Shown here one piece after another: positions 1 to 64,000 of a stretch of DNA of 64,000 nucleotides (position 1 is its first letter; every line of letters starts with the position of its first letter). Origin of the DNA: an uncultured Dehalococcoidia bacterium (GTDB lineage: Bacteria; Chloroflexota; Dehalococcoidia; Lucifugimonadales; Lucifugimonadaceae); assembly GCA_958295935.1 (NCBI GenBank), contig OY282385.1, positions 1,736,001 to 1,800,000 of the forward strand, in the 5' to 3' direction. Both the position numbers and the translations under genes were made by a program. The notes beneath the pieces are model-generated. The model had not been told where the DNA came from. It saw nothing but the letters and a program-made list of their open reading frames with translations, and ran no database searches.

Positions 1-2438
1 GGGTTGGTGGCGAGTTGGGCGAAGCGGCGTCCGTCGATTGTGTCCCGGAAATGTCCGTTGGTGGCATAGGCCTTGAAGTAGGTCTTGATGACGCCGACGG
101 AGCTCGCCCTCGGGGGCCTATGTTGCGCTACGAACTTGGCGAACTCCTCCTCCAGCAGCTCATCCTTGGACTTGAAGCCAGGTATGAGGTTGAAGACCCG
201 TTCCAGGATCTCCCGGAGGGTCAGCCTGCGGTCCACGGCAGCGGCCTTACGCAGTTTCTCGAGGTTGTAGTACTCCTCGGGTTTGTCGAAGACCTCCCGG
301 TTCACGTAGTCGATGACCTGGTCCCACTGTCCGGCCTCCACGGCCTTCTTTACGGTCGCGTCCTCGCGTACCGTGTCGGCGAACCGGTCGAACATTACCC
401 GGTCGATCTTCATGCCCTGTGGTCCGACGGTCTCTACTATGATGCTTGAGAGTATGTCGCGGCCAAGGTGCTCGTAGCCGCCTAAGGCCGTTGGGCCGTT
501 GCCGCTTCCCTCGATCCCACCCTTGCCCTTGGCGGATTGGAGTCGCGGCAGGTGCAGCGCTTCGTCATAGTTGAACTCAGTCTCGAAGTACTCGCAGTTG
601 GCGAAGAAGTCGAAGAGCTTGAACTTGCTCTTCTCCGGCTCCGCCACCTCGTCCGCAATACTGGAATTGAATAGCTGGTCCAGGAAGTCGTGCTTGCGTG
701 TGCCCCGTCCCTTGATCTGTATGAAGTCCGTGGGAGAGAAGATGGGCCGGAACAGGCCAATGTTCAGGACGTCGGTGCAGTCGTATCCGGTGGTCATCAT
801 GCCGACGGTCACGCACACCCGCGCCTTGCTCGTCCGGTAGGCTGGCAGGAAGTTGGCTGATCCCATCAGGTTGTTATTGGCGAAGTTGATGCTGAACTGC
901 TGAGCATCCGGTATCTGGGACGTAACCTGCAAGGCGAAGTCCGACCGGTACTTGCCGGGGAACATGGCGTCTGCCATTTCATTGAGGGTCTGCGCCAGCC
1001 GGGCGGCGTGATTCTGGCTTACGCCGAAGACGATGGACTTGCCGACCTCGCCGCTGACTGGGTCGCGCAGCGCGTTCTCCAGGAAGGTCTTGCAAAAGAC
1101 CCGGTTGGTGTCGTCGGAGAAGAAGCGCTTCTCGAACTCGCGCTGATAGAAGGTCTCTCTATGCTCTTCCCCGGTGTCGTCGGTTGAGGATACGACGAAT
1201 CCATCGTCGGCGAGCAATTGAGTGGTTACGTCGGTGCGGGCGTCAACCACGGTGGGATTGACCAGGTAGCCGTCCTTCACTCCGTCGAGAAGCGAGTACC
1301 TGAAGGTGGGTTCCCTGCTCTCGCAGCCGAAGGTGCGGTAGGTGTCGAGCATCAACCGGCGCTCCGCCTCACGGGGATCGTGGAGGTTGGGGTCGGTACT
1401 GCTGAAGCCATGGAGGTAGTTGCGCGGCGTGGCGGTAAGGCCGAGCTTGTACCCGACGAAGTAGTCGAACACCGCCCGGGCGTTGCCGCTGATGGAGCGG
1501 TGCGCCTCGTCGGAGATCACGAGGTCGAAGTCGGTCGGCGAGAAGAGGGCTTGGTACTTGTTGTTGAACAGCAGCGACTGGACAGTCGTGACGACTATTT
1601 CAGCGCTTCGCCAGTCGTTGCGCTTCTCTTTGTATACAACCGTACTGAAGTCCGCCGAGAGCAGAGCGTCGAAGACCTTCCTGGCCTGCTCCTCGAGTTC
1701 GAGGCGGTCCACGAGGAACAGCACGCGGGAGGCGTTGTCGGAGCGTAGGAAGAGCTTTATGACAGCCGCGGCGGTGAGGGTCTTGCCGGTGCCCGTGGCC
1801 ATCTCGAACAGGAAGCGGTCGTTGCCGTCTCTTACGGCCTGCTGGAGTGCATGGGCGGCCCTGAGTTGATAGGGGCGCAGGAAGCGCAGGTTGTTGGCCT
1901 TGATGAAGCCAGGCCGCTCGGCGTCGTTCTTCCACGCCGCTTCCGAGGCGTAGTTGGGCCGCTGGCTGAGGACGATGTAATCATCGCCGACCCTCTCATC
2001 CAGCAGGCGTTTCGGGTCGGGCTTGACCTTGTTGTAGCGTGCGACTGACTCCGGCGCGGGAAAGGACGTGATGATGTAAGGGTTGCCCCGCTCCAGGTCC
2101 CAGAAGTAATGCAGGTTCCCGTTGGAGAGGATGACGAATCGGCAGTTCTGGGCGCGGGCGTATCTGCGGGCCTGTTCCTTCCCGGTGAGCGGCTGCTTAT
2201 CTTCGGACTTGGCTTCCAGCACTATCAGCGGGAATCCTCTGGAATCCAGCAGGAGGAAGTCGATGAAGCCATTCCCGGTCTTCTGGAAGTCATCGCCAAG
2301 CGCGTCGAGCTCTGTCTGCTTGATCGAGACGCCGTGCTCCAGGCAAACGTTGGCGGGCTTGTCTCCTTGAGGAAGGAAGCGCCAACCCGCCCTCTCCAGC
2401 AGCTTATTGATCTTTATGCGCGCGGTGGCTTCGTTCAT
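1..2438 (-). CDS. hsdR: Type I restriction R subunit (EcoEI-like HsdR), 3' end outside window
   Basis: Translocase/nuclease subunit of a type I restriction system, which would cut unmodified DNA together with HsdM and HsdS. The visible 812 residues begin with a PD-(D/E)xK nuclease fold (Asp60, then Glu75-x-Lys77 in VLEAK), followed by an SF2 motor: Walker A ATGTGKT at 214-220, DEAH at 310-313, TATP at 335-338 and QIKGRGTR at 574-581. The reading frame is still open at base 1, so the C-terminal HsdM-binding part lies outside. The start is the ATG at 2438, just before the nuclease domain. The spacing and the EcoEI-like motor (short linker, no separate DUF559) support HsdR, but hsdM and hsdS are not visible and would have to lie to the left. 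It could alternatively be a solitary HsdR-like nuclease-helicase. The family call is firm; membership of a working system is inferred. Confidence 0.85.
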   Translation of the reverse strand, partial: MNEATARIKINKLLERAGWRFLPQGDKPANVCLEHGVSIKQTELDALGDDFQKTGNGFIDFLLLDSRGFPLIVLEAKSEDKQPLTGKEQARRYARAQNCRFVILSNGNLHYFWDLERGNPYIITSFPAPESVARYNKVKPDPKRLLDERVGDDYIVLSQRPNYASEAAWKNDAERPGFIKANNLRFLRPYQLRAAHALQQAVRDGNDRFLFEMATGTGKTLTAAAVIKLFLRSDNASRVLFLVDRLELEEQARKVFDALLSADFSTVVYKEKRNDWRSAEIVVTTVQSLLFNNKYQALFSPTDFDLVISDEAHRSISGNARAVFDYFVGYKLGLTATPRNYLHGFSSTDPNLHDPREAERRLMLDTYRTFGCESREPTFRYSLLDGVKDGYLVNPTVVDARTDVTTQLLADDGFVVSSTDDTGEEHRETFYQREFEKRFFSDDTNRVFCKTFLENALRDPVSGEVGKSIVFGVSQNHAARLAQTLNEMADAMFPGKYRSDFALQVTSQIPDAQQFSINFANNNLMGSANFLPAYRTSKARVCVTVGMMTTGYDCTDVLNIGLFRPIFSPTDFIQIKGRGTRKHDFLDQLFNSSIADEVAEPEKSKFKLFDFFANCEYFETEFNYDEALHLPRLQSAKGKGGIEGSGNGPTALGGYEHLGRDILSSIIVETVGPQGMKIDRVMFDRFADTVREDATVKKAVEAGQWDQVIDYVNREVFDKPEEYYNLEKLRKAAAVDRRLTLREILERVFNLIPGFKSKDELLEEEFAKFVAQHRPPRASSVGVIKTYFKAYATNGHFRDTIDGRRFAQLATN

Positions 2439-2485
2439 GCTCTATCTCACGAATGGATGCGTCGACTTCTGTGTGGCCTCTCTCG

Positions 2486-2502
2486 GAGCGCGGCTTGCGC
2501 TC
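2486..2502. terminator. GC-rich hairpin between the two minus-strand helicase genes
   Basis: GAGCGC and GCGCTC pair over a 5-base loop in the 177-base gap between the large ATPase-helicase gene and the HsdR gene. There is no T-tract, so it is only a weak terminator candidate. A second 6-bp pair, CGGGCA/TGCCCG, lies further into the gap around 2547-2575. Confidence 0.25.
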
Positions 2503-2615
2503 GGCCGTAGCTTGCTGGCGTAGGGTCCGTTTTGGTAAGGGGTAGCGGGCAGGGGAGGTAGGCAGCGATGCCCGTTCCTGCGCTTGACGCGAGAACAGCA
2601 CGAGCATCCTGTGTC

Positions 2616-5600
2616 TCACGCCCAAAGCCAATCGAGGTCCGAGAACGCGAGACTCCGCTGGAAGTTGTCGATGTTGTCCCTAACGTTGAGGATAAGGCAT
2701 CGGTCGTTACCACCATTCTTCTCACCGCGTAGACCCCGACCGATCATCTGGAAATAGAGGTTGGGGCTGTATACCGGTCGCGCGACTATGATGGCTCGAG
2801 TTCGGGGCGCATCGAATCCTTCTCTAAATATGCCGTAGTTGACGAGTACCTTGATATCCCCCGAGCGGAACTCCTCGACGATACGACGACGGATGGGTGC
2901 ATTGGTATCAGCGTGTACGGCACGCGCCCCTATGCCTTTTCTGGTCAGAAGAGCGGCGACGACTTTCGAGTGTTCGACTGATGTTGCGAAGATGAGTGTA
3001 GGCCAGTCGGGATCGACGCTGTAAATGTGCTCAACGTACGCTTCGCAGATGTTCTCCGTGCGACTAACGTCACGAGCAATTCGATTCTCGACGCTTCGAG
3101 GTAGCCACGGGGCTTCTCTGAACTGGCGCAACTCTTCCTTGGAGAGGGAGAATTGCCCTCCGTCGATAGTTTTGTGGTCGGCTTGAGCGAGCACGTGCAT
3201 ATTCTGGAGTTCGGAGATCACGTTTTCAGCGTCGTTGCTCTTGAACGCGTCCCTGTCCAACCTGTTGGCGCCGTAACGATTTACGAGGCGGGTGGTTTCT
3301 CGCTCGTCATGACCCCTGTACGGAGTCGCGGTAAGACCGATCAGCAACGGCTCACCGGCTCTCCTCCATCGGGTAAGCCCGAGCTCCTCCATGACCGACG
3401 TGAACGTGCGTGCAACCGACCTGTGCGCCTCATCGAAGACCAAGAGCTTGAAGTCAGCCAAGAAATCGTATGACTCTGGCTGACTGTTAATCTTTGCGTT
3501 GAGTGTCTGGATCGTCGCGACGATCACGTGCATATCGTCCGTCGGCAGGGGGGCAGGTTGCCCGCCCCACATTCTGGAAATTCGTAGTTGGGTCGCCTCA
3601 CTGCCCTCGCTTGACCAGACTTGGCGCCACGCTTGAACAGCTTGCTCACACAATTCGTCGCGGTCGGCGACCCATAGAATGCCGCCATTAAAGCCGTTTT
3701 CTCGAATCGATTCGACTATCGCCTGGACCGCGACACGCGTCTTCCCTGAGCCCGTGGGCATGCTGATCAAGCCTCTTCGTTCGCTGATCGCTCCATCCGA
3801 CCGGATCAGAAATTTCACATTCTCAACGACCTTGCGTTGGTAGTCGTGAAGCTGAGGTAAGGAGTAAGGCCCTTCCACCTCGATGTACGGGTCTCGCCCA
3901 GCGTCTCGCTGTCCAGCCCATTCATCTCCGAATCCCAGCGACCGAACGAATTCGATTGCCCTGAGGGACCCAGCCCATCGCTTTGGAGGATCCAGATGCG
4001 CCAACGTATCACGATACTCGCGAAGCGCATCGGTATGAAAAATTGCGATCGCGGCCTCGGCTACTTCCACTCCAGTAAGGCGCCCACCAGACTCCTTAAG
4101 TATTATTTTGACCAACCCCTCCGGTAGACGCAGGCGCAACTCGGTCTCGCCGACTGCCTTGAGAAGACGTTCTGCGTCTGTGGAGCATCCCCTGATCGCA
4201 TTCCGCTCTATCTGTGCGTCATGGGATGTCTGACGGCGAACGATCTCTTCGATTTGGTAGGCTGTCAGCTGTAAACCAATCTCTGGCAGAACCGATTGAA
4301 GTTCTTCTATTTCATCGTCCTTCCGTCTGAGGTAGACGACTCCGTCTCTGGCTACGCAGTCTGGTTCGACCGTGACGTTATCGATCTGGATCCCATCACA
4401 CCGAATAAGCTCAAGGTCAGTCTGTTCCTCTGACAGGTGAGATTTTAAGCTTGGCCATGCGTCGATCAACGGAATCCGTTCATCTTCACCTATTGGCCTT
4501 AATTGCCCGGGAGTATTAATCTCGATCTCGAAGGCTTTTCGAATCTCTACGGACCGCGGATGCTCTAGCAAAAAGCTCAGGGCCTTTGGGTTCCGCGGCG
4601 GGTTTTCCAGCGCGTCCGAGAGTGGGTAAATCCCGTCCTCCGTTTTGATACGCCCGTACTGTCGCAACGACCCCAGAGCAGGTGACACAAAGTCGATGCT
4701 CCCGTACGTCTCTTCTCGCGTGTCATGACTCATGGTCCAGTGCTTATAGGTATCATCCAAAGCGAGCAAGTCCCATGTGTATAGTGCACGGCCTTCCTCT
4801 GAAAGCTCCTCCAGCACATCCAGCGGACCGCTGGTAGTAGTCTTATTAAATTTGAGTCTCTTCTCTTGAGGAGTCCTCCCTACTTTGCTTCGAGCATCCT
4901 CACGGAACTCGTCTTTGCTTCGGCTGATAAAATATTCACTTCGCCAAGGGGACAGTTGGTGTCTAGCTCTCGGCGCTTCGACCGCGCCGAGTTGTTCGAG
5001 CAGCGGCAAATCCGCAGCATGGAACTGGATGTCGATGGTGACATTCCTGTCTCGACTGCCGTCCGCGGGCACGATACTACCAGGCAGCAGCGCGTAGAAT
5101 AGAGTGCGCCACTCTCCGCTGAGTGTGCGGACCCGAAGGATTTCGCGCCAATCATCGTACGATTGGATCACCCTAGCAGCTGTGAGGTGGCCGGCTTCAC
5201 GGGCAAGAATCCAGAATTCGCGCCAGTCATTGTACGATTGAGCCATCTCACTGATCACTTTACGAGCTGCCTCGTAGGCACGGACGCGGGTCCAGAATCC
5301 TTGCCTACCTGCGCTCCCGTCGACGTTTATCAGCTGGATGTCTTGACGGGCGCGAGTCCAATCTGCGTCAGGGTCAGCTAGCGATTCGTACATAAATTCG
5401 TGCAAAGTCTTAATATTGCTGAAGATCTTAGATGCAAAGTCCCGAAATTCTGTTTCAGAGGATGCTGGCCTAATGCCTAGCTCCTTCAACGCTCGCAGCG
5501 TTTCGCCGTCCTCTTGTAGTTGTGGGTGGACCAGCGTACTTGGGTTATGGACATCGCTCTCACCTAATCGAACGGTGTCTGGATCGGGCTTGACCCACTT

Positions 5601-7325
5601 TCCACCGGCCGTAAGCACGATGTCACCGTAGTCATGCCGCCACCCTGCAGGTTTCGGAATCAGAGATGCGGTCTTGATAGCAGCCATCGAGGCATGAAAA
5701 ACAAGCTGCTCGCAGTCCGCTTTCAACTCTGAGGTGGCGGCTATGGCTTGTTGTGACTTTGCATTCTCGATCAGCGCCTCTAGCCATTCTGAGATGGAGG
5801 CCCTGGGAAGAGAAAGATGGGCATCGTAAAGCCGGTCGAGTGCGGAGAGCCTGGTTCGATTCAGCGCGCTGTGATGGAGCCAATTCGATGGACGGCCATC
5901 GAAAGATGCCCAACGCTCAAGAGCATTCCGAGCTATCTCCTCCCGATCCGGTGTCAACTTACTTGGTGGATACAAGACCTCGTGGATATTCCGTAAATTG
6001 CAGTCTTGATCGGGAACAATGTCAAGGTCTTGGAGATGCGAGTGCAATCGGTCCCGCAATCGATTGCTGTGCTCCGAGTCACCGGTCTCTCTCCTACGCG
6101 GCAGCGCATCCAAATGTTTGGCTGGATCATCTACTTTCGAGAGTCGCGTTAGAGTGCCAGCTACCATCTCTGCCGCTGCGTCGATAAGTTCTTCGTTGTA
6201 TATGCCAGGCAGCAGATTCTGGCGGTCTTCGTTAGTCTTCCAAGGGGCATTTAGGATTCCTGCCAGTAGGCTGGTTGTCATGGTAGGGAAGTATGCCCAG
6301 AACTTACCTGGTTCGTTGAGTCGGTCAATAGGCGCTGCCCACGAAATCTGAACCTCATTTGCATTGTCCAAAGCTCTGCTGTCGCTTTTGGCGTCAGAAG
6401 AAAGTTTATGATTGACGCGTGTGAGCATCCACTGGGTGGAATCACCTCCATCGTCAAGTAAGCGGTAGCCGTCTTCACTACGCAGGCTGATTATGCGTAC
6501 ACCATTCTGACCGTTAACCTCTAGCTCAAGTTGTGATACATGATCGACGAAGAGTAGAAATTCAGGCGGGAAATCTTTGATCTGCTCGGAAAGACCGTCA
6601 TATGCTCCGGGCTTTAATGGGAGGCGAATAATGTTAATTGCCCAACCCTTCATCAGCTGGCGTAAAATGGGGTCTGATTCCATCTCCGGCCAAGGATCGA
6701 TAGGCTCTGGCAGCCGCAGAACGGGATAACGCTCAGCGTTAGGTGCAATAGATCGTATGAGCTTGGCCGACTTCGTGCGGTCGAACTGAAATGATCCGGA
6801 ACGGCTGAAGAACTCGGGCGTGTCGGAAACGGCGAGAACCGACTTGAAACCCAACCCAAATCGGCCTATCTCGGCGGTTCCCCGCTTGCTGGATAGACGG
6901 GCGAACATGAGCGCCGTCACTCCGTCGGAATCGACAGGCTGCCCCTCGTCAGCACAGTAGAGGTGGGTTGGCGTTAGTCGAATCCAAATGCGCCCGCCCT
7001 TTGACCCTGCAAGAGCGTCCGCCCCGTTTTGCACCAGTTCGAACAGTTGACGGTTTGCGTAGCCGCCGCGTGACGTGTCCTCTTCGAGATTAGCGTGCTC
7101 AGCCACCAAGTTCGGTTGGTTGCGATAGGCTTCTAGAGACTTTTCACGCTCTTCGCGGATATAGACCCCTATGGACCCGTCTGGTCCGGCCCAATCGGTG
7201 CGTGAAAGGGGCCTTTCGCTTGGAGCCGCTGGCGGTTTTGTAGTTTCCCCTTGGTTCGCGATGACTTCACGCCCGCGAAGCCTTCTCCTTCTTTGTTTCC
7301 GGTTTTGCTTACCACGTTTGACCAT
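2616..7325 (-). CDS. GHKL/sacsin-like ATPase fused to SF2 helicase, probable defence protein
   Basis: A 1569-residue fusion. The N-terminus is basic, then a GHKL (Hsp90/sacsin-type) ATP-binding domain at about 60-330: N box ELVQNGADA at 96-104, DEG at 126-128 and glycine box GRFGLGFKS at 154-162. About 850 residues follow in which I recognise no domain. The last 400 residues are an SF2 helicase: LHDYQ, Walker A PTGSGKT at 1190-1196, DEAH at 1298-1301, TATP, and QMIGRGLRG at 1526-1534. No nuclease motif is obvious. The start at 7325 has AGGAG 7 bases upstream. Its place directly before an HsdR gene, and the use of GHKL plus helicase modules in other phage-defence proteins, suggest nucleic-acid surveillance, but that is inference. 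A DNA-repair helicase remains possible. Confidence 0.8.
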   Translation of the reverse strand: MVKRGKQNRKQRRRRLRGREVIANQGETTKPPAAPSERPLSRTDWAGPDGSIGVYIREEREKSLEAYRNQPNLVAEHANLEEDTSRGGYANRQLFELVQNGADALAGSKGGRIWIRLTPTHLYCADEGQPVDSDGVTALMFARLSSKRGTAEIGRFGLGFKSVLAVSDTPEFFSRSGSFQFDRTKSAKLIRSIAPNAERYPVLRLPEPIDPWPEMESDPILRQLMKGWAINIIRLPLKPGAYDGLSEQIKDFPPEFLLFVDHVSQLELEVNGQNGVRIISLRSEDGYRLLDDGGDSTQWMLTRVNHKLSSDAKSDSRALDNANEVQISWAAPIDRLNEPGKFWAYFPTMTTSLLAGILNAPWKTNEDRQNLLPGIYNEELIDAAAEMVAGTLTRLSKVDDPAKHLDALPRRRETGDSEHSNRLRDRLHSHLQDLDIVPDQDCNLRNIHEVLYPPSKLTPDREEIARNALERWASFDGRPSNWLHHSALNRTRLSALDRLYDAHLSLPRASISEWLEALIENAKSQQAIAATSELKADCEQLVFHASMAAIKTASLIPKPAGWRHDYGDIVLTAGGKWVKPDPDTVRLGESDVHNPSTLVHPQLQEDGETLRALKELGIRPASSETEFRDFASKIFSNIKTLHEFMYESLADPDADWTRARQDIQLINVDGSAGRQGFWTRVRAYEAARKVISEMAQSYNDWREFWILAREAGHLTAARVIQSYDDWREILRVRTLSGEWRTLFYALLPGSIVPADGSRDRNVTIDIQFHAADLPLLEQLGAVEAPRARHQLSPWRSEYFISRSKDEFREDARSKVGRTPQEKRLKFNKTTTSGPLDVLEELSEEGRALYTWDLLALDDTYKHWTMSHDTREETYGSIDFVSPALGSLRQYGRIKTEDGIYPLSDALENPPRNPKALSFLLEHPRSVEIRKAFEIEINTPGQLRPIGEDERIPLIDAWPSLKSHLSEEQTDLELIRCDGIQIDNVTVEPDCVARDGVVYLRRKDDEIEELQSVLPEIGLQLTAYQIEEIVRRQTSHDAQIERNAIRGCSTDAERLLKAVGETELRLRLPEGLVKIILKESGGRLTGVEVAEAAIAIFHTDALREYRDTLAHLDPPKRWAGSLRAIEFVRSLGFGDEWAGQRDAGRDPYIEVEGPYSLPQLHDYQRKVVENVKFLIRSDGAISERRGLISMPTGSGKTRVAVQAIVESIRENGFNGGILWVADRDELCEQAVQAWRQVWSSEGSEATQLRISRMWGGQPAPLPTDDMHVIVATIQTLNAKINSQPESYDFLADFKLLVFDEAHRSVARTFTSVMEELGLTRWRRAGEPLLIGLTATPYRGHDERETTRLVNRYGANRLDRDAFKSNDAENVISELQNMHVLAQADHKTIDGGQFSLSKEELRQFREAPWLPRSVENRIARDVSRTENICEAYVEHIYSVDPDWPTLIFATSVEHSKVVAALLTRKGIGARAVHADTNAPIRRRIVEEFRSGDIKVLVNYGIFREGFDAPRTRAIIVARPVYSPNLYFQMIGRGLRGEKNGGNDRCLILNVRDNIDNFQRSLAFSDLDWLWA

Positions 7326-7721
7326 TCTCAGCTCCTGGATTGAATCGGACTGAGCGCTTCGGATATCTATGTTTGGCTACTTGGCCCCTATGTAATGTTA
7401 CAAGCCTCAACTAACGCGCACACAGTCCGCGGTGCCTCTCGCGATCCCCAACGTTCTTGCCATCAGGGTAGTCGGTCTTCCTATGATCAACTGTCTGCCG
7501 TTCTACTGGTCTACTGGCAGCAGATCCAATGGAGGCGTTGCCCCCACTCCCTGCTCACCTGATATGAGAGGGGTTTCGCCCGGCGTACTTTCCTGGGCGG
7601 GGCTGGCCCTGTGGGGCGCGTACGCGTGTGCCCCGCCCCGCCGGGGAGCATGGTGAAGTTGCTAGGGGGGGGCCGGCAGGAGACGCGTAGGCGTGCGCCC
7701 TGCCCCGCCGTGTTGGCTCGG
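7326..7721. other. Intergenic region upstream of the ATPase-helicase gene
   Basis: No gene is supported here. It holds the Shine-Dalgarno sequence of the ATPase-helicase gene, an AT-rich stretch with a small palindrome TGTAATGTTACA at 7391-7402 that could be an operator or part of a promoter, and two related GC-rich hairpins listed separately. Confidence 0.5.
7613..7710. repeat. Pair of related GC-rich hairpin repeats
   Basis: Two imperfect copies lie at 7613-7643 and 7675-7710. They share the block CGCGTA-CGTG-GCCC-GCCCCGCCG with a few substitutions. Each can fold: GGGGC...GCCCC in the first copy and GGCAGG (7675-7680) with CCTGCC (7699-7704) in the second. They look like copies of a REP-like dispersed element marking the junction between the defence genes and the Lrp gene. 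They may also act as a bidirectional terminator for the Lrp gene, which ends at 7722. Confidence 0.45.
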
Positions 7722-8162
7722 CTACGCGGGTAACCCGGACGCTCTCTTCATTACGGAGAGGTTTACAAAGGTCTCGGTGCGGCGCACTCCCCGGATCATT
7801 CCGATTTCCTCTCGCAGGAAGCGGCCCAGCGCATCGGCATTGTGCAGAGCGGCCCAGGCGAACACGTCGTACGTGCCAGTTGTTACGGCCACCCAGCGGG
7901 TGTTGTCGAGTTTTGCCACCTCATCCGCCACGTCCTGGATCTTGTCGGGGTCTACCTGTATGCCTACCAGAGCCTCGGATTCCAGGCCCATTTTACGCGG
8001 GTCCGGCAGAGCTGCGATCTTGATGACCCGGTTGTCGATAAGTAGTTTGAGCCTCCGCCGGACGGTGCCCTCGCTCACACCGACCTCCTTGGCGATGTGG
8101 GCGTTCGGAGTGCGCCCGTTCTCTTCGAGTATCTTGACCATTTTTCTGTCGAGTTCGTCCAT
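7722..8162 (-). CDS. Lrp/AsnC-family transcriptional regulator
   Basis: A 146-residue DNA-binding regulator of the feast/famine family. The N-terminus (about 1-50) is the winged helix-turn-helix, with the AHIAKEVGVSEGTVRRRL helix pair at about 22-39. The C-terminus (about 65-135) is the RAM domain that binds amino acids and builds octamers. Length and domain order are normal. The ligand cannot be read from sequence. It starts at an ATG facing the IscA-like gene across about 330 bases, so divergent regulation of that gene or autoregulation is possible but not shown. Confidence 0.9.
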   Translation of the reverse strand: MDELDRKMVKILEENGRTPNAHIAKEVGVSEGTVRRRLKLLIDNRVIKIAALPDPRKMGLESEALVGIQVDPDKIQDVADEVAKLDNTRWVAVTTGTYDVFAWAALHNADALGRFLREEIGMIRGVRRTETFVNLSVMKRASGLPA

Positions 8163-8491
8163 GAATCCCTCGTCGAGTGTTGCTCCCGAACTCAGTTCGG
8201 TTTCGCTTTTCTTGCCAAGGCGGTTGCTGACGATGCTTTTCCGAGCACCATGGCGTGTTTGGGCCCTATGGCGTAATTCGCATGTTGCGCAGCGGTAGGC
8301 ATCCTCTTTCGTAACTATACATACATAAAGCAGGACGTGAAAGTCTCAATAGTACGAAATGCGGATATGCCGCAGCCGCTCCCGTCGCCAAGTCGCGATT
8401 CAGTTCAGGTAAGATAGATGCAGTTGAATGGATCAGGCGAACCAAAGGAGACGCTGCAGCAGGCGCCGTCTCTTGGTGACTGGAGGTCTTG
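8163..8491. other. Divergent intergenic region, Lrp gene / IscA-like gene
   Basis: No gene is supported. It must hold both divergent promoters. TAAGAT at 8410-8415 is a possible -10 for the rightward gene with a weak TCGCCA -35 upstream. The rightward gene has a clear GGAGG at 8482-8486. Confidence 0.35.
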
Positions 8492-8848
8492 ATGACCATC
8501 GAGAACCGGCAGACCGTGGAGTTCACCGAGGCGGCCTCGGCCAAGCTGGCCGAGGTTCTCAAGGAACAGGCCGCCGAGGGGTCATACCTTCGCATTGCGG
8601 TTACCCAAAACCCGCAAGGCGGCGTCGAATACGTGTTTGGTCTGGAACAGGAGCCCGGTGAGGAGGACCTTACTGTCCCGGCAGGTTCCGTTAGCGCGCT
8701 GATCGATGAGGACAGCGTGCCTCTGCTGGAAGGATCCAGCATAGACTACGTGGAGGGGTTCCAGCGTTCCGGGTTTGTCATTTCCAACCCCAACTTCGCC
8801 GGCGGCTGTGCCTGCGGAGGAGGTGGGTGCGGATGCTCCGGCGGGTAG
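8492..8848 (+). CDS. IscA/HesB-family iron-sulfur carrier-like protein, altered cysteines
   Basis: A 118-residue A-type Fe-S scaffold/carrier homologue. The fold signature is present (LRIAV strand, VEYVFGL, IDYVEGF, SGFVISNPNF). The first of the three conserved cysteines, normally in GGGCSG, is replaced by a NPQGG stretch. The usual C-terminal CxC is expanded to CAC and CGC separated by glycines, giving four cysteines in the last 12 residues. It may therefore bind a cluster only through its tail or between subunits. The ATG at 8492 has GGAGG 5 bases upstream; a TTG one codon earlier is less likely. The ferredoxin gene follows 127 bases downstream. The family is clear; its role as carrier is inferred. 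Confidence 0.8.
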   Translation: MTIENRQTVEFTEAASAKLAEVLKEQAAEGSYLRIAVTQNPQGGVEYVFGLEQEPGEEDLTVPAGSVSALIDEDSVPLLEGSSIDYVEGFQRSGFVISNPNFAGGCACGGGGCGCSGG

Positions 8849-8975
8849 TATAACGTTCAGAGACGTCACGAACGTGCTTGGGCGATGCGCGAACGGGCCT
8901 TGTACAATCTGCCGTTCAAATCATGTTTGATGACTTTGCTCGACTGATGCTGTCGGTTTTCGGAAAGGTCCCAAG

Positions 8976-9242
8976 ATGACTTACATCATCGCGAAGGATT
9001 GCGTAGACGTGATGGATGGCGCATGCGTTGACGTGTGCCCGGTCGATTGCATCTACTCCAAGCCTGGCGACAACCAGCTCTTCATTAGCCCGGACGAGTG
9101 CATCGACTGCGCCGCCTGCGAGCCGGTCTGCCCGGTGAACGCCATATTCCCCGAGGATCAGGTACCGGACGACCAGCAAGAGTTCATCAAGCTCAATTAC
9201 GACTACGACTACGAAAGCTCTGAACCCGGCCTCAACACCTGA
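8976..9242 (+). CDS. fdxA: 7Fe-type ferredoxin
   Basis: A small soluble electron carrier of 88 residues. Cys9, Cys17 and Cys21 follow the C-x7-C-x3-CP pattern of a [3Fe-4S]/[4Fe-4S] ferredoxin, and Cys42, Cys45, Cys48 and Cys52 form the second cluster motif CIDCAACEPVCP, with Cys25 completing the set. The tail is acidic and Tyr-rich (DYDYDYES). It could feed electrons to the ferredoxin-dependent reductase encoded 760 bases further on the opposite strand, a plausible but unproven link. GGAAAGG lies upstream of the ATG. Confidence 0.9.
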   Translation: MTYIIAKDCVDVMDGACVDVCPVDCIYSKPGDNQLFISPDECIDCAACEPVCPVNAIFPEDQVPDDQQEFIKLNYDYDYESSEPGLNT

Positions 9243-9558
9243 ATACTCGCCAGTGGCCAACTTGGCATCAAGCGCCTCGTCCGGTCTGGAGGCATAGGCA
9301 TGGCTCAGTTGGCGCGATGGCCCCGCCTTTAGGATGCTGTCGTAGCGTTGCCGTGGGCCGGTGCGAATGGATTTGGAATCCCCAACAAGCAGAGAGTCCA
9401 GAAACGCTTCTCTACGTCAGGGACCTTTGTCCAACCATGCATCCTACCCGTGCCGCCCCGTTCACCCCAACTCCCTCTTTCACGGTAGTAGCCCCGTGAT
9501 CTTCCCCCTTGACAAGTGCAAGTGAAAGTACTAACTGGACGCCTTTGAAGGAAAACCG
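9243..9558. other. Intergenic region after the ferredoxin gene
   Basis: No gene is supported. A consensus-like -35 TTGACA is at 9509-9514 and could serve the small membrane-protein gene that follows, but the -10 region (around 9529-9537, TACTAACTG) is poor. A stretch near 9300-9340 resembles a tRNA D-arm but has no T-arm. Confidence 0.35.
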
Positions 9559-9996
9559 GTGCAGACCAAGCCCCCTGAACCCGGCGACCGGGTGCGGCGC
9601 GAGATCGAGGATATCTTGGCGCGGAAAGACGATGACGATTCGCCGCTGAGGATTGCCGCTCCGCTCAAGCCCCGCAAGGCCAAGCCATCATACGGCCTTG
9701 GGAGAGTCGCACCGGCATGGCTGATGGTCCTGGGCTTGGCGACACTCATCATCGCTGCCTCGGTCACGGGATTTCTCGTCCTGCCACTCGCCCTGATCGG
9801 CAGCGGCTTATTGGTATATGGGTACTGGACATCTATGAGACGAGGACGGCGCGCCGCAGCCGGCATGAGCCGGCAGGGACCGACAAGCGTCTGGTGGCGC
9901 GGCCGCAAGGTTCAGAGCCGCAGACACGGCAAGGTCGTACAGCTTCAGGATAGCTGGGTGGACAGGCTTCGTCGGTGGTTCCGCGTCAGGATGTAG
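9559..9996 (+). CDS. Hypothetical membrane protein, two TM segments
   Basis: A 145-residue protein I do not recognise. Residues 1-45 are charged (an Arg/Glu/Asp segment with a run of four Asp). A hydrophobic hairpin at about 50-88 contains two closely spaced membrane helices. A strongly basic C-terminal tail follows (RRGRR, RRHGK, RRWFRVRM), consistent with both ends on the cytoplasmic side. It starts at a GTG with AAGGA upstream. It ends 9 bases before the stop of the convergent reductase gene, so the two have no room for separate terminators. Confidence 0.6.
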   Translation: MQTKPPEPGDRVRREIEDILARKDDDDSPLRIAAPLKPRKAKPSYGLGRVAPAWLMVLGLATLIIAASVTGFLVLPLALIGSGLLVYGYWTSMRRGRRAAAGMSRQGPTSVWWRGRKVQSRRHGKVVQLQDSWVDRLRRWFRVRM

Positions 9997-10005
9997 ATCA
10001 CGCGG

Positions 10006-11802
10006 TCAGACAGCGCACTCACCCTCGCCGCGCTCCAGCTTGTACAAGACGGTCTTGCCCCAGTCCATGTAGCTCTCGATGTGCTCGCGATCCAGCGGCC
10101 CCACCTCTTCCTTGTAAGGTCGGAACATTTTCTCGAAAGGCGCGACTCCCACCCGGTCGATGAACTTGGCGAAAGGCTCTTGCGATTCACGGTTCTCCTG
10201 GTAGTAGTCCACGATCGCGTTCAGCGCCCGGGGCGCGAATCGCGCCGGCACCCGAGCCCTGACGCGCTGGCCCACTCGAACGTCTCCGTTCTCGTAGGTA
10301 CCGCCCAGGAATAGCTCGTAGGCCGGTACCTGTCCGCCCTTGCCCTTCATCACAGCGCCGTGGAACCCGATGTCGGCGATATGGTGCTGGCCGCATGAGT
10401 TCGGGCACCCGCTGGCCTTTATGTGAATCTCGCGTACAAGGGGGTCATCCATGTTGAGAGCGTCGACCGCCTCGCCCAGGGCTTTGTTGAGTCCCATGGA
10501 TGAGGTGATCCCCAGCTTGCAGGAATCGGTACCGGGACACGTGACGATATCTCGTATCGTTTCGCTCCCGGGCTCGGCCAGCCCCAACTCCTTGAGTCGG
10601 AGGTACACGTCATACAGCGCTTGGTCTCGAACCCACCGGTAGACGAGATTTTGCTGTTGGTCGATGCGCGCCCGTCCGCCCGCGAACTGCCTCGCGATCT
10701 CGCCTAGTGGAGACCATTGCTCGGCGTAGATGTCGCCCCGTTCCACCCGCACGTACACCAAGTTGAAGCCGGCTTGGCGCTGAGGGCTGGTGTTCTCTTT
10801 CTTCCAGAGGGCGTATTCATCGTCTCCGGAGGGTTCGGGCGTGAAGTCGCTTGGCGGCCCCGGCGCGTCCAATTCCTCTTCCTCGATGAACAGCAGCGCG
10901 TCGAGGTCGATAGTCTTCTTGGCCCACTCGCCTTCGAGCTCCTGCTCGACCATGCGCCGGAACTTTTCTATGCCCTCACGCGCGATGGTGAACTTGATTC
11001 GAGCCTTCATAAGGCTCTTACGTTCTTCGGTCGAGCGGTTGAAGATTCTGAGGCAGGCCTCGGCGGTCTTTAGATATTCCTCCACGGGAACGAACTCGTA
11101 GAGCGTGTCGGCCATGCGAGGCATGATCGACAAACCTCCCCCGACCACTATCTTGAAGCCCCGGCGGCCCTCCCGGACGCGTGCCACGAAACCGACGTCA
11201 TGGATAGCGGTGATGGCTTTGTCTTGTTCGGATCCCGAAAAGGCGGTCTTGACCTTGCGGGGCATGTTCTGGGTAGTGGCGTGGCGGAGGAAGTAACGAG
11301 CGTAAGCGGCCGCGTAGGGGGTCACGTCGAACACCTCATCGCGAGACACTCCGGCGTCTGGCGGCGCCACTACGTTCCTGACCGTATTGCCGCAGGCTTC
11401 GCGAGTGGTCAGGCCGGCATCGCCAATCAGGCGAAGCGCCTCCGGCGTGTCAGACAGCAACACGTGGTGGTACTGGACGTTCTCACGTGTGGTCAGGTGC
11501 CCCTTCTTCAGCGGCGCGAATCGGTCGGAGAACTGGCCTAGTGCGTCCATCTGATGGGCGGTCAGCCCCCCAAAGGGAACCTTCACCCTGACCATCTGCC
11601 GGTCGGGCTGCCGCTGCCCGTAGATACCCTGCCGAAGCCTGAAGCGAGTGAACTCCATGCTGTCCCACTCGCCGTTGCGGAAGCGCTGCGCCTCCTCCTC
11701 GAAACTCTCGATCTCCTCGGACAGGATATGAAGAACGCGCCTGCCCTCAGGATTGGGAGTCCACTTCTCTCCGCCCCTCGAACGTTTGGTTGTCGTCGTC
11801 AC
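10006..11802 (-). CDS. Ferredoxin-dependent nitrite/sulfite reductase (siroheme, 4Fe-4S)
   Basis: A 598-residue assimilatory reductase of the NirA/Sir family, reducing nitrite to ammonia or sulfite to sulfide with six electrons. It has the two-fold repeat of ferredoxin-like half-domains (near 60-130 and 330-400) and four cluster/siroheme cysteines: Cys422 and Cys428 in TCPGTDSC, Cys466 and Cys470 in GCPNSC. The GTG at 11802 has GGGAGG 5 bases upstream and is preferred over an ATG 48 codons earlier, whose extra residues look untranslated. Which substrate it uses cannot be decided from motifs alone. No nitrate reductase or APS/PAPS reductase is nearby. Confidence 0.88.
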   Translation of the reverse strand: MTTTTKRSRGGEKWTPNPEGRRVLHILSEEIESFEEEAQRFRNGEWDSMEFTRFRLRQGIYGQRQPDRQMVRVKVPFGGLTAHQMDALGQFSDRFAPLKKGHLTTRENVQYHHVLLSDTPEALRLIGDAGLTTREACGNTVRNVVAPPDAGVSRDEVFDVTPYAAAYARYFLRHATTQNMPRKVKTAFSGSEQDKAITAIHDVGFVARVREGRRGFKIVVGGGLSIMPRMADTLYEFVPVEEYLKTAEACLRIFNRSTEERKSLMKARIKFTIAREGIEKFRRMVEQELEGEWAKKTIDLDALLFIEEEELDAPGPPSDFTPEPSGDDEYALWKKENTSPQRQAGFNLVYVRVERGDIYAEQWSPLGEIARQFAGGRARIDQQQNLVYRWVRDQALYDVYLRLKELGLAEPGSETIRDIVTCPGTDSCKLGITSSMGLNKALGEAVDALNMDDPLVREIHIKASGCPNSCGQHHIADIGFHGAVMKGKGGQVPAYELFLGGTYENGDVRVGQRVRARVPARFAPRALNAIVDYYQENRESQEPFAKFIDRVGVAPFEKMFRPYKEEVGPLDREHIESYMDWGKTVLYKLERGEGECAV

Positions 11803-12288
11803 GCTTGCCTCCCGGCCATGTCCTTCATCCTTAGCATCTCGGCAATGCTGGTTACCGGTTGAGGGGTTGTCCTTCCGCCGGCTCGGTGAATGAAGAGCCC
11901 CGCTGCGAAGTACTTGGTGCGGGGTCGACTCTCTCGTGTTTGACAAGACCCCGCCCTATGGCCCACGTATGGACGCAAGTTTCCTAGAGATTGCGTCGCG
12001 GTGAAGTCTACCAATGTAGCCAGCACAGCGTCAAAGTGAATGACAAGCCTGTCCGCAACTCATCTGTCCCGCTCTCTGACGACGTGCAAAGCGCAGCATG
12101 GGGGATTCTAGCTATGGAAATGGCGCCGGCTAGAAGCGAGCTGGGAAGGTCTTGGCGGGATATCGCCGGCGGCCAATAGTAGATAACCAAAGGCTCATCA
12201 GTCACAGGCCGTAGATGCTGCTTTATACTGTAATTGACATTGGGAGCGGTCCCCTCACACACGCTACGGCGAAAACGGGCAAAAACAT
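11803..12288. other. Divergent intergenic region, reductase / Cache-repeat gene
   Basis: No gene is supported. AT-rich promoter-like sequence is found at about 12218-12242 (TTTATACTGTAATTGACA), readable as a -10 on either strand and as a TTGACA -35 on the plus strand. No good partner element is seen at the usual spacing. Confidence 0.35.
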
Positions 12289-14466
12289 ATGAGTCACATC
12301 TTGAAGCATCCAGTCAGTCTGGCCCTCGGCATCATTGCGGTCGCAATGGCCGTGGCCGCCTTGGTCGTCTCACTGATCGCAATCAGCGATAACGATACAG
12401 CGAGGCCCGCTGACGCCTTGGCGAGCGCTTCCAGACTCCACCAGCCCGGGGTTTACACCAAGGCCTTTGTTGAACAGGCCATTGAGCGCTACGACTCCGA
12501 GGGGCGCGGCGGCGCCATCTCCTACTACAACACCAAGGAAAGCATGAGCGGCGACTGGTACGTCTTCATCATCGACGAGGCCGGCAAAATCGTCTCGCAC
12601 GCTGCTCGACCGGAGCGAATCGGCCTCAGCTTGGACAACCTGGTAGACGTGACCGGCTACAGCTACGGCTTAGACTTTGCAGATACCACAGAGAACGGCA
12701 GCTGGGTTAAATATGCCTACCTGAACCCAGCGAACGGACACTACGAGAACAAGCATTCTTGGGTAGTGAAGCGCGACGGACTCATATTCGGTTCGGGATG
12801 GTACGAGAGGTCTACCGACTCCCTCCTGCCGTCCAAGACGGAAGAGCCGGAAGCGTATACCAAGGCCTTTGTCGAGCGGGCGCTCCGCCGATACACCGCA
12901 CAGGGACGGGACGCAACCTTTTCCTACTACAACTCGATGGAAAGCGTGGACGGGGACTGGTACCTCTTCATCATCGACGAGAACGACAAGATGGTGGTGC
13001 ACGCCACCGTGCCGGACAACATAGGACAGGATATGAAAGGTCCTCTGGGGACGGACAGCACGGGGTACGACTTCGGCTCGGAGATGCTGACGGCCACGGA
13101 GGATGGCAAGTGGGTCAGCTACGTATACATAAACCCAGCCAGGGGTCAGGAGGGCAAGAAGCATTCTTGGGTAGTAAAGCGCGACGGTCTCATATTCGCT
13201 TCGGGGTGGTACGAGACGTCTACCGACGCGCCTACCGACGCGCCCACCGACGCCTTGCCGCCTCCCAGGACGCAAGAGCCGGGCGAGTACACCAAGTCCT
13301 TCGTCGAGCAGGCGGTCCGCCGATACGCCGCACAGGGACGGGACGCGACCTTTTCCTACTACAACTCGATGGAAAGCGTGGACGGGGACTGGTACCTCTT
13401 CATCATCGACGAGAACGACAAGATGGTGGTGCACGCCACCGTGCCGGACAACATAGGACAGGATATGAAAGGTCCTCTGGGGACGGACAGCGCGGGGTAC
13501 GACTTCGGCTCGGAGATGCTGACGGCCACGGAGGATGGCAAGTGGGTCAGCTACGTATACATAAACCCAGCCAGGGGTCAGGAAGGCAAGAAGCACTCGT
13601 GGGTGGTGCGTCGCGACGGTCTCATATTTGGTTCCGGATGGTACGAGAGGTCTACCGATTCCTCGCCGCCTGCCAGGACGCAAGAGCCGGGAGCGTACAC
13701 CAAGTCCTTTGTCGAGCAGGGGCTCCGCCGCTACACCTCGGAGGGCCGGGACGCGGCCTTTTCCTACTACAACTCGATGGAGAGCGTGGACGGGCAGTGG
13801 TACCTCTTCGTCTTCGAGGACGGCAAGTTGGTGGTGCACGCCACGGTGCCCGAGAACATAGGGGCGGATCTGAGAGGTCCTCTGGGCACGGACAGTGCGG
13901 GCTACGACTTCGGCTCGGAGATGCTGACGGCCACGGAGGATGGCAAGTGGGTCAGCTACGTGTACATAAACCCTGTCAGCGGTCAGGAGGGCAAGAAGCA
14001 CTCGTGGGTGGTGCGTCGCGACGGTCTCATATTCGGTTCCGGATGGTACGAGATGCCGACCGACGCTTCGCCGCCTTCCAGGACGCATGAGCTGGGCGAA
14101 TACACCAAGTACTTTGTTCAGCAGGCGGTTCGCCGATACACCTCAGAGGGCCGGGACGCGGCCTTTTCCTACTACAACTCGATGGAGAGCGTGGACGGGG
14201 ACTGGTACATCTTCGTCGTCGACGAGGACGACAAGTTGGCGGTGCACGCCACGGTGCCCGAAAACATAGGGCAGGATTTGAGAGGTCCTCTGGGCACGGA
14301 CAGTGCGGGGTACGACTTCGGCTCGGAGATGCTGACGGCTACGGAGGATGGCAAGTGGGTCAGCTACGTATACATAAACCCTTCCAGCGGTCAGGAGGGC
14401 AAGAAGCACTCGTGGGTGGTTCGTCGCGACGGTCTCATATTTGGTTCGGGATGGTACGAGAACTGA
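12289..14466 (+). CDS. Membrane-anchored protein with five tandem Cache-like sensor repeats
   Basis: A 725-residue protein. An uncleaved signal anchor at about 9-32 is followed by five copies of a domain of about 115 residues, starting at residues 56, 190, 334, 470 and 605. Each copy reads YTK.FV...RRY...GR, then SYYNSMESVDG.WY.F..., a VHATVPENIG strand, GYDFG, and KWVSYVY.NP...G.....HSWVV.RDGL.FGSGWYE. This matches the ligand-binding Cache (PAS-like) domains normally found singly in chemoreceptors and histidine kinases. Here no kinase, HAMP or methyl-accepting part follows. Linkers are Ser/Thr/Pro-rich (one has repeated TDAP). It likely sits outside the cell and binds small ligands, perhaps handing them to a partner, but no function is proven. 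The first copy is the most divergent. Confidence 0.7.
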   Translation: MSHILKHPVSLALGIIAVAMAVAALVVSLIAISDNDTARPADALASASRLHQPGVYTKAFVEQAIERYDSEGRGGAISYYNTKESMSGDWYVFIIDEAGKIVSHAARPERIGLSLDNLVDVTGYSYGLDFADTTENGSWVKYAYLNPANGHYENKHSWVVKRDGLIFGSGWYERSTDSLLPSKTEEPEAYTKAFVERALRRYTAQGRDATFSYYNSMESVDGDWYLFIIDENDKMVVHATVPDNIGQDMKGPLGTDSTGYDFGSEMLTATEDGKWVSYVYINPARGQEGKKHSWVVKRDGLIFASGWYETSTDAPTDAPTDALPPPRTQEPGEYTKSFVEQAVRRYAAQGRDATFSYYNSMESVDGDWYLFIIDENDKMVVHATVPDNIGQDMKGPLGTDSAGYDFGSEMLTATEDGKWVSYVYINPARGQEGKKHSWVVRRDGLIFGSGWYERSTDSSPPARTQEPGAYTKSFVEQGLRRYTSEGRDAAFSYYNSMESVDGQWYLFVFEDGKLVVHATVPENIGADLRGPLGTDSAGYDFGSEMLTATEDGKWVSYVYINPVSGQEGKKHSWVVRRDGLIFGSGWYEMPTDASPPSRTHELGEYTKYFVQQAVRRYTSEGRDAAFSYYNSMESVDGDWYIFVVDEDDKLAVHATVPENIGQDLRGPLGTDSAGYDFGSEMLTATEDGKWVSYVYINPSSGQEGKKHSWVVRRDGLIFGSGWYEN
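12454..14460 (+). repeat. Five tandem coding repeats of about 402-432 bp
   Basis: Repeat units start at 12454, 12856, 13288, 13696 and 14101, giving spacings of 402, 432, 408 and 405 bases. Units 2 and 3 share long identical stretches (for example about 12915-13160 against 13347-13592), showing recent duplication or gene conversion. Unit 3 is lengthened by a threefold TDAP linker in front of it. Confidence 0.8.
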
Positions 14467-14800
14467 TTTCGTAAACTCCTGTCGGACGGTCTAGGTTACA
14501 AATAGATCCGGGCCCAAAGCGGTCTGGCAACCCTGACGTGCGAAATCCGTCTAGCGGCGAGACAAGAGAGTGTCTGGGAACGTTTTTCTCGGTCGGAGAC
14601 CTTTGCCTGATCATCCGAGGTATCTAACCGCATCGCTCGTTCACACTCATGCCTTGCCAGTGCAAGGACGGGCTTTGAACTTCCTCCTCAAGGGGAAAGC
14701 GGCTTATTGGATATTCTCTAGGCAAGAGACTGGGTTGCGTTGGCGACCCGATAGCCGCACTATAGCGCACGACAAAACCGACCCGGAACGGAATGCACCC

Positions 14801-15715
14801 TTGACAAGCATCGATGGATCTCTTGACGGCATCCACTTCATGCTGCCGACGCCCTTTTCCCAAGAAGGCGGTGAAGTGGATACTAAGCCGTTACCCCGCC
14901 TCCTCGACGCAGCGGCCGCGGCCGGCTGCCGGGGCGTAGTGTGCCTCGGCGTTATGGGAGAAGCGCATCGCCTCACCGACGCCGAACGGTCGCGCGTTCT
15001 TGAAGCGACGACCGGAGCGGTCGGAGGGCTGACTGTAACCGTCGGGGTAAGCGCCGAGAGCGAGCAGGTGGCGGCGCAGCGTGCCGAGGAAGCAGAACGG
15101 GCCGGGGCCACTGCGATAATGGCTTCACCTGCCAGGTTGGCCAGACCAAATCCCCAGTCCACCTTCTCTTACTACGCCGCGATTCAGGAGGCCATAGACA
15201 TCCCTATCGTGGTCCAAGACCTGCCGGAGCAGACCGGAGTTCACATGGATCCGGCGCTCATAGCGCGCATCAACAGTGAGCTGCCCGGAGCGCGATACCT
15301 GAAACTAGAAGACCCTCCCACACCTCCCAAGGTGACCCGTGTGCTGGCCATGACCGGCGACCGCATGGGCATATTTGGCGGTATGGGAGGCGGCTTCCTG
15401 TTCGAGGAGTTGCAGCGAGGCGCGGTGGGTACCATGACCGGTTTCGCATACCCTGAAGTGCTGGTCGCGGTGCACCGCAAACACGTCTCGGGGGACGTGG
15501 AAGGCGCCAGGAGCCTCTTCTACCAATGGCTGCCGCTGATCCGATACGAGAACCAGCAAGGTATAGGGCTATCCATCAGGAAACACATCATGACGCGCCG
15601 AGGATTCTTGGACTCCCCCGCGGTGCGGCGCCCGACTCCTACCATTGATGACGCCACGAAAGCCGAACTGGATGACATTCTGGGCGCGCTTGACCTCGAT
15701 GTTTCGGACTTGTGA
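14801..15715 (+). CDS. Dihydrodipicolinate synthase (DapA) family aldolase/lyase
   Basis: A 304-residue TIM-barrel class I aldolase of the DapA/NanA family, cleaving or condensing pyruvate-containing acids. FMLPTPF near the start, GVMGEAHRLT in place of the usual GTTGE, and the Schiff-base lysine in RYLKLED are visible. The catalytic Tyr motif (YNxP.RTG in most members) reads QDLPEQTG, so the usual tyrosine is missing. This argues against lysine biosynthesis and for a catabolic relative. The TTG at 14801 gives the family's normal length and has GGAACGGA upstream; the frame stays open back to 14570 but the extra 77 residues match nothing in the family. The stop overlaps the start of the next gene. 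Confidence 0.8.
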   Translation: MTSIDGSLDGIHFMLPTPFSQEGGEVDTKPLPRLLDAAAAAGCRGVVCLGVMGEAHRLTDAERSRVLEATTGAVGGLTVTVGVSAESEQVAAQRAEEAERAGATAIMASPARLARPNPQSTFSYYAAIQEAIDIPIVVQDLPEQTGVHMDPALIARINSELPGARYLKLEDPPTPPKVTRVLAMTGDRMGIFGGMGGGFLFEELQRGAVGTMTGFAYPEVLVAVHRKHVSGDVEGARSLFYQWLPLIRYENQQGIGLSIRKHIMTRRGFLDSPAVRRPTPTIDDATKAELDDILGALDLDVSDL

Positions 15716-17679
15716 ATGCGTCGGCCCGATACCGGGCAAGCGACACGGGGAAAACATTGCAAACCTTGGAAATTGATCCACACGCCAAGCCCTCGACACC
15801 GCAGTACGAGGTGGATCTGACCGAGAACGTGATGGTTACGGCACGCGATGGCGTGCAGCTAGCTACGGATATCTATTTGCCGGCCCGCAACGGGCAAACC
15901 ACAGACGCCCCCTTGCCCGTTCTGATCCACCGCACTCCTTACAACAAGAGCGAGGTTGAGTTGGGCTCCGGAGACGCATGGTGGTTCGCGGAGAGAGGCT
16001 ACGCGGTAGTGGTGCAAGACTGCCGCGGGTGCTTCGAGTCCGGTGGAGACGTCAACTTCCTGTTCCCGGAGGCAGAGGACGGGTTCGACACACTCGGGTG
16101 GATTGGGCGACAACCCTGGTCTAATGGCCGGGTGGGTACCTGGGGCTGCTCCTGGGCAAGCTGGACGCAAACCGCGATGGCCGCACTCGGCCCGGACAAT
16201 CTCGCCGCCATGGTGCCAAACATGAGCGGAGCCAACGCACATGAAAGCTCGGTAAGACAGGGCGGCGCGCTGGAGCTTCGCTTTCTGGCCTGGGCTTTCT
16301 GGCATTCCGCGTCAAACACCCAGAAGAAACTCAAAAACCGGGACTTCATCTCCCCCGCGCTTAACCTCGGCGCGCCAACGTTCGCCGACTGGCTCACCAG
16401 AATGCCTATACGCCGGGGACAGACGCAACTCGCTTTGGTCCCGGCATACGAAAAGTGGGCGTTGGAGATACTGACCCGCGCCGACTATGACGAGTACTGG
16501 AAACATCCCAGCGTTAACCCGCGCCATCATTACGATAGTTTCCCGGACATACCGATTCTGTTCGTTGGCGGTTGGTACGACTCGTACGCACGCGCCTCCA
16601 CCGAAAACTTCCGTGATCTGTCGGCTATTAAGAGAGGGCCGGTGCGGTTGCTCATGGGCCCGTGGACCCATGGGTCTACGACAACTGAGTTGAACTTCTC
16701 CGGTGACGTCGAGTTTGGGGATGACGCCGCTCTGGACGACTTCAGAGAGACGCACCTGCGGTGGTTCGATCGCTGGCTGAAAGGCGTGGACACCGGTATT
16801 GAAGATGATCCGCCTCTGCGGATATTCGTCATGGGCGGAGGGTCTGGCCGCCGTATGCCTAGCGGACGCATGATGCACGGCGGGGCCTGGAGGGACGAAC
16901 GCGAATGGCCTCTGGCCCGCGCCTGTTTTACCGACTACTACCTGCATGAAGACGGCGCTCTGGACACCACACCGCCCGAGGAAACCGATTCGAGCACAAC
17001 CTACCGGTTCGACCCGGCCAACCCTGTGCCGTCAATAGGGGGCAGCGTGTCTTCGCTGATGAGCGTCGCGCCCATGCCCGTCGGCATAGCTGACCCTTCC
17101 CTCGATGCGCGAGACCTGCGTCGGCATTCGAACATGCTCGCAGGCGGATTCGATCAGAGAGAACGCCCGGACGTGTACGGGTGCAAACCGCCCTATTTGC
17201 CGATTGCGTCTCGGCCCGACGTGCTGGTGTTCCAGACCGAGCCGCTTGAAGAGCCTTTGGAGGTCACTGGGCCAATCGAGATCGAGCTGTGGGTGGCTAC
17301 CTCCGCGCCGGATACTGATTTCACGGCGAAGCTCGTGGACGTCTATCCTCCCAGCGCGTGGTACCCGTTCGGGTATTGCCTCAACCTGACGGACTCGATC
17401 ACGCGGCTTCGCTACAGGAACGGCTTCGAGAAGCCTGAGTTAGTACAACCGGGAGAGCCTGTGCGGGTGACGATTACGCTTTACCCGACCAGCAACCTCT
17501 TCGTCAGGGGCCACAGGATCAGGCTGGACGTATCAAGCTCGAACTACCCCCGATTCGACGTAAACCCCAATACGGGCGAGTCCATTGGGCTTGATCGTCG
17601 GAGAGCCGCGGCTAACAACACCGTATTCCATGATAGAGCGCGCCCGTCGAGGGTTGTACTGCCCCTGATACCGGCGTGA
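15712..17679 (+). CDS. CocE/NonD-family hydrolase (X-Pro dipeptidyl-peptidase-like)
   Basis: A 655-residue serine hydrolase with the alpha/beta-hydrolase fold plus a C-terminal jelly-roll (PepX_C) domain, a family acting on esters, amides or acyl compounds. Visible: the N-terminal strand around MVTARDGVQLATDIYLP, HRTPYNK, the disordered-oxyanion region DCRGCFESGG, and the nucleophile elbow WGCSWAS with the candidate serine. The C-terminal part from about 470 carries the VTGPIEIELWVATSAPDTDF hallmark. Its GTG overlaps the stop of the DapA-like gene (GTGA), so the two are probably co-translated and may act on the same compound. No signal peptide is seen, so it is probably cytoplasmic. The substrate is unknown. 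Confidence 0.85.
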   Translation: MNASARYRASDTGKTLQTLEIDPHAKPSTPQYEVDLTENVMVTARDGVQLATDIYLPARNGQTTDAPLPVLIHRTPYNKSEVELGSGDAWWFAERGYAVVVQDCRGCFESGGDVNFLFPEAEDGFDTLGWIGRQPWSNGRVGTWGCSWASWTQTAMAALGPDNLAAMVPNMSGANAHESSVRQGGALELRFLAWAFWHSASNTQKKLKNRDFISPALNLGAPTFADWLTRMPIRRGQTQLALVPAYEKWALEILTRADYDEYWKHPSVNPRHHYDSFPDIPILFVGGWYDSYARASTENFRDLSAIKRGPVRLLMGPWTHGSTTTELNFSGDVEFGDDAALDDFRETHLRWFDRWLKGVDTGIEDDPPLRIFVMGGGSGRRMPSGRMMHGGAWRDEREWPLARACFTDYYLHEDGALDTTPPEETDSSTTYRFDPANPVPSIGGSVSSLMSVAPMPVGIADPSLDARDLRRHSNMLAGGFDQRERPDVYGCKPPYLPIASRPDVLVFQTEPLEEPLEVTGPIEIELWVATSAPDTDFTAKLVDVYPPSAWYPFGYCLNLTDSITRLRYRNGFEKPELVQPGEPVRVTITLYPTSNLFVRGHRIRLDVSSSNYPRFDVNPNTGESIGLDRRRAAANNTVFHDRARPSRVVLPLIPA

Positions 17680-17736
17680 TGGGGAACATACCGACCCCCG
17701 CGAAAGACCGCCGCGGCGAGGACGCAGATACCAGGC

Positions 17737-18519
17737 TCATCTCTGGCGCCCATGCTGTCTTTTCGTCGGATGGGAAGACCCTTGCGGCCGCGCGTACACC
17801 ATCTCCATAGGCAGGCCGCAAGCGTCGTACTCAGGTGCAGTTGGGATTGTGGCCAGACCATTGGGTTGGCGCGTCGCGGTAATTGCCAGAACCAGGGCAT
17901 CCAGGACGTCGTCCTCGGCGAGATCCTTACGAGGGTGACTGGTCATCGCCCTGTGCAGAATGGCGTCACTCCTGGGTTCGAGCCTGCGTAGAATTTCAAG
18001 TCGCGCCAGTCTTCCTTCACGCGTACGCTTTCTGGACGCGACCGCCTTCTCACCGTTGAATGCCCAGAAACACACTTCCGGATGGGCTTCGCGCACCTTT
18101 GAACGGGCTTCTTCGCAGCTTCTGAGAAGCCGGTCCACCTCACTTATCTTCGGAATGATGTTCCACGTCTGTTTGGTCAGCTTCTTGCCGGTTTCGGCCT
18201 GATTGGCGAGAGAATCCGCTTCATAAGGGTCCTCTCCCGCCGAGTAAGAATCCTGTCCAAAGGCCGCCCGGCCAGGCGCAGGAAAGACACTCGACCCCCT
18301 CGAACGCCCCAACAACTCCCGGGCGCGAACATCGCATGTACGAATTGGGCGTCTCTTGTCCGGAAGGCCGATCGGGGTATCGATCAGGATGAGATCTGCG
18401 GCTCTCCACTCGCTCCAGAGGCTCTCGACGTCCTCGAACACGCGCACGTCCCAATCGCCGCCCGCGATACGTACGGCGAACCAACCCCCCTTGCATCCGT
18501 CTACTCCCACGACTGCCAT
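17737..18519 (-). CDS. DUF429 family protein
   Basis: A 260-residue member of the DUF429 family, which has a predicted RNase H-like fold; the function is not established. Seen: VVGVDGCKGGWFA at the start (first acidic strand), LILIDTPIGLP (second acidic strand), ERELL-type RARELLG and SSVFPAP, then WNIIPKISEVD and HPEVCFWAFNG. The C-terminal DDVLDALVLAITA fits the last conserved helix. It starts at an ATG divergent from hflK and converges on the CocE-type gene with 57 bases between stops. Family assignment is good; any nuclease role is only a prediction. Confidence 0.8.
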   Translation of the reverse strand: MAVVGVDGCKGGWFAVRIAGGDWDVRVFEDVESLWSEWRAADLILIDTPIGLPDKRRPIRTCDVRARELLGRSRGSSVFPAPGRAAFGQDSYSAGEDPYEADSLANQAETGKKLTKQTWNIIPKISEVDRLLRSCEEARSKVREAHPEVCFWAFNGEKAVASRKRTREGRLARLEILRRLEPRSDAILHRAMTSHPRKDLAEDDVLDALVLAITATRQPNGLATIPTAPEYDACGLPMEMVYARPQGSSHPTKRQHGRQR

Positions 18520-18932
18520 TGTTCATCCCCCTTGAAACTACCGCGCTGAGCTGTAGACTTTGGCGTTGCCTACAGTGGCAGCAGCGCCGTATGCACAACT
18601 GCGCTCCAACCGGGCCCTTCTGCCCATGTTGTTCTCCACGCCTTTGGAAATTCGAGACGGGCCTTGATACTCTTGCACCGGTTGGAGGAATGCGGGAGAA
18701 CGGACCTTGTGAGGACCCCCAGGCGCTGAATAGTGGCATATCATGACGTGTTCAAGATTGAAGAGGCCCGCTCGGATATACTGGTAGCCGAGGCCGCAGA
18801 GAATGTCGGCTATGAGTGAATTGGAACGGAGACCGTGGCGCTGAAGGATTGGGTCAGCGCTGCACACGCCCAGGCAGGCGGCGGAAGTTTACTGATCTGC
18901 CATGCGCACACGACGCAGGCGCGGGAGGAATG
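18520..18932. other. Divergent intergenic region, DUF429 gene / hflK
   Basis: No gene is supported. An inverted repeat TAGCCGA (18785-18791) and TCGGCTA (18806-18812) with a 14-base loop lies about 120 bases before hflK and may be a regulatory site. An open frame runs upstream of the hflK start but shows no family features. Confidence 0.35.
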
Positions 18933-20084
18933 ATGCCTGTTACCGAAGAGCAAGGCGGCGTAGCCGAGAACTATATGTACCGTCCACCACAGCAACAAGA
19001 TCCTCAGGTAACGCTGGACGACATCATCGCGCGAATCAAAGCCGGTATCCCGAATTTTCCTGGGGTTGGCGGCGGTGGGGTCTCGATAGTCATAACCATC
19101 ATCTTCCTCGTCTCCGCGGGAATCTGGGGGGCTACAGGCTTCTACACCGTGGGTCCCGACCAGGAAGGCGCTCTCAGGCTCTTCGGACGCTTTACCGGCA
19201 TCGCCGAAGAGGGGCTCCACTGGTGGTGGCCAGCCCCTATCGGTACACGCAACGTGGTATCCGTAACCACCACGCGGCGTATGGAACTAGGCTTCCGCAG
19301 CGGGGCTGAAGGTTTCAGCGTGGCCCAGGCGGTGCCGGTCGAGTCGATGATGATCACAGGCGACGAGAACATAGTGGACGTGCAGGTGGTGATTCAGTAC
19401 CGTATTGGGAGCCTGCAGAATTTCCTGTTCGAGGTCGATGACCCTGGGGATGTTGATCGCGGCGTTCCTGCCGGTTCCCCCGCCGGAAGAACGCTCAGGG
19501 ACATAACTGAAACCGCGGTGAGGCAGGTAGTCGGAGCTCGACCGATAGACGACGTGCTAACCATACAGCGTGAAGCGGTGCAGACCGAGATTCTGGATGT
19601 GATGCGGTCGTTGAACAGTTTTTATCAAACCGGCATCACCATCCAGCAGGTTCTGCTCCAGAACGTCAATCCGCCTGCCGAAGTGCAGAACGCTTTTGAG
19701 GATGTCGTGAAGGCCCGGGAGGACCGGGACAGGGTGATCAACTTGGCACAGGCCTACGAAGCTGATCAGATACCAAAGGCTGAAGGCGCCGCGGCCAAGA
19801 TCGTCGAAGAGGCCCAAGGATTCAAGGATGGCAGGATCGCAAAAGCGCGCGGCGAGGCTGAAGGATTCGATGCCATTCTGGAGAGTTATCAAAAATCGCC
19901 TGAAGTGACCAGACGCCGCCTATATCTCGAGGCTATGGAAAACATCTTGCCGGGCATCAGGAAATTTGTGCTCTCGGATCAGAATGTGCTGCCCTTCTTG
20001 CCGCTTGACGGAACGGTGGCGGGGTCATCCTCAGGCGCCTCTGCGACCGCACCGTCGCCAGCGCAGTCAGGAGGTCAGCAATGA
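18933..20084 (+). CDS. hflK: HflK, SPFH/band-7 membrane protein
   Basis: A 383-residue subunit of the HflKC complex that cages and modulates the FtsH protease. A cytoplasmic Gly/Pro-containing N-terminus precedes one membrane helix at about 50-70. The band-7/SPFH domain follows (TVGPDQEGALRLFGRF, then GLHWWWPAPIG), with the Ala/Glu-rich coiled segment at about 270-330 and a Ser/Ala-rich tail. The ATG at 18933 has GGGAGG upstream; the open frame before it (to 18816) has no family similarity. The stop overlaps the hflC start by ATGA, indicating one operon. No ftsH is in the window. Confidence 0.92.
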   Translation: MPVTEEQGGVAENYMYRPPQQQDPQVTLDDIIARIKAGIPNFPGVGGGGVSIVITIIFLVSAGIWGATGFYTVGPDQEGALRLFGRFTGIAEEGLHWWWPAPIGTRNVVSVTTTRRMELGFRSGAEGFSVAQAVPVESMMITGDENIVDVQVVIQYRIGSLQNFLFEVDDPGDVDRGVPAGSPAGRTLRDITETAVRQVVGARPIDDVLTIQREAVQTEILDVMRSLNSFYQTGITIQQVLLQNVNPPAEVQNAFEDVVKAREDRDRVINLAQAYEADQIPKAEGAAAKIVEEAQGFKDGRIAKARGEAEGFDAILESYQKSPEVTRRRLYLEAMENILPGIRKFVLSDQNVLPFLPLDGTVAGSSSGASATAPSPAQSGGQQ

Positions 20085-21154
20085 GAGCTTTGATTCTGCT
20101 GGCCGTCCTCGTCATCGCGGCGCTCATCGTGGTACCGCAGACGGTGTTCACCGTTGATGAAACGCAGCTCGCCATCGTGACCCGGTTTGGCGCCTTCCAG
20201 CGAGCCCACTCTCAGCCTGGGCTGTACGTGAAGACTCCCTTCATAGAGGAGGTAACGAGGTTCGACTCTCGGCTTCTTAGAGTGGATGCGCCGTCCGCCT
20301 CACTTCTCACAAGGGATAAGAGAAATTTGGTGATCGACGCCTACGCGCGGTACCGCATCGTGGATCCTCTACTTTTCTTCCAGACGCTTCGGAGCGAGCT
20401 GCAGGCAGAGGCGCGCGTGGGCGATATCGTGGCTGCGAGGCTGCGCAGGGAGGTGGCGCTCGATCTGCAGGTGGAGGTTATTTCTGAAACTCGTGAACAG
20501 GTGATGAGACGGGTTACCGAGGCCAGCAACCGAGACGAGGTCGACTTGCAAGATCTGCTAGTGTTGCCGGGCACTGTGGACCACCCTGAATTGATCATCG
20601 AGGTGGTCGAGATACGCGATTCGGATCAAGATCCGGCGCGAGGCAGACCGCCAACGCTCGCGGAAATAGCGGCTCTCCGTCAGGACCCGAGCAGGCTCGA
20701 AGGGTTTGAAGTGCGCTACTTCCTTCCTGCCAACAAGACGTTGGGGATCGACATAGTCGACGTACGGATCAAGCGAGCCGACTTTCCACCCGACGTAGCC
20801 AACTCCGTATTTGCCCGAATGGAAGCGGAGCGCCAACGCATTGCCAGCGGACTGAGAGCCGAGGGAGCGGAAGAGGATGCACGCATCCGGGCCAACGTGG
20901 ACAAGCGGGTAAACGTCATCACTGAGTCGGCACAAGGTGAGGCGGCGCTACTCAGGGGTGAGGCGGAACAACAGGCGATTACGATCCTGGCCGAGGCGCT
21001 GGAGAAAGACCCCGAGTTCTACGACTTTCGCCGTTCGCTGGAGGCGTACACCACCTCGCTCGATGGTGAGAACACCACCATCGTCCTCGACCCGAACAGC
21101 GACCTGCTGAAGTACCTTCAGGATCCCTCCGACAGATCTGTCTCAGGCCAATAG
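20081..21154 (+). CDS. hflC: HflC, SPFH/band-7 membrane protein
   Basis: A 357-residue partner of HflK. A signal-anchor helix at about 3-22 is followed by the band-7 domain (VDETQLAIVTRFG, then PGLYVKTPFIEEV, then VDAYARYRI-type strand) and the typical coiled region with FARMEAERQRIASGLRAEG. The C-terminal SLEAYTTSLDGENTTIVLDPNSDLLKYL motif is characteristic of HflC. It has about 30 residues more than the E. coli protein, including an insertion around 165-200. It is co-transcribed with hflK (4-base overlap). Its stop codon lies inside the left arm of a perfect palindrome. Confidence 0.93.
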   Translation: MRALILLAVLVIAALIVVPQTVFTVDETQLAIVTRFGAFQRAHSQPGLYVKTPFIEEVTRFDSRLLRVDAPSASLLTRDKRNLVIDAYARYRIVDPLLFFQTLRSELQAEARVGDIVAARLRREVALDLQVEVISETREQVMRRVTEASNRDEVDLQDLLVLPGTVDHPELIIEVVEIRDSDQDPARGRPPTLAEIAALRQDPSRLEGFEVRYFLPANKTLGIDIVDVRIKRADFPPDVANSVFARMEAERQRIASGLRAEGAEEDARIRANVDKRVNVITESAQGEAALLRGEAEQQAITILAEALEKDPEFYDFRRSLEAYTTSLDGENTTIVLDPNSDLLKYLQDPSDRSVSGQ

Positions 21155-21180
21155 CCTAGGCGCCGCCTAGGCTATTGGCC
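21146..21180. terminator. Perfect 17-bp inverted repeat at the end of hflC
   Basis: Arms GGCCAATAGCCTAGGCG (21146-21162) and its exact reverse complement (21164-21180) are separated by one base. The left arm contains the hflC stop codon TAG. The stem is very strong but is not followed by a T-tract, so it may act as a factor-independent block, an mRNA 3'-end stabiliser or a protein-binding palindrome rather than a classical terminator. Confidence 0.6.
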
Positions 21181-21787
21181 AAGTGTGCGCGGCTGACTAC
21201 GAATTCGACCCTCGCGCATAGCCCGCCCCTGCCTGTAAGAAACCGGGCTCATTCCCGGAATGACAGGCTGGCAGGAGTGGGGGCAGCCCTGGTTGTTGCG
21301 CTGTAAGTAAAGACTGACTAACATATGTCCCCCATCTGACATTTCCCGTGCTGGAGCGAGAAATGGTTGGAACCAGGCTGGACTACAAAACGCGGCAGGG
21401 CCAAATCGACGAGGCCGTGGGAGAGTTCCTCTCCGGCCGCATCGTCGGCCGTTCCGCTGTACATGCCCTTCCTGAAAGGGTCGGTATCAGCGTGGTAGGT
21501 CTCTATGGCCGCGCCCAAAGAAGGGAAGAGGCGTTGCAGACCGGTGAAATCAGGATCTGCCTGCTTGGGACGACGGCGCACTCCGCCTCATCCGTCCACA
21601 CCTCGCTGGAGAAGCCGGAAGGTCTGCCTGGACACCTTTTTTCATGTAGAGTTGCGGAGCGAAGTCTCTTTCGCGGTTATGGTCGCTTAGCTCCGGCGCG
21701 CTTCAGATCAATGCTCGATCCCTTGTACAACCCCTGTAGCGCTGGAGATACAAAGGCCGCGTTGGCAAGCGAGTGGAGTGTGGAAAG
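21181..21787. other. Long intergenic region after hflC
   Basis: About 600 bases with no gene I can support. Short open frames exist on both strands (plus 21348-21800, minus 21318-21581) but resemble no family I know and lack good start signals. ATTCCCGGAAT at 21251-21261, flanked by TC and GACAGG, looks like a remnant of a small dispersed repeat, similar to one near 63335. Confidence 0.4.
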
Positions 21788-22516
21788 ATGGCGTTCGTAA
21801 CCCTGGACGGGCAAATAGGGGCTGGCGCGCCGGAGATCGGCCGACGGATCGCCGACGTGTTCGGCTTCAGGTACGTTGACCGCTTGTTGCTGCCAGGCCA
21901 CGCAGGCGCGGCCCCTGCAAATGCTTTGGAGCGCAGCGAAGCCCCGCCGCGATTCTCGGACAGGATATGGGCCGCGGTTGAACGCGCAATAACCGGATTT
22001 GCCTTGGGCAACGCGGCGGGCGACCCCTACTTCTCCTCCATGGCCGAGCCGCCCTTTTTCCCGCTCACTTGGGACGTTTCTCCATACGGACCGCGCGTCA
22101 GCGCAAATCAGGTCGATGCCCCGGATCCAGCCGAACACGCTCAAGAGAACCTCAGGTCGCTCGCAAAGAACGGCAGGGCTGTTCTGGTGCACAGAGCGGG
22201 GTGTGTCGAGGCCCGGTACGCACCCATTTCACTGCGCGTGGGGCTGTTTGCCTCATGGGACGATCGGGTGAGACGAATCATGGCACGCGAGGGCATCGCC
22301 GCTCGTGACAATGCTGAGCGAGTGATAGAGGAGCGACAGCAGGCGCAGATCGAGTATTTCGACCGTTTCCACGGTGCACACCCCGGTGACGAGACTCTTT
22401 ACGACATCTGCATTGACACCAGTGCAGAGCACATCGACGCTAGCGCCAGAAGAGTGACGAGAGAAGTTCGGGGAATGTTGTCTGGGCAGGCTGAGTTTGG
22501 GCGAACCTCCGCCTGA
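21788..22516 (+). CDS. Cytidylate-kinase-like family protein
   Basis: A 242-residue P-loop protein of the cytidylate kinase-like family. The start MAFVTLDGQIGAGAPEIGRR aligns with the usual ISREFGSGGREI segment, and FRYVDRLLL with the following YYDREL. The classical GKS/T Walker lysine is absent. A LID-like basic region follows (RRIMAREG, ERVIEERQQAQIEYF, then Y.ICIDTS), as expected. It starts at the ATG at 21788, with GGAG about 10 bases upstream. The substrate is uncertain: these proteins are annotated by similarity only. The CBS-domain gene follows 136 bases later. Confidence 0.75.
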   Translation: MAFVTLDGQIGAGAPEIGRRIADVFGFRYVDRLLLPGHAGAAPANALERSEAPPRFSDRIWAAVERAITGFALGNAAGDPYFSSMAEPPFFPLTWDVSPYGPRVSANQVDAPDPAEHAQENLRSLAKNGRAVLVHRAGCVEARYAPISLRVGLFASWDDRVRRIMAREGIAARDNAERVIEERQQAQIEYFDRFHGAHPGDETLYDICIDTSAEHIDASARRVTREVRGMLSGQAEFGRTSA

Positions 22517-22652
22517 AGGTATCTGCGCTCCGCGCCGCCCAATTCCGCATTTGGCGCGTTCAAGCATCTTGGCGGTTATGGGCGCGCTTGGCGTACTCTA
22601 ATCGGGATTGATCTGAGGCTACATAGCGCCGCAAGACGAGGCATTCATCACC

Positions 22653-23125
22653 GTGGCAGAAGACAACATTAGTTACTCCGCCAGGGACATTATGTCCGCT
22701 CCGGTGATCACCATCGGCCAAGGCGCCGCGGTAAGCGAAGCGGCGGCGATTATGCTGGAGCGCGGGTTTGGCGGCCTGCCTGTGGTCGATGAGAATGGCG
22801 ATTACATGGGTCTGGTAACCGAAAACTGGTTCATGCCGCGGCAGTCCGGCTACCCCATGATGCGCGGCACCACTTTTCGTCTACTTGGCGAACTGGTCGG
22901 AGACCTGGATGACATCGGGGCGACCATGAAAAAGGTGAGGGACTTGCGGGTAGGCGACGTGATGGAGCTCAATTCCTCGTGGCGGAGGAGGATACGTCCA
23001 TCGGGGACATGCTGGACATCATGACGAATGAGAACGTCCACCACATCCCCGTCCTGAGGGGAAAGAAGGTCGTCGGTATGGTCTCCCGTCACGACCTCCT
23101 GAATATCTTCATTGCCGGTAAATAA
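22653..23125 (+). pseudogene. CBS-domain pair protein, interrupted by a frameshift
   Basis: Two CBS domains, which normally bind adenosyl ligands and regulate partner proteins. The first frame runs from the GTG at 22653 through ARDIMSAPVITI, the first CBS motif (GFGGLPVVDENGDYMGLVTE) and VRDLRVGDVMEL. It then reads into unrelated residues and stops at 23024. The continuation is in the frame one base back: VAEEDTSIGDMLDIM, NVHHIPVLRGKKVVGMVSRHDLL and a stop at 23123-23125. The shift lies at about 22970-22980, with no obvious slippery run. A single missing base would restore a normal protein of about 156 residues. It may be a real mutation or a sequencing/assembly error. Confidence 0.8.
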
Positions 23126-23154
23126 CCGTTCGCGCTCATTGCCGCCGGGCTCTT

Positions 23155-23192
23155 CATCTTGTCCTGAGCGGAACGAAGCGACAGACCTTTGC
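23155..23192. repeat. Possible dispersed intergenic repeat
   Basis: The stretch around GTCCTGAGCGGAACGAAGCG resembles small intergenic repeats common in some Chloroflexota genomes (the form TCCTGAGCG-AGCGAAG). It is a single copy here; related GAAGCGAAGCGAAG text occurs near 60943. It lies between the broken CBS gene and the convergent mutarotase gene. Confidence 0.3.
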
Positions 23193-23215
23193 CCCTAAAG
23201 TCCGCCGCGACTGGA

Positions 23216-23557
23216 CTAACTGACCCACTCTAAGTCGAAAGCCATCTCCATAGGCGCCCACCAGTCATCAGGGCTCGCCTCGGGAACCTTCTGTTGCAAC
23301 GGCCGCATCAGTTCGTCCCACTCCTGCGCCCTGGCGAACTTCCGGTACTCTTGCAGATCGCGTCCCGGCTCGAAATCGTCTCTGGCTTCCATGTACATGA
23401 ACATCCGGTTGCCGATGATGAATATCTTCATGGCCGTGATCCCCACCGCAGCCAACGCTTCCTTCACTTCTGGCCACACGTTCCGGTGGTACTCCTTGTA
23501 CTCCTCGATGATTCCCGGATCGTTCTTGAGATCAAGGGCCGCCCCGAATGCCTTCAT
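23216..23557 (-). CDS. L-rhamnose mutarotase family protein (first copy)
   Basis: A 113-residue RhaM/DUF718-type protein, a dimeric ferredoxin-like barrel that interconverts alpha and beta anomers of a sugar. Seen: the EYKEYHRNVWPEV signature with the conserved His, MKIFIIGNRMFMYMEA, the CxDF-like RDDFEPGRDL, and PLQQKVPEA near the end. The start is the ATG at 23557; the frame continues 15 codons further with no family similarity. It is divergent from a second copy across 237 bases. No rhamnose isomerase, kinase or aldolase genes are adjacent, so the actual sugar is unknown. Confidence 0.85.
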   Translation of the reverse strand: MKAFGAALDLKNDPGIIEEYKEYHRNVWPEVKEALAAVGITAMKIFIIGNRMFMYMEARDDFEPGRDLQEYRKFARAQEWDELMRPLQQKVPEASPDDWWAPMEMAFDLEWVS

Positions 23558-23794
23558 CGTTTTCTCTCTGCCTTTCTGCGGGCCCCGCTGCCGGTATTTC
23601 ACCTCGACTACCGACTTTGCGCGCGTGCAATGCCAAAACGCGCGCCAATTTGCCGCACTCCAAGTGTAGGCTATGCAGACACCGCACTCATCGCCCGAAT
23701 CGAGAAGCGCAGACAGAGATGCTAACTTCGAGGGTCGAGGATGTCGGCTAAGTGCGTCTCAAGCCAGCCGCAGAAAGGTCGTGAAAGAAGAACT

Positions 23795-24118
23795 ATGAAG
23801 CGAGTGGGATTTTTGCTCAAGGTTAGGAAAGAGGTTATTCCCGAGTACAAGGAATGGCATCGCAAGGTCTGGCCGGACATGCTGGACGCCCTTCGCCGCC
23901 ATGGCTGGAGGAACTACTCGCTGTTTATGCGTGAAGACGGCCTGATGTTCGGTTACGTCGAGGTCGAGGAGTCCTTTCAGGCCTCTTTGGACGGAATGGC
24001 GGATGAAGAGGTTAACCAGCGGTGGCAAGAGATGATGGCCCCGTACTTCGAGATACCCGAGGGCGCTCGCCCAGATCAGAGCATGATCGAATTGGAAGAG
24101 GTGTTCCACACGGATTAG
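23795..24118 (+). CDS. L-rhamnose mutarotase family protein (second copy)
   Basis: A 107-residue paralogue of the divergent upstream gene, with EYKEWHRKVWPDML (conserved His), NYSLFMREDGLMFGYVEVE and PYFEIPEGARPDQSM. Length is typical. The start is the ATG at 23795, with AAAGAAG upstream. The two proteins differ enough (about a third of positions look alike) to suggest different sugars or a hetero-pair rather than a fresh duplication. A VOC protein gene follows in the same direction after 51 bases, probably co-transcribed. Confidence 0.85.
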   Translation: MKRVGFLLKVRKEVIPEYKEWHRKVWPDMLDALRRHGWRNYSLFMREDGLMFGYVEVEESFQASLDGMADEEVNQRWQEMMAPYFEIPEGARPDQSMIELEEVFHTD

Positions 24119-24169
24119 GCCCAGCATAGTAAGCGGTCTACACTCTGCGGAAAGGCGGCTCGATAAGGC

Positions 24170-24646
24170 ATGAAGATACTCCAGCCCTACCACACCGGTT
24201 TCGTAGTCAGCCACATCGAACGGTCGATCGACTTCTATACGAGCGTTCTCGGCATGAAGATCGAGCGTCAGCCCAGCACGGTATCGACCCACTGGCTCGC
24301 AGGGGTGGTGGGCTACGACCGGGTGTCCATAACCATAGCTATGGTCGGAGTTGGCAGAGGAAGCTCGATCGAGTTGCTCCAATACAACGAGCCTCACGGC
24401 GGCGCCAAGACGGGTCTGGACGACCGCAACAACGTTGGTTCGGCGCACTGCGGCATGCTCGTCGATGACGTGCGCTCCTGGTACACGCACCTCGAATCCA
24501 AAGGGGTCAGAACCACAGGGCCTCCCGTGTTTCGGGACGCCGATTTTCCGTGGGCGCGGTACGCATTCTACTTTCAGGACCCAGATGGCAACTGGCTGGA
24601 GTTCGCAGAGCGCGCACCCAGGCCGGAGGGTTCAATGGAAAACTAG
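24170..24646 (+). CDS. VOC-superfamily (glyoxalase-like) protein
   Basis: A 158-residue single-chain VOC fold with paired beta-alpha-beta modules, a metal-dependent superfamily covering glyoxalases, dioxygenases and epimerases. Candidate metal ligands: His8 in YHTGFVV, Glu of SSIELLQY, His of SAHCGMLV, and the closing Glu in GNWLEFAE. FYTSVLGMKIERQ is the usual first helix-strand. The reaction cannot be inferred; methylmalonyl-CoA epimerase-like or sugar-related roles are possible given the mutarotase neighbour. Confidence 0.8.
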   Translation: MKILQPYHTGFVVSHIERSIDFYTSVLGMKIERQPSTVSTHWLAGVVGYDRVSITIAMVGVGRGSSIELLQYNEPHGGAKTGLDDRNNVGSAHCGMLVDDVRSWYTHLESKGVRTTGPPVFRDADFPWARYAFYFQDPDGNWLEFAERAPRPEGSMEN

Positions 24647-25012
24647 GGGCGCGTCATTTGTTGGCAACCTCGCTGTACTTAATCAGTAGGAAGGGACGGA
24701 GGGGCGAACTCGGTTCGTCAAGCGTCTCCGCCTGTGCTCACGCGCGTATCGGCACGCGCTCGCTCGTTGGACGACAGGACAAGAAACAGGCCAATCAATC
24801 CGACAAACGGTCCGGAGGGCCCGCGGGCGGCGGCGAATCTTCCCAACCTTTATTGCAGGCCGCAGTGATTCACACGGTCGCCACCCGAGTTGTCCGGAAC
24901 CGTAGAAACCAGGATCGGCAATGCCTATCCTGCCTCCGGGTGAGTTCGAGTACCGACCCAGCCCTTTGACCGCCGGCAAGATGACGTCAGCGCGTTTTTC
25001 GCGGCGGTGCGG
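24647..25012. other. Convergent intergenic region, VOC gene / lpdA
   Basis: No gene is supported. A hairpin GCGCGT (24742-24747) / ACGCGC (24754-24759) with a 6-base loop may terminate one or both genes. GCGCGTTTTTCGCGGC lies just beyond the stop of the dihydrolipoyl dehydrogenase gene but is not a typical terminator. Confidence 0.35.
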
Positions 25013-26419
25013 CTAGGCGTGTATGGCCTCGTTAGTAACGGCCAACCCGGCTTCCTTCACCGCTTCACTGAGCGTGGGATGGGCGTGGGTCAGCGCGCCC
25101 AACTCCACGTTGGTTCCTTCCAGCAGGCGCAGCATACCTACTTCGGCGACCAACTCGGTGACCTCAGGACCGATCATGTGCGTCCCAACCACCTCGCCGG
25201 TGTCTGCGTCGGCGACCACCTTTACAAATCCCTCATACTCGCCCACCGCTATAGCTTTGCCCGCGCCGCGGAACGGAAATTTGCCGATCTTGACGTTCAC
25301 GCCTCGCTCTTTGGCCTCCGCCTCGGTCAGGCCGATACTTGCGATTTGCGGCACGCAGTAGGTACAGCGCGGCATGTCCGAGTAGTCTTCGATTTCGAAC
25401 GTCTCATGCCCCGCGATAGTTTCCGCCGCTATAGCGCCTTGGGTGAATGCCACGTGTGCCAAAGGCATCTTGCCTGTCACGTCGCCCACTGCGTAGACGC
25501 CTGGCACGTTGGTACGCATTCGGCTATCGACCTCGATGAACCCGTGATTGACTGCAATCCCCTGCGCCTCCAGGGCCATGCCGTCCGAGTTGGGTTGCAC
25601 CCCCACGCCTAGGAGCACCTTGTCACACTCGAAGCGCTGTTGCTCTCCGCCCGCCTTGAAATTGATCGCCGCACGATCGCCGCTCAGATCGACGCCCTCG
25701 ACTGCTGCGCTCGTGGCAAACTTTATGCCCTGTTTGCGAAAGGCCCTCTCCAATTCCATCGACACCTCCTCGTCCTCCTTGGGCACGAGGCGGGGCAGCG
25801 CCTCGAAGAGCATCACCTTCACGCCGTAGGCGTTGAAGTAGTACGCGAACTCAACGCCTATAGCGCTCGCGCCAACGATGCCTATCGCCTCGGGCTTGTG
25901 GCGGAGATCCAGAGCCTCGCGGCTTGTGATGACCGTATCGCCGTCTATCTCTAGGTTGGGCAGGCTGCGAGGACGGGCTCCGGTCGCGATCACGATGTTG
26001 CCGGCAGTGAGAGGCGTTTCTCCGCCCACCTCAACGACCGTAGAACTCTTGAGCGTTCCCTTTCCTCTGACTAGCTCGATCTTGTTCTTGCGCATCAGGA
26101 AGCCGATGCCCTGAGTGAGCGAGGCTGATACCTTGCGGCTTCGGTCAACCGCCTTCCCTATGTCTGCGTGGAAGTTGTCGAAAGACAGGCCCCAACTCTC
26201 GGCATTCTTCAACTGGTGGACGAGTTCGGCGTTCTTGAGCAGGGATTTCGAAGGTATGCAGCCCCAGTTCAGGCAGACGCCCCCCAGACCTCCAATGCCG
26301 GAACCGTCGTCTTTTTCAACAACAGCGGTCTTGAGACCTAGCTGCGCGCCCCGAATGGCCGCGTGGTACCCGCCCGGCCCGGCGCCGATGACGACGAGAT
26401 CGAAATTGCTATCTCTCAT
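25013..26419 (-). CDS. lpdA: Dihydrolipoyl dehydrogenase
   Basis: A 468-residue FAD flavoprotein, the E3 component that reoxidises dihydrolipoamide in 2-oxoacid dehydrogenase or glycine cleavage complexes. FAD-binding GAGPGG at 12-17, redox disulfide Cys49/Cys54 in GGVCLNWGCIPSK, NAD-binding GASAIGVEFA, the second FAD contact VYAVGDVTG, and the active-site His447/Glu452 pair in HAHPTLSEA are all present. Length and domain order are standard. No E1, E2 or gcv genes are in the window, so its complex is unknown. The phytoene-desaturase-like gene lies 80 bases upstream on the same strand. Confidence 0.93.
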   Translation of the reverse strand: MRDSNFDLVVIGAGPGGYHAAIRGAQLGLKTAVVEKDDGSGIGGLGGVCLNWGCIPSKSLLKNAELVHQLKNAESWGLSFDNFHADIGKAVDRSRKVSASLTQGIGFLMRKNKIELVRGKGTLKSSTVVEVGGETPLTAGNIVIATGARPRSLPNLEIDGDTVITSREALDLRHKPEAIGIVGASAIGVEFAYYFNAYGVKVMLFEALPRLVPKEDEEVSMELERAFRKQGIKFATSAAVEGVDLSGDRAAINFKAGGEQQRFECDKVLLGVGVQPNSDGMALEAQGIAVNHGFIEVDSRMRTNVPGVYAVGDVTGKMPLAHVAFTQGAIAAETIAGHETFEIEDYSDMPRCTYCVPQIASIGLTEAEAKERGVNVKIGKFPFRGAGKAIAVGEYEGFVKVVADADTGEVVGTHMIGPEVTELVAEVGMLRLLEGTNVELGALTHAHPTLSEAVKEAGLAVTNEAIHA

Positions 26420-26499
26420 GGAATTTTCCTCGAAGATTGGATTGGAGCGGCAACTCTTGATTATACGGTCGCAGATCCGCGCGCTGAGCCGTGGAACGC

Positions 26500-28038
26500 T
26501 TAGCCTATGTCGCGTATCACGGTATGAGCCGCATTGTGACCGGGCGCCCCGGTTACTTCGCCGCCGGGGTGTGTGCCGGCTCCGCAGAGGTAAAGGCCGG
26601 AAACGGGCGTGCGATACCCGGAATAACCCGGCAGGGGACGCTTGTCGAACAACTGCCCGGGTTCCATGTCCAGGTGCCGGATGTTGCCGTCTGTCATGCC
26701 GATGCGCTGGCTAATGTCGAGTGGCGTGTACAACTCCCACTCTAGAATGGAACTGCGGATGTCTGGCGCATACTTTTCCAGCTCGTCGAGGATGGCATTG
26801 CCCATGTCTTGCTTTATCTCAGTCCAATTGCCTTGGCGCAGCCTGAACGGCTGGTACGTAACCCAGGCGGACATCACGTGTCCGCCTGAAGGCGCAAGCG
26901 TAGGATCCAAGACCGTGGGGATCTGCAACTGCATGAGGGGAAAGCGCGTCGGCCTGCCTGCCATAGCGTCGCGCCAACTGGACTCTATGTAGTCCAGAGA
27001 GGGCATCACGCGCACCATCGCGGAAAGCGATTGGTCGTCTTCCGGGTCTAGGTACCTCGAAAAGTCCGGCAGGCGGTCGAGCGCTGCGTGGAGCTTCAGA
27101 GAGGCTGAATGGGTGGATAAAGACCTGACTTGCCGGACGAATGCAGGGGGCAGGGCGTCCTCGTCCAGCAGGCGCAGGAAAGTGGACTTGGGGTCCGCGT
27201 TGGACAGAACAAGCGAGGACTCCACCTCCTCGCCTGAATCGAGTATCACGCCTGCGACGCGCCCGTCATCTACGATTATCCTGCTAACCCAGCTGTTTGT
27301 GCGTATATCGGCTCCCGCCTCCGCGGCCGAGGACGCCATGGCCTGGGTGACGCCGCCCATACCGCCGCGCACGATACCAAAATCTTCGTGCGGAGTGAGC
27401 AGGCCCATCTTGAAATAAGCTTGGGTCAGCGCACTGCCCGGCCGGGAAATATCGCCATAATCGCTTGAGCCCAGGGCCGCCGCCGCTATCCGGGTGTCGC
27501 TGAAGAAACATTCGGCGATAGCGCGCGCCGGGGTGTTCAGCAAGGTGTCCCACACCTCGCTTGCCGGTGAACCGGCAAGATCCTTGGAAACCTGCTCGAA
27601 CGATGGGGGAGCGGACAGGAAGTAGCGTTGAAGTATCTCGGCGGCCTGCTTCCAAAAGTCTGTCCACCGGGAGTAGGCATTTAGGTTCGAGGGTGATATG
27701 CGCGCCACCTCTTCATCCGTCCGCCTAGGATCATGCCAAAGTTTGATGCGCTCGCCGTCCGTATAGACGAACAGGGCTGTGGGATCCAGGGGGTAGACGT
27801 GCAGACCGTGGCGCCGCAGGTCCATGTCGTCGATGATGACACGCTGGAGCATGTGGCAAAGGTAGGCACAGGCGCCGATTCGATAGCCCGGTAGCAACTC
27901 CTCAGTAATCGCGCCGCCCCCAACCTGGTCGCGACGTTCCAGGACCATGACCTCCATGCCGGCCCGAGCGAGGTAGAAGGCGGCGGTCAGTCCGTTATGT
28001 CCACCGCCGATGACTATGCACGTGTCCCGTTGCGCCAC
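26500..28038 (-). CDS. Phytoene-desaturase-like FAD-dependent oxidoreductase
   Basis: A 512-residue member of the NAD(P)/FAD amine-oxidase/phytoene-dehydrogenase group. The N-terminal Rossmann motif CIVIGGGHNG is followed by AGMEVMVLERRDQVGGGA, and the C-terminal FAD contact region reads GLYLCGAGTHPGGEVTGAPGHNAA. These features match the group often called PYROXD2-like, whose substrates are mostly unknown; carotenoid desaturation is possible but no crt genes are nearby. The GTG at 28038 has GGAGG 6 bases upstream; an open frame extends 31 codons further but is compositionally odd (Arg/Gly/Ser). Two tandem 15-bp repeats lie 36 bases upstream. Confidence 0.85.
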   Translation of the reverse strand: MAQRDTCIVIGGGHNGLTAAFYLARAGMEVMVLERRDQVGGGAITEELLPGYRIGACAYLCHMLQRVIIDDMDLRRHGLHVYPLDPTALFVYTDGERIKLWHDPRRTDEEVARISPSNLNAYSRWTDFWKQAAEILQRYFLSAPPSFEQVSKDLAGSPASEVWDTLLNTPARAIAECFFSDTRIAAAALGSSDYGDISRPGSALTQAYFKMGLLTPHEDFGIVRGGMGGVTQAMASSAAEAGADIRTNSWVSRIIVDDGRVAGVILDSGEEVESSLVLSNADPKSTFLRLLDEDALPPAFVRQVRSLSTHSASLKLHAALDRLPDFSRYLDPEDDQSLSAMVRVMPSLDYIESSWRDAMAGRPTRFPLMQLQIPTVLDPTLAPSGGHVMSAWVTYQPFRLRQGNWTEIKQDMGNAILDELEKYAPDIRSSILEWELYTPLDISQRIGMTDGNIRHLDMEPGQLFDKRPLPGYSGYRTPVSGLYLCGAGTHPGGEVTGAPGHNAAHTVIRDIG

Positions 28039-28481
28039 GCTGAACCTCCGATGCCGGGATGCCACTTTACCCTCACGCGAACCGCCGGCACGCGAACCGC
28101 CGGAAGCGGCCTTCATCCTGACTCCACGCACGAGCGTTTATCGGGAGGCGCGCCGGCCAACCTCGACTATACCTGTACTCGCGGCGCCAACGCGACAGTG
28201 AATATTCCACGCCGATTGAGTAGACTTGTTGAAAGGAAAAGCGAGCGGATCGATTTCGCAGGCTGCCAGAGTGGGCTGTCGAACACCCTGCGAGCACTCC
28301 CTGTCGTTGATCCATTCAACCGGCTGCCGGATAGGGATTACCGCCGTGGGACCTGACCGGGCGAGACCGAGACGCTGCGCGGTGAACTGATGGCCTTGAA
28401 CAAAGGCTTGAGCCAAGTCTGCGTTTCACGCGGCAACTTCCGTATCAGGTTGTACCAAAAAACCGGGATGTACCGAAGGTG
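28039..28481. other. Divergent intergenic region, oxidoreductase / lipoprotein hydrolase
   Basis: No gene is supported. It holds a tandem 15-bp repeat (listed separately) close to the leftward gene. ATTCCACGCCG near 28204 recurs near 30687 upstream of the first SelA-like gene. Confidence 0.35.
28074..28103. repeat. Tandem direct repeat, 2 x 15 bp
   Basis: CACGCGAACCGCCGG occurs twice head-to-tail without a spacer, 36-65 bases upstream of the GTG of the oxidoreductase gene. The position and exact duplication suggest a regulator binding site or a recent slippage product. Confidence 0.6.
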
Positions 28482-30311
28482 ATGCTGAAGAACCTTGTGA
28501 CGACCTTCATAGTCTCGATAGGGTGGTTGCTCTTGCTGAGCTGTGATTTTGGCGGAACAGAAATCCCTACTTCACCTGTGGAAGAGAATACCGGTAAGGT
28601 TGCTCCGACGATGATCAGCAAGGACGCTATGTGTTCTACCTCTCTTGAACAGTACGTGCAGCGAGGAAAGTACGAAGTTGGTGTGAGGACCCTGTACTTC
28701 CACGATCCGAGCAGACAGTTTGACAGTTGGAACGCCCGACATGCGTCCAATGGATACAAGGCAGTTATCGAGGAAATCAATGCGTCCGGTGAGAATCAGA
28801 TCGTTGTGGCTCATATGTGGTACCCGGTCGATGCGGGAGATTCGACGCGCGAAACTACTCTTGAAGATTTTTCGTACAGCGATAGCAGGCTGGTCAAGAA
28901 CGCCTACGAGTCCGGTCTGCAGTTCGCCCTCTACGGCCTGACCAGTGAGGAAGGGACAGGCGCAGGTGTCTCTTCCGATCAAGAAAGTCGTTCAGAGCTT
29001 TGGGATGAGGTAAAGAGGCGGCTTATCAATTCACTCCATCAGGCGCCTATAGCCGACGGCAACTTTCCGATTGTCATAGCGGCCCACGGGTTAGGTGGAA
29101 ACTCTTTTGGATGGATGACGTTTGCAGAGTATTTTGCGAGTCGCGGCTACGTGGTAGTGGCCCCCAATTTCATCTCGGATAGCTCATTGCCCAACGTGCT
29201 GGATAGCCCGGATTCCAGACATGCTCAGGCGACAGGCCTGGAGGCGGTAGACCGCGCATATCGAACCATATTCGGGGAGTCCAAGGTTATTCCCGGGTTC
29301 TACAAGTATTTCTTTGATTCCGACGGTTCGGCAGGCTTTGGAAATGCCGGAACCCAATCGTCACTGCGCGCTGTACCGGGCGGCGGTCAAAGGGTTGGCG
29401 AGATGATGGGTGAGTTCTTCACACAGCGAGTGGATGATGTCGAGACCATCATTGACGGCCTGGAGATCCTGAATACGGGCAGCGAATCATGCGCTTCGGA
29501 ATACTCGGCGCGGGGTCAATCCAAGCATGGCGCCCAAGTATGCGGTCTCTTCACCGATTCGTTCAACTTGGAAAGTGTTGGCATCATGGGACACTCTCTC
29601 GGCTCCATGACGGCTCAGTTTGCCGTAGCGCGGAGTGACAGAGTGGCCGCGGCAGTCGGATATAACAACGGGCCACCTCGCTACTGGGAGCCGGAAGGTA
29701 TATTCGGGGAAGGCGCTGCCAGGGATGGCCAACCGGCCGGCAATCCCAAGCCGGTCATGCAAATTCACGGATCGGAAGATGCGTTTGTCCAGAGCATATT
29801 TCGCGGTCTTATGTGGAACACCCTGAGCGCGGCAGGCGGAAACCCGGAAGATATTTGGGTGCTTGAGCAGGAAAGAGTCCTACCGACCGATGAGAACCCG
29901 CAGCCAATCGCAAGAAACGCATACAACCGAGCCACAGGCGACAAGGTGATCATCTCAGTCAAGGATGTCGATCACGATTCCCTGGTGAATGATTTCCCTT
30001 CCGTGATTTCTGAACGAACGCCGATAGTAGTGGACGGAACGAAATACTGGAATGCCATTAGGCCAAGTTCGAGGAAGGCAGTGGGGCAAGATGTCCTGAC
30101 AGGTGCGTCCAGCGGTGAATCGTATATTCCTTTGGGCTGGGACACGATCGGGGATTACGAGGCATACATGCCCACTTTCATAAGAAACTACTACACCAAA
30201 AATTGGTTTGATTTCTATCTCAAAGAGGATAAGGAAGGACTTTGCTTTACCGAGAACATCGTTGAAGATAAAGGGATACTGGATATCCGCAGTGATGTCC
30301 GCAGCCCGTAA
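28482..30311 (+). CDS. Lipoprotein alpha/beta hydrolase (PAF-acetylhydrolase-like)
   Basis: A 609-residue lipoprotein. Residues 1-20 form a signal peptide ending in the lipobox LLSC (Cys21), so it is probably tethered outside the membrane. The hydrolase core shows FPIVIAAHGLGG, YFASRGYVVVAPNF and the nucleophile elbow GIMGHSLGSMTA. A later VKDVDHDSLV probably holds the catalytic His. This resembles platelet-activating-factor acetylhydrolase and dienelactone-hydrolase relatives, acting on esters. The family's usual length is exceeded by N- and C-terminal extensions. The ATG at 28482 directly follows a GTG; AAGG is close upstream. It stands alone. Confidence 0.75.
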   Translation: MLKNLVTTFIVSIGWLLLLSCDFGGTEIPTSPVEENTGKVAPTMISKDAMCSTSLEQYVQRGKYEVGVRTLYFHDPSRQFDSWNARHASNGYKAVIEEINASGENQIVVAHMWYPVDAGDSTRETTLEDFSYSDSRLVKNAYESGLQFALYGLTSEEGTGAGVSSDQESRSELWDEVKRRLINSLHQAPIADGNFPIVIAAHGLGGNSFGWMTFAEYFASRGYVVVAPNFISDSSLPNVLDSPDSRHAQATGLEAVDRAYRTIFGESKVIPGFYKYFFDSDGSAGFGNAGTQSSLRAVPGGGQRVGEMMGEFFTQRVDDVETIIDGLEILNTGSESCASEYSARGQSKHGAQVCGLFTDSFNLESVGIMGHSLGSMTAQFAVARSDRVAAAVGYNNGPPRYWEPEGIFGEGAARDGQPAGNPKPVMQIHGSEDAFVQSIFRGLMWNTLSAAGGNPEDIWVLEQERVLPTDENPQPIARNAYNRATGDKVIISVKDVDHDSLVNDFPSVISERTPIVVDGTKYWNAIRPSSRKAVGQDVLTGASSGESYIPLGWDTIGDYEAYMPTFIRNYYTKNWFDFYLKEDKEGLCFTENIVEDKGILDIRSDVRSP

Positions 30312-30762
30312 GGCCGCGGAACAAGAACTCAGGAAGGCTTTGTTTCTCTTCGCGCAGGAATAGTGGCGGCGCTAGCGTCTATCCCGGCTCCATCTTGCTG
30401 GTGCAGTGCCTGACTCTCCCCGCGTGCCGGCTTAACTCGCCTGACCCTTCAGTGCCTCCAGCGGACACACCCGGACCGCGCTAACGCTGAATGAACACTC
30501 GTCCAGCCGCGGCCTGCTTGTGGGAACCGCTTACGGCCTTCACGCCTCACACGCTCCGAGTACGCAACCCGTGGAGAAGTCAGCGATTAAATCTTCTACG
30601 AGCATGGATTCCAAATAGATGTTGCGCTTGGCTCTATGTTTTTTTAATCAATGACTGTTTTAGTTTTGCGGAAAGCATCTTCCGAATTCCACGCCGTGGA
30701 GGGATTTGTGCGGTAACATATCATGTCACGAATACGAACGACCCTGGCAGGAAGAAAGAGAC
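30312..30762. other. Intergenic region before the SelA-like pair
   Basis: No gene is supported. The part at 30590-30670 is AT-rich relative to its surroundings (a run of seven T near 30641) and is the likely promoter region. TCCACGCCGTGGA at 30688-30700 is a 6-bp-arm palindrome that could be an operator. Confidence 0.4.
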
Positions 30763-31893
30763 ATGAGCGGACCTGACATCTACGACCGGCTTGGAGTAAC
30801 AAAGGTGATCAACGCCCGCAGCTGGGTCACCAATCTGGGGGGGTCGATCATGCGCCCCGAGGTGTTCGCCGCGATGGAAGAAGCCGGCCAGCACTTCGTA
30901 GACATGGACGAGCTCATGCGGGCAGGCGGGAAGGTGGTGGCCAGGGCCTGCGCCGCTGAGGCCGGTATGATCACCGCAGGCGCGGCCGCCGGCAACCTGC
31001 TGATGGCTGCCGCCGCAATAACAGGTACCGACATGGCCAAGGTCGAACGCCTGCCGAACACCAACGGAATGAAAAATGAGTTGGCCATCTTCAAGGCGCA
31101 ACGAAACTCGTACGACCGTACTTTCGAAACCGCAGGCGCCGCACTCGTTGAGGTGGGGATGCCGAAGGCCGCAGCCGGGTACCAGCTCGAGGCGGCAATA
31201 GGAGAGAAGACCGCAGGGGTCGTCTATGTACTAGCTCCCTTCATGGAACGCCCCCTGTCACTTGAAGAGACTATTGAAATCGCGCATTCCAGACAAACTC
31301 CGGTGTTGGTTGACGCCTCAGCCGAAGTGCCCCCGGTAGACAATCTCACGAGGCCCGTCAGGATAGGCGCAGACATGGTGACCTTCTCAGGTGGAAAGGG
31401 AATCTGCGGCCCACAGAACTCCGGCCTGCTAGCAGGCCGGGCCGATCTCATTGAAGCGGCCTACCTGAACTATCTTCCGCTGGGAGCGCCGAGGTCCGGA
31501 ATCGCTCGACCTGCCAAAGTCTCTAAAGAGACAATCGTCGGACTCATCACAGCCATAGAACTCTTTCTGGAGACTGATCATCAGGCCGTGTGGGAAGTAT
31601 GGCGCCGGCAGGGACAGCACATCGTAGACCGCGTTCGCGCCGTGCCAGGGCTGCGAGTCGTGATCGAGGAGAGCGAAAACCGGCAGGGACCACAGCCCGT
31701 GGTCTACTTCGAGTTCGACTGGAAAGGCCCATCCCCCGCCGAGGTGCGGGAGATGCTAGCCGAGGGAGACCCGCCGGTGTTTGTGGGTTCGGGCGGCTAC
31801 GGCGATGAGATCAACATACCCATAGTGAACGTGCGACCTGGCGAAGAACAGATCATCGCCGACCATCTCTTGGCCGCGTTGACCGGCAACTGA
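30763..31893 (+). CDS. SelA-like PLP-dependent enzyme (first of tandem pair)
   Basis: A 376-residue fold-type I PLP enzyme of the SelA-related/D-glucosaminate-6-phosphate ammonia-lyase group. Seen: VINARSWVTNLGGSIMRPEV, the PLP-binding AGMITAGAAAGNLL, the PVLVDASAEVPP Asp strand, and the Schiff-base lysine in FSGGKGICGPQNSG. It lacks the N-terminal domain of true selenocysteine synthase and no selenium genes are present, so a sugar- or amino-acid lyase role is more likely. The start is the ATG at 30763, with GGAAGAAAGAG upstream. The next gene is a clear paralogue only 8 bases downstream. Confidence 0.82.
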   Translation: MSGPDIYDRLGVTKVINARSWVTNLGGSIMRPEVFAAMEEAGQHFVDMDELMRAGGKVVARACAAEAGMITAGAAAGNLLMAAAAITGTDMAKVERLPNTNGMKNELAIFKAQRNSYDRTFETAGAALVEVGMPKAAAGYQLEAAIGEKTAGVVYVLAPFMERPLSLEETIEIAHSRQTPVLVDASAEVPPVDNLTRPVRIGADMVTFSGGKGICGPQNSGLLAGRADLIEAAYLNYLPLGAPRSGIARPAKVSKETIVGLITAIELFLETDHQAVWEVWRRQGQHIVDRVRAVPGLRVVIEESENRQGPQPVVYFEFDWKGPSPAEVREMLAEGDPPVFVGSGGYGDEINIPIVNVRPGEEQIIADHLLAALTGN

Positions 31894-31901
31894 CCGCTCT
31901 T

Positions 31902-33050
31902 TTGGCCGTGCCGCGCCTCAGAACGCCTCAGCCATACGCAAGACTCGGCGTCAGGCCGGTAATCAACGCCCAGAGCTGGGTCACCGCCTTGGGCGGAAGC
32001 GTCATGCGGCCGGAGGTCCTCCAGGCCATGAGCGAGGCGGCGTCCTGTTTCGTGGACATGGTCGAACTCAACCGCGCCGCCGGTAAGGTGGTGGCCCGCG
32101 CCTGCGGCGCGGAAGGCGGGATGGTCACGGCGGGAGCGTCTGCGGCAGGGACAATCGCGGTAGCGGCCTGCATGACCGGCTCTGACCGCGCTAAAGTGGA
32201 GCAACTCCCAGACTCCACCGGCATGAAGAATGAGGTGTTGCTCTTCACCGGCGAGCGCAACCGTTACGACATGGCATTCGAACTGCCTGGAGCGCGCATT
32301 GTCGAGTGGGGAATCGCGGGCGGAGCGTCGCCATATCAACTCGACGCAGCGATTGCCGAGCGCACCTGCGCCGTGGTGACCGTGTTCCAGCCTTTGCTCG
32401 CACGCGGCCTGGCTGTGAGTGAAGTGTGCGAAGTGGCCCACGCACGTGGAACGCCGGTCATCGTCGACGCCGCGGCCGAAGTTCCGCCCCTGGATAATCT
32501 CACTCGCTTTGTTCGGGAGGGCGCGGACCTCGTGTTCTTCTCCGGAGGTAAAGGTATAGGCGGCCCGCAGAATGCCGGACTGCTCGCAGGGCGAAGCGAC
32601 CTCGTGGAGGCTGCGTACCTCAATGCTCTCAACCTGGACGCGCCGCGCGCCGGCGTGGGCCGAGGTATGAAGGCGTCCAGGGAGTCCATAGTAGGAATGG
32701 TTACCGCGGTGGAGCTTCTTCTGGAATCGGACGAAGAGGCGTTGTACCGGGGATGGATGGACAAGGCCGCCCACGTGCACGCGCGGCTGGACGGTATAGA
32801 AGGTCTGAGGATAGTCATCGAAGAACCCGGCCCCGACCGGCACGGGCCTCAGCCGGTGATCTACTTCGAGCCGGACTGGACGGGCCCATCCCCAGCCGAA
32901 GTGCGCCGCCGTCTGCTCGACGGGGAGCCGCCCATACACGTAGGTTTCGGCTACTATGCCGATGAGGTGAACATCGTCGTAGTGTGCCTGCAGGACGGGG
33001 AAGAAGAGGTCGTTGCGACTCGCTTGCTTGGTATTCTCAACTCCCGATAG
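31902..33050 (+). CDS. SelA-like PLP-dependent enzyme (second of tandem pair)
   Basis: A 382-residue paralogue of the preceding gene, aligning end to end: VINAQSWVTALGGSVMRPEV, GGMVTAGASAAG, VIVDAAAEVPP and the lysine motif FSGGKGIGGPQNAG. The tails GPSPAEVR and the GF/GSGGYY region before the C-terminus also match. It starts at a TTG at 31902 or a GTG at 31908, both directly after the upstream stop, so the two are translationally linked. Two such subunits may form one heteromeric enzyme, or two enzymes with related substrates. Confidence 0.8.
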   Translation: MAVPRLRTPQPYARLGVRPVINAQSWVTALGGSVMRPEVLQAMSEAASCFVDMVELNRAAGKVVARACGAEGGMVTAGASAAGTIAVAACMTGSDRAKVEQLPDSTGMKNEVLLFTGERNRYDMAFELPGARIVEWGIAGGASPYQLDAAIAERTCAVVTVFQPLLARGLAVSEVCEVAHARGTPVIVDAAAEVPPLDNLTRFVREGADLVFFSGGKGIGGPQNAGLLAGRSDLVEAAYLNALNLDAPRAGVGRGMKASRESIVGMVTAVELLLESDEEALYRGWMDKAAHVHARLDGIEGLRIVIEEPGPDRHGPQPVIYFEPDWTGPSPAEVRRRLLDGEPPIHVGFGYYADEVNIVVVCLQDGEEEVVATRLLGILNSR

Positions 33051-33134
33051 CCCGAGTTGCTCGGCCTATGCGGCTACGTGTACGGCCCGGCGTTCTACCA
33101 AGCCTCGTGGATTTCAGTTGACCGAGGCGTAGCC

Positions 33135-34232
33135 TCAGTCGTTGAAGGTGATAACGCCGCGCCCGTCCTCTCCCCGCGCCATGGCGGCGAATCCCTCATT
33201 GGTCTCCTCGAGCGAATATCTGCGCGTGACCAGAGAGTCGATATCCAGTTTGCCCTTGCGGTAGAAGTCCAATAACCGCCGAAAGCTCTCGTGCGGCGGG
33301 GCAGAGCCGTAGAAACTGCCCACCAGCCGCTTCTGGTTGCGCACCATGTCCACCATGTCCACGGGCGCCTCCTCCCCCAGAGCAGGCAGCCCGATCAGAA
33401 CCGCAGTCCCCGCCTTTCGGATGCTGCCGAGCGCTTGGGCTATCACTCCAGGGTTGCCGAAACTGTCGAAGGCGTAGTCCACCCCTCCGCCTGTCAGATC
33501 CAGGATCGCCTCTACCGGGTCGCAATCGCGAGCGTTCAACACGTCGGTGGCGCCGAACTTGTATGCGAACTCCAGCTTGTGCCCGATCACGTCCACCGCG
33601 ATGATGCGGGAAGCGTTCAGCAGGCGAGCGCCCTGGATAACGTTCAAGCCGACTCCACCGCACCCAAACACGGCCACGGTGGCGCCAGCCCGTATGTCCG
33701 GAGCGTTCAAGACGCCGCCGACACCGGTGGTTACCGCGCATCCCACCAGCGCTGCCGACTCCCACGGCATTGGGGCTTCTATCCTGAAGCACGCTTGTTC
33801 AGGCACGACTTGGCTCTCGGCAAACACCCCCAGCTTTTGCATCTGGTACACGCCCAAACCCCCTGAGTCCCGCAGCCGTGTCGTGCCGTCGAAGTGAAGA
33901 CTCGAGGTCTCTCGATGCGTGTCGCATAGGTGGCCATTTCCGATCCGGCAAGATTGGCAGCGGCCGCAACTCGGCGCAAAACTGAGAATCACCGCGTCGC
34001 CGGCGTCCACCGACTCCACGCCATCTCCCACCGACTCGACAATCCCCGACCCCTCGTGGCCCAGGACTATGGGAAGTGGGTACTCGATCATGCCCTCAAT
34101 GACGTGATGGTCGCTGGCGCACAGCCCCGCTGCCATCATGCGAACCCTAACCTCCCCGCGATTCGGTTCCTCCTGGACCAGGTCCTCGACGTCCATCCGC
34201 TGGGAGGGTTTGCGCAGTACGGCTGCTTTCAT
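33135..34232 (-). CDS. Zinc-dependent alcohol dehydrogenase (MDR family)
   Basis: A 365-residue class III-like medium-chain dehydrogenase/reductase. Catalytic zinc ligands Cys38 and His59-Glu60 are present, and the structural zinc is held by Cys89, Cys92, Cys95 and Cys103. The NAD(P) site reads VAVFGCGGVGLNVIQGA followed by IIAVDV with an acidic residue, favouring NAD. It has the extended loop after the structural zinc (about 104-140) typical of the glutathione-/mycothiol-/NDMA-linked group. The start is the ATG at 34232; 20 more codons upstream are unlike the family. It converges on the SelA-like pair and sits beside a sugar-acid dehydratase, so oxidation of a hydroxy compound in the same route is likely but unproven. 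Confidence 0.88.
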   Translation of the reverse strand: MKAAVLRKPSQRMDVEDLVQEEPNRGEVRVRMMAAGLCASDHHVIEGMIEYPLPIVLGHEGSGIVESVGDGVESVDAGDAVILSFAPSCGRCQSCRIGNGHLCDTHRETSSLHFDGTTRLRDSGGLGVYQMQKLGVFAESQVVPEQACFRIEAPMPWESAALVGCAVTTGVGGVLNAPDIRAGATVAVFGCGGVGLNVIQGARLLNASRIIAVDVIGHKLEFAYKFGATDVLNARDCDPVEAILDLTGGGVDYAFDSFGNPGVIAQALGSIRKAGTAVLIGLPALGEEAPVDMVDMVRNQKRLVGSFYGSAPPHESFRRLLDFYRKGKLDIDSLVTRRYSLEETNEGFAAMARGEDGRGVITFND

Positions 34233-34434
34233 CGATTCCGGCTCCTTCCGAATAATGGTTGTGGAGTCATACTTTACCTTTGCGCCGGTCATCTTGCCGA
34301 ATGGCCGAGCGGTTATGGGCTGGAGCCGGACTCGTTTGCCTTTGTAGAAGCAACAGGATGACGGCCCTGTGATGAGTAACCGTCCGTTCTCATGGCAATC
34401 GCGGGAGTGGGATCGCGAGAAGGATCGAGAAGGA

Positions 34435-35616
34435 TCAAGGATCGCGGGGCGGGGAGAGACCGGCCAGGTGGTACTTCCGCTCGTCCTCCACCGTTCTCAA
34501 CGGCCTCGGAGGGTGACGGTCGTAAGCGTAGTCGCTCAGTTTCGCCTCGTCGATCTCTATCCCGATACCGGGTTCCTTGGGCAGTTCCACGTACCCGTCG
34601 ACCGGTACAAGCGGCTTTACCATCAACTCGTTGCAAACGTCCTGCAACCCGTGAGGGTACTCGTACATGAGGAAGTTGGGCATCACTGCAGAGGCCTGTA
34701 TGCCCGCGGCGAAGGATATGGCGGCGCTATTTGCTCCGTGGGGAGAGACGCCCATGTCGTAGGCCTCGGCCATGGCGGCGATCTGTACGATTTCAAGTAT
34801 GCCGCCGGTATTTGATATGTCCGGGTTGAGGTAGTCGGCAGCGCGCCGCTCGAACACCTCCACAAATCCGCGCCTTCCATACAGGGCCTCGCCGACGGTG
34901 ACCGGTATGTTGAGAGCCTCTTTCACCATGGCGATTCCGCGAATGTTCTCCGGCGGGCATGGCTCCTCGAACCAGTATGGCCTGTACTTTTCGATCATCC
35001 GGCCCACTTTGATGGCCTCGATGGGCGACAGCCGCCGGTGTACCTCTATGAGAATTTCCACTCTTGGCCCTACTGCCTCCCGCACTGCGGCGACTTTCGC
35101 CGCGGCCAATTCGAGGTCTACGTCGTCCACGAACGACCTCCACGGACCGGGGAATGGGTCGAATTTCAGTGCGTTGTAGCCGAGCCTCACCGACTCCAGA
35201 GCGCTGTTTGCGCACTCTTCAGGGGTGTCGCCGGCCGCACCGCCGCCGTATACGCGCAGCATGGGCCGCACCGCGCCGCCCAGCAGGTTGTACACGGGCT
35301 GATCCAGAGCCTTGCCGGTGATGTCCCACATTGCGATCTCCAGTCCGCTCACCGCGCTGTACGTGTCCATGGAGCCCCGCTTGAGGAACATGTCCTCATA
35401 GGCCCAGCGTCTAAAGTGGCCGATATGCATGGGATTGCGACCGATCAGGTAGCGCTTCATCTCCTCGACGTGGGCTGTAATCGCTATGTCGCGGTCGAGT
35501 TGGGTATACGCTTCGCCCCATCCCACGATCCCGTCTTCGGTCGTCACCTTGACGAACACCCAGTTCTTGCTCTGGGGCGGATGTACTATGAACGTCTCGA
35601 TGTCCTGGATTTTCAT
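34435..35616 (-). CDS. Galactonate-dehydratase-like enolase-superfamily protein
   Basis: A 393-residue member of the mandelate racemase/muconate lactonizing group, dehydrating sugar acids. The capping domain (1-130) has FVKVTTEDGIVGWGEA. The barrel shows metal ligands Glu191 (in EVHRRL), Glu217 (in WFEEPCPPEN) and Glu243 (in VGEALYGR), with His193 and His293 (SPHGANS) as acid/base residues. This layout is that of D-galactonate dehydratase (DgoD), except that the first ligand is Glu where DgoD has Asp. The exact acid is not certain. It starts at an ATG divergent from the aldo/keto reductase gene. Confidence 0.85.
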   Translation of the reverse strand: MKIQDIETFIVHPPQSKNWVFVKVTTEDGIVGWGEAYTQLDRDIAITAHVEEMKRYLIGRNPMHIGHFRRWAYEDMFLKRGSMDTYSAVSGLEIAMWDITGKALDQPVYNLLGGAVRPMLRVYGGGAAGDTPEECANSALESVRLGYNALKFDPFPGPWRSFVDDVDLELAAAKVAAVREAVGPRVEILIEVHRRLSPIEAIKVGRMIEKYRPYWFEEPCPPENIRGIAMVKEALNIPVTVGEALYGRRGFVEVFERRAADYLNPDISNTGGILEIVQIAAMAEAYDMGVSPHGANSAAISFAAGIQASAVMPNFLMYEYPHGLQDVCNELMVKPLVPVDGYVELPKEPGIGIEIDEAKLSDYAYDRHPPRPLRTVEDERKYHLAGLSPPRDP

Positions 35617-35734
35617 CTCACCGTTCCTTCTCTAGGGGGATCGGAGTCTGTCATCTTGCGCCGCTCCGGTACTGGTCGCGGCTCACGCGACCTCACACGC
35701 GGAGTTGCGGCTTCTGTACCCTATCAGCAGAATC

Positions 35735-36685
35735 ATGATCTACCGCACTCTTGGCCGCACCGGCTTGAAAGTTTCACTCCTTGGCTATGGTACCGGCGGG
35801 CCGAGCCAATTTGGAGCGCGTGCCGGAGTTGACCGTGCTGGCAGACAACGCATCATCCGGCGTGCGCTCGACTTGGGCGTAAACCTGTTCGACAGCGCAG
35901 AAGGTTACGGGGCTTCGGAGGAATGGCTGGGCGATGCGCTGGACGGCGTGACACGCGAAATGTACTTCATAGCCACCAAGTGGGGCCCTCCGCTTGGAGA
36001 GCGGGCTGGTAGGCGGGCCGACCTCGCCGGCCTTGCGGAGTCCGTTGAGCGCAGCCTTCGCCGACTCCGCACTGACTACATCGACGTTATGCAGTTCCAC
36101 GGCGTGGCCGAGGCTGACTATGACGCCGTCGTGGACCGGTTCTACCCGACGATGAAGTCACTTCAGCAGCAGGGAAAAGTGCGTTTCATCGGCATTACAT
36201 TTCCGCTCAAGTCGGAACCCCGCCACGAAGGAGCAGTGAAGGCGTTGCGAGAGGGCCCCAAACTGTGGGACACCATCATGCTCAAGTACGGCTTTCTCAA
36301 CCAGCGCGCCGCCAAGGAAGTTTTCCCAATGGCTATTGAGCACGACGTGGGCGTGATCAATATGGCGGCAGTGCGGCTCTCTCTTACACGCCCCGGGCGC
36401 ACTGATGAAGTGGTGGCGCGATTGAAGAGTGAAGCGGTCATACCGCGCGGGGAGTTGCCGGACGAAAAGCCGTTCGACTGGCTGATCCGCGGGGACGTGG
36501 ATTCCGTGATTTCGGCCGGGTACAAGTTCGGAGCGAACCACCCGGCGGTCTCGACGGTCCTGACGGGCACCTCAAGCATCGATCACCTAGAAGCTAATGC
36601 GAAAGCGCTGGAAAAGCCCGCGCTTCCTGCTGAAGACCAAGAACGCTTGGTGCGGCTACTTGGGGATTCCGCCGAGCCGGACTGA
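35735..36685 (+). CDS. Aldo/keto reductase
   Basis: A 316-residue NADPH-dependent oxidoreductase with the AKR TIM barrel. MIYRTLGRTGLKVSLLGYGTGG is the usual opening. The catalytic tetrad is represented by Asp in NLFDSAEGYG, Tyr of that loop, Lys in FIATKWGP and His in VMQFHGV. The C-terminal cofactor segment VLTGTSSIDHLEAN is present. The start is the ATG at 35735; the frame opens earlier but without family similarity. It is divergent from the galactonate-dehydratase-like gene with 118 bases between starts, so shared regulation is plausible. The sugar or aldehyde substrate is unknown. Confidence 0.88.
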   Translation: MIYRTLGRTGLKVSLLGYGTGGPSQFGARAGVDRAGRQRIIRRALDLGVNLFDSAEGYGASEEWLGDALDGVTREMYFIATKWGPPLGERAGRRADLAGLAESVERSLRRLRTDYIDVMQFHGVAEADYDAVVDRFYPTMKSLQQQGKVRFIGITFPLKSEPRHEGAVKALREGPKLWDTIMLKYGFLNQRAAKEVFPMAIEHDVGVINMAAVRLSLTRPGRTDEVVARLKSEAVIPRGELPDEKPFDWLIRGDVDSVISAGYKFGANHPAVSTVLTGTSSIDHLEANAKALEKPALPAEDQERLVRLLGDSAEPD

Positions 36686-36725
36686 GGCATCCGCCGCCTT
36701 GCGGCTCAAGCGTCGGGGCGAATCA

Positions 36726-37628
36726 TCAGGCGGGAAGGTGGCTCATGGCCTGATCCACGATGTCCATCCCGACCCGCTCGGACCACGCCGCCAGCAGCTG
36801 ATTGGTTATAGGCCCCGGCGGATCTTTCCGCAAAGGGTTGCCGTTGATCTTTCCCACTGGCAGTACGCAGTAGCTGGTGGTTGTGAGGAACGCTTCATCG
36901 GCGTTGTACGCGTCGTACGGGGTGAGGGTCTCCTCGGCCGCCGGGATGTCCAGAGTTTCGGCCAGTTCCAGAACAGTGCGGCGGCTGATACCGGCCAGAA
37001 CATTGCGTGCAGTAGCGGTGCGCACCACGCCGTCGGTCACCACAAAGAAGTTGCCGCCGGTGTTTTCCGCGATGTTCCCGTCGAGGTCGAGCAGCACGGC
37101 GTATGCGGCGGGGTCAACCTGCTTTGCCTCGATCTCTGCCATGACCAGGTTCATGCGGCTGATCGTCTTGAGTCGCGCGTCCAGGGCTTGCGGCGGGTCT
37201 CTGCGCGTTGTTGGAAAGACCACGTGTGCTCCTGCGTCATAGAAGCGGGCGTGTGAGGTGAAGTCTATCGGGTACATCCGGATCACTACCGTTGCACCGC
37301 TGGGATCGAGAACCGTGCCGGAACCTCTGGTGATTGTCTGCGTAACCCAGTAGTCGGCGTTGGGAGGCCGCACGAGGTCATTGCGACGGGCCAACTCTTC
37401 GGTTGCCGACTGCATCTCGTCTATCGAGAGACCAGGATCGATACGTACCATGTGGAGGGCCTTGTATAGGCGCTCTAGATGGTCCCTTAGCCGGAACACC
37501 TTGCCCGCAAAGGTGCGCTCGGTGTCGAAAACGGCGTCACCTACTGAAAAGGCGCGGTCGTGTACGGAGATCTTGGCTTCGGAATCGGGGACGTATTCGC
37601 CGTTAACGTACTGCGTCAGCTCCGGCAT
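36726..37628 (-). CDS. Class IV aminotransferase (branched-chain/D-amino-acid type)
   Basis: A 300-residue fold-type IV PLP enzyme. Seen: VHDRAFSVGDAVFDTERTF near the start, the Schiff-base lysine in ARLKTISRMNLVMAEIEA, and the PLP-phosphate region AENTGGNFFVV. This group includes BCAT, D-amino-acid transaminase, ADC lyase and R-amine transaminases. The first-residue pattern (no YxE BCAT signature is clear) does not let me choose among them. It converges on the aldo/keto reductase gene (40 bases between stops). Confidence 0.87.
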   Translation of the reverse strand: MPELTQYVNGEYVPDSEAKISVHDRAFSVGDAVFDTERTFAGKVFRLRDHLERLYKALHMVRIDPGLSIDEMQSATEELARRNDLVRPPNADYWVTQTITRGSGTVLDPSGATVVIRMYPIDFTSHARFYDAGAHVVFPTTRRDPPQALDARLKTISRMNLVMAEIEAKQVDPAAYAVLLDLDGNIAENTGGNFFVVTDGVVRTATARNVLAGISRRTVLELAETLDIPAAEETLTPYDAYNADEAFLTTTSYCVLPVGKINGNPLRKDPPGPITNQLLAAWSERVGMDIVDQAMSHLPA

Positions 37629-37844
37629 TGGCCACCTCTCATACCCGTCAGGTAACGATGCTGCGTGGATTCTAGCCTATGAGATAGCGTGATAACGTCC
37701 ACAAGATCCGCGGCTTGGACGTCATCCCCCAATCCATATCGTGCCTGCTTTAGTGAGCTAGCCGGTGTTGTTGCGAGGCGTCTCCCCGGGCAGCGCGGCA
37801 AGCCCTCCGTCCCGTGCACGGGCAAGGAGCTTACTGGACGCCCG

Positions 37845-39113
37845 CTAAGACGCCGAGGCTTGTATTGCGGCTCGGAGCGGAAGCGCGAGGTCGCCGCGTT
37901 CTTCAACGGAAACATGGCGCAGGCCGAGCCAGGCCGCCATCGATTCCAACTCCACGGCCAGCGCGGCGGAAACCTCCGCCGCGTCTCTCCCCTGCTCGAC
38001 GTAGGCGGCGCGAGCTATCAGCGCGCCGCCGGTTCTGTCCGACTTTAGATCGACTCGCGCCACTAACTCGTCTCCAAGGAGAAAGGGATAGACGTAGTAG
38101 CCGTACTGCCTCCTGGATTTTGGCACGTATATCTCAATGCGGTAGACGAATTGGAAGAGGCGTTCCGTCCGTTCGCGGAACCAGATTAGTGAATCGAAGG
38201 GACTAAGCAGGGCAGAGGCTTCGAGCCTGCGGGGCAACTTGGCGTTGCGATGCAGGTAAGCCTGCTGCTGCCATCCCTCGACGCTCGCTTCGATCAGTTC
38301 GCCGCTCTCTACCAGTTCCAGGAGCCTGGGTCTGGCCTCTTGAGCTTTGATGCGGTGGTAGTCGGCGACGTCCGACAAGGTGGCGACTCCGAGGGCCTGC
38401 GCGGAGAGTTTCAGTAGTTCCCGCTGCGCGTCTTGGCGCGGCGGTTTGCGTAGGTCGAGAATGTCAGGAGGTATTACTCGTTTGGTTAGGTCATAGAGGC
38501 GAACGAAGTTGCCGCGCCTGCTGGCCGCGAGCCGTCCGGTCTGGAACAGCCACTCGAGGGCGATCTTGCCTTTGCTGCGACCCCACCACGCTCCGCTTGC
38601 GTGTCCCGGCTCTCGCAGATCTGAGACGGTTAGCGGGCCCCTCTCTGCCACCTGCTCGTACACCGTCTCTATGAAAGCTCGTTCTTCCTCTATGAGGTTG
38701 CGCAGGCTGGGCCATGGGTTCGCTTCGTCCATGCGGTGGCGCATCAGCGGGTAGCGTTCCACGGGCATGAGCGACGCCATATGTCCCCAGCCCTCGAAGA
38801 GTCTGCGCTTGGCGTAGGCGTACTGGTCGAGTCGCTTGAGGGGGTACGCGCCCAGCCTGGAGAAGGCGGGCATGTAGTGTGTACGGACGGCCACGTTTAC
38901 GGAGTCGAGTTGTACGACTTTCACCTGGCTGAAAAGACGGTCGAAGTGGCGCGCGTCTATGCGCCCTTTGGGCCGCTTACGGGCAAACCCTTGCGTAGCC
39001 AGAGCGATTCGCCTGGCTTCGGGCCGTGATAGCGTGATCTTCAAGGGGAAACGGCTCGTCGCTCCTACAGAATCATCTTCGAGTAGGCGGCAGATATTCT
39101 CGTTCAGGCACAC
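37845..39113 (-). CDS. YcaQ-type winged-helix DNA glycosylase family protein
   Basis: A 422-residue protein of the HTH_42/YcaQ family, whose studied members (YcaQ, AlkX, AlkZ) unhook interstrand DNA crosslinks or remove alkylated bases. The catalytic QxD motif is present as VVQLDSVNV (Gln68, Asp70). Further family signs are YMPAFSRLG, FEGWGHMASLMP, the winged-helix stretch ALEWLFQTGRLAASRRGNF, and LLSPFDSLIWFRERTERLF near 310. The GTG at 39113 gives about 23 extra residues; a TTG at 39044 would give the usual spacing to QxD but has no ribosome-binding site. The role as crosslink repair enzyme is inferred from the family. Confidence 0.85.
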   Translation of the reverse strand: MCLNENICRLLEDDSVGATSRFPLKITLSRPEARRIALATQGFARKRPKGRIDARHFDRLFSQVKVVQLDSVNVAVRTHYMPAFSRLGAYPLKRLDQYAYAKRRLFEGWGHMASLMPVERYPLMRHRMDEANPWPSLRNLIEEERAFIETVYEQVAERGPLTVSDLREPGHASGAWWGRSKGKIALEWLFQTGRLAASRRGNFVRLYDLTKRVIPPDILDLRKPPRQDAQRELLKLSAQALGVATLSDVADYHRIKAQEARPRLLELVESGELIEASVEGWQQQAYLHRNAKLPRRLEASALLSPFDSLIWFRERTERLFQFVYRIEIYVPKSRRQYGYYVYPFLLGDELVARVDLKSDRTGGALIARAAYVEQGRDAAEVSAALAVELESMAAWLGLRHVSVEERGDLALPLRAAIQASAS

Positions 39114-39260
39114 CCTGCGCAGGCCGAAACTGGGCCGGCCTGCGGTGGATCGCGATCCGATCGCTCCGGTGGGTCCCCGTCGTCAGCGCCGGGGATAGAG
39201 GCTAATAGCGCGTTGCGGATTGAAGGCGTTATCCATTCTCGTGGTTGTCTCGGGTGCGGT

Positions 39261-40844
39261 TTACTCTGTCAGTCGCCTGTAGCGGTCCTGGCCTTTTCTG
39301 AAGAGATCCACTACCTCGTCCCGCTGCTGGTCGGTGATGAACTTCCCGTCTGCCAGCAGCCAAGAGATGGAATCCTCTATTTCTTGAACGATCAAAGCGG
39401 CTGACTCTCGTCTTTCGGCTGTGGAGAACCCGCCTGTGTCAACGTATACAGGGCTGGTATGTGCCCATACGGCATGATCGAAGCTGTCTCGTGAGTCGCT
39501 GCCGAGTCGGGCGGCTATCCAACCGTCCCCTTGCGCCGTCACTTCACATTCGAGCGAACCTTTGACTGACCCCTGTGGAAAGTCTTCCGAGTGAACGGTT
39601 TTTCCGTTAGAAATGACTTCGACCTTGTGAATGGGGTAGTGCGAAGTCCAGTTGACGATAACCGAGACGGTTTCGCCCCTTTCAACCTGCACCGTGTCGC
39701 CTATAGATGCTCCGCCTGCGCTGAGGTCGAGCATCGGGCCGTTTGTGATGAAAGTTTTACCGTCCCGCAGCGCCTGGAACCAACTGGCGGGATCAAATTC
39801 CGGTTGTGTCTTTGTGTATACGCGGTTTCCTGAGCACAGAAACCAGTCTGATCCGGTGGAGGCCGGCAGTTTGACGCCGCAATCGAGTAGCCGGTACCAG
39901 GCGTCGTAGGCGAGGTCTTCCCAATAGACGTCCCAGAGGCTCAGGGCGTCCACTTTTCCAAGTATCGCGGCCACGGAGCACTCGATCCCGTGCCCGTTGT
40001 GACACCAAATGACGATGCCTCCCTGCCGGTGGGTGTCGTCGCAGGCGTAACTGATAGGCGGGTATTCGGGCGCGAAATCATCGACGAGCAGCCCCCTTCC
40101 GGCCGGCTCCACCACGTTCCGCAGGTTTAGCAACATGACGTGGCCGAAGCCGTATACGTGGTCGCTTCCCATGTAGTGGCGGGTCTCCTCGCCGCACTCC
40201 ACGTAGTGCCTGGCATCGGTGAAGTCTTGGAGGACGCCGGGCGCGTACTTGTTGCTTGCGTACTTGAGGTCCCACCGCTTGACGTAGCTAAGGGCAGTCA
40301 CTCGCAAGTCTTCCACGCGTGAGTCGTAGAGGATCCGACGGTCGGGGTCGTCTTCGAATTCCTTGTAGTGGAGATGCAGGTTCCCGGGGTGCCATCCTTG
40401 GGCTGCCGGGTTGCACCATCGTCGGAGTTCGACGTCTATGACCGTTTCGCCGGGTTCGTCGAAGTCAATAGTACGCCGCCATGGGGTGTACTCGGTTCCC
40501 CGTTCGACCGTGACTTGTACCCGGCCTCTGGGGACTATGATGCTGAACTCGCCGTCGGAGTAGAAGAAAGCCTGGCCGGTACCTATCTTCCACATTGCGC
40601 CTGTCGGCGCCGGCTGATCGCCCAAGGCCCCGAGGACCTGTACGCGGGCCTGGACCTTCTCGCGGCTGTACGCGTCGATGATCCTTCCGGTTAGCCTGTA
40701 TGCTCCGGAGCGGTAGTGTCTGAGGGGGTTTATGGATTCGATCTTATGGTCCTCGGTTATTCGGCCAAGGCTGTTGGTCCGTACACTTGCCGGTTGGGGC
40801 GGGAGATGGTCTGCATTCAGGATCGAGACGTGTATCTTATCCAT
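39261..40844 (-). CDS. CehA/McbA-family metallohydrolase (PHP superfamily)
   Basis: A 527-residue protein. The N-terminal 150 residues look like a carboxypeptidase-regulatory-like beta domain (GRIIDAYSREKVQARVQV). The PHP-type hydrolase then begins with GNLHLHYKEFEDDP, whose two His are metal ligands. IVIWCHNGHG and STGSDWFLC are further ligand motifs. Named members hydrolyse carbamates such as carbaryl, but most homologues have unknown substrates. No signal peptide is evident. Divergent from the ABC binding-protein gene across about 200 bases. Confidence 0.82.
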   Translation of the reverse strand: MDKIHVSILNADHLPPQPASVRTNSLGRITEDHKIESINPLRHYRSGAYRLTGRIIDAYSREKVQARVQVLGALGDQPAPTGAMWKIGTGQAFFYSDGEFSIIVPRGRVQVTVERGTEYTPWRRTIDFDEPGETVIDVELRRWCNPAAQGWHPGNLHLHYKEFEDDPDRRILYDSRVEDLRVTALSYVKRWDLKYASNKYAPGVLQDFTDARHYVECGEETRHYMGSDHVYGFGHVMLLNLRNVVEPAGRGLLVDDFAPEYPPISYACDDTHRQGGIVIWCHNGHGIECSVAAILGKVDALSLWDVYWEDLAYDAWYRLLDCGVKLPASTGSDWFLCSGNRVYTKTQPEFDPASWFQALRDGKTFITNGPMLDLSAGGASIGDTVQVERGETVSVIVNWTSHYPIHKVEVISNGKTVHSEDFPQGSVKGSLECEVTAQGDGWIAARLGSDSRDSFDHAVWAHTSPVYVDTGGFSTAERRESAALIVQEIEDSISWLLADGKFITDQQRDEVVDLFRKGQDRYRRLTE

Positions 40845-41047
40845 GTCCCTGGGCTACGACAACGACAATTGGGGCCGCCTTCTGCCTCTGCTCTGCCGTC
40901 GTCATATCGGTATCCGCTTTCGTCGGATGGGCGGGCTGTTGGATTGCGAAGAATCTGCGCGGTTGTTAAGGTGCAACGGTCCCGGGGTGATTTTTGGCCT
41001 CGGCAGTGCACTCTGTTCGGCTGTGCCGTATCGGGGAGGTATTTCTG

Positions 41048-42952
41048 ATGTATACGAAGCGATATTCTTTGATGGCGGTATGGTTGCTTTCCGTCGTCGT
41101 CTTGGTTGCCGTGGCATGTGGGGGATCGGCTCCCGCGGAGAAGGTTGTGGAGACGGTGATCGTTGAGAGGGTGGTGCCTGGGGAGACGGTTGTGGAGACG
41201 GTTGTCGTTGAGCGGGTGGTGCCTGGGAGCACGGTCGTGGAGACGGTTGTCGTTGAGAGAGTGGTGCCTGGGGAGACGGTTGTGGAGACGGTTGTCGTTG
41301 AGCGGGTGGTGCCTGGGGACACGGTTGTGGACAAGGTTGTGGAGACTGTAATTGTCGAGAAGCAGGTAGTCGCTACGGTTATCGTTCCGCGCGAAAAGCT
41401 GGTTGTTGCGACTCCAACTCCCGTCGGGCAGGTACCTGAGGCGGGGGGAACGATCAGATGGGCGTTGTCGAACAACGTCTCTACGCTGGACGTGCTCAAG
41501 ACGACGTCGCAGCCTGAGATAGGCGCTCTGCACAGCCAGGAGCGTCTGTTTGATTTCGACTCGGACCTTGTTCCGCGGCCCACTCTGGTGGAAACGTGGT
41601 CGACCACTACCGACGGCCTCACGTGGACGTTCAAGCTGCGGGAGGGGATTACCTTCAACGGGCCGGTTGAGGGACGTCCGTTCACTTCGGAACATGCCAT
41701 GGGGTCTTGGCGAAGGTGGATCCAGCGCGACAACTTTGGGAAGATTCTCAACGGGTTCATCGAATCCATAGAGACGCCCGACGACCTGACCTTCGTGGTG
41801 ACTCTAAATGAGCCGACAGGATTGCTCTTGGACGGCTTTGCTCGTATCGGGGGCTACTCACCGTTCATGATGCCCCCCGAGATGTACGACGTGGCCCCGG
41901 CGGATGCGCCTGGAAACGGGGACATGGATACATTCGGCGGCACCGGCCCGTACCAGTTGACCCTGTGGCGTCCTGGAGACCGTCTGCTATTCGTCAAGTG
42001 GTCGGACTACAAGTCTCCGTCTGCGCCATCCTCCTATCTGTCCGGTAGGAAACACGCTTACGCAGACGTGCTCGAGGCGGTCGTGGTGCCTGAGGAGGCT
42101 TCTCGTATCGCCGCCCTGGAGACGGGGCAGGTGGATTGGATCGGGCCAGTGTCTGGGGATCAGAAGGCGCGGCTTCAGGCGAATCCCGCGCTGAACGTCT
42201 TCGTCGACAGAAGCGGCGCGGTGCGGATCGGGGCGTGGCCGAATCACCTGAAGGGGCCGTTCAGCGATGCCCGGGTGAGGCGTGCGCTCCTGATGGCTTT
42301 TCCAAAGGACGATGCTCTGCTCGCGACCAGCGGAGACGCTGACCTGCACCGGCAGTGCGGATCGCTCATGATCTGCGAGACCCGGTGGGGCGGCATCCGC
42401 ACGCCCGGCGATGAGGTGTACTACAACCCGCCGGACCTCGAAGGAGCGAAGCGGCTGATAGCGGACGCTGGTTACACGGGGGCAACGGTAACGCTGCTCA
42501 CCCGAACCGGTTCGGCGCCATCGGCTCTTGTCACGCGGGAGGTGGCCGAGGACCTTGGATTCGACGTCGATTACCAGCACGTTGACGCTGCGACCTACTC
42601 GGAGAGGCGGGCTGACCCGGACCGGTTCGACCTGTTCTTTACGGGCGGGCCAGTTTCATGGGGCGGTATCAGTCCGTTGCTGAACAGCACTTTGGCGAAA
42701 GATGCTTACTGGAACAAGTACCAGGATCCATCGGGAAACTTCTCGCGTATGCTCGCCGAATTCGCCCGAGCGTCCAGGGAACGGCAGGACGAACTGATCG
42801 TGGAGATGCAGAAGCAGTTTTATGAAGACTTGCAGTACATCCCGTTCGGCGAGGTGCTGTCACTCTATGCCCAGAGCAAGAAGCTGCGCGGTGTGGAGAT
42901 ACGGCTGATCGGCACCCACAGCAGTTTCGTGAACGCCTGGAAGGAGAGGTAG
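41048..42952 (+). CDS. Peptide/nickel-type ABC transporter substrate-binding lipoprotein with repeat stalk
   Basis: A 634-residue family 5 extracellular solute-binding protein. A signal peptide ends in the lipobox VAVAC (Cys24). Residues 33-92 are four 15-residue repeats of the form VVETVVVERVVPGET, followed by more Val/Glu-rich sequence to about 120 and a short PTP linker. The binding domain starts at about 131 (EAGGTIRWALSNNVSTLD). It carries GLTWTFKLREGITF, family hallmark, and a normal C-terminus. The repeats probably form an extended stalk that lifts the domain from the membrane. The ATG at 41048 has GGGAGGT upstream. The ligand is unknown; oligopeptides, glycosides or sugars are all bound by this family. 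Confidence 0.9.
   Translation: MYTKRYSLMAVWLLSVVVLVAVACGGSAPAEKVVETVIVERVVPGETVVETVVVERVVPGSTVVETVVVERVVPGETVVETVVVERVVPGDTVVDKVVETVIVEKQVVATVIVPREKLVVATPTPVGQVPEAGGTIRWALSNNVSTLDVLKTTSQPEIGALHSQERLFDFDSDLVPRPTLVETWSTTTDGLTWTFKLREGITFNGPVEGRPFTSEHAMGSWRRWIQRDNFGKILNGFIESIETPDDLTFVVTLNEPTGLLLDGFARIGGYSPFMMPPEMYDVAPADAPGNGDMDTFGGTGPYQLTLWRPGDRLLFVKWSDYKSPSAPSSYLSGRKHAYADVLEAVVVPEEASRIAALETGQVDWIGPVSGDQKARLQANPALNVFVDRSGAVRIGAWPNHLKGPFSDARVRRALLMAFPKDDALLATSGDADLHRQCGSLMICETRWGGIRTPGDEVYYNPPDLEGAKRLIADAGYTGATVTLLTRTGSAPSALVTREVAEDLGFDVDYQHVDAATYSERRADPDRFDLFFTGGPVSWGGISPLLNSTLAKDAYWNKYQDPSGNFSRMLAEFARASRERQDELIVEMQKQFYEDLQYIPFGEVLSLYAQSKKLRGVEIRLIGTHSSFVNAWKER
41144..41323 (+). repeat. Four 45-bp coding repeats in the binding-protein stalk
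   Basis: Units start at 41144, 41189, 41234 and 41279, each encoding 15 residues. Units 2 and 4 share nearly all bases through GACGGTTGTCGTTGAGCGGG, which points to duplication of a two-unit block or gene conversion. Confidence 0.85.
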
Positions 42953-43272
42953 TGTCGGCAGAGTCCGCGGACTGCCCAGGTTCTGTGGATGGTTTCAACC
43001 AACGGCGCCGGACCCGCCCACGCCACTTCTGGCGGGCCGGCGCTCGTCGGTTCATGCCGTGTTGCCATTTGCTCTACGTTTATAGATCGTGAACCGGAGA
43101 GGTAGCTCGGCTGGATCCCGGCGGTTGATCGAGGGCCCGGTTTCGATGGTTTTCGTGCGGCGGCCTGAGAGCGCATCTCGCCGCCCGTTCACCCTCTGAC
43201 CCCTGCACAGGTAGACGTCGGCTCCGCCCTCCTCCGTCGGGGGGGAAGGCTTGCTGAACACCCTCCAAAGAG
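42953..43272. other. Gap between binding-protein and permease genes, with palindrome
   Basis: No gene is supported. AGTCCGCGGACT (42962-42973) is a perfect 12-bp palindrome inside GGCAG...CTGCC (42957-42976), 5 bases after the stop codon. It may reduce read-through or stabilise the upstream mRNA so that the binding protein is made in excess over the permeases. The remaining bases show nothing notable. Confidence 0.45.
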
Positions 43273-44214
43273 ATGATCAGCTACATTTTCCGGCGAACGC
43301 TGGTCAGCATTCCGGTCGTTCTTGTCGTCGCGATTCTCACGTTCTCGATAACTTACATTGCGCCGGGCAACGCGGCTTTTGCTATTGCGGGTGACGAGGC
43401 GACGCCTGAAGACATAGAACAGATAACCGAAGAGCTGGGTCTCAACCGACCCTTCCTCGTCCAATTCGGGTCATGGTTCGGGGGGATCTTCCGGGGCGAT
43501 TTTGGGCGGTCTCTCTTCTCGGGGCACACGGTGACTGAACTGATATCCAATCGGATAGAGCCGACGGTCACTCTGACCATTCTGGGCCTTTTGCTGTCAT
43601 TGCTGATTGGTCTTCCTATGGGGGTGGTGGCCGGGTGGAAGGCTCACAGCTGGCTGGATCGGGTAATCATGTTTCTGTCCGTTCTGGGTTTTTCGGTTCC
43701 CGCGTTCTGGCTTGGCTTCATGCTGATCCTCATGTTTGCAGTAGGATTGAGGTGGTTTCCGGCGATAGGGTACGTGAGCGTCTTCGATAGCATCCCTTTG
43801 TTTTTCAGGAGCATGACTCTGCCCGCTCTGAGCGTGGCCGTATCCGGCGCGGCGATAATAGCCAGGATGACTCGTTCCAGCATGTTGGAGGTGCTGAACG
43901 AGGACTACATAAGGACGGCCCGAGCCAAGGGTCTGTTGGAGAAGGCGATTCTTTTCAGGCACTCACTGAAAGCCGCGGCGCTGCCCGTGGCGACGATTGT
44001 CGGGCTGCTTCTGGCGGGGTTGCTGACGGGGGTGGTGGTCACTGAGACGGTGTTCACCATTCCCGGGCTGGGCCGTCTGGCCGCGGATGCGGTGGTGCGC
44101 CGCGACATTCCGGTGTTGCAGGCGGTGGTGCTGGTCATGGGCGGGGTCATCGTGTTTACGAACCTGGCGACGGACGTGGTGTACGCGTGGCTGGATCCGC
44201 GGGTCAGGTATTGA
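43273..44214 (+). CDS. ABC transporter permease, DppB type
   Basis: A 313-residue inner-membrane subunit of a peptide/nickel-type importer. Six membrane segments are visible, starting with RTLVSIPVVLVVAILTFSITY, followed by the external loop rich in acidic residues (EDIEQITEELGLNRP), typical of DppB. The ATPase-contacting EAA loop is at about 210-230 (IRTARAKGLLEKAILFRHSLKAA, written in part). The ATG at 43273 follows AAAGAG. It ends one base before the GTG of the second permease, so the two are co-translated. Confidence 0.92.
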   Translation: MISYIFRRTLVSIPVVLVVAILTFSITYIAPGNAAFAIAGDEATPEDIEQITEELGLNRPFLVQFGSWFGGIFRGDFGRSLFSGHTVTELISNRIEPTVTLTILGLLLSLLIGLPMGVVAGWKAHSWLDRVIMFLSVLGFSVPAFWLGFMLILMFAVGLRWFPAIGYVSVFDSIPLFFRSMTLPALSVAVSGAAIIARMTRSSMLEVLNEDYIRTARAKGLLEKAILFRHSLKAAALPVATIVGLLLAGLLTGVVVTETVFTIPGLGRLAADAVVRRDIPVLQAVVLVMGGVIVFTNLATDVVYAWLDPRVRY

Positions 44215-44215
44215 C

Positions 44216-45109
44216 GTGACCATTTTTGCAGTCCGGATGAGGCCGAGCGGAGGGTATGCCCTCAAGCGGAGGTTGCGCAGCTCTGCGAGGGTCGTTACGT
44301 ACAACCCGAACCTGAGCATCGGCCTGCTGATACTTGGCTTCGCCGGGGTAGTGGCCATCCTTGCACCGTTTATAGACCGTTTCGACCCGCTTCGGCTTGC
44401 TGTCGAGCAGCGTCTAACTGCGCCGGGCTGGGAACACTGGTTCGGTACGGACAGTTTTGGAAGGGATCTTTACTCGCGCACCGTTCACGGGGCCAGGCTT
44501 TCGTTGCTAATCGGAGCAAGCGTAGTGGCGGCGGTGACCATATCGGGAGAGTTGCTCGGTCTGATTGCGGGTTACGACCGGCGTATGGACTCCGTGATCA
44601 TGCGAATCGTGGACGGGGTGATGGCGTTTCCGGGGTTGCTGCTGGCACTGGCTTTGATAGCAATGTTGGGGTCAAGCGTACAGAACGTCATCATTGCGAT
44701 TTCCGTCAGCGCGGCGCCCTCTATCACCCGTGTGGTGCGCAGCACGGTACTAAGTTTGCGTGAGCGGCCATTCGTTGAATCTGCGCGGGCGATAGGAGCG
44801 CCCACCTGGCGTATTCTGTTCGTGCATATCGCGCCGAATACACTTGGGCCGGTCACGATTCAGGCGACTTTTCTGTTTGCCGTGGCGATGCTGACGGAGG
44901 CCGGGTTGAGTTTCATAGGTGCGGGAGTGCCGGATTACGTGCCGAGTTGGGGCAACATCATCAGCGTCGGGCGGAATCACCTCTACACTGCTCCCTGGAT
45001 CGTGGTGATACCGGGCGTGTTTCTCACGCTGACCGTACTCGCCGCGAACCTCACCGGCGACGGACTTCGGGACATGTTAGACCCGCGGCTCAGGGGGACG
45101 CGTTCCTGA
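44216..45109 (+). CDS. ABC transporter permease, DppC type
   Basis: A 297-residue partner permease. A cytoplasmic N-terminus of about 30 basic residues precedes helix 1 (LSIGLLILGFAGVVAILAPF). The DppC landmarks HWFGTDSFGRDLYSR and the EAA loop ESARAIGAPTWRILFVHIAP are present. The GTG at 44216 has CAGG upstream and sits directly after the stop of the first permease; an ATG at 44237 is possible. The frame extends upstream to 44087 only as an overlap. No ATP-binding subunit gene follows in the window, so this importer must borrow one encoded elsewhere. Confidence 0.92.
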   Translation: MTIFAVRMRPSGGYALKRRLRSSARVVTYNPNLSIGLLILGFAGVVAILAPFIDRFDPLRLAVEQRLTAPGWEHWFGTDSFGRDLYSRTVHGARLSLLIGASVVAAVTISGELLGLIAGYDRRMDSVIMRIVDGVMAFPGLLLALALIAMLGSSVQNVIIAISVSAAPSITRVVRSTVLSLRERPFVESARAIGAPTWRILFVHIAPNTLGPVTIQATFLFAVAMLTEAGLSFIGAGVPDYVPSWGNIISVGRNHLYTAPWIVVIPGVFLTLTVLAANLTGDGLRDMLDPRLRGTRS

Positions 45110-45266
45110 TTTCGGGCACAGGCAACGGCCAACCGGATGTTCAAGCGGGTCGCGCAACGCGCAGATACGCTATCTTAGCGGCTGCGGAAAGGACTTTGAG
45201 AACTGGGCTCGGGCTTTGAAGAGGTCCGGCGCCGCAGGACAAATTAGCAGGAAGAGGAGCCGGACC

Positions 45267-46490
45267 TTGGGCAATTTAACTTCTGAGACGATCCGGGCGG
45301 AGTTCCCCGTCACGTCGTCCTATACATACCTCGATTCGGCCTATTGGGGACCGTACCCGCGGCGCACCTCGGAGGCGATTTCCGACTACGTGAGTCAAAG
45401 GAGTACCACAGCTTATCCCTTTGGACGCGCGGAAGAGGACCGTGTGTTCGTGGACGGCGTCCGTGCCAAGGTCGCGACTCTTTGGGGGGTTGATCCGTCG
45501 GAGGTGTGGTTCCCCAAGGGCACCACGGACGCCATAGGCTCAGTCGCCTCGGCCCTGTTGAAACCCGGGGACGAAATCCTCGTTGGCGGACTTGACCACC
45601 CTGCCGACTACACGGTTTGGTCGAACCTGGCGGAGCGCGGGATCACGGTCACTGTGGTGCCGCAGCGCGAGGGTCGGATGGACCCCAGCGACTTCGAGAG
45701 AGCGATCACCCCGAGGACTCGCGCCATGGGGGCTTGCCTGGTCAATACGTACAACGGCTACCGCCAGAACCTCGAGGCCTTGAGCCGCGTTGCGGGTGAC
45801 CATGATCTGTACCTGTTCCTCGACGCCATTCAAGGAGTGGGCCATCTCTCGATAGACGTTGCGGGAACGAACGTAACGATGATGTCTGCCGGGTGCTACA
45901 AGTGGCTCTGTTCGCCTGAGGGGTTGGGAGTGGCGTATTTGAACAAGGATGTTGCGGGCAAGATCATTCCTCACACGGCTCACTTCTACGCGTACGAGCC
46001 TAGGGGCAACGACTGGGAATCTTTCATCAGGGAGATATTCGCGATAGGGGCTTCGGGCAGTGGGCCGCGGCAAATTCCACCCGGCGCGTTGGAGTACCCG
46101 GACGGGGCGAACCGCCTAGAGGTCAGCCCAAGTGTCATTTCCCTGATCGGTCTCAACCAGATGGCGGACTTGCTGATCGAGTTTGGCGGTATGCAGGCGG
46201 TGGAGGAACGCGTGCTGTCGTTGGCGGTAAGTCTTCGTGTTGCGGCGCAGGAACACGGTCACCAAGTCTTTTCTCCTCCAGAGCCAGAGGGTATGTCGGG
46301 CATCACCTCCGTTGGAGTGGCGGACGCGTTGGATTTCCAGGATTTTGCAAAGGGTCGCGGCGTGCATTTGTGCCCTCGGCCTGCGAGCCCCATCGCGGGG
46401 GAGGCCGTTAGGGTGTCGCCCCACTTCTTCAACAATGAAGACGACATAGGCAAGTTCGTGGAGACGCTGGACGATTACCGCGGGCGGTGA
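45267..46490 (+). CDS. Class V aminotransferase-fold PLP enzyme
   Basis: A 407-residue fold-type I PLP protein of the class V group (cysteine desulfurase, isopenicillin-N epimerase, selenocysteine lyase relatives). Seen: TYLDSAYWGPYPRRT, the PLP-contact FPKGTTDAIGSV, the Asp strand YLFLDAIQGVGHL and the Schiff-base lysine in SAGCYKWLCSPEG. No catalytic cysteine loop typical of a desulfurase is obvious near the C-terminus, so an epimerase/lyase role is likelier. The TTG at 45267 has GAGGAG 8 bases upstream; the frame opens at 45216 but without support. It may be co-transcribed with the transporter genes (158-base gap). Confidence 0.82.
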   Translation: MGNLTSETIRAEFPVTSSYTYLDSAYWGPYPRRTSEAISDYVSQRSTTAYPFGRAEEDRVFVDGVRAKVATLWGVDPSEVWFPKGTTDAIGSVASALLKPGDEILVGGLDHPADYTVWSNLAERGITVTVVPQREGRMDPSDFERAITPRTRAMGACLVNTYNGYRQNLEALSRVAGDHDLYLFLDAIQGVGHLSIDVAGTNVTMMSAGCYKWLCSPEGLGVAYLNKDVAGKIIPHTAHFYAYEPRGNDWESFIREIFAIGASGSGPRQIPPGALEYPDGANRLEVSPSVISLIGLNQMADLLIEFGGMQAVEERVLSLAVSLRVAAQEHGHQVFSPPEPEGMSGITSVGVADALDFQDFAKGRGVHLCPRPASPIAGEAVRVSPHFFNNEDDIGKFVETLDDYRGR

Positions 46491-46587
46491 AGACCGTAGT
46501 CTTTGACTGAGCAGGGGCTATTGGACTCGCGAGGAGACCGACAGGCTGCGAAGGCGAATTGCTCCGCAGGCGTTACGTGCGGATTTC

Positions 46588-46842
46588 TTAGCCGCCGCCT
46601 ACGGGACGGACTATTTCGACCCGGTCTCCATCTTCGATTACGGCTTGGTCGTGCTGATTGCGCGGCACGACCAAGCCGTTGATGGCCACGGCCAAGGACC
46701 TGCCGGCCAATCCGCGCTGCCGTAGGTAGTCGGCAATACTGACAGGGGCGTCGAACCGGTATGGTTTTCCGTTGATGGTTGCGGAGATCATGCTTTTGTC
46801 ACTTGGCGGCGCGGCGCGCGAAGCCGTATCGGGTTCCCTCAC
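46588..46842 (-). CDS. thiS: Sulfur carrier protein ThiS
   Basis: A ubiquitin-like carrier of 84 residues whose C-terminal Gly-Gly is thiocarboxylated to donate sulfur for thiazole synthesis. Seen: MISATINGKPYRFD, the hydrophobic beta-grasp core and the end VEIVRPVGGG. The GTG at 46842 overlaps the thiE stop (GTGA), implying coupled translation. An internal ATG at 46791 would give the more usual 67 residues but has no ribosome-binding site. thiG, thiF and thiC are not in the window. Confidence 0.88.
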   Translation of the reverse strand: MREPDTASRAAPPSDKSMISATINGKPYRFDAPVSIADYLRQRGLAGRSLAVAINGLVVPRNQHDQAVIEDGDRVEIVRPVGGG

Positions 46843-47486
46843 GTGCAGCGAGAGATGGCTTTGGCGATCGAGGCGGCAGCGGCGCGCGGGTTGTCACTTG
46901 CAAGTATCGCGCTGATGCAGGCCACTCCTTCTGCGCCTGCTTGCATGACCTCGGCGGCGTTTTCGGCGTTGATCCCGCCTATGCCGATGATCGGCGGATT
47001 GACCTCATGGACAATGCTATTGATCATTCCGACTCCGCCTGTGCTCATGCCGGGGTGCGATGGGGAGGAGAATATCGTACCTGCTATCAGGTAGTCGACG
47101 CCTTCCGCGGCCGCGGAACGCGCGGCACTGATGCCGTGCACCGATCTGCCGATGATCATTCCACGGCCTGCGCGCCGGCGGGCGTCGTCTGCGGCCATCG
47201 CCCTCTCCGGCAGGTGCGCACCGTCTGCGTTGCACAGTGCGGCGAGTTCCGGATTGCCGTTGATGATGAAGAGGGCCCGGTCGCTTGTGACCTGAGCGAG
47301 TTCGCGTGCGAGCGCTGCCAGGCCGTCTGGCGACAGGTTCTTGCCGCGTAGTTGCACCATGTTGACGCCGCCTGAGACGGCCTCATCCACGGCTTTTGCC
47401 AACTCACCCGGCTTATCGAACAGGTCGGGAGCGGTTACGAGGCACAGTGTGGGTTTGGGGATCGGATTGTGCGTATCGCTATTCAT
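46839..47486 (-). CDS. thiE: Thiamine phosphate synthase
   Basis: A 215-residue TIM-barrel enzyme joining the hydroxymethylpyrimidine diphosphate and thiazole phosphate to form thiamine phosphate. Seen: VNMVQLRGKNLS (phosphate/pyrimidine contact, normally QLREK), GAHLPERAM, MIIGRSVH, AGTIFSSPSHPG and IIGIGGI. These sit in normal order. It is followed by thiS with a 4-base overlap and lies 79 bases after uvrA on the same strand. No TPP riboswitch is seen in that short gap. Confidence 0.9.
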   Translation of the reverse strand: MNSDTHNPIPKPTLCLVTAPDLFDKPGELAKAVDEAVSGGVNMVQLRGKNLSPDGLAALARELAQVTSDRALFIINGNPELAALCNADGAHLPERAMAADDARRRAGRGMIIGRSVHGISAARSAAAEGVDYLIAGTIFSSPSHPGMSTGGVGMINSIVHEVNPPIIGIGGINAENAAEVMQAGAEGVACISAILASDNPRAAAASIAKAISRCT

Positions 47487-47565
47487 GCTAGAAGCGTATC
47501 ACCGGGGCTGCTTCGCCATGGCGGTAACGCGGCTCAGTCCCTGGATGAGTGCGCGGGGTTAAGGT

Positions 47566-50500
47566 CTACGATCGTGCGCGCGATGCGGACCGGCGTCTTC
47601 CTCGCCGCCGGCGGTCTCTGCCATTCGGGGATGCGCCGTTGCGGCTTGGCGATTCCGGTCTGGGCGGCAACACGTTCGTTTCCACATCCTGCCGCCGTCG
47701 TTTTTGCGGCTTGGTTCGGCGGTCATTGCCTGTGGAACCCGGCCCGGATGGATCCGGGACGATCCCGGGCGTTTGCAGCAGGTACCGGCCCGTGTGTGAG
47801 CTTTCGACGGCGGCTATGTATTCGGGGGTTCCCTCGGCTACCAACTCACCGCCGCCCTCGCCCGCGAGCGGGCCCAGGTCTATCAGCCAGTCTGCGTTCT
47901 TGATCAGGTCCAGGTGGTGCTCGATCAATACCACTGTGTTTCCTGCGTCCACGAGCCTGTGCAGTACCCACATCAGCTTCGAGCAGTCCTCGAATGAGAG
48001 GCCGGTCGTGGGCTCGTCAAGTATGTACAGGGTCTTGCCCGTGGAGCGCTTGGACAGTTCCGCCGCTAGCTTGATGCGCTGGGCTTCGCCGCCGCTCAGC
48101 GTGGTTGCCGGCTGTCCTAGTCGGATGTACCCGAGGCCGACGTCCACAAGGGTCTTGAGCTTGTTGTTGACGGTCGGGATGTTCTCGAACAGGCGGGACG
48201 CTTCGGACACGGTCATGTCCAGCACGTCGGAGATCGATTGGCCTTTGAACTGAATCTCCAGCGCCTCTCGGTTGTATCTTGCGCCGAAACAGACCTCGCA
48301 TGGGACGGTGACGTCTGGCAGGAACTGCATTTCGATCTGTACGTATCCGGCGCCTGAGCATGATTCGCATCGTCCGCCCTTGACGTTGAACGAGAAGCGG
48401 CCCGGCAGGTATCCGCGCGCTCTGGCCTCCGGCATCTTTGCGAAGAGGGTTCGGATGGGCGTGAAGGCGCCGGTGTATGTTGCGGGGTTGCTGCGCGGCG
48501 TGCGTCCTATCGGGGACTGGTCGATGTTGATCACCTTGTCCACGTGCTCTAGTCCGGTGATCTCGTCGTGGTCGCCGGGCCGGTCTTTGGCTCTGTAGAA
48601 GCGTTGTGCGAGGGCCTTGTAGAGCACTTCGTTTACGAGAGTGCTCTTTCCCGAACCGGAGACGCCTGTTACGCATACCAGCCTGCCCAGCGGGATGGAG
48701 ATGGCGACGTTCTTCAGGTTGTTCGCCCTTGCGCCATGTATTCCGAGCTCGTGTCCGGTACCCTTGCGCCGTGACCCCGGGATCGGTATCCGCCGTCTTC
48801 CGCTTAGGTATGCGCCGGTCACCGAGTCCGGGGATTCGATCACCGCTTCGATGGGCCCTTCCGCGACGACCTTGCCGCCGTGCTCTCCGGCGCCGGGTCC
48901 AAGATCCACGACGTGGTCCGCGGAGCGCATCACGGCCTCGTCGTGTTCCACGATCAGCACGGTGTTGCCCACGTCTCTCAGGCCTTGCAGCGTGTCTATG
49001 AGTCGGTAGTTGTCCATTGGATGGAGTCCCACGGACGGTTCGTCACACACATACAGCACGCCCATCAGGCCTGATCCGATCTGGGTCGCCAGCCGTATGC
49101 GCTGTCCTTCTCCTCCGCTCAGGGTGGAGGCTGCGCGGTCGAGCGTCAGGTACTCCAGTCCTACGCGTGACAAGAAACCCAGCCGGGCCTCGATTTCCTT
49201 GAAGATCTGGGAGGCGATTACTGCCTCTCGCCGGTTGAGCGGCTCTGTTGCCGCTTCGCCATCCGGCCATCGGCCTTCCCGGCAGGCGTGGGCCCATTCG
49301 ATGGCCCTTTGCACAGGCTGGCGCGTCACTTCCATGATGCTCATACCTAGGACGGTTACCGCGAGCGCCTCTGGCTTGAGCCTGTCCCCTCCGCAGGTGA
49401 TGCACGCCCGCTGCGCCATGTATCGGGTGATGTCCTCTCGCACATTCTCCGACTCGGTTTCGACGTGTCGGCGCTCCATGCTGGGTATTACTCCCTCGAA
49501 CGAGGTCTTCCACCTGTATACCCGGCCCTTTTGGGTAGTGTGCGACACCTCGAGGCGTTTGCCGCCGGAGCCGTACAGGACCACCTGGAGGTCTTTCTTG
49601 CGGAGTTGGCTCACCGGGTCGTTCATGTCGAAGCCGTAGGCTCTGGAGAGGGATTCTAGGGTGGATGCATACCAGGGCGCGTTGGCGCCTGAGCGAGCCC
49701 ATGGGAGGATGGCCCCTTCGGACAGACTCCTGGACTTGTCCGGTATCACGAGGTCGGGGTCCACCTCCAGGCGGAATCCCAAACCGGTACAGGTGGGGCA
49801 CGCCCCGTAAGGGGTGTTGAAGGAGAAGTTGCGCGGTTCCAGTTCTGCAATGGACACTTCGCAGTGCACGCATGCGAACTGCTCGGAATAGACGACGTCT
49901 TTACCCCCTACGATAGCCGCCACGACGGTTCCGCCTGATAGTTTGAGGGCTGTTTCCACGGAGTCGGTCAGTCGCTGCGTCTCGGTGTCCGGGTGAATCG
50001 CCAGTCGGTCGACCACGACCTCTACGTCGTGCCAGCGTTGCTTGTCTAGTTTTATCTCCTCGTCCAGGTCATACACTTCGCCATCGACCCTTACTCTCAC
50101 AAAGCCGTCGTTCCTGGCCTTCTCGAATATGGCCGCGTGCTCACCCTTTACGTGGGTCACTATGGGCGCCAGCAGGAGAATGCGGGAACCGTCTTCGGTG
50201 CGCGTTATGGAGTCGACTATCTGCTGGACGGACTGCCTCTCGACGGGTCTTTTGCATCTGTGGCAGTGCGGGCGTCCGGCTCGGGCAAAGAGCAGTCGCA
50301 GGTAGTCGTACACTTCGGTAACGGTGCCGACGGTGGAACGTGGGTTGCGGGACACACCTTTCTGGTCGATGGAGATCGCCGGGCTAAGGCCGTCGATGTG
50401 GTCGACGTCGGGCTTGTCCATGCGGCCGAGGAACTGCCGTGCGTATGCTGACAGGGACTCCACGTATCTGCGCTGTCCCTCGGCGTATATGGTGTCGAAG

Positions 50501-50628
50501 GCCAGGCTGCTCTTTCCGGAGCCTGACACGCCGGTGACGACGACGAGCTTGTCTCGCGGGATCTCGACGTTGACGTTCTTCAGGTTGTGCTCGCGTGCGC
50601 CGCGAACAGAGATGCGGGACTCTGCCAT
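47566..50628 (-). CDS. uvrA: UvrABC excinuclease subunit A
   Basis: A 1020-residue ATPase that scans DNA for bulky lesions and loads UvrB. It has two ABC cassettes: Walker [10 protein letters not shown] near 30 and GVSGSGKST near 650, signatures [12 protein letters not shown] and [12 protein letters not shown], and zinc modules of CxxC pairs (VHCEVS...ACPTC and CESC...CEVC). The C-terminus runs about 60 residues past the usual end with a basic, Pro/Arg-rich tail ([16 protein letters not shown]), unusual for the family. The ATG at 50628 begins [18 protein letters not shown]; 7 upstream codons are less likely. Confidence 0.95.
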
Positions 50629-50928
50629 GGGGTGTTTGCGTCGTTGCAAAAGAGCGTGGTGCGGGAGGGTGTTTGGCGGCTATGGAATCAACTTGACGGC
50701 GGCCACCGCGACGCTAAAGGAGATTGACCGCCAGCGCGTCATATGCGCTTCGATTGCGGCCAAGTCGGCTTTGGCAGCCTCAACCGCGCACAGTATCACG
50801 CTGTCGGCGCGGCGCTTTGCATACGGGCGCAGTTGGCCGCGTATGTCCAAGGTCGTCTTCAACAGACATACTACTACCCGTATCGCATGGTATGGGCAAC
50901 TGACGTCCCCAAACTTGGCGGGGGGCGG
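50629..50928. other. Gap between the protease gene and uvrA
   Basis: About 300 bases with no gene I can support. A 60-codon frame on the minus strand (50680-50862) has no recognisable similarity and no good ribosome-binding site. The uvrA promoter must be here. Confidence 0.35.
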
Positions 50929-51861
50929 TTATTGCGAATGCCACCAGTACTGCTCGGAGGCGTTCATACGGTCTCCTCTCTTCAGCTGGTCCCAGACTTT
51001 TTCAACTTCGCTTATGGAGAGGACTATCTGCTGACCCTGCACGCGCTGCGATCCACTTGCCGTTCCTTTCCTGGTGGCCTGACTGACTCCTACGACCTCT
51101 CCTTGCTGATTGACGACGGCGCCTCCGGAGTCGCCGGGATCGAACTGGGCGTCGGTTTCGAAGGCGCCTATCTTGCCCTGGACACGGTAGGCGGTTGTTG
51201 CCACTCCAACCCTTACGCTGGGAAAGCCCGTGGGAGGGTTGGAGGAGTATCCGACGCTCATTACGGGCTTTGCGGTTTCGAGGGTATGCAGGTCTTCGCC
51301 GCGTCGTAGTGGGGTCAGGTCCATGTTGACCTCTATTGCGGCGATATCCAGAAGTCGATCCGTCCCCTTCACGATTCCCGTGACGGTCTGTTTCTCATCG
51401 TTGTGGTCCACGTAGCGGATAGTGACCTGGGATTCATCGCTGACCACGTGCTCTGCGGTGACCAACCAGCCTTTTTCGTAGACCCACCCGGTTCCTAGTC
51501 CTTTTGCCCCGGTTACTCGGACTATGGATCGCCGGATCTGCCTATATACGTCGTTCCAGGTGGGGATTGGGGTGGACGTAGCCGGGATCAGAACTGGCGT
51601 TGGGGTGGGTTGCGGCGTTGCCGTAGGGGCCGGTGTGGGCGTTGGTTGCGGCGTAGGAGCAAGCTGTGGAGTGGGTGAAGGTTGGAGAGTGACGGTTGGC
51701 CTTTGGGACAGCGCCGCCTGCTCTTGTTCCAACCGCGCCAGCTCGGTGGAGAGCAGGTCGAACTCTCTATTGGAGGAGATAATGGCGATTGCTCCGAGAG
51801 CGACCCCTGCTCCGGCGGTCACTACGGCGATCAGAGCGAGTATTTGAGCGTTTCTGTGCAC
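50929..51861 (-). CDS. Membrane-anchored trypsin-like serine protease (HtrA/DegP type, no PDZ)
   Basis: A 310-residue S1C protease. A signal anchor at about 8-29 precedes a short coiled segment ([15 protein letters not shown]) and a Pro/Thr linker at 55-100 (repeated TPTPAP/TPQP). The chymotrypsin-fold domain then has the full triad: His138 in TAEHVV, Asp172 in RLLDIAA and Ser245 in DPGDSGGA. No PDZ domain follows, so it may lack the usual substrate-sensing arm. It is outside the membrane by topology. It lies 69 bases after the trehalose gene on the same strand. Quality control or processing of surface proteins is a reasonable guess. Confidence 0.87.
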
Positions 51862-51930
51862 GGTGGTCCCTTTGCGCGGGATCCGCTGCGGGGAGGCCGA
51901 GAGTACTGCAAGAGAATATAACCCGCGGGG

Positions 51931-54180
51931 TTATTGATCCGGGTATCGACGCGGCTTGGAGGGCCCTTCGTTTCGGCCCCGATTTGCCGTTGCGTGGGCT
52001 CTCTGGCGTGCGGACGTCAACAGTCGGAGCAATTTGCGCATCGCTGCGGGCGATACTACGGAGGTTAGGGCTCTGCTGCTTCCCGTGCCAACGTGCACGG
52101 AGTAAGAACCCGATTTGATGCGTTCGAAGGCGTCCTCGTCGGTGCGGTCGTCGCCGGTCACCATTGTAAAGTCGTAATCTTCGCGCTCTCCTCTAACGAA
52201 GTCGTAGGCTCGTCCCTTGCTTAGTTCCTGCTGGCGTATTTCAACGATGCAGGCGCCGGTGACGACCTGTACCGGGGCGTTCGCCAATCTGCCCTCCAGC
52301 ATTGCGGCGAGTTCAAGGGCCTGCCAGGCTCCGAGGTCTTCATCGGCTTCTCGGTAGTGCCACACCATGCCGGACGACTTCTCTTCCACGCGTGCGCCGG
52401 GCGTCCGGTCAACGTAGGCTTGCAGTACGGGCCGGACCTCTTCCTTCCAGGCTGTGTTGGGCTGTGGCCCCATCCTGCTCCATGCAGACTCGTCCTTCCG
52501 TCTGATCCAGAAACCGTGTTCGGCGATCAACGACACTCTTCTCCCTGCGAACCATTTTTCGAGGGTTTCACGGTCGCGGCCGCTATTTATGTAGAGTTCA
52601 ACGTTTGGCAGTGAGGATATGGCGTCCAGCAGGTTCAGGATTTCCGGGGTTGGCGCGGCGTCCTCGTAGCGGTCTGTGAACTCCCTGAGCGATCCGTCAT
52701 AGTCCAGCATGAGGAGCGCTGACCTGGCTTCTGCGAAGTGGTTCGACATGGTGTTGGCGAGCACTTCCGGCTCCAACAACGGGGGATTGTCCTCAGAGAC
52801 AGCGCGCGGGTTCAGAAGGGCGGACATGAAGCGGTCTATCCATCGGTGCACGTCGTTGGTGAGGACTCTCTTGTGCATTGGGACCATGCGTTCATTACGC
52901 TCTCCATAGTCCATTTCCAGCGCTCTCCGCAGTGCGCGTTCAGTGTCCTCCATGTTCCAGGGGTTGACCCTGAGCGCCTCGCCCATCTCCGATGAGGCGC
53001 CGGCAAACTCGCTGAGTACCAGTACGCCGCCGCCATCATCTCGACAGGCCGCGTACTCCTTTGCGATCAGATTCAGCCCGTCCCGCACCGGGGCCACGAA
53101 TGCGACGTCCGCAAGCCGATAGAGAGCTCCCAACTCTTCAGGAGGAATGGAGCGGTATACGTAGTGTATGGGTACGCGGCCGGGGCCACCGAAAAGGCCG
53201 TTGATCTGTCCCACCATGCGTTCGACCTCGCGCTTCAATTCCCGGTAGCTGCCGATTTCCTCCCGCGAGGGGACGCATATCTGTATGTATACGACGTTTT
53301 CCCGCCACACTGGGCTGGATGCCAACAGCCTGCGGAAGGCCTCGAGTTTGAGTGGGACGCCCTTGGTATAGTCGAGCCTCTCGACGCCGAGGATGACCTG
53401 ACGGTCTCCCAGCCTTCTGCGGTATCTGGCGAGACTGAGTTCGGAGGAACGTGAGAAGGCTTTCTCTCGCAGGGCCTTTACGTCGATGCCCAGCGGATGA
53501 GCCTCTATACGTACCTCCCGGCCGTCTATCCATGCGCTTCTCTCGCGGCTCTCGACGCCTAGGAACCTGCGCAGGCTGCGGCGCACGTGGTCGGCGTACT
53601 CGAACGTGTGCAGGCCGATCAGATCTGCTCCCATGATGCCGCGCAAAACGTGCTCGCGTTGTGGAAGTACGCGGAAAACCTCGGCAGATGGAAACGGCGT
53701 GTGCAGGAAGAAGCCTATGCGGACGTTCTTGATCCGTTCGCGTACCAATTGCGGCAACAGCATGAGCTGGTAGTCGTGTATCCAGACGGTGTCGCCTGGC
53801 TGTACGTGTTGTGCGACGACCTGGGCGAAGAGTTCGTTTACCCGCTGGTACGCGGCAAAGTGAGCCGGCTGGAACTCGCATCGTTCCATGAGGTAGTGGA
53901 ACAGCGGCCACAGGGCGGAGTTGCCATATCCGTTGTAGTAGGCTCGGAAGTCGTCTACCGGTACCGAGACGGGCACGAGTCTACGCTCTAGCAGGGTTGC
54001 CGTGGTGGCGCTGTCCAGATCCTCGCCTGGATGGCCTATCCAGATACTGTCCCGGTTTTCATGTAGGGGATTGAGGCCCGCCACGAGCCCGCCGCTGCTG
54101 CTGGCCAGTTCCTGAATCCCGTGCCGGTTGCGCCGGACTGTAACGGGCAATCTGTTCGAGACGAGAATTATCCTGCTCAA
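51931..54180 (-). CDS. otsAB: Fused trehalose-6-phosphate synthase/phosphatase
   Basis: A 749-residue bifunctional enzyme making trehalose from UDP-/ADP-glucose and glucose-6-phosphate in two steps. The N-terminal GT20 synthase (about 1-470) has RLPVTV, SSGGLVAGL, WIHDYQLMLLP and GVERLDYTKGVP. The C-terminal HAD phosphatase (about 490-740) has the nucleophile motif MLDYDGSL and GDDRTDEDAF. All key motifs are intact, so both halves are probably active. Trehalose is a compatible solute and stress protectant. It starts at an ATG and reads away from the FN3 protein gene. Confidence 0.93.
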   Translation of the reverse strand: MSRIILVSNRLPVTVRRNRHGIQELASSSGGLVAGLNPLHENRDSIWIGHPGEDLDSATTATLLERRLVPVSVPVDDFRAYYNGYGNSALWPLFHYLMERCEFQPAHFAAYQRVNELFAQVVAQHVQPGDTVWIHDYQLMLLPQLVRERIKNVRIGFFLHTPFPSAEVFRVLPQREHVLRGIMGADLIGLHTFEYADHVRRSLRRFLGVESRERSAWIDGREVRIEAHPLGIDVKALREKAFSRSSELSLARYRRRLGDRQVILGVERLDYTKGVPLKLEAFRRLLASSPVWRENVVYIQICVPSREEIGSYRELKREVERMVGQINGLFGGPGRVPIHYVYRSIPPEELGALYRLADVAFVAPVRDGLNLIAKEYAACRDDGGGVLVLSEFAGASSEMGEALRVNPWNMEDTERALRRALEMDYGERNERMVPMHKRVLTNDVHRWIDRFMSALLNPRAVSEDNPPLLEPEVLANTMSNHFAEARSALLMLDYDGSLREFTDRYEDAAPTPEILNLLDAISSLPNVELYINSGRDRETLEKWFAGRRVSLIAEHGFWIRRKDESAWSRMGPQPNTAWKEEVRPVLQAYVDRTPGARVEEKSSGMVWHYREADEDLGAWQALELAAMLEGRLANAPVQVVTGACIVEIRQQELSKGRAYDFVRGEREDYDFTMVTGDDRTDEDAFERIKSGSYSVHVGTGSSRALTSVVSPAAMRKLLRLLTSARQRAHATANRGRNEGPSKPRRYPDQ

Positions 54181-54429
54181 GGCTGGAACCTCGGCGCGTT
54201 CGGGATGATTCGTTCAACTGTCCTGCAAGCCGCGAGATGATGAAGATTAAACGATCTTGCCGTTTCCATGATACGCGGCAATCGCAACGGAAGCCTGCGG
54301 CGCTCATGGGCAATGGACCCTGAGCGCCTTCCTCGAAGTGGCGGTGAGTTTGGATCCCGCGCCAACGACTACTTTGTGGAAGCTGACGGTGTATTCGCCG
54401 CGCCGACCGCCGGCTTGGCAAAGGGAGTG

Positions 54430-57400
54430 TTATTGCACGTCAGACCTGGGCGTCACCGGTACTGCCGGACGATTCGCTGGGCCTGTGCCTACGGAGTTCA
54501 CTGCCCTGATTCTGAATCGGTATTCAGAGCCGTTCCTCAGATTGGGCACTTCATACGAGTTGGTGGCCCCGGTGCTTCCTGACATGTCATGCCATACTCG
54601 TGAGGGGTTGCCTGATTCTATTTGGCTGTACTGCCAGTGGGTGATTGTCAGGTAGTTCTGTGGGCGGTCCCACGTCAGAGTCACTTTCTCGTCGCCCGGA
54701 GTCGCAGCCAGTCCGGTTGGCGCTGCTGGTCTAGCGTTTGGCTGTGCGGGTGTTGCGGACGCGGTGGCGGGCGTTCCTGCGCCGACGCTGTTGACGGCTC
54801 TGACCTTGAACGAGTAGCTGGTTCCGTTCGTGAGGGATGAGAAGGTGTGGGACGTTCCGGTTACGTCGTTCCAGGATCCTGAGTCCCGTTGTACCTGGTA
54901 CTTGGCGATTGCGGCGCCGCCGTTGCTTGCCGGGGCCGTCCATGAGAGTTCGACCTGTCCGTCTCCGGGGGTTGCGGTGAAGCTGCCGGGGGTTCCGGGG
55001 ACGCCTGCGGGTGTTGCGGACGCGGTGGCGGGCGTTCCTGCGCCGACGCTGTTTACGGCTCTTACCTTGAACGAGTAGCTGGTTCCGTTCGTCAGCGATG
55101 AGACGGTGTGTGACGTTCCGGTTACGTCGTTCCAGGATCCTGAATCCCGTTGTACCTGGTACTTGGCGATTGCGGCGCCGTTGTTCGCCGGGGCCGTCCA
55201 CGAGAGTTCGACCTGCCCGTCTCCGGGGGTTGCGGTGAAGCTGCCGGGGGTTCCTGGGACGCCTACGGGTGTTGCGGAAACGGTGGCGGGCGTTCCTGCG
55301 CCGACGCTGTTTACGGCTCTTACCTTGAACGAGTAGCTGGTTCCGTTCGTCAGCGATGAGACGGTGTGCGCCGTGGTCGTCCCCACGTCGTTCCAGGATC
55401 CTGAGTCCAGTTGGATCTGATACTTGGCGATTGCGGCGCCGCCGTTGCTTGCCGGGGCCGTCCATGAGAGTTCGACCTGTCCGTCTCCGGGAGTTGCGGT
55501 GAAGCTGCCGGGGGTTCCGGGCACGGCGCTGTCCGTCGTTGCGCTGGGCTCGTTGGACCACGCGCCGTTGCCCACGCTGTTCACCGCCCGCAGGCGGTAC
55601 GTGTACGCCGTTGCCGGCGCGAGGCCCGTGTCCGAGTAGCTGGTTGCGCCTGCCGCGATGCTCGTGGATATGTCCGCGTAGATCCCGGAGCCGGTCTTGC
55701 GCTGGAGCGTGTAGCTGCTGATGGCCGCGCCGTTGTTCGCCGGGGCCGTCCATGAGAGTTCGACCTGTCCGTCTCCGGGGGTTGCGGTGAAGCTGCCGGG
55801 GGTTCCGGGGACGCCTGCGGGTGTTGCGGACGCGGTGGCGGGCGTTCCTGCGCCGACGCTGTTGACGGCTCTTACCTTGAACGAGTAGCTGGTTCCGTTC
55901 GTCAGCGATGAGACGGTGTGTGACGTTCCGGTTACGTCGTTCCAGGATCCTGAATCCCGTTGTACCTGGTACTTGGCGATTGCGGCGCCGTTGTTCGCCG
56001 GGGCCGTCCACGAGAGTTCGACCTGCCCGTCTCCGGGGGTTGCGGTGAAGCTGCCGGGGGTTCCTGGGACGCCTGCGGGCGTTGCGGACGCGGTGGCGGG
56101 CGTTCCTGCGCCGACGCTGTTTACGGCTCTTACCTTGAACGAGTAGCTGGTTCCGTTCGTCAGCGATGAGACGGTGTGTGACGTTCCGGTTACGTCGTTC
56201 CAGGATCCTGAGTCCTGTTGGACCTGATACTTGGAGATTGCGGCGCCGTTGCTTGCCGGGGCCGTCCATGAGAGTTCGACCTGCCCGTCTCCGGGGGTTG
56301 CGGTGAAGCTGCCGGGGGTTCCGGGGACGCCTGCGGGGGTTGCGGACGCGCTGGCGGGCGTTCCTGCGCCGACGCTGTTGACGGCTCTTACCTTGAACGA
56401 GTAGCTGGTTCCGTTCGTGAGGGATGAGACGGTGTGCGCCGTGGTTGTCCCTACGTCATTCCAGGATCCTGAGTCCTGTTGGACCTGATACTTGATGATT
56501 TCGGCGCCGCCGTTGCTTGCCGGGGCCGTCCATGAGAGTTCGACCTGTCCGTCTCCGGGGGTTGCGGTGAAGCTGCCGGGGGATCCGGGGACTCCTACGG
56601 GCGTTGCGGAAGCGGTGGCGGGCGTTCCTGGGCCGACGCTGTTGACGGCTCTTACCTTGAACGAGTAGCTGGTTCCGTTCGTCAGCGATGAGACGGTGTG
56701 GGACGTGGTTGTCCCCACGTCGTTCCAGGATCCTGAGTCCTGTTGGACCTGATACTTGTCGATTGCGGCGCCGTTGTTCGCCGGAGCCGTCCATGAGAGT
56801 TCGACCTGTCCGTCTCCGGGGGTTGCGGTGAAGCTGCCGGGAGTTCCGGGGACGGCTGCGGGGGTTGCGGAAGCGGTGGCGGCCGTTCCTGCGCCGACGC
56901 TGTTGACGGCTCTGACCTTGAACGAGTAGGTGTTTCCGTTCGTGAGCGATGAGACGGTGTGGGACGTGGTTGTCCCTACGTCGTTCCAGGAGCCTGAGTC
57001 CCGTTGTACCTGATACTTGGCGATTGCGGCGCCGTTGCTCGCCGGGGCCGTCCATGAGAGTTCGACCTGTCCGTCTCCGGGGGTTGCGGTGAAGCTGCCG
57101 GGGGTTCCGGGGACGGCTGCGGGGGTTGCGGAAGCGGTGGCGGCCGTTCCTGCGCCGACGCTGTTGACGGCTCTGACCTTGAACGAGTAGCTGGTTCCGT
57201 TCGTGAGGGATGAGACGGTGTGTGACGTTCCGGTTACGTCATTCCAGGATCCTGAGTCCCGTTGTACTTGGTACTTGTCGATTGCGGCGCCGTTGCTCGC
57301 CGGGGCCGTCCATGAGAGTTCGACCTGTCCGTCTCCGGGGGTTGCGGTGAGGCTGCCGGGAGTTCCGGGGACGGCTGCGGGTGTTGCGGACGCGGTGGCG

Positions 57401-60267
57401 GCGGTTCCTGCGCCGACGCTGTTGACGGCTCTTACCTTGAACGAGTAGCTGGTTCCGTTCGTGAGGGATGAGACGGTGTGTGACGTTCCGGTTACGTCAT
57501 TCCAGGATCCTGAGTCCCGTTGTACCTGGTACTTGTCGATTGCGGCGCCGCCGTTGTTCGCCGGAGCCGTCCATGAGAGTTCGACCTGTCGGTCTCCGGG
57601 GGTTGCGGTGAGGCTGCCGGGAGTTCCGGGGACGGCTGCGGGTGTTGCGGACGCGGTGGCGGGCGTTCCTGCGCCGACGCTGTTGACGGCTCTTACCTTG
57701 AACGAGTAGCTGGTTCCGTTCGTGAGGGATGAGACGGTGTGTGACGTTCCCGTTACGTCGTTCCAGGAGCCTGAGTCCTGTTGTATCTGATACTTGGCAA
57801 TTGCGGCGCCGCCGTTGTTCGCCGGAGCCGTCCATGAGAGTTCGACCTGTCGGTCTCCGGGGGTTGCGGTGAAGCTGCCGGGGGTTCCGGGGACGGCTGC
57901 GGGTGTTGCGGACGCGGTGGCGGGCGTTCCTGCGCCGACGCTGTTGACGGCTCTTACCTTGAACGAGTAGCTGGTTCCGTTCGTCAGCGATGAGACGGTG
58001 TGGGACGTTCCCGTTACGTCATTCCAGGATCCTGAGTCCTGTTGGACCTGATACTTGGCAATTGCGGCGCCGCCGTTGTTCGCCGGAGCCGTCCATGAGA
58101 GTTCGACCTGTCCGTCTCCGGGGGTTGCGGAGAAGCTGCCGGGAGTTCCTGGGACGCCTGCGGGCGTTGCGGAAGCGGTGGCGGGCGTTCCTGCGCCGAC
58201 GCTGTTGACGGCTCTGACCTTGAACGAGTAGCTGGTTCCGTTCGTGAGGGATGAGACGGTGTGGGACGTTCCGGTTACGTCGTTCCAGGAGCCTGAGTCC
58301 TGTTGGACCTGATACTTGTCGATTGCGGCGCCGTTGTTCGCCGGAGCCGTCCATGAGAGTTCGACCTGTCCGTCTCCGGGGGTTGCGGTGAAGCTGCCGG
58401 GGGTTCCGGGGACGCCTGCGGGCGTTGCGGAAGCGGTGGCGGCGGTTCCTGGGCCGACGCTGTTTACGGCTCTTACCTTGAACGAGTAGGTGTTTCCGTT
58501 CGTCAGCGATGAGACGGTGTGCGCCGTGGTCGTACCTACGTTATTCCAGGATCCTTCTGATCCCTGTTGGACCTGATAGTTGGTGATTTCGGCGCCGCCG
58601 TTGCTTGCCGGGGCCTTCCATGAGAGTTCGACCTGTCGGTCTCCGGGGGTTGCGGTGAAGCTGCCGGGGGTTCCGGGGACTCCTACGGGGGTTGCGGAAG
58701 CGGTGGCGGCGGTTCCTGGGCCGACGCTGTTTACGGCTCTTACCTTGAATGAGTAGGTGTTTCCGTTCGTGAGGGATGAGACGGTGTGCGCCGTGGTTGT
58801 CCCTACGTCGTTCCAGGAGCCTTCTGAGCCCTGTTGTACCTGGTAGTTGGTGATTTCGGCGCCGCCGTTGCTTGCCGGGGCCGTCCATGAGAGAGCGACC
58901 TGTCTGTCTCCGGAGGTTGCGGTGAGGCTGCCCGGGGTTCCGGGGACGGCTGCGGGTGTTGCGGAAGCGGTGGCGGCGGTTCCTGGGCCGACGCTGTTTA
59001 CGGCTCTTACCTTGAACGAGTAGGTGTTTCCGTTCGTCAGCGATGAGACGGTGTGCGCCGTAGTCGTCCCTACATTATTCCAGGAGCCTTCTGATCCCTG
59101 TTGTACCTGGTAGTTGGTGATTTCGGCGCCGCCGTTGCTTGACGGGGCCGTCCATGAGAGATCGACCTGTCCGTCTCCGGAGGTTGCGGTGAAGCTGCCG
59201 GGGGCATCGGGGGCTACTGCGGGTGTTGCGGAAGCGCTGGCGGGCGTTCCTGGGCCGACGCTGTTTACGGCTCTTACCTTGAACGAGTAGGTGTTTCCGT
59301 TCGTGAGGGACGGGACGGTGTGCGCAGTAGTCGTCCCTACATTATTCCAGGAGCCTTCTGAGCCTTGTTGTACCTGGTAGTTGGTGATTTCGGCGCCGCC
59401 GTTGCTTGCCGGGGCCGTCCATGAGAGGTCGACCTTCCGGTCTCCGGGGGTTGCGGTGAAGCTGTCGGGGGCATCGGGGGCTCTGAGCGCGCTTGGGGGC
59501 GGCGCTGGGGGGCCTACAGGCGGCGGAGGAGGAGGAGGTGGTGGGGGCGGCGGTTCGGGGTCGTCCGTGGGCTCGTCGTCCTCAGGGGGGGGTTGAGGCG
59601 TGGGCGTAGGAGTAGGAGTGGGTGTCGGCGTGGGCGTAGGCGTAGAAGTCGGCGTAGGCGTGGGCGTGGACGTAGGAGTAGGCGTAGGAATAGGAGTGGG
59701 TCTAGGCGTGGCAGTAGGCGTAGGCGTAGGAATGGCCGTGGGCGTGGGCGTGGGTGTAGGCGCCAGCGTAGGCGTTGGTGCGGGCGTTGGCGCGGGTGTA
59801 TCAGATGCGGCAGACGTACCAAGTTGGAGTGTGGGCGTAGGCGCGGGCACGGGCACAAGCGTAGGGGTAGCTTGCGGTACGGGTGTTGGCGTGGCTTGCG
59901 GTACTGGCGTAGGGGTGGGCTGCGGCGGCGCCGTCGTTGGCGGGGCTCTCGGCGTAGGCGTGGCCTGCACGGTAGGCATGGGTGAGGCTTGTGCGGTAGG
60001 CGCGGGAATGAGGGTAGGCGCGGGCGCGGGTGTAGGCGTGGCTTGGGGTGTAGGCGTAGGTGCGGCCGGCGGCGGTCGTTCCCTATCGGGATTCTCGGCC
60101 GGTTGGGTCGCCACAATGGGAGTAGGCTCGTTCTGAGCGGGGGATTGCCCAGCGTCGGCGGTTACGACGACTACGGCGATCGTCGCGGTAGCCGCCAAAG
60201 GGACTATTGTGCCAATAATCCCTGAGGATACCCCTCCGCTGCCCGCTGCTCCCTGCCCCCCTAGCAT
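54430..60267 (-). CDS. Membrane-anchored surface protein, Pro/Thr stalk and 19 FN3 domains
   Basis: A 1945-residue protein. An N-terminal signal anchor at about 16-37 is followed by a low-complexity region to about 260 built of TPTP, TPAP and PPPP runs, then 19 fibronectin type III domains of about 86 residues. Most begin [21 protein letters not shown] and contain [22 protein letters not shown]. The first four carry a longer [15 protein letters not shown] loop. Domain 15 ([13 protein letters not shown], then a [16 protein letters not shown] strand) and the last domain ([17 protein letters not shown]) are divergent. No enzyme domain, LPXTG or other C-terminal anchor is seen. It probably works as an elongated adhesin or spacer. 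A small membrane-protein gene lies 4 bases upstream. Confidence 0.88.
54736..59483 (-). repeat. Tandem FN3-coding repeats of about 258 bp
   Basis: Eighteen near-identical units in a row (the 19th, at the left end, is diverged). Long stretches are shared base for base, which shows homogenisation by recombination. This region is prone to copy-number change and to assembly collapse, so the true number of units is uncertain. Confidence 0.85.
59590..60070. repeat. Low-complexity region encoding the Pro/Thr stalk
   Basis: Irregular short repeats of the GGCGTAGGCGTGGGCGTAG kind on the plus strand, coding for TPTP/TPAP on the minus strand. All frames are open here, so open frames on the plus strand in this stretch are not genes. 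Confidence 0.75.
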
Positions 60268-60271
60268 GGCG

Positions 60272-60781
60272 CTAGAAGCTCAGGAGTCCACCGGTCACAA
60301 AGACGACGGCTATCACCGGACCATAGAAGAGCGCCAAGGATGAAAAGAACATCGAGGCAAACAACCTGTTTCTGGGGTCTTGCCTTTCGGGGCTCAGGTC
60401 CATGCTGAAGTCGATCTCGTTCTCCGGAATGCTCCTAATGCGGTCGTGCAACGCGTTCAGCAGCCGCAGCCGCGATTCGAAGAGGCCATCGACCATCCAA
60501 AATCCCAGGACCGGCAGGGATAGGGTAAAGATGTGATTCGCCGTCTGATCGTCCGCAAAGAGTCCAAGCAGGGTTGCGGTCAGAATAATGGTCCATCCCT
60601 TGAGGAGTATGGAGTTGTTGTCCACCCGGTTAATCGCATGTTGGATGAACTCAAGGTGCTTGGGCTTGCGCGGAACTACTACGGTCTCTAGGTGATAGGT
60701 GGAGCCGGGTTCGACTTCAGGATCAGGCAGATCCTGCCCGCGCGGGGTCACCACTGTTTCAAGCTGTGGCGCGTTAACCAT
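60272..60781 (-). CDS. Small membrane protein of unknown function, upstream partner of the FN3 protein
   Basis: A 169-residue protein. A soluble N-terminus of about 55 residues includes [15 protein letters not shown], then [17 protein letters not shown] (helix 1), [16 protein letters not shown] (helix 2), an amphipathic Arg-rich loop, and a C-terminal hydrophobic segment ([19 protein letters not shown]). This EFIQ...R...NS..LKGW arrangement recalls a widespread family of small membrane proteins of unknown function. It starts at the ATG at 60781, with GGAAGGG upstream, inside the last codons of a short leader ORF. The stop is 4 bases before the FN3 protein start, so the two are one operon and may form a membrane assembly. 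Confidence 0.7.
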
Positions 60782-60827
60782 GACTACCCTTCCAGAAGGA
60801 CAAGAACCCGAACGTACTATACTTCAT
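60774..60827 (-). CDS. Candidate 17-codon leader peptide
   Basis: The short frame [17 protein letters not shown] starts at the ATG at 60827 with a strong AAGGAG 6 bases upstream. It ends with TAA overlapping the first codons of the small membrane-protein gene by 8 bases. This fits a translational-coupling leader: ribosomes ending here would be placed on the GGAAGGG/ATG of the next gene. It carries several aromatic residues (Tyr, Phe, Trp) and could also sense translation speed, but this is speculation. It is too short to prove as a gene from sequence alone. Confidence 0.5.
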   Translation of the reverse strand: MKYSTFGFLSFWKGSHG

Positions 60828-61269
60828 TGCAATCTCCTTGTCTAATTGTGCATATTTCCTACCAGTGGATGCAAGCCTTTTCTATCCTTCGCGACGCGGA
60901 TTTTCGATGAAGAATCGATCCGGGGGCTGATAGTCCTGTGGAGAGAAGCGAAGCGAAGTGAAGACATCCTGCTCGCTGCGCGGATGGAATCGACTCCGTA
61001 GCCGGCGCTGTTTTCCCACTCATCCAGGTTGGCATTGCCCGGCGTCGCGGGGCGACTCGAGGTGTGAAGGACCTACGGATAAATGGATACAGCGCAAAGA
61101 CGCGGTTCGGGGTTTTGCGTCTCGCGGGCAGGGTACAAGGCAGCAGGTTCGTCCGGCGCCCCTACAGTCCAGAGGCCGTCAGTGTGTACCCTGCACACTC
61201 GACCATGCAATGAGGCGCAAAGTCGGCAGGGCTATGGCATTTTGGCCTAACCCTGCATCGGAGGAGTGT
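60828..61269. other. Divergent intergenic region, membrane operon / dehydratase
   Basis: No gene is supported beyond the leader. On the minus strand a possible promoter lies just upstream of the leader (TTGCAT followed about 18 bases later by CACAAT, near 60845-60875). On the plus strand the dehydratase has GGAGGAG before its ATG. A short purine repeat (GAAGCGAAGCGAAG) is found near 60943. Confidence 0.4.
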
Positions 61270-63282
61270 ATGGCTACGGACAAGATGGGGAGCAGATACG
61301 ATACGCAGCCCCTCAGTTTCGAGAACATAGTTGGCGACGGCGCCTGGACGTCGCCCACTCACGCGGCCGGGCCGGAGGGCTCGCTCCCTCTCACGGCTGA
61401 GATGCTGGTCGAGCTGCCGAGCGGCGATATCTTCGGATTGAGTCAGAACGCCGGGATGGGCTGGGATCCATCTGAGCTTCTTCGGAAGCAGTTTCTCATT
61501 CTGAGTACGGCCGGGGGTGTCCGCTCTGCTGACGGAACTCCCTTGGCCCTCGGTTTCCATACTGGTCATTGGGAGCTTGGGGAACTGGTGCGCAGTGCGG
61601 CTGAGGAGCTGAGGTCGCTTCGTTCGGTGCCTTTCGCGGCATTCTGCTCTGATCCCTGCGATGGCCGGACCCAGGGCACTCCGGGGATGTTCGACAGCCT
61701 GCCGTACCGCAACGACGCTGCGCAGGTACTGCGTCGTCAGGCTCGGTCTCTGCCGACGGCCAAGGGGGTTTTGGGGATCGCGACGTGCGACAAAGGGCTT
61801 CCGGCTATGTTGATGGCTCTAGCCGGGCTGCGGAACCTGCCAGTGGCGGCTGCGCCGGGCGGCGTTACGCTGGCGCCGGAACACGGAGAGGATGCGGGGC
61901 AGATTCAGTCGATCGGCGCCCGTTTTGCTCAAGGAGAGGTCACTCTCGAATATGCGCAGGATGCCGGCTGTAGGGCGTGCGCGAGCCCGGGCGGCGGGTG
62001 TCAGTTCCTGGGGACCGCGGGCACCTCACAGGTGGTAGCGGAGGCTCTGGGCCTGGCTGTCCCTCACGGCGCGCTGGCTCCGTCCGGCTCGTCAATATGG
62101 AGAGACGTTGCGGTCCGTTCGGCCAGGGCGCTTGCCTACCTGGAACAGGCCGGTGTGACCTCTGCGGACGTGCTGACCGACGCCTCATTCGAGAATGCGA
62201 TGTTCTTGCACGCTGTGTGCGGCGGATCTACGAACCTGCTGCTGCACGTGCCTGCCATCGCCCATGCGGCCGGGCGCAGAATGATGGAGGTTTCCGACTG
62301 GGCAAGGATAAACAGGGAGACGCCGAGGTTGGTGGACGTGTTGCCGAATGGTCCGGTCGGCTATCCGACGTCGGTGTTCTATGCCGCGGGAGGCGTACCG
62401 GAAACGATGTTGAGGCTGCGCGACCTTGGCCTGCTGCATACGGGTGCGCTGACCGTTACGGGCCGGACGTTGGGCGAGAACCTGGACTGGTGGGAGCAGT
62501 CTGAACGGCGGTTCTCCGTCCGAAAGAGTCTGTTCGAGCTACGCGGGATCGATCCGAACGAAGTGATCATGAACGCGGACTTGGCGCGTTCGCGGGGTTT
62601 GACGAGTACGGTGACTTTCCCTCTGGGCAACTTGGCTCCAGAAGGCTCGGTGATCAAGAGTACGGCGATCGACCCGGCGGTGGTCGATGAGGACGGCGTA
62701 TACCGGAAGCTGGGTGAGGCCAGGGTGTTTCGTTCTGAGCGCGATGCGATCCGCGCCATAAAGAGCCGCGGCGATGACAGGATCAAGTCCGGGGACATCA
62801 TGGTGTTGACCTGCTGCGGTCCTTTGGGTACCGGTATGGAGGAGGTGTACCAGATCACGGCTGCGCTCAAGCATTTGTCTTACGGCAAGCACGTGGCGCT
62901 CATCACGGATGCCCGCTTCTCGGGCGTCTCGACGGGTGCTTGCGTGGGCCACGTGGGGCCTGAAGCTCTGGCCGGCGGTCCTATAGGGAAGGTGAGGGAG
63001 GGGGATTTGATAAGGATCGAGATCGACCGGGTCAGCCTTGAGGGACGCGTCGATCTGGTCGGTGCGGGAGGCGTTGAACGCGGCCGGGACTGGGGTGAGA
63101 AAGAGCTCGCCGGGCGTGCTTTGCCGGACGACCTCGCACCGCACCCCGGTTTACCGGACGACTCCCGCTTGTGGGCCGCACTGCAAAGCGCGAGCGGGGG
63201 AACCTGGTCCGGATGCGTCTTTGACGTTGACCGCATCATCGATACTCTGGAACGTGGTAAGCGGAGCCGGGAAGGTTCCTGA
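61270..63282 (+). CDS. YjhG/YagF-type D-xylonate dehydratase
   Basis: A 670-residue member of the IlvD/Edd dehydratase family that matches E. coli YjhG/YagF almost throughout: [79 protein letters not shown] and [18 protein letters not shown]. These dehydrate D-xylonate to 2-keto-3-deoxy-pentonate. The Fe-S cysteines in the CDKG and ACASPGGGC motifs are present. The ATG at 61270 has GGAGGAG upstream; the earlier open frame (to 60958) is not family-like. It fits the other sugar-acid genes in the window. Confidence 0.93.
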
Positions 63283-63334
63283 AGCGCGTCTCTTCTCAGC
63301 AAAGCCCTTTTCTGGTTTGGCGGCCTTCCGCCTG

Positions 63335-63433
63335 CTGGATTCCAGTTTTCGCCGGAATGAGGGTCGGCTGGGTGCAGGCCGGCCGGGCATATGGCCGATG
63401 CCCTGCCTGCACGGAGGAAGGTTGCAACCTTCC
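63335..63433. terminator. Three inverted repeats between convergent genes
   Basis: Three elements lie between the dehydratase and Ldh-family stops. ATTCC/GGAAT sits within CTGGATTCCAG...GGAATGA (63335-63360), which resembles a common dispersed element. GTGCAGG...GGGCAT pairs with ATGCCC..CCTGCAC (63372-63412). GGAAGGTTGCAACCTTCC (63416-63433) is a perfect 18-bp palindrome. There are no T-tracts, but as a block they would stop transcription from both sides or mark a repeat insertion. Confidence 0.55.
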
Positions 63434-63466
63434 GGGTAGAGGAGCGGTGGAATCGTCGGTCGGTAT

Positions 63467-64000
63467 CTAGGAAGTATCCTGGCCTGCGGGCGGGGCCAGT
63501 TCAAAGGGGATATCGAATTCGGCGCAGATGCCCTTGAACCAATCGATCACCTCTGGGTGAAGCGGCACGCCTCGCTCCAATCGGTCGATCTCCTCCTCGC
63601 TCTCGAGCAGCCCGGCATAGGCGACGCGATCCTGCCCTGGCATGGGTTTGGTCTCTCTTAGCATTCTGAGCATGGAGTCCATGGAGTCCTTGAACTCGTC
63701 CGCCGGGCCAAAGGCGTCGATGCTGTACGCGGCGACGAAGTGTCCGCGTCGGGCGGTCGTCAGGTCCGCGAAGCCGGGTGCGAAGGACAGTTGTCCGCAA
63801 AGTATTTCGACCACGGTGCCTAGTCCGTATCCCTTGTGGGAGCCCATTTCCCGGGTGCCTCCGACGGGCAACTGCATGCGCTGCGTTTGGGCTGCGAATT
63901 CTCGGATGCGCTGTCCGCCTTCCATGTCCGGGGTGCCGTCGTCATGTGCAACCCATCCGGCCTGCATGGGCTGGTCGAGCCTTACCGCGAGGCCGACCTT
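63467..64000 (-). CDS. Ldh-family (malate/L-lactate-type) NAD(P) oxidoreductase, 5' end outside window
   Basis: The C-terminal 177 residues of a protein in the type-2 malate/L-lactate/ureidoglycolate dehydrogenase family (the Ldh_2 fold, unlike classical Rossmann LDH). The frame is open to the window edge and reads KVGLAVRLDQPMQ before the first internal ATG at 63967. Typical are GTREMGSHKGYGLGTVVEILCGQLS and the terminal RLERGVPLHPEV. These enzymes oxidise 2-hydroxy acids such as sulfolactate, malate or 2,3-diketogulonate-related acids; the substrate is unknown. It converges on the xylonate dehydratase gene. Confidence 0.88.
   Translation of the reverse strand, partial: KVGLAVRLDQPMQAGWVAHDDGTPDMEGGQRIREFAAQTQRMQLPVGGTREMGSHKGYGLGTVVEILCGQLSFAPGFADLTTARRGHFVAAYSIDAFGPADEFKDSMDSMLRMLRETKPMPGQDRVAYAGLLESEEEIDRLERGVPLHPEVIDWFKGICAEFDIPFELAPPAGQDTS

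Follow-up and report, generated by a model that had tools for sequence, protein, structure and literature searches.

The window, by which we mean the whole 64,000-nucleotide stretch that was analysed, raises the question of what a bacterium might do with one giant protein that joins a sacsin-type GHKL ATPase to an SF2 helicase. The window is part of a single-contig genome of 2.75 Mb, and its source bacterium is of a kind that occurs in sponges.

Gene and domain layout of the giant protein

The giant gene is complete and, like all of its features given here, lies on the minus strand, with its ATG at 7325 and its stop codon ending at 2616; the ORF contains no internal stops and encodes 1569 amino acids. 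An earlier sequence-only reading had placed the gene correctly at 2616-7325 and had described an Hsp90/sacsin-type ATP-binding domain and a complete SF2 helicase, both of which we confirm. The protein begins with a basic-rich, polybasic tail (residues 1-44, MVKRGKQNRKQRRRRLRGRE..., 7194-7325) that occupies the place of the M[KR]xEYDFSKGxRG tail of the BrnT-linked homologues described below. The sacsin-type GHKL ATPase with its transducer-like domain follows (residues about 69-434, 6024-7121), assigned from NCBIfam P_loop_sacsin (71 bits, cut-off 50), PADLOC TmtA and predicted structure; the Pfam SACS and HATPase_c matches were both under cut-off. Alignment of 38 proteins located the N-box FELVQNGADA (residues 95-104, 7014-7043) and the G2 motif GRFGLGFKS (residues 154-162, 6840-6866), with E96, L97, Q99, N100, D103, G128, G154, G157, G159, F160 and K161 invariant. 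The SF2 (ResIII/RadD-like) helicase core (residues 1158-1537, 2715-3854) is complete by both Pfam and predicted structure, and Pfam ResIII (96 bits, 3e-27) and Helicase_C (54 bits, 2e-14) scored above cut-off. The same alignment placed its Walker A motif MPTGSGKT at residues 1189-1196 (3738-3761) and its Walker B motif DEAH at 1298-1301 (3423-3434); P1190-T-G, G1194-K-T, the DEAH, TAT 1332-1334, GFD 1503-1505 and Q1526/M1527 are invariant, and GRGLRG 1529-1534 is found in 37 of the 38 proteins.

Structure prediction gave a consistent picture of the two ends. In the model of residues 41-1150 (mean pLDDT 83.9, pTM 0.57), residues about 69-434 fitted sacsin SR1 best (Z 14.6, rmsd 3.3, 186 residues), followed by SMCHD1 (Z 13.4) and by TRAP1, Hsp90 and GyrB (Z about 12-13), middle domains included. 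For the model of residues 930-1569 (pLDDT 80.6, pTM 0.74), the nearest structure was RadD (6jde; Z 23.1, rmsd 4.7, 331 residues), and the NCBIfam RadD profile scored 104.3 bits against a curated cut-off of 720. The middle region was taken as residues 435-1150 (3876-6023), which are mostly helical, with short strand-strand-helix units recurring. The count of about 850 residues with no recognised domain, given in the sequence-only reading, proved too high: residues 69-434 fit ATPase-plus-middle folds, so that part of the supposedly unknown middle is, on the predicted model, the GHKL transducer, and about 600 residues are left. For residues about 550-1150 there was no match in Pfam or NCBIfam, including none to a repair-helicase family, and the PADLOC TmtA profiles end at 548-605; in the fold comparison, made with the models of 41-1150 and 930-1569, matches to the ATPase and helicase parts took up the whole of the lists. 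A search for internal repeats returned one weak pair (residues 569-621 versus 731-785, E 0.04), and an insertion at residues about 638-692 is absent from most homologues.

The chain showed no nuclease of a known kind, either by Pfam family match or by conservation of an HxK or D-x(n)-[DE]xK pattern in the alignment. In particular, Pfam found no HSDR_N nuclease domain in the giant protein, whereas the adjoining HsdR gene does carry one.

Homologues and their genomic settings

Our scan of genome contigs yielded 55 loci, 37 of them with proteins of 1472-1796 amino acids. Since these 37 full-length homologues, which are 32-73% identical to the window copy, share its layout, the GHKL-helicase fusion is no chance join, and the fusion family is real and conserved. 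Its hosts are Chloroflexota, Pseudomonadota, Acidobacteriota, Gemmatimonadota and Actinomycetota, and on our reading most homologues come from sponge-derived MAGs. The distribution is patchy: within the window's own family 3 of 76 genomes carry the giant gene, and in the phylum a handful among 400 genomes have it at full length. The window copy shares 63% identity with a Caldilineaceae copy and 47% with one from its own family (L045/G006), on well-supported branches, which points to transfer, and the G+C content of the giant gene is about 53-57%, compared with about 60% in its surroundings. The plasmid and phage collections held no full-length homologue; the one found in a viral-collection contig (L079) has neighbours that give no sign of viral origin. 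As far as the open literature searched goes, the family is undescribed: no published description of it was found there, which is weak evidence, and a YprA/ARMADA preprint mentions neither GHKL nor sacsin.

Two related genes deserve mention. The window's genome carries a C-terminal remnant of a second giant copy, 70% identical (L006 9521-10339, G000:C1:1359475-1360335), and genes reading as Cas1 and Cas9 lie about 5 kb away from it. A 1094-residue protein at L048 (7958-11242) has the same helicase domain, with repeats that read as ankyrin-like replacing the sacsin part, and groups within the fused clade of the tree.

An HsdR-like type I restriction subunit gene (3-2438, minus strand) lies 177 nt downstream of the giant gene and runs off the window edge. 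Past HsdR, beyond the window (L005), are an HsdM-S fusion, a HicB-like gene and a TPR-PIN protein, and further to the left of this island is a type I-E-like CRISPR-Cas set, whose Cas names were read from the sequences. The TPR protein (L005 13120-17046, 1308 amino acids) carries a PIN domain, is of the TPR-GreAB-C-PIN type and lies between the CRISPR-Cas and type I R-M genes. No drmA or drmB was seen by eye among the genes round the window copy, some of which were covered by a profile scan. Within the window, a 725-residue protein (12289-14466) is built of five similar repeats whose sequence resembles that of Cache-type extracellular sensor units.

The sequence-only reading was right that the HsdR neighbour exists, but took it as support for phage defence, and in this it did not hold up: the gene is missing beside the nearest homologues (L008-L013), and we set HsdR adjacency aside as support for function. 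The surroundings of the homologues vary, instead of forming one conserved housekeeping context. At L079, HsdS and HsdR genes of a type I R-M system lie near a 36% identical homologue. In four mycobacterial genomes, UvrD-like, DrmA (1e-242 for L055) and DrmB genes come in a row after the homologue, as profiled with one representative per gene; three of the four have a divergent C5-methylase gene upstream, and two have a DrmD-like gene further downstream. These loci are DISARM-type operons; their homologues are only 32% identical to the window copy and may have another role.

Most sponge-type copies stand singly amid unrelated housekeeping genes. The enrichment of defence genes round homologues that the sequence-only reading proposed as a check was not seen beside them: PADLOC genes made up roughly 7 of the 70 nearest genes and at least 4 of 55 control genes, with no excess, the counts being approximate (the 25 commonest families were listed) and the control set small and drawn mostly from the same genomes. 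At L023 the giant gene is preceded by a large helicase gene and followed by a RecQ-like one, and the PADLOC hits there, ZacC and PsyrT, probably belong to these neighbours. Upstream of the giant gene at L027 (5839-9630), PADLOC reported the candidate defence protein PDC-S68 (1444 bits).

The helicase also occurs unfused. In the tree, the unfused helicases and the fused clade are set apart from phage helicases with a support of 100. The nearest unfused helicases lie beside MORC-type GHKL genes at five loci (L075, L076, L077, L081 and L007) and beside C5-methylase and HhH-GPD glycosylase genes at two (L073 and L074); the settings of the closest ones also include DNA methylases and phosphorothioation-like genes. 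The GHKL partners at L075, L076 and L081 match PF13589 (72-80 bits). These split GHKL and SF2 loci match the pairing of a GHKL ATPase with an SF2 helicase that has been described in restriction operons (Iyer 2008, PMC2292703). One such operon lies in the window's own genome (L007 4946-9756, G000:C1 about 468945-473755) and consists of an SspD-like gene, genes for a 420-residue helicase and for a MORC-type GHKL protein of 626 residues, and a further ORF whose product reads as a PLD nuclease; L077 has SspD-like, helicase and MORC-type GHKL genes in the same order. An Arthrobacter plasmid carries, in a Mza-like locus with a C5-methylase, a 1096-residue protein that matches the sacsin part only.

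Several known systems resemble parts of the giant protein. Its sacsin-type GHKL domain and the following 100-170 residues or so match the PADLOC profiles of TmtA (206 bits, 2e-61, residues 55-548), which we take to be the Tiamat system. The best profile was nevertheless covered at 12-472 of 1538 only, leaving the helicase and most of the middle unmatched; the match stops at about residue 550-605, whereas the giant protein goes on to end in an SF2 helicase. RadD is the best helicase match by both NCBIfam and fold, although the score lies far below the curated cut-off, and RadD is not known to have a GHKL part. The MORC/paraMORC and SF2 operons (PMC2292703) share the combination of GHKL ATPase and SF2 helicase and contribute unfused helicases to the nearest relatives, but they spread over two or three genes what the giant holds in one chain, and the giant's GHKL domain is of sacsin type, with no PF13589 match in Pfam and no nuclease found in the chain. 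The helicase core also matches profiles of PbeA from the Dnd-Pbe system (75 bits), a protein with an HKD/PLD nuclease of its own, whose partners are an ABC-type ATPase and DndE (PMC6459918, PMC10853773). Finally, VcSduA, a GHKL-Shedu fusion with tested anti-phage activity (PMC12137116), likewise joins an N-terminal GHKL domain to an effector that acts on DNA, but its effector is a PD-(D/E)xK nuclease and that of the giant is a helicase.

A branch linked to the toxin gene BrnT

At 18 of the 51 loci with upstream sequence, a co-oriented BrnT gene lies directly before the giant gene and ends at or near its start, and in 13 full-length homologues it abuts that start. The BrnT of L020 matches PF04365 (3e-27). 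Genomes hold 0-5 BrnT genes each (20 genomes), and for L020 and L021 the giant-linked one is the sole BrnT of the genome. All 13 BrnT-linked full-length proteins open with M[KR]xE-Y-[DE]-F and the remainder of the M[KR]xEYDFSKGxRG tail, two of them behind an earlier possible start codon, and among the 25 other proteins this start is found in L032 alone. The association of BrnT with the tail gave a Fisher value of 2.6e-9 when shared descent is ignored, and BrnT needs 3 changes on the tree, where tail and BrnT occur in a single branch; the window's branch and the mycobacterial copies are without both. At L032, BrnT is missing and the tail is retained; just before the giant gene there, upstream of 2807, lies a pair that reads by eye as HicA-HicB.

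When run against 41,118 six-frame segments of the loci collected by then, a profile of the tail recovered giants, fragments included, and two small ORFs, both of which sit downstream of stand-alone BrnTs in loci chosen for holding BrnT; at a third stand-alone BrnT locus (L195) it matched only at E 0.6. Applied to 301 genomes of the phylum that were unselected for BrnT, the profile gave 18 short-ORF matches, 12 of which have BrnT directly upstream, and in some short tail ORFs the stretch that follows reads as a ribbon-helix-helix antitoxin. Pfam found no antitoxin family in the N-terminal tails and the two small EYDF ORFs, apart from a BrnA match for the L179 ORF. At L037 a more distant BrnT is paired with a giant start that reads as BrnA-like, a call that Pfam does not make. 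Three decayed giants (L040, L051 and L057) have kept BrnT and the tail while losing long inner parts in frame, although some of these copies could be assembly errors.

Judged from these sequences, the BrnT-linked giants probably take the place of the antitoxin. The arrangement resembles BrnT/BrnA, and CoCoNuTs with an upstream BrnT-like gene (PMC11090510), in that one branch of homologues has BrnT immediately before the giant gene on the same strand; it differs in that the partner is a 1500-residue GHKL-helicase that begins with an antitoxin-like segment, the window copy excepted. These findings do not bear directly on the window copy, which has no BrnT gene upstream and lacks the tail, and the tail profile (A6) matches nothing in the window's genome. 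Just upstream of another copy from the window's family is a pair that reads by eye as HEPN-MNT (L066 6140-6836).

Proposed function and its alternatives

A role in defence is the best reading of the giant family, and from its sequences and settings we consider it likely. What speaks for defence is the conservation of motifs in 38 proteins, the patchy spread, the transfer, the lower G+C content, the DISARM, type I R-M and split settings, the sacsin-only protein of the Mza-like plasmid locus, and as precedents the GHKL and SF2 restriction operons (PMC2292703) and the GHKL-nuclease fusion VcSduA (PMC12137116); against it stand the housekeeping surroundings of most sponge-type copies, the lack of a defence-gene excess beside them, the unconserved HsdR, RadD as the best helicase match, the low identity of the mycobacterial homologues and the large unassigned middle. 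The phage-defence role that the sequence-only reading had proposed keeps the two-ATPase chain and the defence-like setting on its side and loses the HsdR neighbour and the enrichment of defence genes; its suggestion of a stand-alone system fits most copies, but not the 13 full-length ones that pair with BrnT.

More specifically, we favour, with some reserve, an accessory, horizontally moving and probably antiviral protein in which one chain combines two motors that have a gene each in related defence operons. Such a protein would recognise foreign or abnormal nucleic acid, DNA being a guess. By analogy, its GHKL ATPase would form a dimer that shuts like a clamp once ATP is bound, serving as a sensor-clamp, and its helicase would translocate on the bound nucleic acid or remodel it; this picture of a sensor clamp plus translocase, already drawn in the sequence-only reading, derives from the folds. 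Since the search of the chain showed no nuclease, the block would be due either to remodelling as such or to a partner, for which the candidates are the co-oriented type I R-M genes at the window and the BrnT RNase in the antitoxin-tailed branch. We infer the ligand, the clamp closure, the translocation, the block of phage replication and the release of a toxin alike.

The BrnT-linked branch allows an extension of this proposal, which we put forward tentatively, that of an infection sensor with a leashed toxin. Here a BrnT-cognate antitoxin start would be joined to the GHKL ATPase-helicase, standing in place of the usual DNA-binding part, and the two motors, by sensing nucleic acid, would control whether the RNase toxin stays restrained or is set free. 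As a toxin-less member, the copy in the window would then act on nucleic acid itself or via its neighbours.

Control of toxins might instead have come first, the giants being antitoxins in which a GHKL-helicase replaced the DNA-binding part, and toxin-less copies such as that of the window having lost or exchanged their toxin. The BrnT genes upstream at 18 of 51 loci, the tail in 13 of 13 BrnT-linked full-length copies versus 1 of 25 others, the small tail ORFs of other genomes with BrnT directly upstream (12 of 18), the three decayed copies that retain BrnT and tail, and the HEPN-MNT-like pair before the L066 copy all fit this explanation. We nonetheless think it unlikely: only one branch (3 changes) has tail and BrnT, the window's branch and the mycobacterial copies lack both, and Pfam saw no antitoxin in the tail. 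The close coupling to BrnT in that branch also argues against a factor of DNA repair or recombination, in which a RadD-like helicase and a MutL/Hsp90-like ATPase would work on stalled or broken DNA of the cell itself. The place of RadD at the top of the helicase matches by NCBIfam and fold is consistent with such a factor, as are the MutL-UvrD logic of a GHKL protein plus helicase (PMC2292703) and the many copies amid housekeeping genes; yet the RadD score, at 104 bits, is far below the cut-off of 720, no more than 3 of the family's 76 genomes carry the gene, and the DISARM, type I R-M and MORC settings speak against it. We regard this explanation, too, as improbable.

Least probable is that the protein serves the neighbouring type I R-M system alone, as its regulator or accessory: it shares the strand of HsdR at a distance of 177 nt, and L079 has similar neighbours, but the nearest homologues have no R-M neighbour.

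If the defence reading of the giant family is true, two-gene GHKL-plus-helicase modules of restriction-like systems can turn into one protein, and what sacsin-type defence ATPases sense would become testable. The toxin-linked branch is the strongest new lead: if its proposed role is true, a defence motor can assume the role of an antitoxin, and a direct coupling of an RNase toxin to nucleic-acid sensing could be put to the test.

Follow-up and report, generated by a model that had tools for sequence, protein, structure and literature searches.

Among the extracellular sensors of prokaryotes, Cache domains are described as the largest superfamily; the Cache models of 2016 were built solely from proteins having an output domain (PMC4822843). 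More than 90% of the members of the family are reported to be fused to signalling modules, and almost half of the haem-binding sCache domains are reported to stand alone (PMC12889525). In PscD, Tyr90, His103, Tyr143 and Lys156 are described as holding propionate, with Trp92, Trp145 and Phe126 alongside (PMC5062169). Outside the Cache superfamily, TRAP-type extracytoplasmic solute receptors are described as receptor proteins that work with a secondary transporter (PMC1839085). In open-licence PMC, papers on tandem or multiple Cache domains were found just for calcium channels and Vibrio chemotaxis, and no account was found of output-less bacterial proteins with several Cache domains, of a Cache receptor working with a secondary transporter, or of sponges, Chloroflexi and a Cache domain in one paper.

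The window, which is the whole stretch of 64,000 nucleotides analysed here, encodes a protein in which five sCache_2 domains, with no output, would be strung on a membrane tether outside the cell. Each unit would bind a small carboxylate-containing molecule, and the array would capture this molecule and hand it over to transport instead of transducing a signal. We put at about one half the probability that this protein binds carboxylates multivalently outside the cell and is used for capture or transport, and not for signalling.

Architecture of the window protein

The features of the window are collected in Table 1. The five units, each of about 120 aa, start at aa 56, 190, 334, 470 and 605 and are joined by linkers of 16 to 24 residues that are rich in Thr, Ser, Asp and Pro. 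Both sCache_2 (PF17200; E = 4.2e-34, 118.2 bits against a cut-off of 25) and dCache_2 (E = 4.4e-36, above its cut-off) matched the protein in five stretches, which, together with the Cache-fold model, bears out the five tandem Cache domains proposed in a sequence-only reading of this DNA. A dCache_1 identity was ruled out, as a PF02743 search of the window genome returned nothing at E ≤ 0.001. The one membrane anchor of that reading was also found: a single hydrophobic helix (aa 14 to 32, corresponding to aa 31 to 49 of the stop-to-stop frame, which opens 17 codons 5' of the ATG) precedes unit 1, and the Cache units are not flanked by two helices. The helix is likely an uncleaved signal anchor, a topology that would place the array outside the cell. 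The protein contains no cysteine and has neither a lipobox nor a CxxCH motif.

Table 1. Positions in the window of the Cache array gene, its parts, its neighbours and other repeat-containing features
Feature	Position	Strand	Basis or remark
Nitrite/sulphite reductase family, divergent upstream neighbour	10006..11946	-	No conserved link to the array
Five-unit Cache array protein	12289..14466	+	ORF, 725 aa, ATG start; five sCache_2/dCache_2 stretches
N-terminal membrane helix, aa 14-32	12328..12384	+	Hydropathy 2.84 over 19 residues
Cache unit 1, divergent copy, counterpart of L025 unit 1	12454..12807	+	Repeat comparison, tree
Cache unit 2	12856..13215	+	Repeat comparison, pocket alignment, dN/dS
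Longest linker, Thr/Asp/Pro-rich	13216..13287	+	pLDDT <50 at aa 312-329
12-bp repeat inside the longest linker	13220-13253	+	Tandem Repeats Finder
Cache unit 3	13288..13647	+	Structure model (modelled span 13273-13647)
Cache unit 4	13696..14052	+	Repeat comparison, dN/dS
Cache unit 5, last	14101..14460	+	Repeat comparison, dN/dS; one residue, then stop
DHDPS family, downstream neighbour	14570..15715	+	Association with the array not conserved
45-bp tandem repeat, 4.5 copies	41137-41340		Within ORF 40994-42952, family 5 solute-binding protein
1945-aa protein, 19 fibronectin type III repeats	54430-60267	-	261-bp DNA repeats, about 88% alike

The C terminus (...GSGWYEN-stop) lies one residue beyond unit 5, so that the protein does end right behind its last copy, as had been noticed. 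The reported lack of a signalling module holds as well: no signalling output domain was among the Pfam matches of the protein, and visual inspection of the 360 bases 3' of the stop, in all three forward frames, revealed no recognisable remnant of a signalling domain. Loss of an output by a frameshift was rejected, because no such remnant was recognised downstream and no output was among the 25 of 30 matched Pfam families listed for the relatives. The array is the sole such locus found in a search of its 2.75-Mb genome.

Origin of the five units

At the DNA level, units 2 and 3 are 93.4% identical, units 4 and 5 are 92.2% identical, and the remaining pairs among units 2 to 5 share 86.7 to 90.6%; unit 1 shares 65 to 68% with every other unit. 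The Tandem Repeats Finder scores of the array, 1470 and 1974, are far from chance. The near identity of units 2 and 3 noted earlier is therefore real, but this pair is merely the extreme of a four-copy expansion. In a FastTree phylogeny of 103 units, window unit 1 was nearest to the first unit of L025, a protein with two units, and window units 2 to 5 formed one clade (0.976) that was nearest to unit 2 of L025 and L027. Because of this placement, the array most likely began with two units, the second of which gave rise to four in the window lineage. The dS values among units 2 to 5 range from 0.17 to 0.32, and the one-to-four amplification is recent. The base composition gave no signal of horizontal import, the G+C content being 0.599 for the gene and 0.602 for the window.

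Predicted fold and ligand pocket

An AlphaFold2 model of unit 3, made from 74 aligned units, had a mean pLDDT of 97.8 and a pTM of 0.91. Its best Foldseek matches were 4exo, 2qhk, TlpB, 4k08 and 5g4y, all of which are sCache chemoreceptor domains, and VIA-align gave Z scores of 17.4 with 4k08 (rmsd of 1.9; 121 of 125 residues aligned), 16.8 with 2qhk and 16.6 with 5g4y; absences from the results of these two programs were given no evidential weight. The structure prediction of one unit thus recovered a Cache fold and removed the concern that the fold might be another one. The full-length model contains five folded units (mean pLDDT of 83, pTM of 0.35, two linkers below 50) and depicts beads on a string, in which the units have no confident mutual arrangement. 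The fold and architecture of the protein are near certain.

When the unit profile was aligned to 5g4y and 4k08 with HMMER, the columns of the PscD carboxylate grip were occupied by Tyr, His, Tyr and Lys, and all four are kept in each of the five window units. Among 250 units of the family, the first Tyr is present in 242, His in 207, the second Tyr in 246 (a column biased for the seed unit of each array, as the pattern used to find relatives spanned it) and Lys in 246, with all four in 196. The residues that set the size of the pocket differ from those of PscD: Trp92 is replaced by Phe (227 of 250 family units), Phe126 by Gly (237 of 250) and Trp145 by Tyr. As read from the alignment, the family pocket is one in which the carboxylate grip is retained and the side-chain wall is opened. 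Because of these differences, the prediction stops at the class of ligand, and no compound can be named. Each window unit probably binds a small carboxylate-containing molecule. A nucleobase is also a possibility, given the permease link found elsewhere in the family, although the pocket favours a carboxylate. The dN/dS ratios across all ten pairs of window units (0.19 to 0.34) indicate purifying selection and copies that are not decaying. A multivalent ligand-binding surface protein, as the gene product had first been interpreted, fits the five intact pockets and the single membrane anchor, with binding, ligand and surface exposure all predicted.

Relatives without an output domain

When 84,980 species genomes were scanned with a pattern, 147 matches and 111 relatives emerged, and the best 80 of the 111 were taken, yielding 79 loci (L025 to L103). 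These loci hold 114 distinct Cache ORFs, 109 of them complete, and 47 of the 109 complete ORFs have two or more units (one unit in 62 ORFs, two in 15, three in 10, four in 7, five in 4, six in 10 and eight in 1). The output-less tandem form, which had been called unusual, is thereby confirmed, but it is no one-off. Among the best 80 of the 111 relatives, most are from Chloroflexota (Dehalococcoidia/SAR202 and Caldilineaceae), so the same architecture does recur in this phylum; the other labels are two of the Acidimicrobiia type, one Alphaproteobacteria and three that read just 'bacterium'. In samples of the class and the phylum, a unit was found at E ≤ 1e-8 in 47 of 393 genomes (14 of 226 genera) and in 36 of 400 genomes (11 of 225 genera), respectively. 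Pfam placed sCache_2 on 103 and dCache_2 on 94 of the 114 ORFs, and no signalling output was present among the 25 of 30 matched Pfam families listed for them, which speaks against homologues generally carrying an output that was lost here.

The Cache units are constant in the family, and the anchors vary among lipoprotein, transmembrane, collagen-like, Pro-rich, SLH and 5'-nucleotidase-fused types. A lipobox-like motif, by a loose pattern, occurs in 80 and collagen-like stretches in 7 of the 109 complete relatives. In L005, L009, L030, L082, L090 and L100, the Cache arrays stand on collagen-like Gly-X-Y stalks behind a lipobox. An Acidimicrobiia protein (L074:4489-7542) joins an SLH (cell-wall anchor) domain to six Cache units, two of which are 99% identical, and a protein of a Tepidiformaceae MAG (L086:2467-6897) is a fusion of a 5'-nucleotidase C-terminal domain with three Cache units and has a membrane helix at its C terminus. 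In the Caldilineaceae loci L063, L069, L079 and L083, four or five single-unit Cache lipoprotein genes lie head to tail, five being reached in L069 and L079; these rows are an amplification of genes instead of domains.

A four-unit branch linked to a permease

Among relatives of the same family, Cache genes were noticed next to genes for xanthine/uracil-type permeases (PF00860). In seven genomes of genus g2, which have 1 to 5 matches to PF00860 each, 9 of 27 such matches adjoin a Cache ORF. The association was followed in 19 regions from other genomes with four-unit ORFs, chosen by ORF length and profile match and blind to neighbours, and in 19 further regions, added so that all 41 places matching the branch profile at 1e-100 or better were covered (the 41 include L003 and L004, g2 loci whose permease had been observed before, and L116 accounts for two of them); G393 has a partial match, at the edge of a contig (3.8e-61), that was left unclassed. 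A xanthine/uracil-type permease ORF adjoins the array in 15 of 19 loci of the first set and 17 of 19 of the second, which makes 32 of 38 loci (L104 to L141) in ten families. Four of the six loci lacking it (L112, L113, L120 and L126) have a contig end near on the side where their relatives have the permease. The genuine exceptions, L122 and L137, are both from genome G310, whose third array, L139, is adjacent to a permease. Further four-unit arrays beside such a permease occur in L003, L004, L011 and L013, and members of a single-unit Cache branch lie directly downstream of a permease in L007, L012 and L015. Among the 79 comparison loci, such a permease is found at 4 (L060, L061, L080 and L092).

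From the number of PF00860 matches per g2 genome, we estimate that chance adjacency would be below about 0.5%. The 32 linked loci are related and hence not independent; their three orientations, namely, 20 convergent, 10 divergent and 2 same-strand pairs, are independent. Adjacency kept through changes of orientation is what functional linkage predicts. Since most linked arrays are convergent or divergent to the permease, no co-transcription is inferred.

In 35 four-unit ORFs of the branch, the four pocket residues are complete in units 2 and 3 of all 35 and in units 1 and 4 of none. The mean column identity is 81% for the central pair of the branch (11 sequences) versus 50% for the family set (74). 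The window array falls outside this branch in a separate clade (FastTree support of 0.998), and the profile of the two central units (A7) matches it at 3.4e-74 versus 6.6e-105 or better for branch members. The position of the sister branch beside a permease suggests a use in transport, which the sequence-only reading had not considered.

Two other features of the branch were observed. A C-terminal extension of the permease of about 140 aa (L105:2106-2543 and 14 others; alignment A6) matches HATPase_c_2 in 6 of its 15 members, with a best E value of 3.3e-4 and 20.4 bits against a cut-off of 27.4 for the member shown, and no relative of it was found in the PDB; from this weak match, it is possibly an RsbW/SpoIIAB-like regulatory domain. 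In L104 to L114, a Cys-containing N-terminal region ahead of unit 1 (FVLGF...GDC.EN...) is conserved across several families, and Pfam gave it no name in L104, the single member that was scanned.

Possible functions of the window array

No conserved neighbours of the window gene or of its closest relatives were found. Besides the adjoining genes of Table 1, the neighbours of the array include an S15 peptidase, and none of the window neighbours is conserved near the relatives, with the sole exception of one S15 near L049. Opp/Dpp ABC transporter genes occur near 11 to 12 of the 79 loci and, having no background rate, were not used as a link. Neither a PF00860 permease (E ≤ 0.001) nor a member of the permease-linked branch is present in the window genome, and the transport role of the window array is for this reason borrowed from the sister branch. 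For the window protein itself, the part that the data support is carboxylate binding by its five tethered units. We infer the outside orientation, the ligand class, the binding and the transport role of the window array; which transporter, if any, it serves in its own genome would be pure inference. A broader interpretation, which is possible but has the odds against it, is that the Cache array is a new type of extracytoplasmic receptor which, in place of a classical solute-binding protein, takes up the substrate outside the cell and feeds or gates a permease of the xanthine/uracil family. In logic, the family would then be a bacterial counterpart of the multi-Cache alpha2delta subunit of calcium channels. 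The core would be the permease-linked branch, with its two working pockets in the middle and a worn-out one on either side. The window array would be an offshoot that stands alone and was amplified to five working pockets, perhaps as an adaptation to life in or around marine sponges.

Alternatively, the ligand-bound array might signal through a second protein, by docking on a membrane sensor in the way that periplasmic binding proteins pair with two-component kinases. The Cache units are sensor domains by descent, and a hybrid histidine kinase lies near 4 of the 79 loci, with GAF, PAS, HisKA, HATPase, receiver and OmpR domains in L054 and proteins that cluster with it in L067, L073 and L080. 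However, neither the genes next to the window array nor the ten scanned neighbours of its close relatives include a kinase, and it is a permease, not a kinase, that is the best-conserved neighbour of the family, which makes signalling through such a partner unlikely.

The surroundings and habitats of the family bear on another possibility, that the repeats bind polymers of a host or a neighbouring cell like fibronectin-type repeats do, with the copy number tuning reach or avidity. The collagen-like, Pro-rich and SLH-linked anchors would suit such a role, as would the 19-repeat fibronectin type III protein encoded in the same window and the origin of several relatives. Five of the 62 source MAGs (MPML, MPMM, MPND, MPNM and MPNN) are listed in PMC5649159 as coming from symbionts of the sponge Aplysina aerophoba, and a further 16 have RHO, COS or APA bin codes that would fit the sponges of PMC8163846, a source that also describes fibronectin type III genes as enriched in sponge-associated MAGs. 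Conservation is centred, however, on the small-ligand pocket and not on the surface (YHYK in 5/5 window units and 196/250 overall), and binding to matrix polymers appears quite unlikely. A sponge specificity of the family was not upheld, with 5 MAGs being named sponge bins, 16 fitting by code and the other 41 untraced. Six sponge Chloroflexi genomes are described as lacking flagellar and chemotaxis genes (PMC6306507), which argues against a chemoreceptor role there.

It is improbable that the array is simply a membrane-bound store or sink for a metabolite, with no partner of its own: many sites on one anchor and the absence of a recognised partner gene in the window genome would be in keeping with a buffer or decoy, but very high copy numbers would be needed at micromolar affinities. 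That the protein is a drifting relic of an output-stripped sensor, with copies from neutral tandem duplication as the recent amplification might imply, is very improbable given the dN/dS values, the intact pockets and the wide recurrence of output-less arrays in Chloroflexota.

Capture of a carboxylate for transport remains the preferred reading. A whole family whose members have as many as eight units but lack an output indicates that a Cache domain can also act as a plain binding module, and the permease pairing makes this role testable by ordinary uptake assays. The family is, in addition, a concrete gene set for asking how sponge-associated Chloroflexota take up dissolved organic matter.

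Comparison with known systems

The fold and the Tyr/His/Tyr/Lys set are common to the window units and to PscD (5g4y), Adeh_3718 (4k08) and the Vibrio parahaemolyticus protein 2qhk. The sCache_2 chemoreceptors, however, have one domain between two helices and a methyl-accepting output, whereas the window protein has five domains in series behind one helix and no output. The stand-alone sCache_heme proteins described in PMC12889525 are output-less like the window array, but they are single and bind haem; a haem Cache identity was ruled out, as the CxxCH motif is absent from the window protein and from all 114 relatives.

No TRAP-type receptor was among the Pfam matches of the window protein. 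TRAP-type solute receptors also differ in fold from Cache. The eukaryotic alpha2delta and CACHD1 proteins are extracellular, anchored multi-Cache proteins that have no kinase and are attached to a transport protein, and in both a VWA domain precedes the Cache domains. The window protein has no VWA family among its Pfam matches at E ≤ 1, the fold match of the unit to these proteins is much weaker (VIA-align Z of 9.5 for 7vfs and 9.8 for 9eq6), and no relationship beyond the common fold is demonstrated. By analogy, alpha2delta and CACHD1 would be the nearest idea to an output-less multi-Cache array.
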